Of a DNA stretch of 42,411 nucleotides, positions 1 through 42,411 are shown piece after piece (positions within the stretch are counted from its first letter, which is position 1; every line of letters begins with the position of its first letter). Under the pieces are notes generated by a model, which was not told the origin of the DNA, did not search any database, and saw only the letters and a list, made by a program, of their open reading frames with translations. Origin of the DNA: Pseudomonadota bacterium (GTDB lineage: Bacteria > Pseudomonadota > Gammaproteobacteria > Burkholderiales > Rhodocyclaceae); assembly GCA_021782315.1 (NCBI GenBank), contig JAJXVG010000006.1, positions 1 through 42,411 on the forward strand. Reading direction: 5' to 3'. The translations under genes were made by a program, and so were the position numbers.

Positions 1-82
1 GGATTTTTGGTCAGGGCAAGGCGCAAACCACAGCGATACCCAGTGGTATCGCGCGGATTTGCAACGCCGCCATGGCCGAAAA
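1..82 (+). repeat. Dispersed intergenic repeat, copy 1 (may extend left of the window); partner copy at 20343..20424 is in inverted orientation
   Basis: ggatttttggtcagggcaaggcgcaaaccacagcgatacccagtggtatcgcgcggatttgcaacgccgccatggccgaaaa matches the reverse complement of 20343..20424 with 3 mismatches by eye; internal stem gcgatac/gtatcgc. Confidence 0.9.
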
Positions 83-107
83 GACTAGGTTTTAAGTGCC
101 GGAGAGC

Positions 108-124
108 GTGCAACACTACACTAG
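108..124 (+). repeat. Short repeat tag GTGCAACACTACACTAG, copy 1
   Basis: Identical 17-mer at 20445..20461; the 11-mer CACTACACTAG recurs near 31842. Confidence 0.85.
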
Positions 125-221
125 GCTTCGATTTCTCCCTCAAGCACCTGCTCGATCGGCAGGGGCATTCCTTTTCTCCGGCAGTCTTCGACAGCCGCCG
201 ACTTTTTACTGAGAGCCAGCC

Positions 222-2102
222 ATGAGCGGTCAGTTCGGACTCCTGAAAACACGGCGTTTTGCGCCCTTTTTCGTCACCCAGTTCCTCGGCGCCTTCAACG
301 ACAACCTGTTCAAGAACGCACTGGTCGTCCTGCTCACCTTCCATGCGGCGCAATGGACGGTGATCAGGCCGGAATTGCTGGCCAATGTGGCGGCGGGCAT
401 TTTCATCCTGCCTTTTTTTCTGTTCTCGGCGACGGCCGGGCAGCTTGCCGACAAGTACGACAAGGCGCGCCTGGCCCGGCTGGTCAAGCTGCTGGAAATG
501 TTCATCATGCTCATCGCCGCCGTCGGGTTCTCACTGCACAGCCTGCCGGTGCTGATGGCGGCGCTCTTTCTGCTCGGCCTGCATTCGACGCTGTTCGGGC
601 CGGTCAAGTACGCCATCATTCCGCAGCATCTGCGCCCGGAAGAGCTGATCGGCGGCAATGCGCTGATCGAGGCCGGCACCTTCGTCGCCATCCTGATCGG
701 CACGCTGGCCGGCGGCCTGCTCGCCGGTTCGGTGCAGCATCCGGCCTGGATCGCCATCGGCGGACTGGTCGTCGCCCTGGCCGGTTACCTGGCCAGCCGC
801 GGCATTCCCACCGCGCCGCCGCCGGCGCCGGAACTGAAGGTCAGCCTCAATCCCTTCTCCGAAACCTGGCGCAATATCGCCTTCGCCCGGCAGAACCGCA
901 CGGTTTTCCTGTCCATCCTCGGCATTTCGTGGTTCTGGCTCTACGGCGCGCTCTTTCTCGCCCAGTTCCCGGCTTACGCCAAGTTCGTGCTGGGTGGCGA
1001 CGAAGCTTCGGTGACCCTGCTGCTGGCCGTGTTTACGATAGGTATCGGGGGCGGCTCCATGCTCTGCGAAAGGATGTCCGGCAAGCGTGTCGAGATCGGT
1101 CTGGTGCCCTTCGGTTCCATCGGTCTGACCCTCTTCGGCCTGGACCTCTATTTCGCCTCGCCGGTCGGCCTGGTCGGCGCGACGCCGCATCAACTGCTCG
1201 GGCTGCTCAGCGTGCCGACCGTCTGGCGCGTGCTCTTCGATCTCCTGATGCTCGGCGTTTTCGGCGGCTTTTTCATCGTGCCGCTCTATGCCCTGGTCCA
1301 GTTGCGCAGTTCGCCCGAACACCGGGCGCGCATCATCGCCGCCAACAATATCCTCAACGCGCTGTTCATGGTGGTCGGTGCGCTCGGGGCGGGCAGCCTG
1401 CTCGGCGCCGGCTTGTCGATCCCGATGCTGTTCGGGCTGGCGGCGCTGCTCAATGCCTGCGTGGCGATCTACATCTACGGGCTGGTGCCGGAATTCCTGC
1501 TGCGCTTCATCGCCTGGCTGCTGGTCAAGGCGGTGTACCGGCTGCGCGGCGAGGGGCTGGAAGCCATTCCGCAGGAAGGCGCCGCCGTGCTCGTCGCCAA
1601 CCACGTCAGTTTCGCCGACGCCGTCATCATCATGGGCGCCTCGCCGCGGCCGATCCGTTTCGTCATGGATCACCGCATTTTCAAGACCCCCATGCTCGGT
1701 TTCGTTTTTCGTCATGGCGGCGCTATTCCCATCGCCTCGGCCAAGGAGGACCCGGCGATGATGGAAGCGGCTTTCGCCGAAGTCGGCAAGGCCCTGGCCA
1801 ACGGCGAACTGGTCGGCATTTTTCCGGAGGGACGGATTACCCTCGACGGCGAGATACAGCTTTTCCGTCCCGGCATTTCCCGCATCCTCGAGGCCAACCC
1901 GGTGCCGGTCGTGCCGATGGCATTGGCTGGGCTGTGGGGCAGCTATTTTTCGCGCATTGACGGCGAGGCGATGAAATCGCCATTCAGGCGCGGCTTCTTT
2001 TCGTCGATCAGCCTGCGGGTCGGCGCGCCGCTGGCCGCCGCCGAGGCGACGCCGGATAATCTGCGACGGGCGGTGTCGGACCTGCGCGGGAGCGAGCGCT
2101 GA
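222..2102 (+). CDS. MFS lysophospholipid transporter (LplT-like) fused to a PlsC-type 1-acyl-glycerol-phosphate acyltransferase domain
   Basis: N-terminal 12-TM MFS (FFVTQFLGAFNDNLFKNAL...), C-terminal NHVSFAD (NHxxxxD) and FPEGRIT acyltransferase motifs. Confidence 0.85.
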   Translation: MSGQFGLLKTRRFAPFFVTQFLGAFNDNLFKNALVVLLTFHAAQWTVIRPELLANVAAGIFILPFFLFSATAGQLADKYDKARLARLVKLLEMFIMLIAAVGFSLHSLPVLMAALFLLGLHSTLFGPVKYAIIPQHLRPEELIGGNALIEAGTFVAILIGTLAGGLLAGSVQHPAWIAIGGLVVALAGYLASRGIPTAPPPAPELKVSLNPFSETWRNIAFARQNRTVFLSILGISWFWLYGALFLAQFPAYAKFVLGGDEASVTLLLAVFTIGIGGGSMLCERMSGKRVEIGLVPFGSIGLTLFGLDLYFASPVGLVGATPHQLLGLLSVPTVWRVLFDLLMLGVFGGFFIVPLYALVQLRSSPEHRARIIAANNILNALFMVVGALGAGSLLGAGLSIPMLFGLAALLNACVAIYIYGLVPEFLLRFIAWLLVKAVYRLRGEGLEAIPQEGAAVLVANHVSFADAVIIMGASPRPIRFVMDHRIFKTPMLGFVFRHGGAIPIASAKEDPAMMEAAFAEVGKALANGELVGIFPEGRITLDGEIQLFRPGISRILEANPVPVVPMALAGLWGSYFSRIDGEAMKSPFRRGFFSSISLRVGAPLAAAEATPDNLRRAVSDLRGSER

Positions 2103-2140
2103 GCCGCTAAAATGTCGCCTTTCCTTCCTTTTTTCGCGCC

Positions 2141-2902
2141 ATGACGACTGCCGCCCGGATTCCCGCCGATCAACTTGCCTGTCTGGTCAATGCCGAGACG
2201 CAGCGTCTGGCCGCCCGCATGGTGCAGGATGTTTTTGCCGGAACCTTCCGCCAGGCGGCGAGCGCCGACGGGGCGCCGGATGTCGCGGTGCTCGGCGAGG
2301 TGGCGGCGCATTGTTTCGACTGGTGCCGGACGGGGGGCAGCGACGAGGCGCGGGCCTTGCGGCTGGCCTTGCTGATCAGCGGTCTCGACCAGTGGGGGCT
2401 GGCCTATACCCAGGCCTTCAATCTCGAAGCCATCCATGCCCTGACGGCCTTGATCGGTGGTCTGCGCACCCGCCTGGATGCCCGCGACGACACGCTTTTC
2501 CAGCAGTATTTCGCGCAGATCGACGACATCGAGTCGGCCGCGGTCGATTTCAAGGTGGAGCTGCGGCGCGGCATTCACCTGGCCTTGTGGCATGCCATGG
2601 TGGCCTGCGAAACGGTGGAGCAGGTGCAGGGCATAGTCCAGCCGCTGGGCAACATGATGCTGGCGCTCGACCGCCGCATGCCGACCCTGGGCTGGCGCCT
2701 GCTGGCCGATGCCCTGGCCAATATCCAGATCGCCCTGCTCTCCGACATCGCTCTGAAATCCCCGCTGGTCCAGGAGGGAACGCAACAGTTGTTCGCCTCC
2801 CTGCGCCACGCCTTGCCGGCGGAGCGTTACCAGACCATCATGGCTCACGCCGGGCAGGCGGTGGTCGCCTGGCAACAGGCCAGCCGGCACGGTACGGCCT
2901 GA
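2141..2902 (+). CDS. Hypothetical protein
   Basis: Intact ORF in a same-strand gene series between lplT-plsC and ubiA. Confidence 0.6.
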   Translation: MTTAARIPADQLACLVNAETQRLAARMVQDVFAGTFRQAASADGAPDVAVLGEVAAHCFDWCRTGGSDEARALRLALLISGLDQWGLAYTQAFNLEAIHALTALIGGLRTRLDARDDTLFQQYFAQIDDIESAAVDFKVELRRGIHLALWHAMVACETVEQVQGIVQPLGNMMLALDRRMPTLGWRLLADALANIQIALLSDIALKSPLVQEGTQQLFASLRHALPAERYQTIMAHAGQAVVAWQQASRHGTA

Positions 2903-2929
2903 TCGCGCCGGGCAAGGTAGAATCCGCCG

Positions 2930-3817
2930 ATGAACTGGCTGGCCCTCAGGGAAAAACTCGATCTCTACGAAAAGTTGATGCGGCTCGACAAGCCCATCGG
3001 CATCCTGCTGCTGCTCTGGCCGACGCTCTGGGCGCTGTGGCTCTCCGCACTTGGCCGGCCGGACTGGCAGGTGGTGTGGATCTTCATTCTCGGCACGGTG
3101 CTGATGCGTTCGGCCGGCTGCGTCATCAACGACTATGCCGACCGCGATTTCGACCGGCATGTCGAACGGACCAGGGAGCGCCCGCTGACCGCCGGCCGGG
3201 TGACGACCCGGGAGGCGCTGATGCTTTTCGCGGTCCTGTCGCTGCTGGCCTTCGCACTGGTCGTCGCCCTCGGCAACCGGCTAGTCATCTGGCTGTCGGT
3301 GCCGGCCCTCTTCCTGGCCGGCAGCTATCCCTTCACCAAGCGTTTCTTCGCCATTCCGCAGGCCTATCTCGGCATCGCCTTCGGCTTCGGCATCCCGATG
3401 GCCTATGCGGCGCATCTCGGCGAGGTGCCAGCCGAGGCCTGGTGGCTGCTGCTCGCCAACATCTTCTGGGCGGTGGCCTACGATACCGAATACGCCATGG
3501 TGGATCGCGCCGACGACCTGAAAATCGGCATCAAGACCTCGGCGATCACCTTCGGCCGTTTCGATGTGGCGGCCGTCATGGCCTGCTATGCCGCGACCCT
3601 GGCCATCATCGGCGGCATCGGCTGGTGCCTGCATCTCGGTCCGGCTTTCTATGCCGGGTTGCTCGTCGCCGCCGGCATCATGGGGGTGCATTACACCTGG
3701 ATACGCGGCCGGGAGCGGATGCCCTGCTTCAGGGCCTTTCTGCACAACAACTGGGTCGGCCTGGCGATTTTCGTCGGTATTGCCGTCGATTTCCTGCTCG
3801 ACAGGTATTTCGGATGA
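2930..3817 (+). CDS. ubiA: 4-hydroxybenzoate octaprenyltransferase
   Basis: [42 protein letters not shown] (NDxxDxxxD), [13 protein letters not shown] motifs. Confidence 0.95.
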
Positions 3818-3932
3818 CGATCCCGATCCTCGTTCGGGCTGGCCCGTCGCTCGCGGCATGGTCCGCCGCCAGCACCTTCCTGTCCAATCCGGCCGGTCCC
3901 TGCTCCGGCTGTCACCTGGTTTGCCCGAACCG

Positions 3933-5408
3933 ATGAAATATCACGATCTGCGCGATTTCATGTCGCAACTGGAAAAAACCGGTCAATTGAAACGTGTCGC
4001 CGTCGAGGTCGATACCCACCTCGAAATGACCGAAATCTGCGATCGCGTGCTGCGCTCCGCGGGACCGGCCATCCTCTTCGAAAAGCCGCGCAGCGGCCGG
4101 ACCAGCCATAGCATGCCGGTGCTCGCCAACCTCTTCGGCACGCCGCAGCGGGTGGCCCTGGGCATGGGCGAGGAATCGGTACAGGCCTTGCGCGAGGTCG
4201 GCAAGCTGCTCGCCTATCTCAAGGAACCCGAGCCGCCCAGGGGGTTGAAGGATGCCTGGGGCAAGCTGCCCATCCTCAAGCAGGTGATGAACATGGCGCC
4301 GAAGACGGTCTCGTCGGCGCCCTGCCAGGAAATCGTCTGGGAAGGCAAGGATGTCGATCTCGGCCGCTTGCCGATCCAGCATTGCTGGCCGGGCGACGTC
4401 GCGCCGCTGATCACCTGGGGGCTGGTCGTCACCCGGGGGCCGCACAAGAACCGGCAGAATCTCGGCATCTATCGCCAGCAGGTGCTCGGGCCGAACAAGG
4501 TGATCATGCGCTGGTTGGCCCATCGCGGTGGCGCGCTCGATTTTCGCGACCATCAACTGGCCAGTCCCGGTCAGCCTTTCCCGGTGGCGGTGGTGCTCGG
4601 TTGCGATCCGGCCACCATCCTCGGCGCCGTCACGCCGGTGCCGGACAGTCTTTCCGAATACCAGTTCGCCGGCCTGCTGCGCGGCGGCAAGACCGAACTC
4701 GTCAAGTGCCTCGGTTCCGCATTGCAAGTGCCGGCTTCGGCCGAAATCGTCCTGGAGGGGGTCATCCACCCAGGCGAGTCGGCGCTGGAGGGGCCGTACG
4801 GCGACCATACCGGCTACTACAACGAGCAGGCGGAGTTTCCGGTGTTCACCATCGAGCGCATCACCATGCGCCGCGACCCGATCTACCACAGCACCTATAC
4901 CGGCAAGCCGCCCGACGAACCGGCGGTGCTCGGCGTGGCGCTCAACGAGGTCTTCGTGCCGCTGCTCCAGAAGCAGTACCCGGAAATCGTCGATTTCTAC
5001 CTGCCGCCGGAAGGCTGCTCCTACCGCATGGCCATCGTCAGCATCAGGAAGGCCTATGCGGGCCACGCCAAGCGCGTCATGTTCGGCATCTGGAGCTTCC
5101 TGCGGCAGTTCATGTACACCAAGACCATCGTCGTGGTCGACGACGACATCGACATCCGCGACTGGAAGGAAGTGATCTGGGCGATGACGACGCGTATGGA
5201 CGCCAGCCGCGACACGACCCTGGTGGATAACACGCCCATCGACTACCTCGACTTCGCCAGCCCGGTCGCCGGTCTCGGTTCCAAGATGGGGCTGGACGCA
5301 ACCAACAAGTGGCCGGGCGAGACGAACCGCGAGTGGGGGCGCCCCATCGTCATGGATGCCGACGTCAAAAGGCGGGTCGACGGGTTGTGGCAGGACCTCG
5401 GCCTGTGA
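3933..5408 (+). CDS. ubiD: 3-octaprenyl-4-hydroxybenzoate carboxy-lyase
   Basis: [22 protein letters not shown]..., [12 protein letters not shown], UbiD family; ATG at 3933 in frame with stop 5408. Confidence 0.93.
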
Positions 5409-5896
5409 GCCTGCAGGTCCTTCCCCTCGACCTGTCCGATCCGGACCAGGCGGAAGTCTGGCTGGACTTGCTCGATCATTACGCCACCGACCCGATGGGC
5501 GGCGGCGACGGCCTTTCCGATTACGCCAAGCTGCATTTGGTCGAGACCATGAAGGCGGTGCCGGGTTTCCACGGCGGCCTGGCCTGGCTCGACGGCCGGG
5601 CGGTCGGTCTGATCGATTGTTTCGCCGGTTTCTCGACCTTCGCGGCCAAGCCCCTGCTCAATGTCCACGATATCGTGGTGCTCGCATCGCTGCGCGGCCG
5701 GGGAATCGGCCAGGCATTGCTGGCCTGGGCCGAAGCGCGCGCCCGCCAGTTGGGCTGCTGCAAGCTGACGCTGGAAGTGCTTTCCAATAATCAGCGGGCA
5801 ATGGCATCCTACGAAGCGGCCGGTTTTGTCCCGTACATGCTCGACCCCCAGGCCGGCCAGGCCCTGTTGATGCAAAAATATCTTTCCGAGGATTGA
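5405..5896 (+). CDS. GNAT family N-acetyltransferase
   Basis: [53 protein letters not shown] start overlaps the ubiD stop. Confidence 0.85.
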
Positions 5897-5899
5897 AAC

Positions 5900-6313
5900 A
5901 TGCAGGAACCCGTGCCGCAACCGACGCCCGATACGCGGTCTGTTCGCCCCTCGCTGGTCCAACTGACCCATTTCATCTACGGCCTGCACGCCATCGCCGT
6001 GCTGGTCGGCATCTCTTCGGCGGCGACCGTCGCCGGCGGCTTCGTCTTCGGGCTGCCCTCGCTCTGCGCGGTCTTCCTCAATTACCTGAAGCGTGGCGAG
6101 GTCAACGGTAGCTGGCTGGAAAGCCATTTCCGCTGGCAGATCCGCACCTTCTGGTTCACTTTTCTGGGGATGGTGATTTACGGCCTTCTCATCATCACCA
6201 TCATCGGGATTCCGCTCGCCTGGTTACTGATCGCCTTGCTCGGCCTGTGGGTCGGTTATCGCGTGATTCGCGGCTGGGCGGCGCTGTTCGGCGAGCGTAC
6301 GGTAGGCGTTTGA
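5900..6313 (+). CDS. Small DUF4870/Tic20-like membrane protein
   Basis: ~137 aa with several TM helices (LVQLTHFIYGLHAIAVLVG..., WFTFLGMVIYGLLIITIIGIPLAWLLIALLGLWVGYRVIRGW). Confidence 0.6.
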   Translation: MQEPVPQPTPDTRSVRPSLVQLTHFIYGLHAIAVLVGISSAATVAGGFVFGLPSLCAVFLNYLKRGEVNGSWLESHFRWQIRTFWFTFLGMVIYGLLIITIIGIPLAWLLIALLGLWVGYRVIRGWAALFGERTVGV

Positions 6314-6330
6314 ACGCTTTCGGACGACCG

Positions 6331-8592
6331 GTGAGCATTCACCCCAGCCAACGCAACCTGACGCTGTCGGCGATGGGCTTGATCGGCCTTTTGCTGTGCA
6401 TCCTGTTTGTTGTCGAACTGCTTGGCGGCCGCAGCATCGTTTCCGGGGCGGATCCCTACAGGTTGTACGAAATCGGACTGGGTATCGCCGTTTCCATGGC
6501 GCTGCTGTATTTCTATTGGCGCGGCCGCGATTATGCGGCGAAGCTCACCGTGCTGCTCATGGCCTTGACCATGCCGCTGATCTACAAGCCGCTCCATTTC
6601 GAGTACGTCATACCGCAGGCGATCTGGATTCCGTTTATCCTGGCCCTGCTGCTGACCGGTCTGCGCTGGGCCTTGCTCGTTGCCGGCATCACGGTTGCTC
6701 TGCTCCTTTACCGCTTTCCCCATGTGTACGGTAGTGCGCCACAGGTGGTGGCCTCGCTGATCATCCTGCTCATGCTGGTGGCCGGCCGCCTGACCCAGCG
6801 CGAGATGCTGCGCGAAACCCTGCTCGCAAAGCGGCGGGCCGAAGAAACGAGTGCCTCGTGGCGGGAGAACGAAGAGAAGTATCGACTGCTGTCCGAGCAA
6901 CTGCCGCTGGCTATTCAGGTTTTTTCCCCCGACGGGCGGACGGTGCGGGTCAACCAGGCCTGGGAGAAACTGTGGGGGGTTTCGCTCGCCGTTCTCGGCG
7001 ATTACCGGATTTTCGACGATGAGCAACTGGCGGCGGCCGGCCTGCTGGATTTGCTGCGCGGCGCCTTCGAAGGCGAGCGTGTCGAGATGCCGGTGGTCAA
7101 ATACGACAAGGCGCGCAACCCGGTCTTGCCGGATGCTCGCGGCACGCTCTGGATACGTGCCTTTGCCTATCCCTTGTATGGCAGCGACGGCGAGCTTCGC
7201 GAGGTCGTCCTCGTCCAGGAGGACATTACCGAACGCATCCAGGCCGAAGAGCAGATCCGGAATCTGGCCTACTTCGATCCGCTCACGCGCCTGCCCAATC
7301 GTCGTCTTCTCACCGACCGCCTCGGCCAGGCGATGATATCGGGAGGGCGCAGCCGGGAATACGGCGCCATGTTCATCCTCGATCTCGATTATTTCAAGGC
7401 GCTCAACGATACCCAGGGGCACGATGTCGGCGACCAGTTGCTGGTCCAGGTGGCCGGGCGCCTGAGCGGCGCGGTCCGCGCCAAGGACACCGTGTCGCGC
7501 TTCGGCGGCGACGAATTCGTACTCATTCTGGAGGAACTCGGTGCCGACGAGACGACGGCGATTGCCAATGCCGAGCGGGTTGCCGAGAAGGTTCTCGAAG
7601 CGATTCGCCAGCCCTTCGAACTGACCGGGCGCATCGGCCGCTACCAAAGCTCGACCAGCATAGGCATTACCTTGTTCCTTGGCCTGGACGAGCCCTCGGA
7701 AACCCTGCTCAAGCAGGCGGACGTGGCTCTCTATCAGGCCAAGGGCACGGGCCGAAACTGCATCAGTTTTTTCAATCCCGCCATGCAGGCCGTCATCGAC
7801 GAGCGCATGGTGCTCGATGCCGCATTGCGCAACGGCTTGGCGCGCGGCGAATTTGAACTGTTCTACCAGCCCCAGTTCGATCGGCAGCAGCGCATCGTCG
7901 GCGTCGAGGCCTTGCTGCGCTGGTGCTCGGCCGAGCACGGCCTGGTTTCGCCGGCCCGTTTCGTGCCGCTGGCCGAAGAAAGCGGCTTGATTCTGCAGAT
8001 CGGCAAATGGGTGCTCGAAACTGCCTGCGCGCAACTCAAGGCCTGGTCGAGCGATGAGCGGACGGATGGCCTGCAGCTCTCAGTCAATGTCAGCGCCCGC
8101 CAGTTCATGCAGCCGGATTTCGTCAGGCAGGTTGCCCAATGCCTGGCCGAGAGCGGGGCAGCGCCCTCCCTGCTAAAGCTGGAGCTGACCGAAAGCGTCG
8201 TTCTCGACAATGTCGAAGGGGTCATCGGCAAGATGCTGCAACTGAACGAACTGGGTGTCGCCTTCGCCCTCGACGATTTCGGCACCGGCTATTCCTCGCT
8301 CTCCTACCTTAAGCGCCTGCCACTGGAGCAATTGAAGGTCGATCAGTCCTTCGTTCGAGACAGCGACAGCGACCCTAATGCCGCCGCCATCGTTCGCGCC
8401 ATTCTGGCCATGAGCCAGTCGCTCGGCTTGCAGGCAATCGCCGAGGGAGTAGAAACCGAAGCCCAGCGCGAATTCCTGGCCGCCAGCGGCTGCCTGATCT
8501 ATCAGGGCTATCTGTTCGGCAAGCCGATGCCGGTCGCGCAGCTCGACGCCAAGCTCAAGGCGGGCGAGTTCAGCCTGTCGGCGGCTCAATAA
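6331..8592 (+). CDS. PAS-GGDEF-EAL protein with N-terminal membrane region (cyclic-di-GMP turnover)
   Basis: SRFGGDEFVLI; EAL-domain ELFYQPQFD, VEALLRW, LDDFGTGYSSLSYLKRLPLEQLKVD; GTG start at 6331 is a choice. Confidence 0.92.
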   Translation: MSIHPSQRNLTLSAMGLIGLLLCILFVVELLGGRSIVSGADPYRLYEIGLGIAVSMALLYFYWRGRDYAAKLTVLLMALTMPLIYKPLHFEYVIPQAIWIPFILALLLTGLRWALLVAGITVALLLYRFPHVYGSAPQVVASLIILLMLVAGRLTQREMLRETLLAKRRAEETSASWRENEEKYRLLSEQLPLAIQVFSPDGRTVRVNQAWEKLWGVSLAVLGDYRIFDDEQLAAAGLLDLLRGAFEGERVEMPVVKYDKARNPVLPDARGTLWIRAFAYPLYGSDGELREVVLVQEDITERIQAEEQIRNLAYFDPLTRLPNRRLLTDRLGQAMISGGRSREYGAMFILDLDYFKALNDTQGHDVGDQLLVQVAGRLSGAVRAKDTVSRFGGDEFVLILEELGADETTAIANAERVAEKVLEAIRQPFELTGRIGRYQSSTSIGITLFLGLDEPSETLLKQADVALYQAKGTGRNCISFFNPAMQAVIDERMVLDAALRNGLARGEFELFYQPQFDRQQRIVGVEALLRWCSAEHGLVSPARFVPLAEESGLILQIGKWVLETACAQLKAWSSDERTDGLQLSVNVSARQFMQPDFVRQVAQCLAESGAAPSLLKLELTESVVLDNVEGVIGKMLQLNELGVAFALDDFGTGYSSLSYLKRLPLEQLKVDQSFVRDSDSDPNAAAIVRAILAMSQSLGLQAIAEGVETEAQREFLAASGCLIYQGYLFGKPMPVAQLDAKLKAGEFSLSAAQ

Positions 8593-9287
8593 AACTGCCG
8601 GATCATGCGCAGCGACAGGGCGTAGCTATGGTGTAGCTGCGCATCGTCGTAGCGGTGTTCGCTGCCGACCGGGCAGGCCGTGCGGGCCAGGCAGGTGAAT
8701 TGGCAGGCGGCGTTTGTGCCCAGGCGATAGGCGACGCATGCGGCAAGCGAGAACTCGCCGGCTAGCGCACCGGCCGGGCAGGCCGCGGTGCACGCCCGGC
8801 TCTGGCAGCTCAGACAGGGGTCTCGGCCGGCCAGCGGCGGAAAGGGCTGGAAATCGCTGTCGACCAGAACGACGGCCCGGTAGGCGAACCAGCTGCCCCA
8901 TGTCTCGTCGATGCCGACCATGAAGGGGGAGGGGCGATGCCAGCCGGCCAGCCGGCCGAGTTGCTGCAGGCCGATCACCTGTTCGCCGGGATAAAGAATC
9001 CGGTAAGGCCTGCCCGGCAGAAAGGCGGCCAACCAGCGCGTCACCGTCTGCAGGGTGTATTGGTCTATGGGATGCTCGCCGCCGATGCCGCTGGCCTTGA
9101 TGCATTCCCACAGCCGCCGGCCGCCGTGGCCGATGAGGATCAATTGCCGGTAGCCCTCGCCATCGCCCAGCGTCTGGCGGACTGCCGGCGGCAACTGCGC
9201 CAGGTCGAAAACGTGCTGGCGGTTCAGGCCCGCCTCGTTCAGGAAGGTCGCTGGAAAGAGGGGGGGCACGGGAGGCTGTTCGCGCAT
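8586..9287 (-). CDS. 4Fe-4S protein resembling the ferredoxin half of QueG/epoxyqueuosine reductase
   Basis: CLSCQSRACTAACPAGAL and CQFTCLARTACPVG clusters. Confidence 0.7.
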   Translation of the reverse strand: MREQPPVPPLFPATFLNEAGLNRQHVFDLAQLPPAVRQTLGDGEGYRQLILIGHGGRRLWECIKASGIGGEHPIDQYTLQTVTRWLAAFLPGRPYRILYPGEQVIGLQQLGRLAGWHRPSPFMVGIDETWGSWFAYRAVVLVDSDFQPFPPLAGRDPCLSCQSRACTAACPAGALAGEFSLAACVAYRLGTNAACQFTCLARTACPVGSEHRYDDAQLHHSYALSLRMIRQFY

Positions 9288-9289
9288 TC

Positions 9290-10732
9290 TTATTGCTCGC
9301 TGTCTTCCCGCTGGGCGACCCAGAGCAGGAGTGCGTCGATGGCCGCGCTGCCTGCCTGGGAACGCGGGTGGTTGATCAGAAAACTGATCGCATAAGCGCG
9401 TCCCCGGGTATCCAGAACATAGCCTGCCGCCGTCTTGGCGCCGTCCAGCGTGCCGGTCTTGATATGGGCGCGGCCGAAGGCTTCGCTGTCGTTCAGCCTT
9501 TTCTTCATCGTGCCGTCGATGCCGACGATGGGGAGGCTGGCGACGAATTCCGGCATGAGCGGATTTTTCCAGGCGTCGAGCAGAAGGCGGTTGAGGCTGT
9601 CGGCGCTGATCCGCTCGACGCGCGACAGCCCTGAACCGTTGTCGAGGACGAGCTCGGCAAAATGCAGGTGGCGCCCGGTCAGCCAGTCGACGATGCGCTG
9701 CCGCGAGCCTTCGGCGGTGGCCGGCACGCTTTCCTGCGGCGCGCCGCTGCCCAGGGTGAGAAAGACCTGGCGCGCCATCACGTTGTTGCTGTACTTGTTG
9801 ATGCCGCGCAGGATCTCGGCCAGCGGCGGCGATTCGTGCTCGGCCAGCAAACCGCTCGCGGCCGGCAAGACGCCGTCGCGTACGCGGCCGTCGATGCTAC
9901 CGCCGAGTTCCTTCCAGACGGCACGGATCAGGCCTTCGACCTGGGCGTCGGCGGCCAGCGGCGACAGGTTGAGTTGTCTTTCGCCGCACAGCGTGGCGTA
10001 GCTGCCGGTGAACACCAGTCGATCGCCCTGGCTTTCCCGGATTAGTCGCAACTTGATCAGGTCCTTCCAGTTGCTGCCGCATTCACCGTTGGTGGCACGC
10101 AACTGGTTGTCGACGGTCAGGCCGTCGCTGGGGGTTTCCATCAGCAGGCGGGGCCGCTCGTTGTCCGCCTGCAGGGTGAAGGTCAGAGCGCGGAAATTGA
10201 GCAGCAGCGCGTCCGGGCCGACGTTGTAGGGGCGCATCGGCTTGTCGTCGAAAGCGCCGGGGTCGCTGGCCGGGATGTCGAATGCCCTGCGGTCGATGAC
10301 GATATCGCCACTGATCCGCCTGATGCCGCGTACGCGCAACTGGCGAAGCAGGGCGGACAGGTCTTCGATGGCGAAACGGGGGTCGCCGCTGCCCTTGAGG
10401 TACAGATTGCCGTCCAACACCCCGTCGACTGCGGGAGCTTCGGACCAGGCTCCGGTTTTCCAGGTGTAGGCCGGGCCGAGCAGGTTGAGCGCCGCATAGG
10501 TGGTGAGCAGTTTCATGACCGAGGCCGGATTCATCGGCTGCATTGCATTGTGGCTCAACAGCGGCGAGGCGGCATCGACGGCCTGGACGGTGACGGCGAC
10601 GCTGTCGGCCGGAATCTGCGCCGCCTTGAGTGCCTGTAGAACGCCGGGCGGCAGGTTGCCGGCCATGACCGGCCAGGACAGACAGGCGAGAGCCAGGGCC
10701 AGTATCCGGGCCAGGGGAAAGCGGAGGAGCAT
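9290..10732 (-). CDS. dacB: D-alanyl-D-alanine carboxypeptidase/endopeptidase (PBP4)
   Basis: PASVMKLLTTYAAL (SxxK), KYSNNVMARQVFL (SxN), IKTGTLDGAKTAAGYV (KTG), signal peptide. Confidence 0.93.
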   Translation of the reverse strand: MLLRFPLARILALALACLSWPVMAGNLPPGVLQALKAAQIPADSVAVTVQAVDAASPLLSHNAMQPMNPASVMKLLTTYAALNLLGPAYTWKTGAWSEAPAVDGVLDGNLYLKGSGDPRFAIEDLSALLRQLRVRGIRRISGDIVIDRRAFDIPASDPGAFDDKPMRPYNVGPDALLLNFRALTFTLQADNERPRLLMETPSDGLTVDNQLRATNGECGSNWKDLIKLRLIRESQGDRLVFTGSYATLCGERQLNLSPLAADAQVEGLIRAVWKELGGSIDGRVRDGVLPAASGLLAEHESPPLAEILRGINKYSNNVMARQVFLTLGSGAPQESVPATAEGSRQRIVDWLTGRHLHFAELVLDNGSGLSRVERISADSLNRLLLDAWKNPLMPEFVASLPIVGIDGTMKKRLNDSEAFGRAHIKTGTLDGAKTAAGYVLDTRGRAYAISFLINHPRSQAGSAAIDALLLWVAQREDSEQ

Positions 10733-10822
10733 GGTGCGATTTGGCGAAAAACGGGCGAAGGGGGATAGCCTAACATTGCCCGGGGCGATTGCCCTTCAAG
10801 CGAGGCTGACGGGCCGGCAACT

Positions 10823-10850
10823 GCGGGATGGAGGGCCGTCTCCATCCCGC
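10823..10850 (-). terminator. GC-rich hairpin between the MCP gene and dacB (no obvious T-tract)
   Basis: gcgggatggag-ggccgt-ctccatcccgc, 11-bp perfect stem. Confidence 0.5.
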
Positions 10851-10876
10851 GTGTCGTTCGGACAAAGCCCTGCCGA

Positions 10877-12505
10877 TCAGAGCCGGAACCTGCCGATCTG
10901 CTGCTTCAGGTTATTGGCGATAACTTCGAGTTGATGTGCCGTTTCCGAGGTGTCGCGGATTGTTCCTGTCGTTTCATCGACCATGTTGGCGATCTGCTCT
11001 ACGCGTTGGGCAATAGAGGTGCTGGTTGTGCTTTGCTCATGGGTGGAGTCGGCCACCTCTCCGATTCTGAGCAGGGTCCGGCGGGCACCGTCTTCGATGG
11101 CGCGCAGCGATTCGGTGGCTGAAGCGGCCAGCTGAACGCCTTCCTGAACCTCGGGCAATGCTGCATCCATGGCCTCCACTGCGCCGATGGTGTCGTTCTG
11201 GATACCGACGATCATCTGTTCGATTTCGGCGGTGGCCGCCGAGGTGCGTTCGGCCAGCTTGCGGACTTCGTCGGCGACGACGGCAAAGCCGCGGCCTTGC
11301 TCGCCGGCGCGCGCCGCCTCAATGGCTGCGTTGAGCGCCAGCAGATTGGTCTGGCCGGCGATGTCCTTGATTACGTTGGCGATCGAAGAAATTTGACTGG
11401 CCCGTTCTTCCAGGGCGCGGATACGGTTGGAGGCATTGCTCACCGTATCGGAAATTTTCTCGATGGCTTGCGATGCCTGTTGGACGCGGGCGGTGCCTTG
11501 TCCCGCCAGTTCGACCGCCTGATTCGAGTCGAGCGAGGTGTCGCGGGCGCTGTCCGAAATATGGTTCGAGCTGACGGTCAACTCTTCGATTGCCGCTGCC
11601 ATCGCCGAAGTGGCATCGGATTGTTGCTCGGCCGCACGCGATACTTCTGCCGAGGCTTGGGCTATTCTGGAGGCGTTGCTAACCAGGCTATTGGCATCGT
11701 TGTTGATCTCGCCGACCAAAGTACGCAGGGAAGCGACCATATTGGCCAATGCATGGAGCAGGCTTCCAGCCGGTGCGTTGTCGAGCGAAGCGGTCAAATC
11801 GCCACTGGCAACGCGTTCCATGATGGCGGTTGCCGCCGCCGGTTCTCCGCCGAGTTGGCGTACGATGCTACTGCCTACTTGCCAGCCTACCAGGCTCAGC
11901 AACAGTAACAATCCCAGCGAAATGCCGCCGAGGAGAATGGCTTCTCGCCGGAATTCGCTATCGACGTCGTCGATATAGATGCCGGTGCCGATCACCCAGC
12001 CCCAGAGAGCGAAATTGCCGACATAGGCGAGCTTCGGTTCCGGGGTGGTCTGGCCCGCCTTGGGAAACCAGTAATCGACGAAGCCACCGCCGGCCAGGGC
12101 TGTAGCGACGATCTCCTTCATCAGGAATTTACCCCGGGCATCCTTCATGTCGGCGACATCCTTGCCTTCGTTTTCCGGCTTGGGCGGAATCAGGATGTAG
12201 TGGTGGCTGTTGTCGAGAATGAAAAAATAATTGGTCTTGTCGTAACGTTGGGCGCGCAATGTTTCGATGGCCTGTTTCTTGGCTTCTTCCTCCGACATCT
12301 TTCCTGTTTCGACCTGCTTCTGGTGATAGGAAAGCACGCCCATCGCCGATTCGACCAGGGCTTGCGTCGTTTGTTTGCGATCCTCCAGCATGCCCGATTT
12401 CAATTGGAAGAGGGCGGTCAGGCATAGGCTCAGTAAACCGAGGAGCATCAGGCCAACCAATATCTGCATGCGTGTCGATACGCGCAGGGTATGCATTGAG
12501 TTCAT
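10877..12505 (-). CDS. Methyl-accepting chemotaxis protein with periplasmic Cache domain
   Basis: Two TM segments, [24 protein letters not shown] Cache-type sensor, signalling hairpin [47 protein letters not shown]. Confidence 0.95.
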
Positions 12506-12699
12506 ACGGGCTCCTCCGTTTTATGTTTTTCCTTGGATTCTAGTCTTGGATGGCAAGAAATGTGTAACTGCTTGCCGTGATGCAGGCGGATTTTTATTAC
12601 TAAAGTGGTAGTCATTCGGATAGGCGCAATATGCCACACGGGATTATGGTTTGGTGTTATTTTTACATTTAGCGTATTCCTCAAGGCGCAGTCTCTCGA

Positions 12700-14844
12700 A
12701 TGAAGGACACGGTCGGCCGGTCTTCCGAAAGCGATTTTTTCCTTAGCCTCGGCTATCGGGTCTGGCTGTTGATCGGGCATCTGCTGGTTGTGGCCCTGTG
12801 TGGGCTGGGCATCTCGATGGAATTCCGGCAGATCGACGAAAATGTCGAAACATTGGCCAGGGAGCGAGGCAGTGTCCTCTTCCACCTGCTCGAATTGATG
12901 CGCGACTGGAACGCCATGCACGGTGGCGTCTATGTCCCGGTGACGGCGACGACCCAACCGAATCCCTATCTGATTCATCCCCGGCGTGACTTGCTGACGA
13001 CGGATGGCGAGCGCCTGACCATGGTCAATCCCGCCTTCATGACACGTCAGATCGGTGAAATTGCCGAACGGGCCGATGGGGTGAAATTCCATATCACCAG
13101 CCTGCGGCCGATACGTCCGGGCAATGCGGCGGATGCTTGGGAGATGGAAGGTTTGCTGGCCTTCGAAAATGGCAGCAAGCACGAAGTCCTGGCCCTGTTG
13201 GCAACGGATAAGGGGATGGTTCATCGTTACATGGCGCCCTTGTTGGTCAAGCAGTCCTGCCTTGCTTGTCACCTGCAACAGGGATACAAACTGGGAGATG
13301 TTCGTGGTGCCATCAGCATCTCGATGCCCGCCGAAAAAATTCTTGCCGTACGCAGCGAGCAGCGGGTGCGCGTCGTTTCGAGCATGGGCGCGGCGGGCCT
13401 GATCATCGCCTTGCTGATGCATTATGTAATTCGACGATCCCGGCGTCAGTTCCTTCATTTGAAAGAGATAAGCGCCGGTCAGGAGCGGCTGATCGCCGCG
13501 CGGACACAGACCCTTTCCAGGGTCAACGACCAGTTGCTGGCGGAGGTGGCCGAACGCAAGCGCAACGAGGCGCGGATCGGCGAGAGCGAGGCGCGCTATC
13601 GTTCGGTGATCGAAGCCAGCCAGAATGGGATCATCATCATGCAGGTTCCGGATTTTCGTATCAGCTTTGCCAATGAGCAGGCCGCCGCCATGCTCGGGCT
13701 GGAGTCGGCGCAGCTGTTGAATCGGCCCGTGCTCGATTTCATTCACGCCACGGACCGCCCCCTTGCTGCCGAGCGCCTTGACCGCCGGGCTCGAGGCGAA
13801 CCAGTGTCGGCGACGATACGCCTGCGTCTTGCCCAGCCGGATGGCAGTCATGTGCGAATCGCCGATGTCCATGTCGCGCGTATCGAAGACGCTTCGGCGC
13901 AGGTGCAATGGGTGGCCAGCGCGCAGGACGTGAGCGATCGTCTGGCCGCTGAGCGTGCCTTGCAGATATCGGCTGCCGTCATGGAGAGCGCGGCCGAAGC
14001 TATCGTCGTCACCGATGCCGAGAACCGCATCATTCAAACCAATCCGGCTTTTACGGCGATTACCGGATATCTTCCTCAGGAGGTTCTCGGCAAGGATCCC
14101 GGCATTCTCGGGGCTGGCCGGCACGATACCGAGTTCTTCCGCGACATGTGGCAATCCCTGGGCAGGAATGGGCATTGGGCCGGCGAAGTCTGGAATCGTC
14201 GACCCGATGGCACGCTATATGTCGTCTGGCTGACCATTTCGGCAATTCGCGGCGAGGGGGTGGAGAGTGGCGGCAGGCATGTGGCTACCTTCATCGATAT
14301 CACGCAGCGCAAGGAAGTCGAGGAGATGCTCCGGCATCGTGCCCAAAGCGATCCATTGACCGATCTGCCCAATCGGACGTTGTTCTACGACCGCCTGCAG
14401 ATGGCGCTGACCCATGCGCGACGCTATGGCGAGTCATTCGGGCTGTTCTATATCGATCTCGATCATTTCAAGGGGGTCAATGACTCGCTGGGTCACGCCG
14501 CCGGCGACGAATTGCTGATCGAGACCGCTCACCGGCTGCTGCTGGCCGTTCGCCAGTCCGATACGGTGGCCCGCTTGGGCGGCGACGAATTTGCCGTCAT
14601 CCTCCCCAAGATCGGCAGCCAGACCGAGGTGGAGGAGGTCGCCCAGCGCGTGGTCGCCGCCCTGGCCTGCCCATTCCGACTGGCGGCAGGGGAAGCTTGC
14701 GTTTCGGCCAGTGTCGGCATCGCCGTCTACCCGCAGCATGGCGACGACCTGGAGTCCTTGCGGGCCAGTGCCGATGCTGCACTTTATGCGGTCAAGCATG
14801 GCGGGCGCAACGCCTACCGCTTCGCGCCACACGGTGCCGGCTGA
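12700..14844 (+). CDS. DUF3365/Tll0287-like sensor (CxxCH) - PAS - PAS - GGDEF diguanylate cyclase
   Basis: VKQSCLACHLQQGYKLGDVRGAISISMP (CLACH), PAS repeats, RLGGDEFAVILPK. Confidence 0.88.
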   Translation: MKDTVGRSSESDFFLSLGYRVWLLIGHLLVVALCGLGISMEFRQIDENVETLARERGSVLFHLLELMRDWNAMHGGVYVPVTATTQPNPYLIHPRRDLLTTDGERLTMVNPAFMTRQIGEIAERADGVKFHITSLRPIRPGNAADAWEMEGLLAFENGSKHEVLALLATDKGMVHRYMAPLLVKQSCLACHLQQGYKLGDVRGAISISMPAEKILAVRSEQRVRVVSSMGAAGLIIALLMHYVIRRSRRQFLHLKEISAGQERLIAARTQTLSRVNDQLLAEVAERKRNEARIGESEARYRSVIEASQNGIIIMQVPDFRISFANEQAAAMLGLESAQLLNRPVLDFIHATDRPLAAERLDRRARGEPVSATIRLRLAQPDGSHVRIADVHVARIEDASAQVQWVASAQDVSDRLAAERALQISAAVMESAAEAIVVTDAENRIIQTNPAFTAITGYLPQEVLGKDPGILGAGRHDTEFFRDMWQSLGRNGHWAGEVWNRRPDGTLYVVWLTISAIRGEGVESGGRHVATFIDITQRKEVEEMLRHRAQSDPLTDLPNRTLFYDRLQMALTHARRYGESFGLFYIDLDHFKGVNDSLGHAAGDELLIETAHRLLLAVRQSDTVARLGGDEFAVILPKIGSQTEVEEVAQRVVAALACPFRLAAGEACVSASVGIAVYPQHGDDLESLRASADAALYAVKHGGRNAYRFAPHGAG

Positions 14845-14987
14845 GCACTCCCTCGGCAATTCGCCGGGTTCGGCAAGGCGGGGAACATGTGCAAAAATTC
14901 AGGCATGCGATTGGCCTGCTTGTGTCTTATAATGATACATTAATAATTAAATTATAAAAATTTTTGTAACATGTTTAACGAGCCAAC

Positions 14988-17654
14988 ATGCAAACCCAAC
15001 ACTACCTGAATTCTCTTTTCGCGCCGGGTTCTGTGGCCATCATCGGCGCTTCCGAACGGGAAAGCTCGGTCGGGGCCGTGATCCTGAACAATCTGCTCGG
15101 CGCCGGATACGGCGGCAAGATATTTCCGGTTAACCCGCATCACACGACGGTATTGGGCCATACGGCCTGGCCGTCCGTCGAAGCGGTAGGCTGCAGGGTG
15201 GATCTGGCCATCATTGCGACACCGGCTCGGAGCATTCCCGAGATCATGGCCCAATGCGGCCGGGCCGGCGTGCGCAATGCCATCATCGTCGCCACCGGTT
15301 TTTCCGAAACCGGCAACAGCGGTGCGACCCTGGAGCGCAAGATCAGGGAAATCGCCCGAACCGGGAATGTCCGGATTCTCGGCCCGAATTGCATCGGCAT
15401 CATGCGGCCGGATCAAAGACTGAATGCCGCCTATACGCGGATTCCGGCTATGGCCGGGGACTTGGCGCTGGTTTCCCAGTCCGGCGCGATGTGTTCCGCC
15501 GTGCTCGACTGGGCCGCCAGCAACGGGGTCGGCTTTTCGTCGGTGATTTCGCTTGGCCGCAGTGCCGACGTCAATTTTGGCGAGGTGCTGGATTTCCTGG
15601 TTTACGACGAGAAGACGCGAAACATCCTGATCTATCTCGAACATGTCGGCGATGCACGCCATTTCATGAGCGCCCTGCGCTCGGCCGCCCGGGTCAAGCC
15701 GGTGATCCTGCTCAAGGCCGGCAGGCATCCCTTGACCATTCTGGAAAATCCCGACGCCGACGCAATTTTCGATGCCGCCATCCGGCGGGCCGGCGTCGTC
15801 CGCGTTCAGAACATCGATCAGCTGTTCCACGCCGCCAAGGCGCTGAGCACCGGTTTCCGCCCCCATGGCCGGCAATTGTCCATCCTGACCAACGGCGGCG
15901 GGCCGGGTGTCATGGCGGCGGACCGGGCGGGCGACCTGGCCATTCCCCTGGCGTCATTGGCCAGCGATACGACGGAAACGCTCAATCGCCTGCTGCCGCG
16001 CGGCTGGTCACATGGCGGCCTGGTCGACATCGGCGGCGACGCGACCGTGGAGCGTTATCGCGAGGCGCTGCGTGCCGTTACGAGCGATCCCAATGTCCAT
16101 AGCACCCTGGTCCTCATGGCGCCCCATGCGATGATCGAACCGACCGCCGTCGCCCAGGCCGTTATCGAGATTGCCCGGAAGACGTCGAAAACCATCTGCT
16201 GCTGCTGGATGGGCGGGGAGCAGGTGAGTGCGGCGCGCCGTCTGCTGGAAGAGGCCGGTTTGCCGGTCTTTCGCACCCCGGATACGGCAATCGAGCTGTT
16301 TCACAATATTGCCAAGTATTACCGCAACCAGAAGCTGCTGGTGCAAACCCCGGGACCGGATGCAAAGCAGGCCGGCAATCGCCAGGGGAACGCCCGCCTG
16401 CTGATCGAAACCCTGCTCGCCGAGCGGCGGAAGGTCCTCTCCGTCATGGAGTCGAAAGCCGTTCTCAACGCCTTCGGCATCGCGGTATCGCCGAGCGTGG
16501 TCGCTCACAATGCGACGGAAGCCCTGTTCATCGCCCAGCAGGTTGGTTTCCCGGTAGCCATGAAGGTGGACTCCCCCGACCTGGCGCAGAAGTCGGAGGC
16601 CGGTGGCGTCCGGCTCAACATCGCCAGTACCGAGTCGGTGCTCAATGCTTATCACGACATCGTTGCGGCGGTCGGCCGACGCTATCCCGAGGCTCTGATC
16701 AAGGGCGTCTCCATCGAACCCCACCTGGTTTCGCCGAGCGGCCTGGAGTTGATGGTCGGCGTTTTTCGCGACCCGCTGTTCGGTCCGCTCATCACTTTCG
16801 GGGCGGGCGGCAGCGATGTCGATGTCTTCAGCGACCGGGCCTTGGCCCTGCCGCCGCTCAATGCCTTCCTGGCCAGGGATCTCGTCGATTCGACCAAGAT
16901 CGGGCTGGCCCTCGGGCAATCGGACCTGCGGCCACAGTCCGACCGCAGTGCCCTGGAGAGGGTCCTGGTCGCCGTCTCGGCGCTGGTTTGCGAATTGCCG
17001 TGGGTGAGGTCACTGGAAATCAATCCCTTGATCTTCGACGAAAAGGGGGCGATTGCCGCCGACGCGCGGATCGTCATCGATCATGCCCTGGGCGGGCCGT
17101 CGGGCAGCTACGCGCATCTGGCCATTGCCCCCTATCCTTCCCACCTGCAGCAAACCTGGCAGATCGACGGCGTCAACCTGACCGTGCGGCCGGTGCGGCC
17201 GGAAGATGCCCCCCTTGAACAGGCTTTCGTCAGCGGTCTGTCGGAGGCGTCGAGATTCTTCCGTTTCATGGATTCGATCAGCGAACTGCCGCCCTCGCTG
17301 CTGGCCCGTTTTACGCAAATCGACTACGGCCGGGAAATGGCCTTGCTGGCGACCGCCAATGAAGACGGCAAGGAACGGCTGGTGGCCAGCGCCCGCTACG
17401 CCCAGGCCGGGGACGGCGAGTCGGTCGAATTCGCCCTGGCCGTCGCCGACGACTGGCAGCGCTGCGGGCTCGGTCGCCGGCTGTTGGCGGCCTTGATCGA
17501 CTGTGCCCGGCAGGCCGGTTACCGGATCATGCTGGGCGACGTCCTGTCGGACAATGCAAAAATGCTGTTCCTGATGGAGAGTTTGGGATTCGCCGTCCTG
17601 CCGCATCAGGAGGACAGGCGTGCCAAGCGGGTGGTGAAGATGCTGTCGGTTTGA
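14988..17654 (+). CDS. ADP-forming acyl-CoA synthetase-like protein with C-terminal GNAT domain (Pat/AcsA-acetyltransferase architecture)
   Basis: LFAPGSVAIIGASERESSVG CoA-binding, LVSQSGAMCSAVLDWA, ATP-grasp FPVAMKVDSPDLAQKSEAGGV, C-terminal GNAT (VADDWQRCGLGRRLLAALIDCARQAGY). Confidence 0.88.
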   Translation: MQTQHYLNSLFAPGSVAIIGASERESSVGAVILNNLLGAGYGGKIFPVNPHHTTVLGHTAWPSVEAVGCRVDLAIIATPARSIPEIMAQCGRAGVRNAIIVATGFSETGNSGATLERKIREIARTGNVRILGPNCIGIMRPDQRLNAAYTRIPAMAGDLALVSQSGAMCSAVLDWAASNGVGFSSVISLGRSADVNFGEVLDFLVYDEKTRNILIYLEHVGDARHFMSALRSAARVKPVILLKAGRHPLTILENPDADAIFDAAIRRAGVVRVQNIDQLFHAAKALSTGFRPHGRQLSILTNGGGPGVMAADRAGDLAIPLASLASDTTETLNRLLPRGWSHGGLVDIGGDATVERYREALRAVTSDPNVHSTLVLMAPHAMIEPTAVAQAVIEIARKTSKTICCCWMGGEQVSAARRLLEEAGLPVFRTPDTAIELFHNIAKYYRNQKLLVQTPGPDAKQAGNRQGNARLLIETLLAERRKVLSVMESKAVLNAFGIAVSPSVVAHNATEALFIAQQVGFPVAMKVDSPDLAQKSEAGGVRLNIASTESVLNAYHDIVAAVGRRYPEALIKGVSIEPHLVSPSGLELMVGVFRDPLFGPLITFGAGGSDVDVFSDRALALPPLNAFLARDLVDSTKIGLALGQSDLRPQSDRSALERVLVAVSALVCELPWVRSLEINPLIFDEKGAIAADARIVIDHALGGPSGSYAHLAIAPYPSHLQQTWQIDGVNLTVRPVRPEDAPLEQAFVSGLSEASRFFRFMDSISELPPSLLARFTQIDYGREMALLATANEDGKERLVASARYAQAGDGESVEFALAVADDWQRCGLGRRLLAALIDCARQAGYRIMLGDVLSDNAKMLFLMESLGFAVLPHQEDRRAKRVVKMLSV

Positions 17655-17898
17655 GCGCTGCGCCGAGTTCCGGGCTGATCGACATGTTGAAATTGTATTG
17701 ATTTGTTACTTGTATTTTTTATTTGTTAAATGTTTTGTGTCGTTATTGGGGGCTGATTTTGCCGATATCCGGATGGCGGTTGAAAAACGAGCCAGCACTT
17801 TGTTTTGAAGCGATACGGTACCTTGGGTAAAATGATCGAAATACCGAGTGGCGCATGAGGCCAATGAATTCCTCCCGTTTTTTTTGCTGGTTACTCTT

Positions 17899-18846
17899 GT
17901 GAGCAATCTGATACAGGCGCGCCTGGACGAATTCAGGCAGCGGCGTCGCGTTCAGGCCGGATCGTTGATCATCACCGTTTTCGGCGATGCCGTTCTGCCG
18001 CGTGGCGGCCGGATCTGGTTGGGCAGCCTGATTCAATTGCTGGAGCCTCTGGCGCTCAATGAACGCCTGATTCGCACCTCGGTTTTCCGTCTCGTCAAGG
18101 AAGAGTGGCTGCGGGCGGAGTCCGTCGGTCGACGCGCCGAATACGCGCTCACCTCATCCGGCAAGCGGCGCTTCGAGGAGGCGGCGCAGCACATTTACGC
18201 CTCCAACGCACCGCTTTGGGATAGACGCTGGCGTCTGATACTGGCCGTTCGGGGCATGGATCCCAAGGTTCGCGAGCAGTTCAGGCGGGCCTTGTTCTGG
18301 CAGGGCTTCGGGGTATTGGGCGACGACTGCTTCGTGCATCCGAGCGCCGATCTGTCTAGCGTTTTCGATGCCCTGATCGCCGATGGCCTGTCCTCCGTCC
18401 TCGGCGGCCTGTTGCCGCTGTTCGCCGCCGATTCGCGTTTGGCGCAGTCGGCCAACGACGCTGACCTGGTGCGCCGGGCCTGGGATCTCGGCATCCTGGC
18501 CAACGCCTACCGCGAATTCGTCGCCTGCTATCAACCCATTCTCGACGAGATGCAACTGGATAGCCTGTTCGAAGTCAGCGAACAGGATGCCTTTTTGCTG
18601 CGCATCCTGCTCATCCACGATTACCGTCGATTGCTGTTGCGCGACCCGGAGTTGCCGGAGGTGTTGTTGCCGCCGAATTGGCCGGGTCAGAAGGCACGCC
18701 TGTTGTGCAAGGAACTGTACAAGCGCCTGGAACCGGTCTCCGCTCGCCATCTCGATCAATGGCTCTGCCTTGCAGACGGCCGGATTCCGGCGCAGGACGC
18801 CCTGCTCACCGAGCGCTTTCCGCAATACGACCCCTTGGGCGCCTAG
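17899..18846 (+). CDS. paaX: Phenylacetate catabolism transcriptional repressor PaaX
   Basis: [50 protein letters not shown], PaaX N-terminus; GTG start at 17899 in frame. Confidence 0.9.
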
Positions 18847-19460
18847 CCCTGCCTGTTTTTCAACTCGCTTAGAGGTACGATGTCTGGCATTTCGATGCGC
18901 TTGCGCCCGGCTTCGACCGCCGTCAGTGGCGTCGTTTCGACCAGGGTGGCAAGGCAGCGCCGGGTCAGTTCCTGATAGGTACGGGTACCGTCGGCTTTCC
19001 AGGCCAGTTCCTCGTCGCTGAGGAGGCGAACGACCCTGGCCGGGATGCCGGCCAGCAGGGAGCGTGGCGGCAGTTCCTGCTTGGCCTTGACGAAGGAGGA
19101 GGCGGCGACGATGCTCGACTCGCCGACGATGGCGTTGTCCATGATCACCGCGTTCATGCCGACCAGCGCGTTGCGGCCGATGCGGCAACCGTGCAGCACG
19201 GCACCGTGGCCGATATGTCCGTTCTCTTCGACGACGGTGTCGGTGCCGGGAAAGCCGTGCATGACGCAGGTATCCTGCAGGTTGGCGCCGGCCTCCAGGA
19301 TCAGTCGGCCGAAATCGCCGCGCAGGCTGGCGCAGGGACCGACATAGCAATGCGGGCCGACGATGACGTCGCCGATGAGGACGGCGCTGGGGTGAACATA
19401 GGCAGTCGGATCAACGACCGGTACGATGCCGTCGATGGCATAAACGCGAAGTTGTGACAT
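18843..19460 (-). CDS. paaY: PaaY, gamma-class carbonic anhydrase-like hexapeptide protein/thioesterase
   Basis: [87 protein letters not shown]. Confidence 0.92.
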
Positions 19461-19533
19461 AGGTCAGTGTTTTCCTTTGGGAATTTGCATTATTCTAGAA
19501 CCAATTACGAAGTATGGAATCAAGGGGGCGGTG

Positions 19534-20331
19534 ATGGCGGAAGAACTCGAAGGCAAGCATGGCGTCCAGTCGCTGGAAATCGGCATGGGAATTTTGCGGG
19601 CGATGGCCAACGGCCAGCGCTCGATGATGCTCAAGGATATTGCGGCAGCGGCGGACATGCCTGCCTCGAAGGCGCACCGTTACCTGGTCAGCCTGATTCG
19701 CGCCGGGCTGGTGGATCAGGATCCGATGACGTCCCGCTACGATCTTGGCGCCTTTGCGCTCAATCTCGGCCTGGTCGCGCTCGACCGCCTGGATCGCGTC
19801 CGCCTCGGCCTCAACGTCATCGCCCAGATGCGCGACGAAATCAACCAGACGACGGCGCTGGCCATCTGGGGCGACCGCGGCCCGGTCGTCATCCGCTGGG
19901 AACGGCCGCGTCGGCCGATCACCGTCAATGTCATCACCGGTACCACGCTCGAATTGCTGGTGACTTCCGCCGGGCGTGTCTTTGCCGCCTGGATGCCGAA
20001 AAAGATCATCGCCCCGCTCATCGCCGAAGAGTTGAAACGCACCTCCCTGCCCGCCGAACTCAGGAGCAGGGAGGCCGTCGAAACGATGCTGTCGCAAATT
20101 CGCGCCCAGGGTTATGCGTCGACCAACGGCCAGCACAAGGTCGAGGGCATCGAGTCGGTGGCGGCGCCAGTCTTCAATTTCAAGAACGAAATCACCATGG
20201 CCCTGCTCGTGGTCGGTGTCCAGGGAATGTTCGATACCAGCCCGGCGGGCGAGGTTGTGAACAGCCTGCGCCAGTACGCCGGTGAGCTCTCGGTACGTCT
20301 CGGCGCCCACGGCGAGCCGAAGCTGACATGA
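19534..20331 (+). CDS. IclR-family transcriptional regulator
   Basis: N-terminal wHTH (LEIGMGILRAMANGQRSMMLKDIAAAADMPASKAHRYLVSLIRAGLV) and IclR effector domain; divergent from paaY. Confidence 0.88.
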   Translation: MAEELEGKHGVQSLEIGMGILRAMANGQRSMMLKDIAAAADMPASKAHRYLVSLIRAGLVDQDPMTSRYDLGAFALNLGLVALDRLDRVRLGLNVIAQMRDEINQTTALAIWGDRGPVVIRWERPRRPITVNVITGTTLELLVTSAGRVFAAWMPKKIIAPLIAEELKRTSLPAELRSREAVETMLSQIRAQGYASTNGQHKVEGIESVAAPVFNFKNEITMALLVVGVQGMFDTSPAGEVVNSLRQYAGELSVRLGAHGEPKLT

Positions 20332-20342
20332 AAAACCTTGTT

Positions 20343-20424
20343 TTTTCGGCTATGGCGGCGTTGCAAATCCTCGCGATACGACTGGGTATCGCTGTGGTTT
20401 GCGCCTTGCCCTGACCAAAAATCC
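20343..20424 (-). repeat. Dispersed intergenic repeat, copy 2 (inverted relative to 1..82)
   Basis: Reverse complement matches 1..82 with 3 mismatches by eye. Confidence 0.9.
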
Positions 20425-20444
20425 GTCGGTTTTAACCGTACCGA

Positions 20445-20461
20445 GTGCAACACTACACTAG
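20445..20461 (+). repeat. Short repeat tag GTGCAACACTACACTAG, copy 2
   Basis: Identical to 108..124; its CTA forms the minus-strand stop codon of the downstream enoyl-CoA hydratase gene. Confidence 0.85.
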
Positions 20462-21240
20462 CCCATCCAGCCCGCTGGTCGTTTGTCGAGGAAGGCTGAA
20501 ATGCCTTCCCTGGCTTCGTCCGTGGCCCGCTGGCGGGCGATGCGCAACGCTGTCTCCTCGCTCAGCCCGGCATCGATCGGGCGGCCGTTGACCGCCGCAA
20601 TCAGATCCTTGGCCGCCTTCTGGGCCTGCGGCCCGCCTGCGAGCAGGGCTTGGGTCAGGCGGTCGATGCAGGCGTCGAGCCGGTCGAGTTCGACGACCTC
20701 GCCAACCAGTCCGATGGCCAGGGCGCGTTCGGCGCTTATCCTTTCGGCGCTCTGGAAATAGCGCAGGGCATGCCGTGGGCCGATGGCGCGCAGGACGTAG
20801 GGGCTGATCGCGGAAGGAATGATGCCGAACCTGACTTCCGAGGTCGAAAACACCGCGTCGCTGCTCGCCACCGCCATGTCGCAGGCGGCGGTCAGGCCGG
20901 TGCCGCCGCCCAGTGCGGCCCCCTGCACGCGGGCGATGGTCGGTTTGCTCATTTCGGCCAAAGTACGAAGCATGCCGGCGAACTTGCGGGCGTCCTCAAC
21001 ATTCTGTTCATGGCTGAATTGTGCGGCGCGCTTCATCCAGTTGAGGTCGGCGCCGGCCGAAAAATGCTTGCCGCGACCGCCGAGGACGACGACGCGGACA
21101 GCCGCATCGGCGTCGAGGTCGAGACAGGCGGCGGCCAGCTCGGCAATCAACTGCTCGTCGAAGGCGTTGAAGACAGCCGGCCGGTTCATCCATACGGTGG
21201 CGACCTTGCCGACGCGTTCGATTTCCAGGGTTTGGTACAT
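20458..21240 (-). CDS. Enoyl-CoA hydratase/isomerase family protein (methylglutaconyl-CoA hydratase-like)
   Basis: Crotonase fold signatures FSAGADLNWMKR, ALGGGTGLTAACDMAVAS, FGIIPSAISPYV. Confidence 0.88.
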   Translation of the reverse strand: MYQTLEIERVGKVATVWMNRPAVFNAFDEQLIAELAAACLDLDADAAVRVVVLGGRGKHFSAGADLNWMKRAAQFSHEQNVEDARKFAGMLRTLAEMSKPTIARVQGAALGGGTGLTAACDMAVASSDAVFSTSEVRFGIIPSAISPYVLRAIGPRHALRYFQSAERISAERALAIGLVGEVVELDRLDACIDRLTQALLAGGPQAQKAAKDLIAAVNGRPIDAGLSEETALRIARQRATDEAREGISAFLDKRPAGWMG

Positions 21241-21251
21241 GGCCGGTTGCC

Positions 21252-22025
21252 TCAGCGGTTCCTGAATACCGGCTTGCGTTTTTCGACGAAGGCGGCCATG
21301 CCCTCCTTCTGGTCCTCGACCGCGAAGGCGGCGTGGAAGACGCGACGTTCGAAGAGCAGGCCTTCGTTCAGTGAAGATTCGAAGGCGCGGTTGACCGATT
21401 CCTTGATCATCATGACTACCGGCAGCGAGTAGCCGGCAATGGTCTGCGCCGCCTTCAGGGTTTCGTCGAGGAGTTGATCGGCCGCTATGACGCGGGCGAC
21501 CAGGCCGGACTTCTCGGCTTCGGCGGCGTCCATCATCCGCCCGGTCAGGCAGAGGTCCATCGCCTTGGCCTTGCCGACGGCGCGCGGCAGGCGTTGTGTG
21601 CCGCCGGCCCCGGGCAGGGTACCGAGCTTGATTTCGGGCTGGCCGAATTTGGCGCTATCGGCGGCGAAGATCATGTCGCACATCATCGCCATCTCGCAGC
21701 CGCCGCCCAGGGCGAAGCCGGCCACCGCGGCGATGACCGGCTTGCGTGCCGTCTTGATCCGTTCCCAGTTGCGGGTGATGAAATCGGTCCGATAGGCGTG
21801 CATGTAGTCGAAATCCTTCATGAAGCCGATATCGGCGCCGGCGGCGAAAGCTTTCTCGTTGCCGGTGACGACGATGCAGCCGATGGCGTCGTCGGCTTCG
21901 AAAGCGTCGATGGCGGTGGCGATGCCGTCGACCACGTCATTGTTCAGTGCATTCATCGCTTCCGGGCGGTTGATGCGGATCAGGCCGACTTTGCCGATTA
22001 CTTCGGTGAGGACTACGGGGTTCAT
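21252..22025 (-). CDS. paaF: Enoyl-CoA hydratase, PaaF-type
   Basis: [74 protein letters not shown] at 22025 with GGAG. Confidence 0.88.
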
Positions 22026-22033
22026 GGCTAACT

Positions 22034-22074
22034 CCAAAAAAATGACCGCCCCCCGAGGGAGCCGCGGGGCGGTC
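22034..22074 (-). terminator. Rho-independent terminator downstream of the binding-protein gene, abutting the paaF RBS
   Basis: Minus strand gaccgccccgcg-gctccct-cggggggcggtc stem (one mismatch) followed by ATTTTTTT then GGAG. Confidence 0.85.
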
Positions 22075-22198
22075 CAAGTGCAGATTCTGTTCGACTGTAA
22101 TTCAGCGTTCGGCGAAGCGGTCGACCGGGCGCTTGCCGGTGGGGCAGATCAGGCATGGACCGCGGTGCCGGAACGACGAATGCTCCGGCATTGCGCTC

Positions 22199-23344
22199 TC
22201 ACTGGACGATGGTCCAGTCGCCGCCCTTCACTTCGAGCAGGCGGAAAGCCGACAGGTCGAGGCCCATGTGGTCGCTGGCCGACATGTTGTAGGTGCCGCT
22301 GGTGCCGACGAAGCCCTTGGTAGCTTCGATGGCGTCGCGGACCTTGGCCTTGTCGGTCGAACCGGCGCGCTTGATGGCGTCGACCGCCAGCATCAGGCCG
22401 TCGTAGGCATAGCCGCCGAAAGTCGATACCTCCTGTTTGTAGGCTGTCTTATAGGTGTTCTCATAGGCGGTCACGACCGGTTTCTGCGGATCCTTGGCGG
22501 CCAGTTTTCCGGGAATCAGTTGGGCCGGGGAGGGCAGGCGGACGCCTTCGGCCGCCGGGCCGGCCAGCTTCAGGAATTCGTCGGAGGCCACGCCGTGCGA
22601 CTGGTAGAGCGGCAGGTTCATGCCCAGTTGCTTGAAGTTCTTGGTGACGATGGCCGGCCCCTGGCCGAGACCGAAGACGAATACCGCCTGGACTCCCGGC
22701 GTGTTCTTGATCTTGGTCAGTTGCGGGCTCATGTCGGTATCCTTGGGGCCGTAGGTCTCGTTGGCCACCAGCGTGATCCCGTACTTGGCGGCGACGCCTT
22801 CCGTTTCCTTCTTGCCGGACTGGCCGAAGCCCGAGGTTTCGGAGAGCAGGGCGACCTTGCTCAAACCGCGTTTTTTCATGTCTTCGAAGACCTTTTCGGC
22901 CGCCATGCGGTCGGTATGCGGCGTCTTGAAGACAAATTTCTTGACCGGCTCGACAATGACGACGGCGCCCGCCAGGGAGATGAAAGGGGTGCCGGATTTT
23001 TCGGCCAGCGGCGCCATGGACATGGTGGCGCCAGTGGTGGTGCCGCCGACCATCAGGTCGACCTTGTCGTCCTCGAGCAGGCGCTTGGCAAAGCCGTTGG
23101 CCTTGTTGGCATCGCTACCGTCGTCGTAATGGACCAGTTGCAACTGGCGGCCGAGGACGCCGCCCTTCTTGTTCAGTTCGTCAACGTACAGTTGCAGGGT
23201 CTTCAGCTCCGGGTCGCCGAGAAAGGCGGCCGGGCCGGTGACGGAGAGGACGGAGCCGATCTTGATCGGATCGGCTGCCAGGGCGCCAAAGGCGCCAAGC
23301 GTCAAGGCAGCGGCGGCAACGAGCTTCTTCATGCTGTGCTTCAT
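22199..23344 (-). CDS. Branched-chain amino acid/aromatic-type ABC transporter periplasmic binding protein (LivJ/K family)
   Basis: Signal peptide MKHSMKKLVAAAALTLGAFGALA; DPIKIGSVLSVTGPAAFLGDPELKTLQLYVDELNKKGGVLGRQLQLVHYDDGSD. Confidence 0.92.
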   Translation of the reverse strand: MKHSMKKLVAAAALTLGAFGALAADPIKIGSVLSVTGPAAFLGDPELKTLQLYVDELNKKGGVLGRQLQLVHYDDGSDANKANGFAKRLLEDDKVDLMVGGTTTGATMSMAPLAEKSGTPFISLAGAVVIVEPVKKFVFKTPHTDRMAAEKVFEDMKKRGLSKVALLSETSGFGQSGKKETEGVAAKYGITLVANETYGPKDTDMSPQLTKIKNTPGVQAVFVFGLGQGPAIVTKNFKQLGMNLPLYQSHGVASDEFLKLAGPAAEGVRLPSPAQLIPGKLAAKDPQKPVVTAYENTYKTAYKQEVSTFGGYAYDGLMLAVDAIKRAGSTDKAKVRDAIEATKGFVGTSGTYNMSASDHMGLDLSAFRLLEVKGGDWTIVQ

Positions 23345-23373
23345 GGGTTTGTCTCCTTTATTGATATATGTGG

Positions 23374-24579
23374 TCAGACACGCTCGATCACCATGGCGAT
23401 CCCTTGCCCAACACCGATACACATGGTGCACAGGGCGTAGCGACCGCCACGGCGTTTGAGTTCATAGGCGGCGGTGGTGATCAGGCGGGCGCCGCTCATG
23501 CCGAGCGGATGCCCCATGGCGATGGCGCCGCCGTTGGGATTGACGTGGGCGGCATCGTCGGCCAGCCCGAGATCGCGGAGGACGGCCAGACCCTGGGCGG
23601 CAAAGGCCTCGTTCAGTTCGATGACGTCCATCTGGTCCAGCCTCAGGCCGGTCCTGGCCAGCACCTTGCGTACCGCCGGAGCCGGGCCGAAGCCCATGAT
23701 CCGGGGCAGGACGCCGGCGGTCGCCATGCCGACGACGCGGACCAGCGGGGTCAGCCCGTGGCGGCCGGCCGCGGCCGGCGAGGCCAGCAACAGGGCGCAG
23801 GCGCCGTCGTTGACGCCGGAGGCGTTGCCGGCGGTGACCGAGAGTTCGGGTCCATTGACCCCCTTGAGCTTGGCCAGCATGTCCAGCGTCGTTTCCGGAC
23901 GCGGGTGTTCGTCGGTATCGATGACCAGCGGCTCGCTCTTTTTTCGGGGAATGAGCACCGGCACGATTTCGTCCTTGAAGCGGCCGGCGGCGTGGGCGGC
24001 CGCCCAGCGCTGCTGCGAGCGCAGCGCGAAGGCGTCCTGGTCGGCGCGGCCGACGGCGAAGTCGGCCGCCACGTTGTCGGCCGTCTGCGGCATCGAGTGG
24101 GTGTCGTACAGCTTTTTCATGGCCGGGTTGACGAAGCGCCAGCCGATGGTCGTGTCGTAGATCGCCGCCTGGCGGGAATAGGCGCTTTCCGCCTTGGCCA
24201 TGACGAAGGGGGCGCGCGACATGCTTTCGACGCCGCCGGCCAGCATCAATTCGGTTTCGCCCGACTTGATCGAACGGGCGGCGAGGCCGACGGCATCCAT
24301 ACCCGAGCCGCACAGGCGGTTGACGGTGGTACCCGGCACTTCGATCGGCAGCCCGGCGAGCAGGCCGGACATGCGGGCGATATTGCGGTTGTCTTCGCCG
24401 GCCTGGTTGGCGCAGCCGTAGATGATGTCCTCGACGGCCGTCCAGTCGACCTGCGGATTGCGCTCGATCAGCGCCTTGAGCGGGACGGCGCCGAGATCGT
24501 CGGCGCGCACGCCGGCCAGGGCGCCGCCGTAACGGCCGATGGGGGTACGGATGGCATCGCAGATAAAGGCTTCGTTCAT
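23374..24579 (-). CDS. paaJ: Acetyl-CoA acyltransferase/3-oxoadipyl-CoA thiolase
   Basis: TTVNRLCGSGMDAV, VNPNGGAIAMGHPLGMSGARL, CIGVGQGIAMVIERV; PcaF/PaaJ type. Confidence 0.9.
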   Translation of the reverse strand: MNEAFICDAIRTPIGRYGGALAGVRADDLGAVPLKALIERNPQVDWTAVEDIIYGCANQAGEDNRNIARMSGLLAGLPIEVPGTTVNRLCGSGMDAVGLAARSIKSGETELMLAGGVESMSRAPFVMAKAESAYSRQAAIYDTTIGWRFVNPAMKKLYDTHSMPQTADNVAADFAVGRADQDAFALRSQQRWAAAHAAGRFKDEIVPVLIPRKKSEPLVIDTDEHPRPETTLDMLAKLKGVNGPELSVTAGNASGVNDGACALLLASPAAAGRHGLTPLVRVVGMATAGVLPRIMGFGPAPAVRKVLARTGLRLDQMDVIELNEAFAAQGLAVLRDLGLADDAAHVNPNGGAIAMGHPLGMSGARLITTAAYELKRRGGRYALCTMCIGVGQGIAMVIERV

Positions 24580-24589
24580 GTTCTTTTCC

Positions 24590-25915
24590 TCAATTCTGCT
24601 TCGGACGTTCGTCGAGTACGCGCTTGGCCTTGCCGGTCAGCGTGCGGGGAATGGAGTCGTGTTCCATCAGCGTGATCCGCGTCGAGATGCCGATGATGGT
24701 CTTGATGCGATGCTGCAGTTCCTTGCCGATGGCCTGGATTTCGTTCGGCGCCAGTCGGCCGGACAACTCGCGCTGCAACTCGCAGCGGACTTCGACATTA
24801 TCCAGATGACCGTCGCGGCTGACCAGTATCTGGTAGGTGCCGGCCAAGCGCTTGTCGCGCAGTATCTGCTCCTCGATCTGGGTCGGGAAGACGTTGACGC
24901 CGCGGATGATCAGCATGTCGTCGGAACGGCCGGTGATCTTGTCGATGCGGCGGAAGGAGCGGGCGGTCGGCGGCAGCAGGCGGGTCAGGTCGCGGGTGCG
25001 GTAGCGGATGACCGGGAAGGCTTCCTTGGTCAGCGAGGTGAACACCAGTTCGCCTTCCTCGCCGTCGGGCAGCACTTCGCCGGTATCCGGATCGATGATC
25101 TCCGGGTAGAAGTGGTCCTCCCAGATGACCGGGCCGTCCTTGGTCTCGATGCATTCGCTGGCGACGCCGGGGCCCATCACTTCGGTCAGGCCGTAGATGT
25201 CGATGGCGTCGATGCCGAGCTTGCGTTCGATCTCGCTGCGCATGCCCTGGCCCCAGGGTTCGGCGCCGAAGATGCCGACCTTGAGGGAAATGTCCTCGGG
25301 CTTGATGCCCAGGCGCTCGAATTCCTCGGCGATGACCAGCGAATAGGAGGGGGTGACCATGATGATCTCGGGCCTGAAATCCATGATCTGCTGCACCTGC
25401 TTTTCGGTCTGCCCGCCGGATATCGGCACCGCGCAGCAGCCGGCGCGCTCGACGCCGTAGTGGGCGCCGAGGCCGCCGGTGAACAGGCCGTAACCGTAGG
25501 CGACATGGACCATGTCGCCGGGACGGCCGCCGGCGGCGCGAATCGAACGGGCGACGACGGAGGCCCAGTTGTCGATGTCGTTGCGGGTGTAGCCGACGAC
25601 GACCGACTTGCCTGTGGTGCCCGACGAGGCGTGGAGGCGGGCCAGCTGGGTGCGGGGCACGGCGAAAAGGCCGAAGGGGTAGTTGTCGCGCAGATCCAGC
25701 TTGGTCATGAAGGGGAACTTGCCGAGATCGCCCAGGGTTTTAAGGTCGTCCGGATGGACGCCCTTTTCCAGGCACTTGCGGCGGTAGGGTTCGACGTTGT
25801 CGTAGCAGTGGCGCACAGACCACTTCAGGCGTTCGAGTTGCAACGCCGAAATTTCATCGCGGCTGGCGGTTTCGATCGGATCGAGATCGCCGGTCTGAGG
25901 TTTCTTGACGGTCAT
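24590..25915 (-). CDS. paaK: Phenylacetate-CoA ligase
   Basis: LHASSGTTGKSVVVGYTRNDIDNWASVVARSIRAAGGRPGDMVHVAYGYGLFTGGLGAHYG, RTRDLTRLLPPTARSFRRIDKITGRSDDMLIIRGVNVFPTQIEEQIL. Confidence 0.96.
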   Translation of the reverse strand: MTVKKPQTGDLDPIETASRDEISALQLERLKWSVRHCYDNVEPYRRKCLEKGVHPDDLKTLGDLGKFPFMTKLDLRDNYPFGLFAVPRTQLARLHASSGTTGKSVVVGYTRNDIDNWASVVARSIRAAGGRPGDMVHVAYGYGLFTGGLGAHYGVERAGCCAVPISGGQTEKQVQQIMDFRPEIIMVTPSYSLVIAEEFERLGIKPEDISLKVGIFGAEPWGQGMRSEIERKLGIDAIDIYGLTEVMGPGVASECIETKDGPVIWEDHFYPEIIDPDTGEVLPDGEEGELVFTSLTKEAFPVIRYRTRDLTRLLPPTARSFRRIDKITGRSDDMLIIRGVNVFPTQIEEQILRDKRLAGTYQILVSRDGHLDNVEVRCELQRELSGRLAPNEIQAIGKELQHRIKTIIGISTRITLMEHDSIPRTLTGKAKRVLDERPKQN

Positions 25916-25945
25916 GATGGTCTCCTGTTTGTCATTTTGACAGGC

Positions 25946-26410
25946 CTAATCGGCCTGCTCCAGACCGGCGATGACTTCGCCGGCGATGCGGTAGCTCTTG
26001 CCCCGGAACAGGGCGATGGTCTTGCCGCCGGCGGTACGCACCGTGACGTCGTAGACGCCGGTGCGACCGGAGGCGGATTGTTCGACGGCTTCGGCCTCCA
26101 GAGTCTCGCCCTCCCTGGCCGGGGCCAGGAAGTCGATATGGCAGGCGGAGGCGACGGTGTTCCTGTTATAGCTGTTGCAGGCATAGGCGAAGGCGGTGTC
26201 GGCCAGGCTGAAAATCATGCCGCCGTGGCATATGTGGTGGCCGTTGACCATGTCGGAACGGACCGTCATGTCGAGCCGGGTGGCGCCCGGTTCGATGCGG
26301 ACGATCCTGATGCCGAGCGCCTGGGCCGCGCGGTCGCGCGGCCACATCGCCGCAGCGGTGGCTTCGGCCAGTGCCTGTGCTTCGGCGGGGGAGGGTTTAT
26401 GTTCAGTCAT
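25946..26410 (-). CDS. paaI: Hotdog-fold hydroxyphenylacetyl-CoA thioesterase
   Basis: MVNGHHICHGGMIFSLADTAFAYACNSYN; SGRTGVYDVTVR. Confidence 0.92.
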   Translation of the reverse strand: MTEHKPSPAEAQALAEATAAAMWPRDRAAQALGIRIVRIEPGATRLDMTVRSDMVNGHHICHGGMIFSLADTAFAYACNSYNRNTVASACHIDFLAPAREGETLEAEAVEQSASGRTGVYDVTVRTAGGKTIALFRGKSYRIAGEVIAGLEQAD

Positions 26411-27932
26411 GGATGTTTCTTCCGGCAAATACGGCACGCTGGATCAGCGGGGAGATGCGATAGCGGTCTTCGCCATAGCTGCCGCCGAGATTGGCCAGCA
26501 CCTCGCGGATGCGCTCGACGCCGACCCGGTCCGCCCAGGCCAGCGGCCCCAGCGGGTAATTGACGCCGAGGCGCATGGCCGAGTCGGCCGCCGCTTCGGA
26601 ACAGACCCCCTGGTTCACGGCGTCGGCCGCTTCGTTGGCAAGCATGGCAAGGCTGCGCATGACGGCCAGCCCGGGGACGTCGAGGAAGCGCGAAACGGCG
26701 AAGCCGGCTGCCTGCAGCAGGCCGATGGCGGCCGAGATGGCGCTCGGCTCGCACTGCTCGGCGGCGGCGATGGCGAGGCGGCTGGCCTGGTTGTAGTCGA
26801 GCGCGAGGTCGATCAGCACGGTGTTGGCGATGCCGCTTTGGTGGGCGCGTTGCGTCGCGCTGCGGCCGTCCGTGACGAAGATCGTGGCGCGGCCGATTTC
26901 GGCGACCCGGCCATCGGTTTCGGGGGCGCGACCGAAGGACAGGCGGCTGTGCTCGAGCCGTTCGGCCAGCGCTTCGGCGACGGTCGACTCGCCGAAGACG
27001 GTGATCTTGCCGGCCGGCGCCTGGGCTGCTTCGGTCTGCGGCTGGGGACGTTGGGCGCCTTCGCGGTAGTCGTAGAAACCGCGTCCGCTCTTCCTGCCCA
27101 GGAATCCGGCATCGACCAGTTCCTGCTGGAGCAGCGACGGCAGAAAACGGGGGTCGTTATAGAAGGCGCGCCAGACCGAGCCGGTCACGGCGAAATTGAC
27201 GTCGTGGCCGATCATGTCCATCAGCTCGAAGGGGCCCATGCGGAAGCCGCCGGCCTCGCGCATGACGGCATCGATGGTGGCGTAGTCGGCGGCGCCCTCC
27301 TGGGCCAGGCGCAGGGCCTCGGCGTAGTAGGGGCGGGCGACGCGATTGACGATGAAGCCGGGGGTCGACCTGGCGTGCACCGGGGTCTTGCCCCAGGCGG
27401 CGGCGGTGGCGAACAGTGTGTCGGCAACGGCCCGGTCGGTGGCCAGGCCGGAAACGATCTCGACCAGTGCCATGAGCGGCGCCGGGTTGAAGAAATGCAG
27501 GCCGGCCAGTCGTTCCGGGCGTTGCAGCGCGGCGCCGATGGCAGTCACCGAGATCGACGAGGTATTGGTGCCGAAGATACAGTCGGGCGCGACGATGGCT
27601 TCGAGGTCGGCATATAGCTTCTGCTTGGCTTCGAGGTTTTCGACGATGGCCTCGACGACCAGCGCGCAATCGACCAGGTCGGAGAGCTGCCCGGCCGCCA
27701 GCAGGCGGTGGCCGGCGGCTTCGGCGGCGGCTGCCGTCATCCGTCCTTTTTCGGCCAGCTTGGCGAACTGGCCGCGAATGCCGGCGATGGCCCTGTCGGC
27801 CGCGCCCGGGCGATTGTCGAGCAGCTTGACCGGGTGGCCGGCCGCCGCCGCGATCTGGGCGATGCCGGCGCCCATGGCGCCGGTGCCGACGACGGCGATG
27901 ATCGCCTGTTGGGGGAGGGTTGTGTTGCTCAC
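26403..27932 (-). CDS. paaH: 3-hydroxyacyl-CoA dehydrogenase
   Basis: AIIAVVGTGAMGAGIAQIAAAAGHPVKLLD Rossmann motif; LAGLHFFNPAPLMALVEIV; GTG start at 27932. Confidence 0.92.
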   Translation of the reverse strand: MSNTTLPQQAIIAVVGTGAMGAGIAQIAAAAGHPVKLLDNRPGAADRAIAGIRGQFAKLAEKGRMTAAAAEAAGHRLLAAGQLSDLVDCALVVEAIVENLEAKQKLYADLEAIVAPDCIFGTNTSSISVTAIGAALQRPERLAGLHFFNPAPLMALVEIVSGLATDRAVADTLFATAAAWGKTPVHARSTPGFIVNRVARPYYAEALRLAQEGAADYATIDAVMREAGGFRMGPFELMDMIGHDVNFAVTGSVWRAFYNDPRFLPSLLQQELVDAGFLGRKSGRGFYDYREGAQRPQPQTEAAQAPAGKITVFGESTVAEALAERLEHSRLSFGRAPETDGRVAEIGRATIFVTDGRSATQRAHQSGIANTVLIDLALDYNQASRLAIAAAEQCEPSAISAAIGLLQAAGFAVSRFLDVPGLAVMRSLAMLANEAADAVNQGVCSEAAADSAMRLGVNYPLGPLAWADRVGVERIREVLANLGGSYGEDRYRISPLIQRAVFAGRNIHD

Positions 27933-27936
27933 GCTT

Positions 27937-28731
27937 TCACTCTCCGGTGAACTTCGGGGCGCGCTTCTCCATGAAGGCGGCGACCCCCTCGGCGTAGTCC
28001 GGACTCCAACCCAGTTCGCGCATGAAGCCGCCCTCCAGCGACAACTGCTGCTCCAGCGTGTGGCCCGGCGCGGCATGCATGGCCTGACGGGTGCGCACCA
28101 GCGCCTTGGTCGGCGCGGTCGATAGTTGCTTGGCCAGGGTGTCGATGCGGGCGGCAAAATCGGCATCCTCGGCGCATTCCCAGATCAAACCCCATTCGGC
28201 GGCTTTCTCGGCAGGCAGTTTGTCGGCGAGCAGGGCGAGGCCCATGGCCCGGGCCATGCCGACGCGTTGCGGCAGGAACCAGGTGCCGCCGGTATCCGGG
28301 ATCAGGCCGATCTTGGAAAAGGCCTGCAGGAAGGAAGCCGACCGGCTGGCGACGACCAGGTCGCAGGCCAGGGCGAGCGAGGCGCCGGCCCCGGCGGCGA
28401 TGCCGTTGACCGCCGCGATGGTCGGCACGCGCAGGTTCTGCAGGCGGAGTATCAGCGGTTTGTAATTGCGTTCGACGACATTGCCGATGTCCGGCATCCG
28501 GCCGGCTATCATCTGCATCTCCGGATCGGCCAGGTCCTGGCCGGCGCAGAAGGCGCGGCCGGCGCCGCTGAGGACCAGGACGCGGACGGCCGGGTCGTTC
28601 TGGACCATGTCCAGAACGACGCGCAATTCGTCATGCATCTCGCCGGTGAAGCTGTTCAGCTTGTCGGGACGGTTCAGCGTCAGGCGGGCAATGCCGGTGT
28701 CGACGGTAAAGGTGATGGTCTGGAAATTCAT
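27937..28731 (-). CDS. paaG: 2-(1,2-epoxy-1,2-dihydrophenyl)acetyl-CoA isomerase
   Basis: FCAGQDLADPEMQMIAGRMPDIGNVVERNYKPLILRLQNLRVPTIAAVNGIAAGAGASLALACDLVVASRSASFLQAFSKIGLIPDTGGTWFLPQRVG. Confidence 0.93.
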   Translation of the reverse strand: MNFQTITFTVDTGIARLTLNRPDKLNSFTGEMHDELRVVLDMVQNDPAVRVLVLSGAGRAFCAGQDLADPEMQMIAGRMPDIGNVVERNYKPLILRLQNLRVPTIAAVNGIAAGAGASLALACDLVVASRSASFLQAFSKIGLIPDTGGTWFLPQRVGMARAMGLALLADKLPAEKAAEWGLIWECAEDADFAARIDTLAKQLSTAPTKALVRTRQAMHAAPGHTLEQQLSLEGGFMRELGWSPDYAEGVAAFMEKRAPKFTGE

Positions 28732-28740
28732 CTTGCCCTC

Positions 28741-30408
28741 TCAGATATGGTAGCGGCGTTGGACGACGACGAATCGATTGGCGACGAAGGCGGCGTCGGC
28801 ATAGGAAGCATTGGCTGCCGGGTTGCCGCCGGTGCCATGGTAGTCGGAGTAGGCGGCCGACTGGTTCACGAAGACGCCGCCGCTCAGGTTGATCGAAAGG
28901 GCGACCTTGGAGCGCAGCGTGGCGGCGGTCATCGCGTCGATCACCTCGGCCCTGGTCGAATAGATGCCGGCGGTCAGGGCGCCATGCGTCGTCACGATGC
29001 GCTCGGAGAGGGCGATGGCTGCCGCCGTGTCAGCCACCTTGACGATGAAGCTGATCGGGCCGAAACGCTCTTCCATGTAGGCCTTTTCGTCGGCGGCATC
29101 GCAGGCGAGGAGGACCGGGGTGCGGACTTCCGCCTTCGGGAACTCCGGGTTGTCGAGCTTGCCCGAAGCGAGGACGACCTTGCCCAGTGCGCCGCTGTCG
29201 GCTTCGGCGATACGTTTCAGGGTATCGGTCGATTGCACGGCGCCGAGCACGGCCAGCGCGACTTCCGGTTTGGCCAGGAAAGCGGAGACGGCGCCGGCGA
29301 GGTCGGCGCAGACCTCGTCGTAGGATTTGTGGCCGTCTTCCGTTTCGACGCCGCCGGCCGGGACGAAAATGGCCTGCGAGGTGGTGCACATCTGGCCGGA
29401 ATAGAGCGCCAGGGAGAAGGCCAGGTTGCCGAGCATGCGCTTGTAGCTGTCGGTGGAATCGACCACGATGTTGTTGACCCCGGCCAGTTCAGCGTAGACG
29501 CGGGCCTGGCGGCAGTTGTCGATAAGCCATTGGCCAAAGACATTGCCGCCGGTGAAGTCGATCGACTTGACGGCCGGGTGGGTGACCAGGGCTTGTGTCG
29601 TGCTCCGCTGGCCGGCGACGCACAGGCTGACCAGATTGGGGTCTATACCGTTTTCGGCGAGCACCCGGCGGATGGTGCGTACCGTAATGGCGGCCGGCAG
29701 GATGGCGTTGCCGTGCGGCTTGACGATGACGGCGTTGCCGGTGGCCAGCGCGGCGAACAGGCCGGGGTAGGTGTTCCAGGTCGGGAAGGTGCCGCAGCCG
29801 ACGACGACGCCGACGCCATGGCCGACAATTTCGAAATGCTTCTTCATGACCAGCGGCGGGTTCTTGCCCTGGGGTTTTTCCCAAGTCGCTTCGGCCGGTA
29901 CGAAGCTCTGCTCCCGCCAGGCGTAGGCAACCGCTTCCAGGCCGCGCTCCTGGGCATGCGGCGCGCCGGCCTGGAAAGCCATCATCCAGCCTTGGCCGGT
30001 GGTCATCATGACGGCGTGGGCGATTTCAAAACTCTGGGCATTGAGTCGTGCCAGGATCTCCAGGCAGAGGCCGGTGCGCCCGGCGGCGCCAAGCTTCTGC
30101 CAGCCGTTCATGGCTTGTTGCCCGGCGGCGATCAGCGCTTCGTGGTCGCAGACCGGGTATTGCACGTCGAGGGTTATGCCGTAGGGCGACTGCTCGCCAC
30201 CCTGCCAGCCGGACTGGCCGGGCTGGTCCAGTTCGAATCGTTGGCCGAGATGGGCCTCGAAAGCCTTCTTGCCGTCCTCGGCAGCTGTTTCGCCGTAAAC
30301 CTTGGGGCTTGGCATTTCACTATAAGCCGACCAGTAAGCGCGGGTCTGGATGGCATTCAGGGCGCCATCGAGCGTGGCGCGGTGCTTGTCGAGCAGGGGC
30401 TGGGACAT
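28741..30408 (-). CDS. paaN: PaaN-type aldehyde dehydrogenase (ring-opening aldehyde oxidation), lacking an evident MaoC hydratase domain
   Basis: ALDH signatures GCGTFPTWNTYPGLFAALATGNAVIVKPHG, SIDFTGGNVFG, YSGQMCTTSQAIFVP; 555 aa. Confidence 0.88.
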   Translation of the reverse strand: MSQPLLDKHRATLDGALNAIQTRAYWSAYSEMPSPKVYGETAAEDGKKAFEAHLGQRFELDQPGQSGWQGGEQSPYGITLDVQYPVCDHEALIAAGQQAMNGWQKLGAAGRTGLCLEILARLNAQSFEIAHAVMMTTGQGWMMAFQAGAPHAQERGLEAVAYAWREQSFVPAEATWEKPQGKNPPLVMKKHFEIVGHGVGVVVGCGTFPTWNTYPGLFAALATGNAVIVKPHGNAILPAAITVRTIRRVLAENGIDPNLVSLCVAGQRSTTQALVTHPAVKSIDFTGGNVFGQWLIDNCRQARVYAELAGVNNIVVDSTDSYKRMLGNLAFSLALYSGQMCTTSQAIFVPAGGVETEDGHKSYDEVCADLAGAVSAFLAKPEVALAVLGAVQSTDTLKRIAEADSGALGKVVLASGKLDNPEFPKAEVRTPVLLACDAADEKAYMEERFGPISFIVKVADTAAAIALSERIVTTHGALTAGIYSTRAEVIDAMTAATLRSKVALSINLSGGVFVNQSAAYSDYHGTGGNPAANASYADAAFVANRFVVVQRRYHI

Positions 30409-30789
30409 CGGGGGGTCTCCTTGAGTATGTCTTGTTTGGGCGGGCGCCCAGGTGGCGCTTCCGATCTGTGGCAACGATACTAATAGTACTGCATGATGTC
30501 AAATGTTGGTATCACGTAAACGATATTTGTTTGTTGTTATGTTTAGCGAAAATTGTTCCTTGCATTGTATATACATGAATAAAAACAATATGTTAAATAT
30601 TTAAATTACATTGATTGTTTGTTGTATTCTGTATGGCGTAAATAGTTCCTTGATAACTTTTTCTGTAAACGATACTAAAAATGTTGACACACTTCGATGT
30701 TGTGTATCATTATCGGTCTTGCCCCATCCGTGCATCCGGATGGATCATCAACCCGATGACAAGACTTGGATCGAAAAGGAGACATAGAC
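30409..30789. promoter_or_regulatory. AT-rich divergent promoter/operator region between paaN and the diiron oxygenase gene
   Basis: Sharp local AT rise; repeated GTAAACGATA (30516..30525, 30665..30674) and AACGATACT (30473..30481, 30668..30676); TTGACA at ~30684. Confidence 0.6.
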
Positions 30790-31818
30790 ATGGCCAGTAA
30801 CAAGGAACGTTTTGCAGACAAGATGGAGTTTCCGCCGGCAACGCCGCAGCCGAACATCTATCCGCTGTCCTGGAACAGCAAGACCAAGAAGCTTCAGGAA
30901 GTATGGGAAGCCGCGCTGCGCGAGAACTGGGATCCGGAAAAGCTCCCCTGGGACACCCTGGATGTCGACAGCTACTCCTGGGAAGAGCGCGAATCCATCG
31001 CCTACTGGTGGAGCCTGCTGTCGGTGTTCGACGCTTCCGCGCCGCCCGTTTTCGCCGAAGCGCTGATCAAGACCTACGAGGTGCACGAGGAGGACCCGGT
31101 TCGCAAGTGTTTCTTCTCGGTTACCCGCGACGAACAGAATCACGAAATCATGTGCGGCCTGGCCATCACCAAGATGCTCGGCCACCCGGACCCGCTGACC
31201 TACGTGCCGAAGACCGAACTGGGCAAGCGCCTGCAGAAGAACGTGCAGTGGCTGTACTTCAATGGCGGCCGTTACTGGACAGGCTACAAGCAGGCGGTGC
31301 CGAAGTACGACCTGGCCGTGCTGTTCAGCTCTTTCCTGATGGGCGAGATCGCCGCCGCCACCATCTTCAAGCAGATGTTCGACAATTCCCGTGAAGCGGT
31401 ATTCAAGGAGGGATTCAAGAATATCGGTCGTGACGAAGGCCGTCACATGGCCATCTGCATGGCGGTCATGGAGCGCGACTACCCGGGCCTCGACGAATCG
31501 ACCAAGGCCATCGTCACCAAGCAGATTCGCGCCGGCTATCTTTTCCTGTCGGCCGTGCTCTTCGAGCCGCCGATGGAATTCTGGGACCTGCCGTCCGACT
31601 TCATCGCCAACCAGCGCGAAGCCGAGGAGGTCGCCCGCGGCGCCGGCTTCGGCATTCCGACCTACGAGGCCAAGCTGGAAAACTGGAGAAATGCGATGAT
31701 CAACCTGAAGGGCGTGCTCGATCGCTACAACATCCCCTTCCCGGCCATCCCCGAAGTCGGCATCACCGGTCAGGAAGTTTCGGAAATCGACATGGAAGAC
31801 ATCATCCCGGTCTTCTAA
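30790..31818 (+). CDS. Ferritin-like/ribonucleotide reductase-like diiron carboxylate oxygenase, substrate unknown
   Basis: Helical protein with two ExxH-type motifs: ...FFSVTRDEQNHEIMCG and ...FLMGEIAAATIF...NIGRDEGRHMAICMAV. Confidence 0.75.
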   Translation: MASNKERFADKMEFPPATPQPNIYPLSWNSKTKKLQEVWEAALRENWDPEKLPWDTLDVDSYSWEERESIAYWWSLLSVFDASAPPVFAEALIKTYEVHEEDPVRKCFFSVTRDEQNHEIMCGLAITKMLGHPDPLTYVPKTELGKRLQKNVQWLYFNGGRYWTGYKQAVPKYDLAVLFSSFLMGEIAAATIFKQMFDNSREAVFKEGFKNIGRDEGRHMAICMAVMERDYPGLDESTKAIVTKQIRAGYLFLSAVLFEPPMEFWDLPSDFIANQREAEEVARGAGFGIPTYEAKLENWRNAMINLKGVLDRYNIPFPAIPEVGITGQEVSEIDMEDIIPVF

Positions 31819-31820
31819 AT

Positions 31821-31851
31821 TAGTGTAGGTGCTGCAAGCAGCACTACACTA
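31821..31851 (+). repeat. Inverted-repeat hairpin carrying the CACTACACTAG tag
   Basis: tagtgtaggtgctgc-aa(loop)-gcagcactacacta, ~14-bp stem with one bulge, 3 nt after the diiron gene stop. Confidence 0.85.
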
Positions 31852-31874
31852 GCCATCGCTAGATAATGGCGTCC

Positions 31875-31902
31875 GGCCGGGGCCCCGTCAGGGGTTCCGG
31901 CC
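31875..31902 (+). terminator. Second intercistronic hairpin between oxygenase and reductase genes
   Basis: ggccggggcccc-gtca-ggggttccggcc, 10 of 12 paired. Confidence 0.5.
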
Positions 31903-31942
31903 TTGCCGCAAAGAAAAGAACTCAGACAACAGGAAGAAGAAA

Positions 31943-32992
31943 ATGGCCCGTATCATCATGCAGCCCTCTGGCAAGTCCGTAGACTGCGCCTATGGCGATA
32001 CCGTTCTGATGGCGCTCGAAAAAGCCGGCTACGCCCTGCCCAACAACTGCCGCGCCGGCGCCTGCGGCGAATGCAAGGTCAAGGTCACGGGCGGTCAGTT
32101 CGATCAGGGCATGGTGCTCGACATGGCCTTGTCGCAGGATGAGCGCAAACAGGGGTACGGTCTGATGTGCATGGCCAAGCCGATTTCCGAAGAACTGACC
32201 ATCGAGTGGGGCACCGAGGATGCCAAGCCCAAGCTCTTCCCGCCGCGCGAGGATGCGCTCTTTGTGGTCGTCGACAAGAAGCGGATCGCCGCCCGTGTCG
32301 TCGAGTTGCGCCTGCGTCCGGTCGGTCAGCCAATCCGTTACTGGCCAGGCCAGTACGTGACCCTCGGCAATCCGCGTGCCGACATTCCGGCACGCGCCTA
32401 TTCCATTTCCAACGCGCCGCGCCCGGATGGCGAACTGGTGCTGCAGGTCGCCCGCGCCGACGGCGGCGTCACCAGCAACTGGGTTCACGACCAGCTGACC
32501 CTGGGCGAAAGCGTCAAGATTTCCGGTGCCTACGGCACCTTTATCGGCGATCCCTCGGTCGATACGCCGGTGCTGTGCATCGCGGCCGGTACCGGCCTGG
32601 CGCCCGTGCTTGCCCTGGCCGAAGCGGCGCTGCGCAGAGGTTACAAGAAGCCGGTGACGATGCTCTTCTCGGCCCGTACCCGGGACGATGTCTATAGCCA
32701 GGGCATGATGTCCTGGTGGCGGACCAAGCATCGCAGTTTCGACTACAAGGTGACGCTGACCCGCGAAACGGCCGACGGTTTCCTGCAGGGGCGGATCGAT
32801 GTCGTGCTGCCGCAACTATTCAAGGATTTGTCGAAGCACACCATCTTCGTTGCCGGCAGCCCGGAATTCGTCAATAGTGCCGTCGCTGCAGCCAAGGCCC
32901 AGGGCGCACTGGACGAGTTGATCCATACCGAGGGTTTCTTCGCCCAGCAACAACCCGTGGTGGCCGATGCCGCGCATCTGCTGCCGGGCTGA
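31943..32992 (+). CDS. 2Fe-2S ferredoxin/FAD/NAD(P)H oxidoreductase (class I oxygenase reductase-like)
   Basis: NNCRAGACGECKVKV...GLMCMAKP plant-type 2Fe-2S; RAYSISNAP flavin motif; CIAAGTGLAPVLALAEAAL nucleotide-binding motif. Confidence 0.92.
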   Translation: MARIIMQPSGKSVDCAYGDTVLMALEKAGYALPNNCRAGACGECKVKVTGGQFDQGMVLDMALSQDERKQGYGLMCMAKPISEELTIEWGTEDAKPKLFPPREDALFVVVDKKRIAARVVELRLRPVGQPIRYWPGQYVTLGNPRADIPARAYSISNAPRPDGELVLQVARADGGVTSNWVHDQLTLGESVKISGAYGTFIGDPSVDTPVLCIAAGTGLAPVLALAEAALRRGYKKPVTMLFSARTRDDVYSQGMMSWWRTKHRSFDYKVTLTRETADGFLQGRIDVVLPQLFKDLSKHTIFVAGSPEFVNSAVAAAKAQGALDELIHTEGFFAQQQPVVADAAHLLPG

Positions 32993-33102
32993 TTTTCCGG
33001 CCGCCTTCGAGGCCATCCTTGGGCTTCGGCGGCCTCGCAGTACTCAAATAACGAAAAAGGAGACGAGATGAAGCGCATGTGCCTGCAGAGAAGGAGGATC
33101 TG

Positions 33103-33978
33103 ATGCTGTCGCAGTTCTTGCAGTTTTTATTTTCCGGGGTGACGGTAGGGGCGACCTACGCACTGGCGGCCCTGGGTTTCACGCTGATATACAACGCGAG
33201 CAACGTGATCAATTTCGCCCAGGGCGAATTCATCATGCTCGGCGGCATGCTGGCGGTGTTCTTCACCCAGGCCGGTCTGCCTTTGCCGGTGGCCTTGCTG
33301 CTCGCCATGCTGATTCCGGCCGCGGTCGGCGTGCTCATCGAAAAACTGGCCATCGAACCGGTCAAGGGCGCCGAGCCGGTTACCCTGATCATCATCACCA
33401 TCGGTGCCTCGCTGGTCATCCGCGGCCTGACAGCCGTCATTTTCGGCAAGGGAACGCACAGCCTGCCCGCCTTCTCCGGCGACACGCCGATCGAGATCCT
33501 GGGCGCCACGCTGCTGCCGCAGAGCCTGTGGGTGCTCGGCATCACCGCCCTGGTCGTCGTCCTGCTCTGGTATTACTTCAACCGCACCTTGCAGGGCAAA
33601 GCCATGCTCGCCACCTCGTTCAACCGGCTGGCTGCCGAACTGGTCGGCATCAATACCAGCTGGGTGCTGTTCATGAGTTTCGCCATGTCGGCGGCGCTCG
33701 GCGCCCTGGGTGGCATCCTGATCACGCCGATCACGCTGACCTCCTACGACGTCGGCATCATGCTCGGTCTCAAGGGTTTCGTCGCCGCCGTGCTCGGCGG
33801 CCTGGGCAACGGTCTGGGCGCCGTGGTCGGCGGCTTGCTGGTCGGCATTCTCGAAGCGATGGGAGCGGGCTACATCTCCTCGGCCTACAAGGACGCCATC
33901 CCTTTCGTGCTCATCCTGTTCATTCTCTTCTTCATGCCGCGCGGCTTGTTCGGCGGCCAATCGACGGATCGGGTGTAA
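33103..33978 (+). CDS. livH: Branched-chain amino acid-type ABC transporter permease LivH
   Basis: GVTVGATYALAALGFTLIYNASNVINFAQGEFIMLGGM. Confidence 0.95.
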   Translation: MLSQFLQFLFSGVTVGATYALAALGFTLIYNASNVINFAQGEFIMLGGMLAVFFTQAGLPLPVALLLAMLIPAAVGVLIEKLAIEPVKGAEPVTLIIITIGASLVIRGLTAVIFGKGTHSLPAFSGDTPIEILGATLLPQSLWVLGITALVVVLLWYYFNRTLQGKAMLATSFNRLAAELVGINTSWVLFMSFAMSAALGALGGILITPITLTSYDVGIMLGLKGFVAAVLGGLGNGLGAVVGGLLVGILEAMGAGYISSAYKDAIPFVLILFILFFMPRGLFGGQSTDRV

Positions 33979-33980
33979 GC

Positions 33981-34913
33981 ATGCCAAAGAACGTCTATCG
34001 CGGTCTCTACCTGGTCATCGCCATTTTGCTGGTGCTGCCCCACGTCCTGCCCAACAGCTATTACCTCGATCTGGCAGTGCGTATGGCGATCAATGCCGTC
34101 ATCGTCCTCGGCCTCAACCTGCTGATCGGCTTCGCCGGCCAGATCAGTCTCGGCCACGCCGGTTTTCTCGGCATCGGCGCCTACGCCTCGGCGGTCCTGC
34201 CCACCCATTTCGGCTGGCATCCGCTTGCCGCCATGGGTGCCGGCGCCCTCGCCGCCGGTCTTCTTGCCGCCCTGGTCGCCCGGCCGATTTTCAAGCTCAA
34301 GGGCAATTACCTGGCGATGGCGACTCTCGGTCTCGGCATCATCATCAGCATTGCGCTCAGGAACGAGGCGCAGTGGACCGGTGGGCCGGACGGCATGCCG
34401 GTGCCGTCGATGGGCCTGTTCGGCTTCGAACTGAGCAACGACCGGCAGTGGTACTGGGTCGTCGCGCTGCTGCTCTCGGTCTCGGTCTGGGCCTCGCTGA
34501 ACCTGATCGACTCGCCCTTCGGCCGTGCCCTGCGCGCCCTGCACGGTTCCGAAGTCGCCTCGCAGGTGGTCGGTGTTGACATCGTCCGCTACAAGGTGGC
34601 CATCTTCGTCCTCTCGGCCGTCTTCGCCAGCCTGATGGGCAGCATCACGGCGCACTACGTCGGTTTCGTCAGTCCCAACTATGCCGATTTCTTCCACTCC
34701 ATCGAACTGGTCACCATGGTCGTCATCGGCGGCATGGCCTCGGTTTACGGTTCGCTGGTCGGTGCCGTGCTGCTCACCGCCCTGCCGCAGGCGCTGGCCA
34801 CCTTCGAAGGTTGGGAAACGGTGGTTTTCGGCGCCATTCTCATGCTCTGCATGATCTTTTTGCCGAAAGGCCTGGTGCCGACCCTGGCGGCCAAATTCGG
34901 AAAGGGCGAGTGA
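33981..34913 (+). CDS. livM: Branched-chain amino acid-type ABC transporter permease LivM
   Basis: LNLLIGFAGQISLGHAGFLGIGAYASAVL; FKLKGNYLAMATLGLG; ELVTMVVIGGMASVYGSLVGA. Confidence 0.95.
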   Translation: MPKNVYRGLYLVIAILLVLPHVLPNSYYLDLAVRMAINAVIVLGLNLLIGFAGQISLGHAGFLGIGAYASAVLPTHFGWHPLAAMGAGALAAGLLAALVARPIFKLKGNYLAMATLGLGIIISIALRNEAQWTGGPDGMPVPSMGLFGFELSNDRQWYWVVALLLSVSVWASLNLIDSPFGRALRALHGSEVASQVVGVDIVRYKVAIFVLSAVFASLMGSITAHYVGFVSPNYADFFHSIELVTMVVIGGMASVYGSLVGAVLLTALPQALATFEGWETVVFGAILMLCMIFLPKGLVPTLAAKFGKGE

Positions 34914-34915
34914 CC

Positions 34916-35677
34916 ATGTCCATGCTCGAAGTCAAGGACCTCTCCATCCATTTCGGCGGCGTCAAGGCAGTCCAGAACGTCAGCTTCGCCATCGACCCCG
35001 GCATCGTCTACTCGGTGATCGGTCCCAACGGGGCCGGCAAGACGACCCTGTTCAACCTGATCACCGGCGTCTACAAGCCGAGTGCCGGCGAAATCCGGCT
35101 CGACGGCGAAGCCATTCACGGCAGGTCGCCGAACGAACTGGCTCGGCGCGGCGTCGCCCGCACCTTCCAGAATCTGCAGATATGCATGAACATGAGCGCC
35201 CGGGAAAACGTCATGGTCGGTGCCCACCTGCGACTTGACCGCAATCTGCTCAAGGCTGCGCTGCATTTGCCCGGATTGAGGAAGCGCGATGCCGAATTGC
35301 GCGACGAAGCGGCCGAACTGATGCGCTTCGTCGGTCTTGAGCAATACGTCGAGGCCAGGGCCGATGCGATGTCCTACGGCCTGCTCAAGCGCCTGGAAAT
35401 CGCCCGGGCGCTGGCGATGAAGCCGCGCCTGATCTTCCTCGACGAACCGGCCGCCGGACTCAACCCCAAGGAAACCATCGAGGTCGACCAACTGGTCCGC
35501 AAGATCGCCGATGCCGGTGTCACTGTCGTCCTCGTCGAACACGACATGAAGATGGTCATGAACCTGTCCGACCGCATCCTCGTGCTCAACTACGGCAAGA
35601 AACTGGCCGAAGGCACGGGCGAGGAGATCCGCCGGAACCCGGACGTGATCGCCGCCTACCTGGGCGCCCACGCTTAA
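34916..35677 (+). CDS. livG: ABC transporter ATP-binding protein LivG
   Basis: GPNGAGKTTLFNLITGVYKPSAGEIRLDG, FLDEPAAGLNPKE. Confidence 0.95.
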   Translation: MSMLEVKDLSIHFGGVKAVQNVSFAIDPGIVYSVIGPNGAGKTTLFNLITGVYKPSAGEIRLDGEAIHGRSPNELARRGVARTFQNLQICMNMSARENVMVGAHLRLDRNLLKAALHLPGLRKRDAELRDEAAELMRFVGLEQYVEARADAMSYGLLKRLEIARALAMKPRLIFLDEPAAGLNPKETIEVDQLVRKIADAGVTVVLVEHDMKMVMNLSDRILVLNYGKKLAEGTGEEIRRNPDVIAAYLGAHA

Positions 35678-35688
35678 AAGGAAAAAGC

Positions 35689-37005
<1,317 letters not shown>

Positions 37006-37079
37006 GCGTTGTCAGAATGACCGGGATCGCCTCGTCGTCGCCAGGCGACAGGAGGCACCGGACGGGGGCCGGGCGCACC

Positions 37080-37187
37080 TCAGCGGTGCGTCTTCCTGCG
37101 TTGCAGCCAATGCCAGAGGGCTTCGGCAAGATAGGGAAGAACGGCGCTTCCGCCAAGAATGGTCAGCATTTCAGTCGATAGCATCAT
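37080..37187 (-). CDS. Possible 35-aa small protein
   Basis: MMLSTEMLTILGGSAVLPYLAEALWHWLQRRKTHR preceded by GAGG; below the ORF-track cutoff. Confidence 0.3.
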   Translation of the reverse strand: MMLSTEMLTILGGSAVLPYLAEALWHWLQRRKTHR

Positions 37188-37357
37188 GTTTTCCTCACGT
37201 CGGCCATGTCGCTGCTCGATGCCTTACCAGCGATTTTCATGCCGGGCTTGAGTCGATTGCCCGGCGTGCGGCGGAAAAGACGGCCACCGCTGCCCGGGCA
37301 GACCGTTGTTGGGAAAAATTCCTTGTTCGGGGCAAGCGATGGCGACGCCATCGGCCG

Positions 37358-37579
37358 TTACCGGACCGTCAAGTGCTTGACGGTCGTCTCGTTCCCCGGG
37401 CTGTCTTCGCCCAGTATCTGCCAGACATACATAAGGCTGGATTCGTTAAAGGTCAAACCGGTGTCGAGGTCGGTCCACCAGGCGGCCGCGCGGCTATCCG
37501 TGCCGAGGTAGCGCCAGCGGCGCTGCTCGCCGCTGCACAGCCCGATCCGATAAACAACGCCTATCCCGGGGGCCGTCAT
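37358..37579 (-). CDS. Small hypothetical protein
   Basis: 73-aa ORF in a compact minus-strand series with the next two genes. Confidence 0.5.
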   Translation of the reverse strand: MTAPGIGVVYRIGLCSGEQRRWRYLGTDSRAAAWWTDLDTGLTFNESSLMYVWQILGEDSPGNETTVKHLTVR

Positions 37580-37582
37580 CGT

Positions 37583-37792
37583 TCACTCGGGCGCTTCGTC
37601 GGCGCCACCCGTTTTCGGCCCGGGCTTTTCCTGCCTGGCCTGTTTTTGCAGCAGACGTTCGTTTTTCCCGGGGTTGGCAAAGACATAGCGGCCGTAGAGC
37701 ACGCATCCCTTCATGCCCGGATCGCAAGGCCGTCCCTCGATTTTGTGGCACTGGCCATCGATTTCGTGCGGGCACCCCCATGAGCCAGCCAT
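37583..37792 (-). CDS. Small Cys-containing hypothetical protein
   Basis: MAGSWGCPHEIDGQCHKIEGRPCDPGMKGCVLYGRYVF, four spaced Cys. Confidence 0.65.
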   Translation of the reverse strand: MAGSWGCPHEIDGQCHKIEGRPCDPGMKGCVLYGRYVFANPGKNERLLQKQARQEKPGPKTGGADEAPE

Positions 37793-37794
37793 TG

Positions 37795-38031
37795 TCAGTC
37801 TCCCCTTTCCGGCGTTTCGCCCTGATCGATGCCCCAATCGCCCCACTTGTACCAATCGTCGCCCAGCATTTCGGCCGGATGCTGGGTTCGGCCGGAGCCG
37901 TTGCCGCACTGCAGGGCATCGACCGAGCAATATTTGTCGCATCCCCAGCAGGTCCGTTCCGGATGCTTGGGGTGCAGCGGGAATTTCTTCGCCATTTCGG
38001 GCGTTTTGAAAAAGGTGGGGCTCTTTGTCAT
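37795..38031 (-). CDS. DUF3079-like Cys-rich small protein
   Basis: KKFPLHPKHPERTCWGCDKYCSVDALQCGNGSGRTQHPAEMLGDDW. Confidence 0.8.
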   Translation of the reverse strand: MTKSPTFFKTPEMAKKFPLHPKHPERTCWGCDKYCSVDALQCGNGSGRTQHPAEMLGDDWYKWGDWGIDQGETPERGD

Positions 38032-38302
38032 GCTCGGGGTCTCGTCGTATTGGTGCTTGCCATATACCTGATTAGATTACTCGGGTATTGGCAGGGGTGT
38101 TTGATTTCGCTCAAACAATTTGTACTGCCTCTCCTTCCCGGCCGCCGGAACGGGGCTGGTCTTAACATTTGTTTACATCTGCCCCCTGAAATTTACACTT
38201 TTACGGTAAGTTCCAAATCCGTTGCAGGCGTTAATTGCAGCATGGCCACAGCGGCCGAACCTGTTGTCCGAGTCCATTTTTACATTTGCGAGGAGAAATA
38301 CC

Positions 38303-38626
38303 ATGTCCAAGTTGTTGTCGGTGCTATTGTTGTCGATGTTGGTGAGCGCCGGGTCGGCTGTCGCCGCCGAAGGCCAGTGGGCGAAGAACCACCCGCGTCG
38401 AGATCAGGTCAACGATCGTCTTGAAAACCAGAACAATCGAATCAAGCAGGAACGCAAGGAGGGCGAGTTAAGCAAGGGCCAAGCCGCAAAACTGCATCGC
38501 GAGGATCGTCAGATTCGTCATGAAGAGCGAGCGATGGCCAGCCAGAACGGCGGCCATATCACCCGGCAGGAGCAGCGCACCCTGAACCAGCAGGAAAACG
38601 GCGTCAGTCGCCAGATCGGTCGCTGA
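38303..38626 (+). CDS. Small secreted, highly charged protein
   Basis: Signal peptide MSKLLSVLLLSMLVSAGSAVAA then Gln/Arg/Glu/Asn-rich mature region. Confidence 0.7.
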   Translation: MSKLLSVLLLSMLVSAGSAVAAEGQWAKNHPRRDQVNDRLENQNNRIKQERKEGELSKGQAAKLHREDRQIRHEERAMASQNGGHITRQEQRTLNQQENGVSRQIGR

Positions 38627-38649
38627 GCCGACCGATCAAGAAACGGATG

Positions 38650-38699
38650 CCCGGGGTGGGGGGGCGATGCCGGCCGGCATTCCCCCCCCACCCCCGGGG
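38650..38699. terminator. ~50-bp G/C-tract hairpin
   Basis: cccggggtgggggggcgatgccg...cggcattccccccccacccccggg near-perfect inverted repeat. Confidence 0.7.
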
Positions 38700-38911
38700 C
38701 TGTGACCATTGCTCGCCGCTATTCATCGTGACGTGCCTGCACGGCGAAACGGTGTGCTATGGCTGGTGTAAAAAAATGTAATTTCGCACCGTTTTTTTTG
38801 AAATTGTTAGATATTTAGGTTTTATGGTGAGGCTGCGCTGGGTGCGGCCTCAGCGTTTTTCTTGGGATTTGTTGCCCGTTCGCTGCAAATCTCGCGGCCA
38901 AGGAGACCTCT

Positions 38912-39541
38912 ATGTCAGTCAGCGGCGTATCGAACAGCAATAACTGGATTTCCCAGTTGTCCGGGGTAAATCAAACCAGGGGCCAGCGTCCGGACAACGA
39001 CGGCGGCGTCCAGGGGGCCGGAAATTCCGGCGGTGGTGGCGGCTTGTTCGACGCCATCGCCAATGCCCTGTCGCAAATCGGCGTCGGCAGCAGCGCTTCC
39101 GCCTCGGCGAGCAGTTCTTCGTCGGATCCGTCAAGCTCTTCCCAGGATCCGGCGCAAGCCCTCGGCTCCTTCATGCAGACCCTGATGGCGGCCTTGCACG
39201 CCCAGTCGCAAGGCACCGCCACGTCGACTTCTTCCACTTCAAGCGGTACGGACGGCGACAACGATGGCAGTAGCTCGGCGGTCCAGGGGCAGGGACATCA
39301 CCGTGGCGGGCATTTGCAGGCCGACCTGCAGAGCCTGGTGCAGCAGCTTGCTTCGAGCAGCGGTTCGACCTCGTCCACGTCGAATTCGACGGTCAGTTCC
39401 TTGCAGCAGAGTTTTCAGAGCCTGATGACGAGCTTGGGAGACAGTGGCAGTAGCGCGACGCTGTCCAATTTTCTGACCGCCTTGTCCGGGCAGCTTGGCG
39501 GTGCATCTGCGAGCGGCAACGTGGTCAAGACTTCGGCCTGA
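38912..39541 (+). CDS. Ser/Gly/Gln-rich low-complexity hypothetical protein
   Basis: SASASASSSSSDPSSSSQDPAQALGSFMQTLMAALHAQSQ...; clear ORF with AAGGAGA RBS. Confidence 0.7.
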   Translation: MSVSGVSNSNNWISQLSGVNQTRGQRPDNDGGVQGAGNSGGGGGLFDAIANALSQIGVGSSASASASSSSSDPSSSSQDPAQALGSFMQTLMAALHAQSQGTATSTSSTSSGTDGDNDGSSSAVQGQGHHRGGHLQADLQSLVQQLASSSGSTSSTSNSTVSSLQQSFQSLMTSLGDSGSSATLSNFLTALSGQLGGASASGNVVKTSA

Positions 39542-39561
39542 TACGCCGTCGATCCAGAAAA

Positions 39562-39587
39562 TGGAGGCCCGCCATGGCGGGCCTCCA
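39562..39587. terminator. 26-bp perfect palindrome downstream of the Ser-rich gene
   Basis: tggaggcccgccatggcgggcctcca equals its own reverse complement. Confidence 0.75.
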
Positions 39588-39617
39588 CGCATTGCGGCGA
39601 GACGCCCGCCACCGGCA

Positions 39618-39785
39618 TTATTTTCCGACGGCGTCCTGTACCGTCGTCGGGCTGATCATTTCCGGCGCGAAGTAATAGTCGACGGCCCACCCGCCGGCGA
39701 TGACCAGGATGATGAAAATGGAAACCGATATCCACAGGATGGCATGGGGATTGGATTTTTCCGTATCCTTTTTTTCGTCGGTCAT
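39618..39785 (-). CDS. Small single-TM membrane protein (55 aa)
   Basis: MTDEKKDTEKSNPHAILWISVSIFIILVIAGGWAVDYYFAPEMISPTTVQDAVGK; below the ORF-track cutoff. Confidence 0.6.
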   Translation of the reverse strand: MTDEKKDTEKSNPHAILWISVSIFIILVIAGGWAVDYYFAPEMISPTTVQDAVGK

Positions 39786-40085
39786 TTAGCGGCTCCTGTT
39801 GTGGAGCGCGAATCTTACTCTTTCCGGACGGACTCGCCTGCATCGTCGTCGCCGGGCTGCGGGCTTTCGGTACGGTATGAACGACGGGCACAGCCTGTGC
39901 TGCCAAGGGGGTTACCTGTCAAGCTGCCCATTTTTAAATTGATTGACATATTTGGTGGCTTAGGGATTTCCCTCGGGGTGCTTGTATTACAGGGCGAATC
40001 GTCAAATACTTTGACTAAATGAAGGCAATCCCGATTCAATAGAGTTTTTTGTCGCCACAACAACAACGGGTTGGAGGATAGAGAC

Positions 40086-40673
40086 ATGACTTTGCCTGCC
40101 AGAGCGCTGCACACTCACAGAATATCCAGGAACGCGGTGCTGAGTGTTGCCGGATATAACCCGATCGGACCCGATTCTCCGGCCATCGAGGCGATGACCG
40201 ATTTTTGGCGAGTCAATGCGGTCACCATCGGTGCCGACGCCTCGATGAAAGAGGCGAATGCGCAGATGATTTCACGCGGCGTCCGCCTGTTGATGGTGAC
40301 GGCGGTTGACGAGCGGGTGGAGGGGCTGATCACCGCACGCGACATTCTGGGCGAAAAGCCCATGCAGATCGCGCAGGCCCGCGGCTGCAAACGCGATGAA
40401 TTGATGGTGGCCGATCTGATGACAGCGGTCAGCCATGTCGACACCCTGTACCTGGGCGAAGTGCTGAATGCCCGTGTGGCGGATATCCTGGAGGCGCTCA
40501 AACGTCTCGGTCGGCAGCATATCCTGGTCGAGGATGTCGATGCGATCAGCGGCCTGCCGCGCGTTCGCGGCCTGTTCTCGGTGACGCACATCGGGCGCTT
40601 GCTCGGGGTGCCGGTACTCGGCTTCGAGTTGGCCAGCACCTTTGCCGAAATCGAGACGGCCCTCGCCCATTGA
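40086..40673 (+). CDS. CBS-domain protein
   Basis: DASMKEANAQMISRGVRLLMVTAVDERVEGLITARDILGEKPM... and second CBS-like repeat. Confidence 0.75.
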   Translation: MTLPARALHTHRISRNAVLSVAGYNPIGPDSPAIEAMTDFWRVNAVTIGADASMKEANAQMISRGVRLLMVTAVDERVEGLITARDILGEKPMQIAQARGCKRDELMVADLMTAVSHVDTLYLGEVLNARVADILEALKRLGRQHILVEDVDAISGLPRVRGLFSVTHIGRLLGVPVLGFELASTFAEIETALAH

Positions 40674-40680
40674 CCTTGAC

Positions 40681-42084
40681 GTGAATACGCCGGACGATCT
40701 GCGCCAATTGGCGTCGCAGTCTCTGCTTTCCCACTTTGCCGATCTCTGCGAGGGGGCGGTGATTGTCGATGCCCAGGCCAATGTCGTCTGGATGAACGAT
40801 CGCTACCCCGGTCATTTGGGGATCAGCGACCGGGCGGCCATGATCGGTCAGCCGATTGAAGAGGTTATTCCGAACAGCCTGATGCGTCAGGTCGTTCACA
40901 CCGGGCGGCCGATCATGCTCGACATCATGGATTTCGGCGACGAATCCTTTGTCGTGACCCGCCTGCCGCTTCGGGATGCGGCAGGAAGCGTGGTTGGTGC
41001 GGTCGGCTTCATCCTTTACGACGATCCGCGCCAATTGGCCCCGGTTGTTTCCCGTTACCAGCGTCTGCGTGCCGATCTGGCAGAGGCCGAGCGCAAACTG
41101 GCCGATGCCCGGCGGACCAAGTACACCTTTTCCAGTTTCGTCGGGGCCGGTGCCGCCTGCGGCGATCTAAAGCAGGCGGCGCGGCGCGCGGCGCGCACCT
41201 CCTCGTCGGTGCTCATTCTCGGCGAAACGGGAACCGGCAAGGAGCTTCTGGCACAGGCGATTCACGCCGCCAGCCCGCGCGCCGGAGCTGCCTTCGTCGC
41301 GGTCAATATCGCCGCCGTACCGGAAACCTTGCTCGAGGCCGAATTTTTCGGCGTTGCACCCGGCGCCTATACCGGGGCCGACAGGCGCGGTCGGGACGGC
41401 AAGTTCAAGCTGGCCGACGGCGGCACGCTCTTTCTCGACGAAATCGGCGACATGTCGCTTGCGCTTCAGGCCAAGCTGCTGCGCGTGCTGCAGGAGCGGG
41501 AGTTCGAGCCGGTCGGCTCGAACCGCCTGCAGGCGGTCGATGTCCGGATCGTTGCGGCAACCAGTCGGGATCTCGAAAAAATGGTTGCGGACGGCCAGTT
41601 TCGGACCGATCTCTACTATCGCCTGAACGTCATCACCCTGAAGACGCCGCCCTTGCGTGAACGCCCGGAAGATCTGGCCTTGCTGGCCGATTACTTGATT
41701 GAACTGATTTGCCGTCAGCAGGGGATGCCATTGCACGGCATCGGCACGGCGGCGCTCAACCGCCTGTTGCAGCATGACTGGCCCGGCAATGTACGCGAAC
41801 TGGCCAATGTGCTGGAACGCGCCTTGCTGATGAGCGATGGCGACATGCTCGACAGCGCCGGTCTCGAACGGGTCATGCCGAAGTTGAAGGCGGCGTCGCC
41901 GACCCCGCTCGGCAACGCGCCCGGCCTTGCCGAGGTCGTAGCGCAGGCGGAGCGCCAGGCAATTCTCTCGGCTCTCCGCGCCTGTCTCGGCAACAAGGCC
42001 CAGGCTGCCCGCCTGCTGGGCATTTCGCGTGCCGCACTGTACGAGAAAATGGCACTCCTCGGCGTCGATGCCCAGGCGCCCTGA
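40681..42084 (+). CDS. PAS-AAA+-Fis sigma-54-dependent transcriptional activator
   Basis: GETGTGKELLAQAIH, GAYTGADRRGRDGKFKLADGGTLFLDEIGD, WPGNVRELANVLERAL, C-terminal HTH NKAQAARLLGISRAALYEKM; GTG 40681 chosen (TTG 40642 possible). Confidence 0.93.
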   Translation: MNTPDDLRQLASQSLLSHFADLCEGAVIVDAQANVVWMNDRYPGHLGISDRAAMIGQPIEEVIPNSLMRQVVHTGRPIMLDIMDFGDESFVVTRLPLRDAAGSVVGAVGFILYDDPRQLAPVVSRYQRLRADLAEAERKLADARRTKYTFSSFVGAGAACGDLKQAARRAARTSSSVLILGETGTGKELLAQAIHAASPRAGAAFVAVNIAAVPETLLEAEFFGVAPGAYTGADRRGRDGKFKLADGGTLFLDEIGDMSLALQAKLLRVLQEREFEPVGSNRLQAVDVRIVAATSRDLEKMVADGQFRTDLYYRLNVITLKTPPLRERPEDLALLADYLIELICRQQGMPLHGIGTAALNRLLQHDWPGNVRELANVLERALLMSDGDMLDSAGLERVMPKLKAASPTPLGNAPGLAEVVAQAERQAILSALRACLGNKAQAARLLGISRAALYEKMALLGVDAQAP

Positions 42085-42086
42085 CG

Positions 42087-42125
42087 TGTCTGCCAAAGCG
42101 GACGGGGTGTCTGCCGTGCCGGACA
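42087..42125 (+). promoter_or_regulatory. Tandem upstream activating sites TGTCtGCC-N3-(G/C)CGGAC(G/A)
   Basis: tgtctgccaaagcggacg (42087..42104) and tgtctgccgtgccggaca (42108..42125), starts 21 bp apart. Confidence 0.7.
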
Positions 42126-42169
42126 CTTAGGGGCGGCAAATGGCCGGGATAGTCTTCGAATTTCCTCAT

Positions 42170-42182
42170 TTTCAACGAGTTG
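42170..42182 (+). promoter_or_regulatory. IHF-like site
   Basis: tttcaacgagttg vs WATCAANNNNTTR, one mismatch. Confidence 0.4.
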
Positions 42183-42189
42183 CACAATC

Positions 42190-42205
42190 TGGCATGGCGT
42201 GTGCG
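42190..42205 (+). promoter_or_regulatory. Sigma-54 -24/-12 promoter
   Basis: TGGCATG-GCGT-GTGCG vs TGGCACGNNNNTTGCW with exact GG/GC spacing. Confidence 0.75.
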
Positions 42206-42245
42206 TTGTTTGACCTTCCGCAATAATTATCAAGGAGACACAACT

Positions 42246-42411
42246 GTGGACTTTCTCATCGTTCTCGGGGCCCTGGCCTTTTTGATGTTCGTGGCCTATC
42301 GCGGCTACAGCGTCATCCTTTTTGCACCGATCGCGGCCATGGGGGCCGTACTGCTCATCGATCCCAATCTGGTGGCGCCGATGTTCACCGGCCTCTTCAT
42401 GGACAAGATGG
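42246..42411 (+). CDS. GntP-like permease, N-terminal fragment (runs off the window)
   Basis: MDFLIVLGALAFLMFVAYRGYSVILFAPIAAMGAVLLIDPNLVAPMFTGLFMDKM; GGAG before GTG. Confidence 0.6.
   Translation, partial: MDFLIVLGALAFLMFVAYRGYSVILFAPIAAMGAVLLIDPNLVAPMFTGLFMDKM

Follow-up and report, generated by a model that had tools for sequence, protein, structure and literature searches.

Aerobic degradation of phenylacetate is taken to depend on PaaABCDE, the five-gene enzyme that opens the pathway. What, then, attacks the ring in a bacterium that carries a phenylacetate cluster without this enzyme? The question is raised by a contig (JAJXVG010000006.1, assembly GCA_021782315.1) from a Rhodocyclaceae bacterium, of which the whole analyzed stretch of 42,411 nucleotides is referred to here as the window. 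Divergent from paaN in this window lie two genes, one encoding a diiron protein of 342 residues (DII) and one a reductase of 349 residues (RED), which an earlier sequence-only reading had singled out as an uncharacterized oxygenase-reductase pair; inspection of the open reading frames finds both, on the plus strand and at the positions that it gave (Table 1).

A phenylacetate cluster and its missing oxygenase

The paa set of the window comprises PaaX, PaaY, PaaK, PaaI, PaaH, PaaG, PaaN and a thiolase, the key members of which score above the NCBIfam equivalog cut-offs. Reading away from DII, the minus strand carries paaN, paaG, paaH, paaI, paaK, the 3-oxoadipyl-CoA thiolase gene, livK and two crotonase genes; paaY and paaX follow. 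The crotonase-family gene that ends the cluster, whose oxepin_alt score is well under the cut-off, is a possible oxepin-CoA hydrolase. The oxepin-CoA hydrolase profile NF046063 found no match, in a search in which no control matched either.

Table 1. Features of the window discussed in the text, with positions counted from its first nucleotide
Feature	Position	Strand	Evidence or remark
paaX repressor	17848..18846	+	TIGR02277 275 bits, cut-off 265
Crotonase-family protein	20458..21240	-	oxepin_alt 160 bits, cut-off 300
Enoyl-CoA hydratase, paaF candidate	21252..22037	-	Profile search
livK-type substrate-binding protein	22199..23431	-	Homology in related loci
paaJ/pcaF, 3-oxoadipyl-CoA thiolase	23374..24579	-	TIGR02430 715 bits, cut-off 597
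paaK, phenylacetate-CoA ligase	24590..25915	-	TIGR02155 699 bits, cut-off 646
paaI thioesterase	25946..26437	-	TIGR02286, above cut-off
paaH, 3-hydroxyacyl-CoA dehydrogenase	26403..28049	-	TIGR02279 684 bits, cut-off 669; listed span begins upstream of the likely start codon
paaG, 1,2-epoxyphenylacetyl-CoA isomerase	27937..28731	-	TIGR02280 367 bits, cut-off 345
paaN (PaaN_2/PacL-type semialdehyde dehydrogenase without MaoC domain)	28741..30420 (end approximate)	-	TIGR02288 885 bits, cut-off 579
Second candidate PaaX operator, GATAC-N28-GTATC, over divergent paaN promoter	30476..30513		TTGACA at 30502, minus strand
Candidate PaaX operator, GATAC-N28-GTATC, over DII promoter	30671..30708		TTGACA at 30684; second hexamer ends at 30713
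DII, R2-like diiron oxygenase (putative), 342 aa	30790..31818	+	ATG start; likely ligands D81, E115, H118, E186, E216, H219
DII-RED intergenic region with two strong RNA hairpins	31820..31902	+	Window z -4.7
RED, class IB-type reductase, N-terminal 2Fe-2S then FAD and NAD domains, 349 aa	31943..32992	+	ATG start
livH, livM, livG transporter genes	33103..35677	+	Downstream of RED
livF-type ATPase fused to N-terminal hemerythrin domain	35689..37005	+	Single open frame, 438 aa

The key fact for the reading of this locus is that PaaABC is missing from the host genome. This genome, a 3.39 Mb metagenome-assembled genome (MAG) that is 89% complete and has Dechloromonas-like genomes as its closest matches, yields no match to PF05138 (PaaA/PaaC, hereafter PaaAC) and no PaaB. 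BoxB, considered as the missing ring oxygenase, was rejected, being absent from the host genome as well. Loss of PaaABCDE through incompleteness of the MAG was rejected on the strength of three single-contig relatives (G077, G079 and G288) and of a test for PaaB, which is also absent from 22 of 22 genomes without PaaAC, both positive controls being matched. The partner subunits of the PaaABCDE complex, PaaB and PaaC, are thus found neither in the host nor in the PaaAC-less genomes tested.

Downstream of RED lie the transporter genes livHMGF. An N-terminal hemerythrin (HHE) domain is fused to the LivF-type ABC ATPase, and a similar N terminus occurs in a Rhodoferax locus (L059); the fusion suggests a coupling of oxygen or iron sensing to transport, as far as its domain content can tell.

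The diiron protein and its reductase

The motifs of DII are RDEQNHE (E115xxH118), MGE (E186) and RDEGRH (E216xxH219). The sequence-only reading had listed them and had named their loss in an alignment as grounds for abandoning the idea; D81, E115, H118, E186, E216 and H219 are in fact invariant in 85 of 85 DII homologues, and all six are kept even in homologues of only 49-51% identity. D81, which was missing from that list, is most likely the first-helix ligand, as judged from its invariance and from the helix pairing and geometry of the predicted structure; E90, also in the first helix, is not conserved. DII thus shows the four-helix core and six ligands of the ferritin-like or R2-like diiron carboxylate superfamily, in a model of moderate quality. 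This model (AlphaFold2; mean pLDDT 83.6, pTM 0.83) is built on a shallow alignment.

As the sequence-only reading had remarked, DII is unlike PaaA and BoxB. The single Pfam match of DII is to AurF (PF11583) and lies below threshold (E 1.7e-4, 21.3 bits against a gathering cut-off of 29.6); with two further DII members the scores are 21.3, 23.3 and 25.2 bits, all under 29.6, with E from 1.7e-4 to 1.1e-5. The Pfam search gives no match to PF05138, hhalign against PaaA is negative (0.6-0.7% probability), BoxB (TIGR03225) shows no match up to an E of 1, no NCBIfam model is matched above its cut-off, and searches of the PDB by sequence or profile return nothing significant. The best matches in a fold search with the DII model are the R2 subunit of ribonucleotide reductase (RNR) and R2lox, with a modest fit (E about 1e-3, TM about 0.55-0.66, rmsd mostly >7 Å). 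Since hhalign comparisons with PaaA and with NrdB are both empty, the link to R2 comes from the fold search only. Wherever an annotation was seen, DII is labeled a hypothetical protein. No phage relatives were found. A homologue in Nonomuraea gerenzanensis (L083), 49% identical, conserves the ligands and has no recognizable reductase or paa genes within 10 kb.

RED has the architecture that had been read from its sequence, with a plant-type CxxxxCxxC...C cluster at the N terminus followed by FAD (RAYSI) and NAD domains; Pfam places Fer2 at residues 7-80, FAD_binding_6 at 110-200 and NAD_binding_1 at 213-313. This is the order of a class IB-type oxygenase reductase. The proposed pairing of the two proteins is likewise borne out, far beyond chance, as RED follows DII in 79 of 79 loci whose contig continues. 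The two hairpins between the genes possibly set the stoichiometry of DII to RED, perhaps by lowering RED relative to DII; several relatives also have a GC-rich hairpin.

Distribution, neighborhoods and operators

The distribution of the pair was followed in three sets of genomes. In the first, 37 genomes of the same genus were scored for PaaN_2, DII and PaaAC. DII occurs in 22 of the 23 genomes with PaaN (one PaaN_2 being a fragment at a contig edge), while the 14 genomes without PaaN have neither DII (0/14) nor PaaAC (0/14); a Fisher test of PaaN against DII gives 2.5e-9, not corrected for phylogeny. Ten of the PaaN-containing genomes lack PaaAC, two of them single-contig (G077 and G079), and all ten have DII. 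The sole PaaN-containing genome without DII (G071) has PaaAC, so DII can be dispensed with where PaaABCDE occurs.

The second set consists of 47 genomes with DII and partly overlaps the first, as both hold Dechloromonas relatives. True PaaAC is missing in 20 of the 47, and in all 20 of these DII lies beside PaaN and PaaG; in the remaining 27 PaaABCDE and DII-RED occur together. Solo DII-RED operons are found in 11 genomes, all 11 of which have PaaAC (p 0.001). On the DII tree, which is weakly resolved, the presence of PaaAC changes at least 11 times, so the pattern recurs and does not reflect one inherited loss. About 40% of the tested genomes with DII yielded no candidate ring oxygenase other than DII-RED.

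In the third set, of 250 genomes at the level of the order, 24 have a PaaN-type gene, accompanied by PaaAC in 16, by DII in five (one has both) and by neither in four. These four (G270, G331, G180 and G294) break a strict rule that PaaN implies PaaA or DII, which was rejected. G331 has no PaaG beside PaaN, the PaaN-like proteins of G180 and G294 score near or below the family cut-off, and G270 has a divergent PaaA-like protein in its paa cluster. The latter locus (L102, G270:C8:144001-164000) holds, between paaN and paaG at 11332-12662, a divergent PaaA/PaaC-family protein of 265 residues and a flavodoxin-like gene, with a GATAC-N28-GTATC site at 11823, in a genome without PaaB and DII; on its gene content this arrangement is a third paa variant.

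As many bacteria have the remaining pathway genes and the pair but no PaaABCDE, our analysis suggests that DII-RED can replace that enzyme. We think it likely that the pair is a two-component phenylacetyl-CoA 1,2-epoxidase, non-orthologous to PaaABCDE, for which it serves as a backup or a substitute. With somewhat less assurance, although still favoring the idea, we extend this to an unrecognized R2-like epoxidase that has taken over from PaaABCDE repeatedly in the Beta-, Gamma- and Alphaproteobacteria, and whose 50%-identical relatives would form a wider family of aryl-CoA oxygenases associated with PaaN-type ring-opening pathways.

In other lineages the pair stands within or next to paaABCDE, or in Variovorax beside paaN, and this favors the epoxidase. 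Marinospirillum celere has paaFGHIJK-DII-RED-paaABCDE, all on one strand; two loci (L050 and L057) have DII-RED-paaX divergent from paaABCDE; Paraburkholderia has a solo DII-RED-paaX; and in the Rhodoferax locus DII-RED-paaX is followed by two open reading frames that by eye resemble subunits of indolepyruvate ferredoxin oxidoreductase. A plasmid of Vitreoscilla filiformis combines paaABCDE and DII-RED in one cluster adjoined by hpa genes, with the pair between paa and hpa. On a Variovorax paradoxus plasmid (CP063167.1, L082) a 51% identical pair lies beside paaN in a separate catabolic cluster, together with a ligase, a CoA transferase, a thiolase with an OB-fold protein, a MaoC-type dehydratase, an indolepyruvate ferredoxin oxidoreductase and a Liv transporter; going by these genes, the cluster perhaps degrades some other substrate by an aryl-CoA route.

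The main weakness of the epoxidase reading is the presence of PaaABCDE in over half of the genomes with DII: the pair may act on another or a further substrate, or may work over another oxygen range. DII-RED could accordingly be an arylacetyl-CoA oxygenase for another compound (substituted phenylacetyl-CoA, hydroxyphenylacetyl-CoA or indoleacetyl-CoA) whose product is processed by PaaG and PaaN, the paa genes of PaaAC-less strains serving that compound and not phenylacetate. The 27 of 47 genomes with both systems, the Variovorax cluster with its own ligase, CoA transferase, thiolase, MaoC protein and indolepyruvate ferredoxin oxidoreductase, and the position of the pair in V. filiformis are all in its favor; however, PaaK and PaaG of this window pass the phenylacetate-specific equivalog cut-offs and the promoters carry PaaX/PaaR-type operators, and we regard such a restriction to other compounds as unlikely.

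These operators are recognized by their sequence. Both divergent promoters of the window carry an inverted repeat with a spacer of the length (27-28 bp) characteristic of the PaaX regulon. Of 85 loci, 50 have a GATAC..GTATC pair upstream of DII, whereas such a pair turns up in 148 of 4920 random windows and in 22 of 1700 shuffled upstream regions. Its spacer upstream of DII is nearly always 27 or 28; across all loci there are 81 such pairs with a spacer of 28, 21 with 27, 13 with 26 and 0-4 with any other. PaaX of E. coli binds TGATTC(N27)GAATCA (PMC9493321), and GATTC-N27-GAATC is seen at E. coli paaA, the known PaaX site (PMC9493321). The spacing of 27 or 28 matches that of E. coli, whereas the half-site is GATAC instead of GATTC. 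The GATAC-N27/28-GTATC site is common to the solo DII-RED operons of Paraburkholderia and Achromobacter, and those of Pseudothauera have a PaaR-like palindrome, which in these genomes recurs at the paaN promoter. By its predicted operators, DII-RED thus appears to belong to the phenylacetate regulon, solo operons at a distance from the cluster included, with binding of PaaX suggested by spacing and neighborhood.

Shared control would also suit an oxygenase acting upstream, which would form phenylacetate or phenylacetyl-CoA by side-chain or ring hydroxylation of another compound and be co-regulated with paa since its product enters the pathway. The paa link, by position or operator, is nearly always present, upstream pathways can stand under PaaX control (as stated in PMC2770484), and the nearby Liv genes could import a precursor; but this would leave ten same-genus and 20 other genomes with PaaG and PaaN and without a ring oxygenase, which makes it distinctly improbable. 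The sequence-only reading had allowed for either a ring-activating or a side-chain-oxidizing system feeding PaaK and PaaG. Its first half, a ring-activating system feeding PaaG, finds good support in the phyletic pattern, the synteny and the shared operators; side-chain oxidation is not favored, because 20 of 47 DII genomes keep PaaG and PaaN without PaaAC and the ring-epoxidation step would otherwise be unfilled. A protective or maintenance enzyme (removing peroxide or epoxide, or an R2lox-like oxidase), which the R2/R2lox-like fold and the frequent presence of PaaABCDE might recall, is very improbable for a pair that is retained where PaaABCDE is absent and has a dedicated class IB-type electron donor.

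Proposed function and comparison with known systems

The activities of PaaK, which makes phenylacetyl-CoA, and of PaaG, PaaN, PaaF, PaaH and the thiolase are well established for these families. As a phenylacetyl-CoA epoxidase, DII-RED would probably act after PaaK, in place of PaaABCDE. RED, from its domain order, would take a hydride from NAD(P)H and pass single electrons through FAD and the 2Fe-2S cluster to the diiron center of DII, which once reduced would activate O2 and add a single oxygen atom to the C1-C2 bond of the phenylacetyl-CoA ring. Isomerization of this epoxide by PaaG would yield oxepin-CoA, which would pass down the rest of the pathway through PaaN, PaaF, PaaH and the thiolase, all identified by their genes. 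Probably PaaX, or in other lineages a TetR repressor of the PaaR type, represses the pair through the operators at the DII promoter, and phenylacetyl-CoA would relieve this repression. Alongside PaaABCDE, DII-RED possibly serves another oxygen range or substituted phenylacetyl-CoAs, which is speculation.

In the open-access literature, to which the search was confined, no account of DII-RED came up, and neither did growth data on phenylacetate for PaaAC-less strains. A 2026 survey of 6,536 genomes proposed that PaaA and PaaC mark the pathway robustly and selected its genomes on them (PMC13186573), so it could not have seen the PaaAC-less genomes with DII. If the proposed function is correct, it contradicts this use of PaaA and PaaC (PMC13186573): the marker rule would miss many bacteria, among them the cultured Dechloromonas denitrificans, Azonexus hydrophilus, Castellaniella caeni, Insolitispirillum peregrinum and Brachymonas denitrificans. 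There is precedent for hidden variation in the phenylacetate pathway in the alternative oxepin-CoA hydrolase (PMC9007349). If the proposal holds, DII-RED would dearomatize a CoA-bound ring with a much simpler enzyme, and evolution would offer a second solution for comparison with PaaABCE and BoxAB.

With the PaaABCE phenylacetyl-CoA 1,2-epoxidase, DII-RED shares the proposed reaction, the position in the pathway, the gene neighbors, diiron chemistry and PaaX/PaaR-type operators. However, DII has no detectable profile similarity to PaaA and is one hydroxylase protein in place of PaaA, PaaB and PaaC, and the domain order of RED, with its N-terminal 2Fe-2S cluster, is opposite to that of PaaE, where the cluster is C-terminal (PMC4498308). 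The BoxAB benzoyl-CoA 2,3-epoxidase likewise combines a single diiron protein with a separate reductase and acts on an aryl-CoA, as proposed for DII-RED; yet DII does not match BoxB, RED has a 2Fe-2S cluster whereas BoxA carries two 4Fe-4S clusters (PMC4498308), and the partners are PaaG and PaaN instead of BoxC and BoxD. The N-oxygenases AurF and CmlI (PF11583) show a weak profile match to DII over the diiron core, which is under the cut-off in the three proteins scanned, and DII is linked to CoA-thioester catabolism and not to amine oxidation. R2lox and ribonucleotide reductase R2 have the closest folds and the same ligand order (Asp/Glu, ExxH, Glu, ExxH), but are only 11-18% identical to DII, which has no RNR partner and has a dedicated 2Fe-2S/FAD reductase. 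Finally, the MmoC, toluene monooxygenase and BenC-type reductases share the domain order of RED, whereas RED itself falls far below each of their NCBIfam equivalog cut-offs and stands constantly behind DII.
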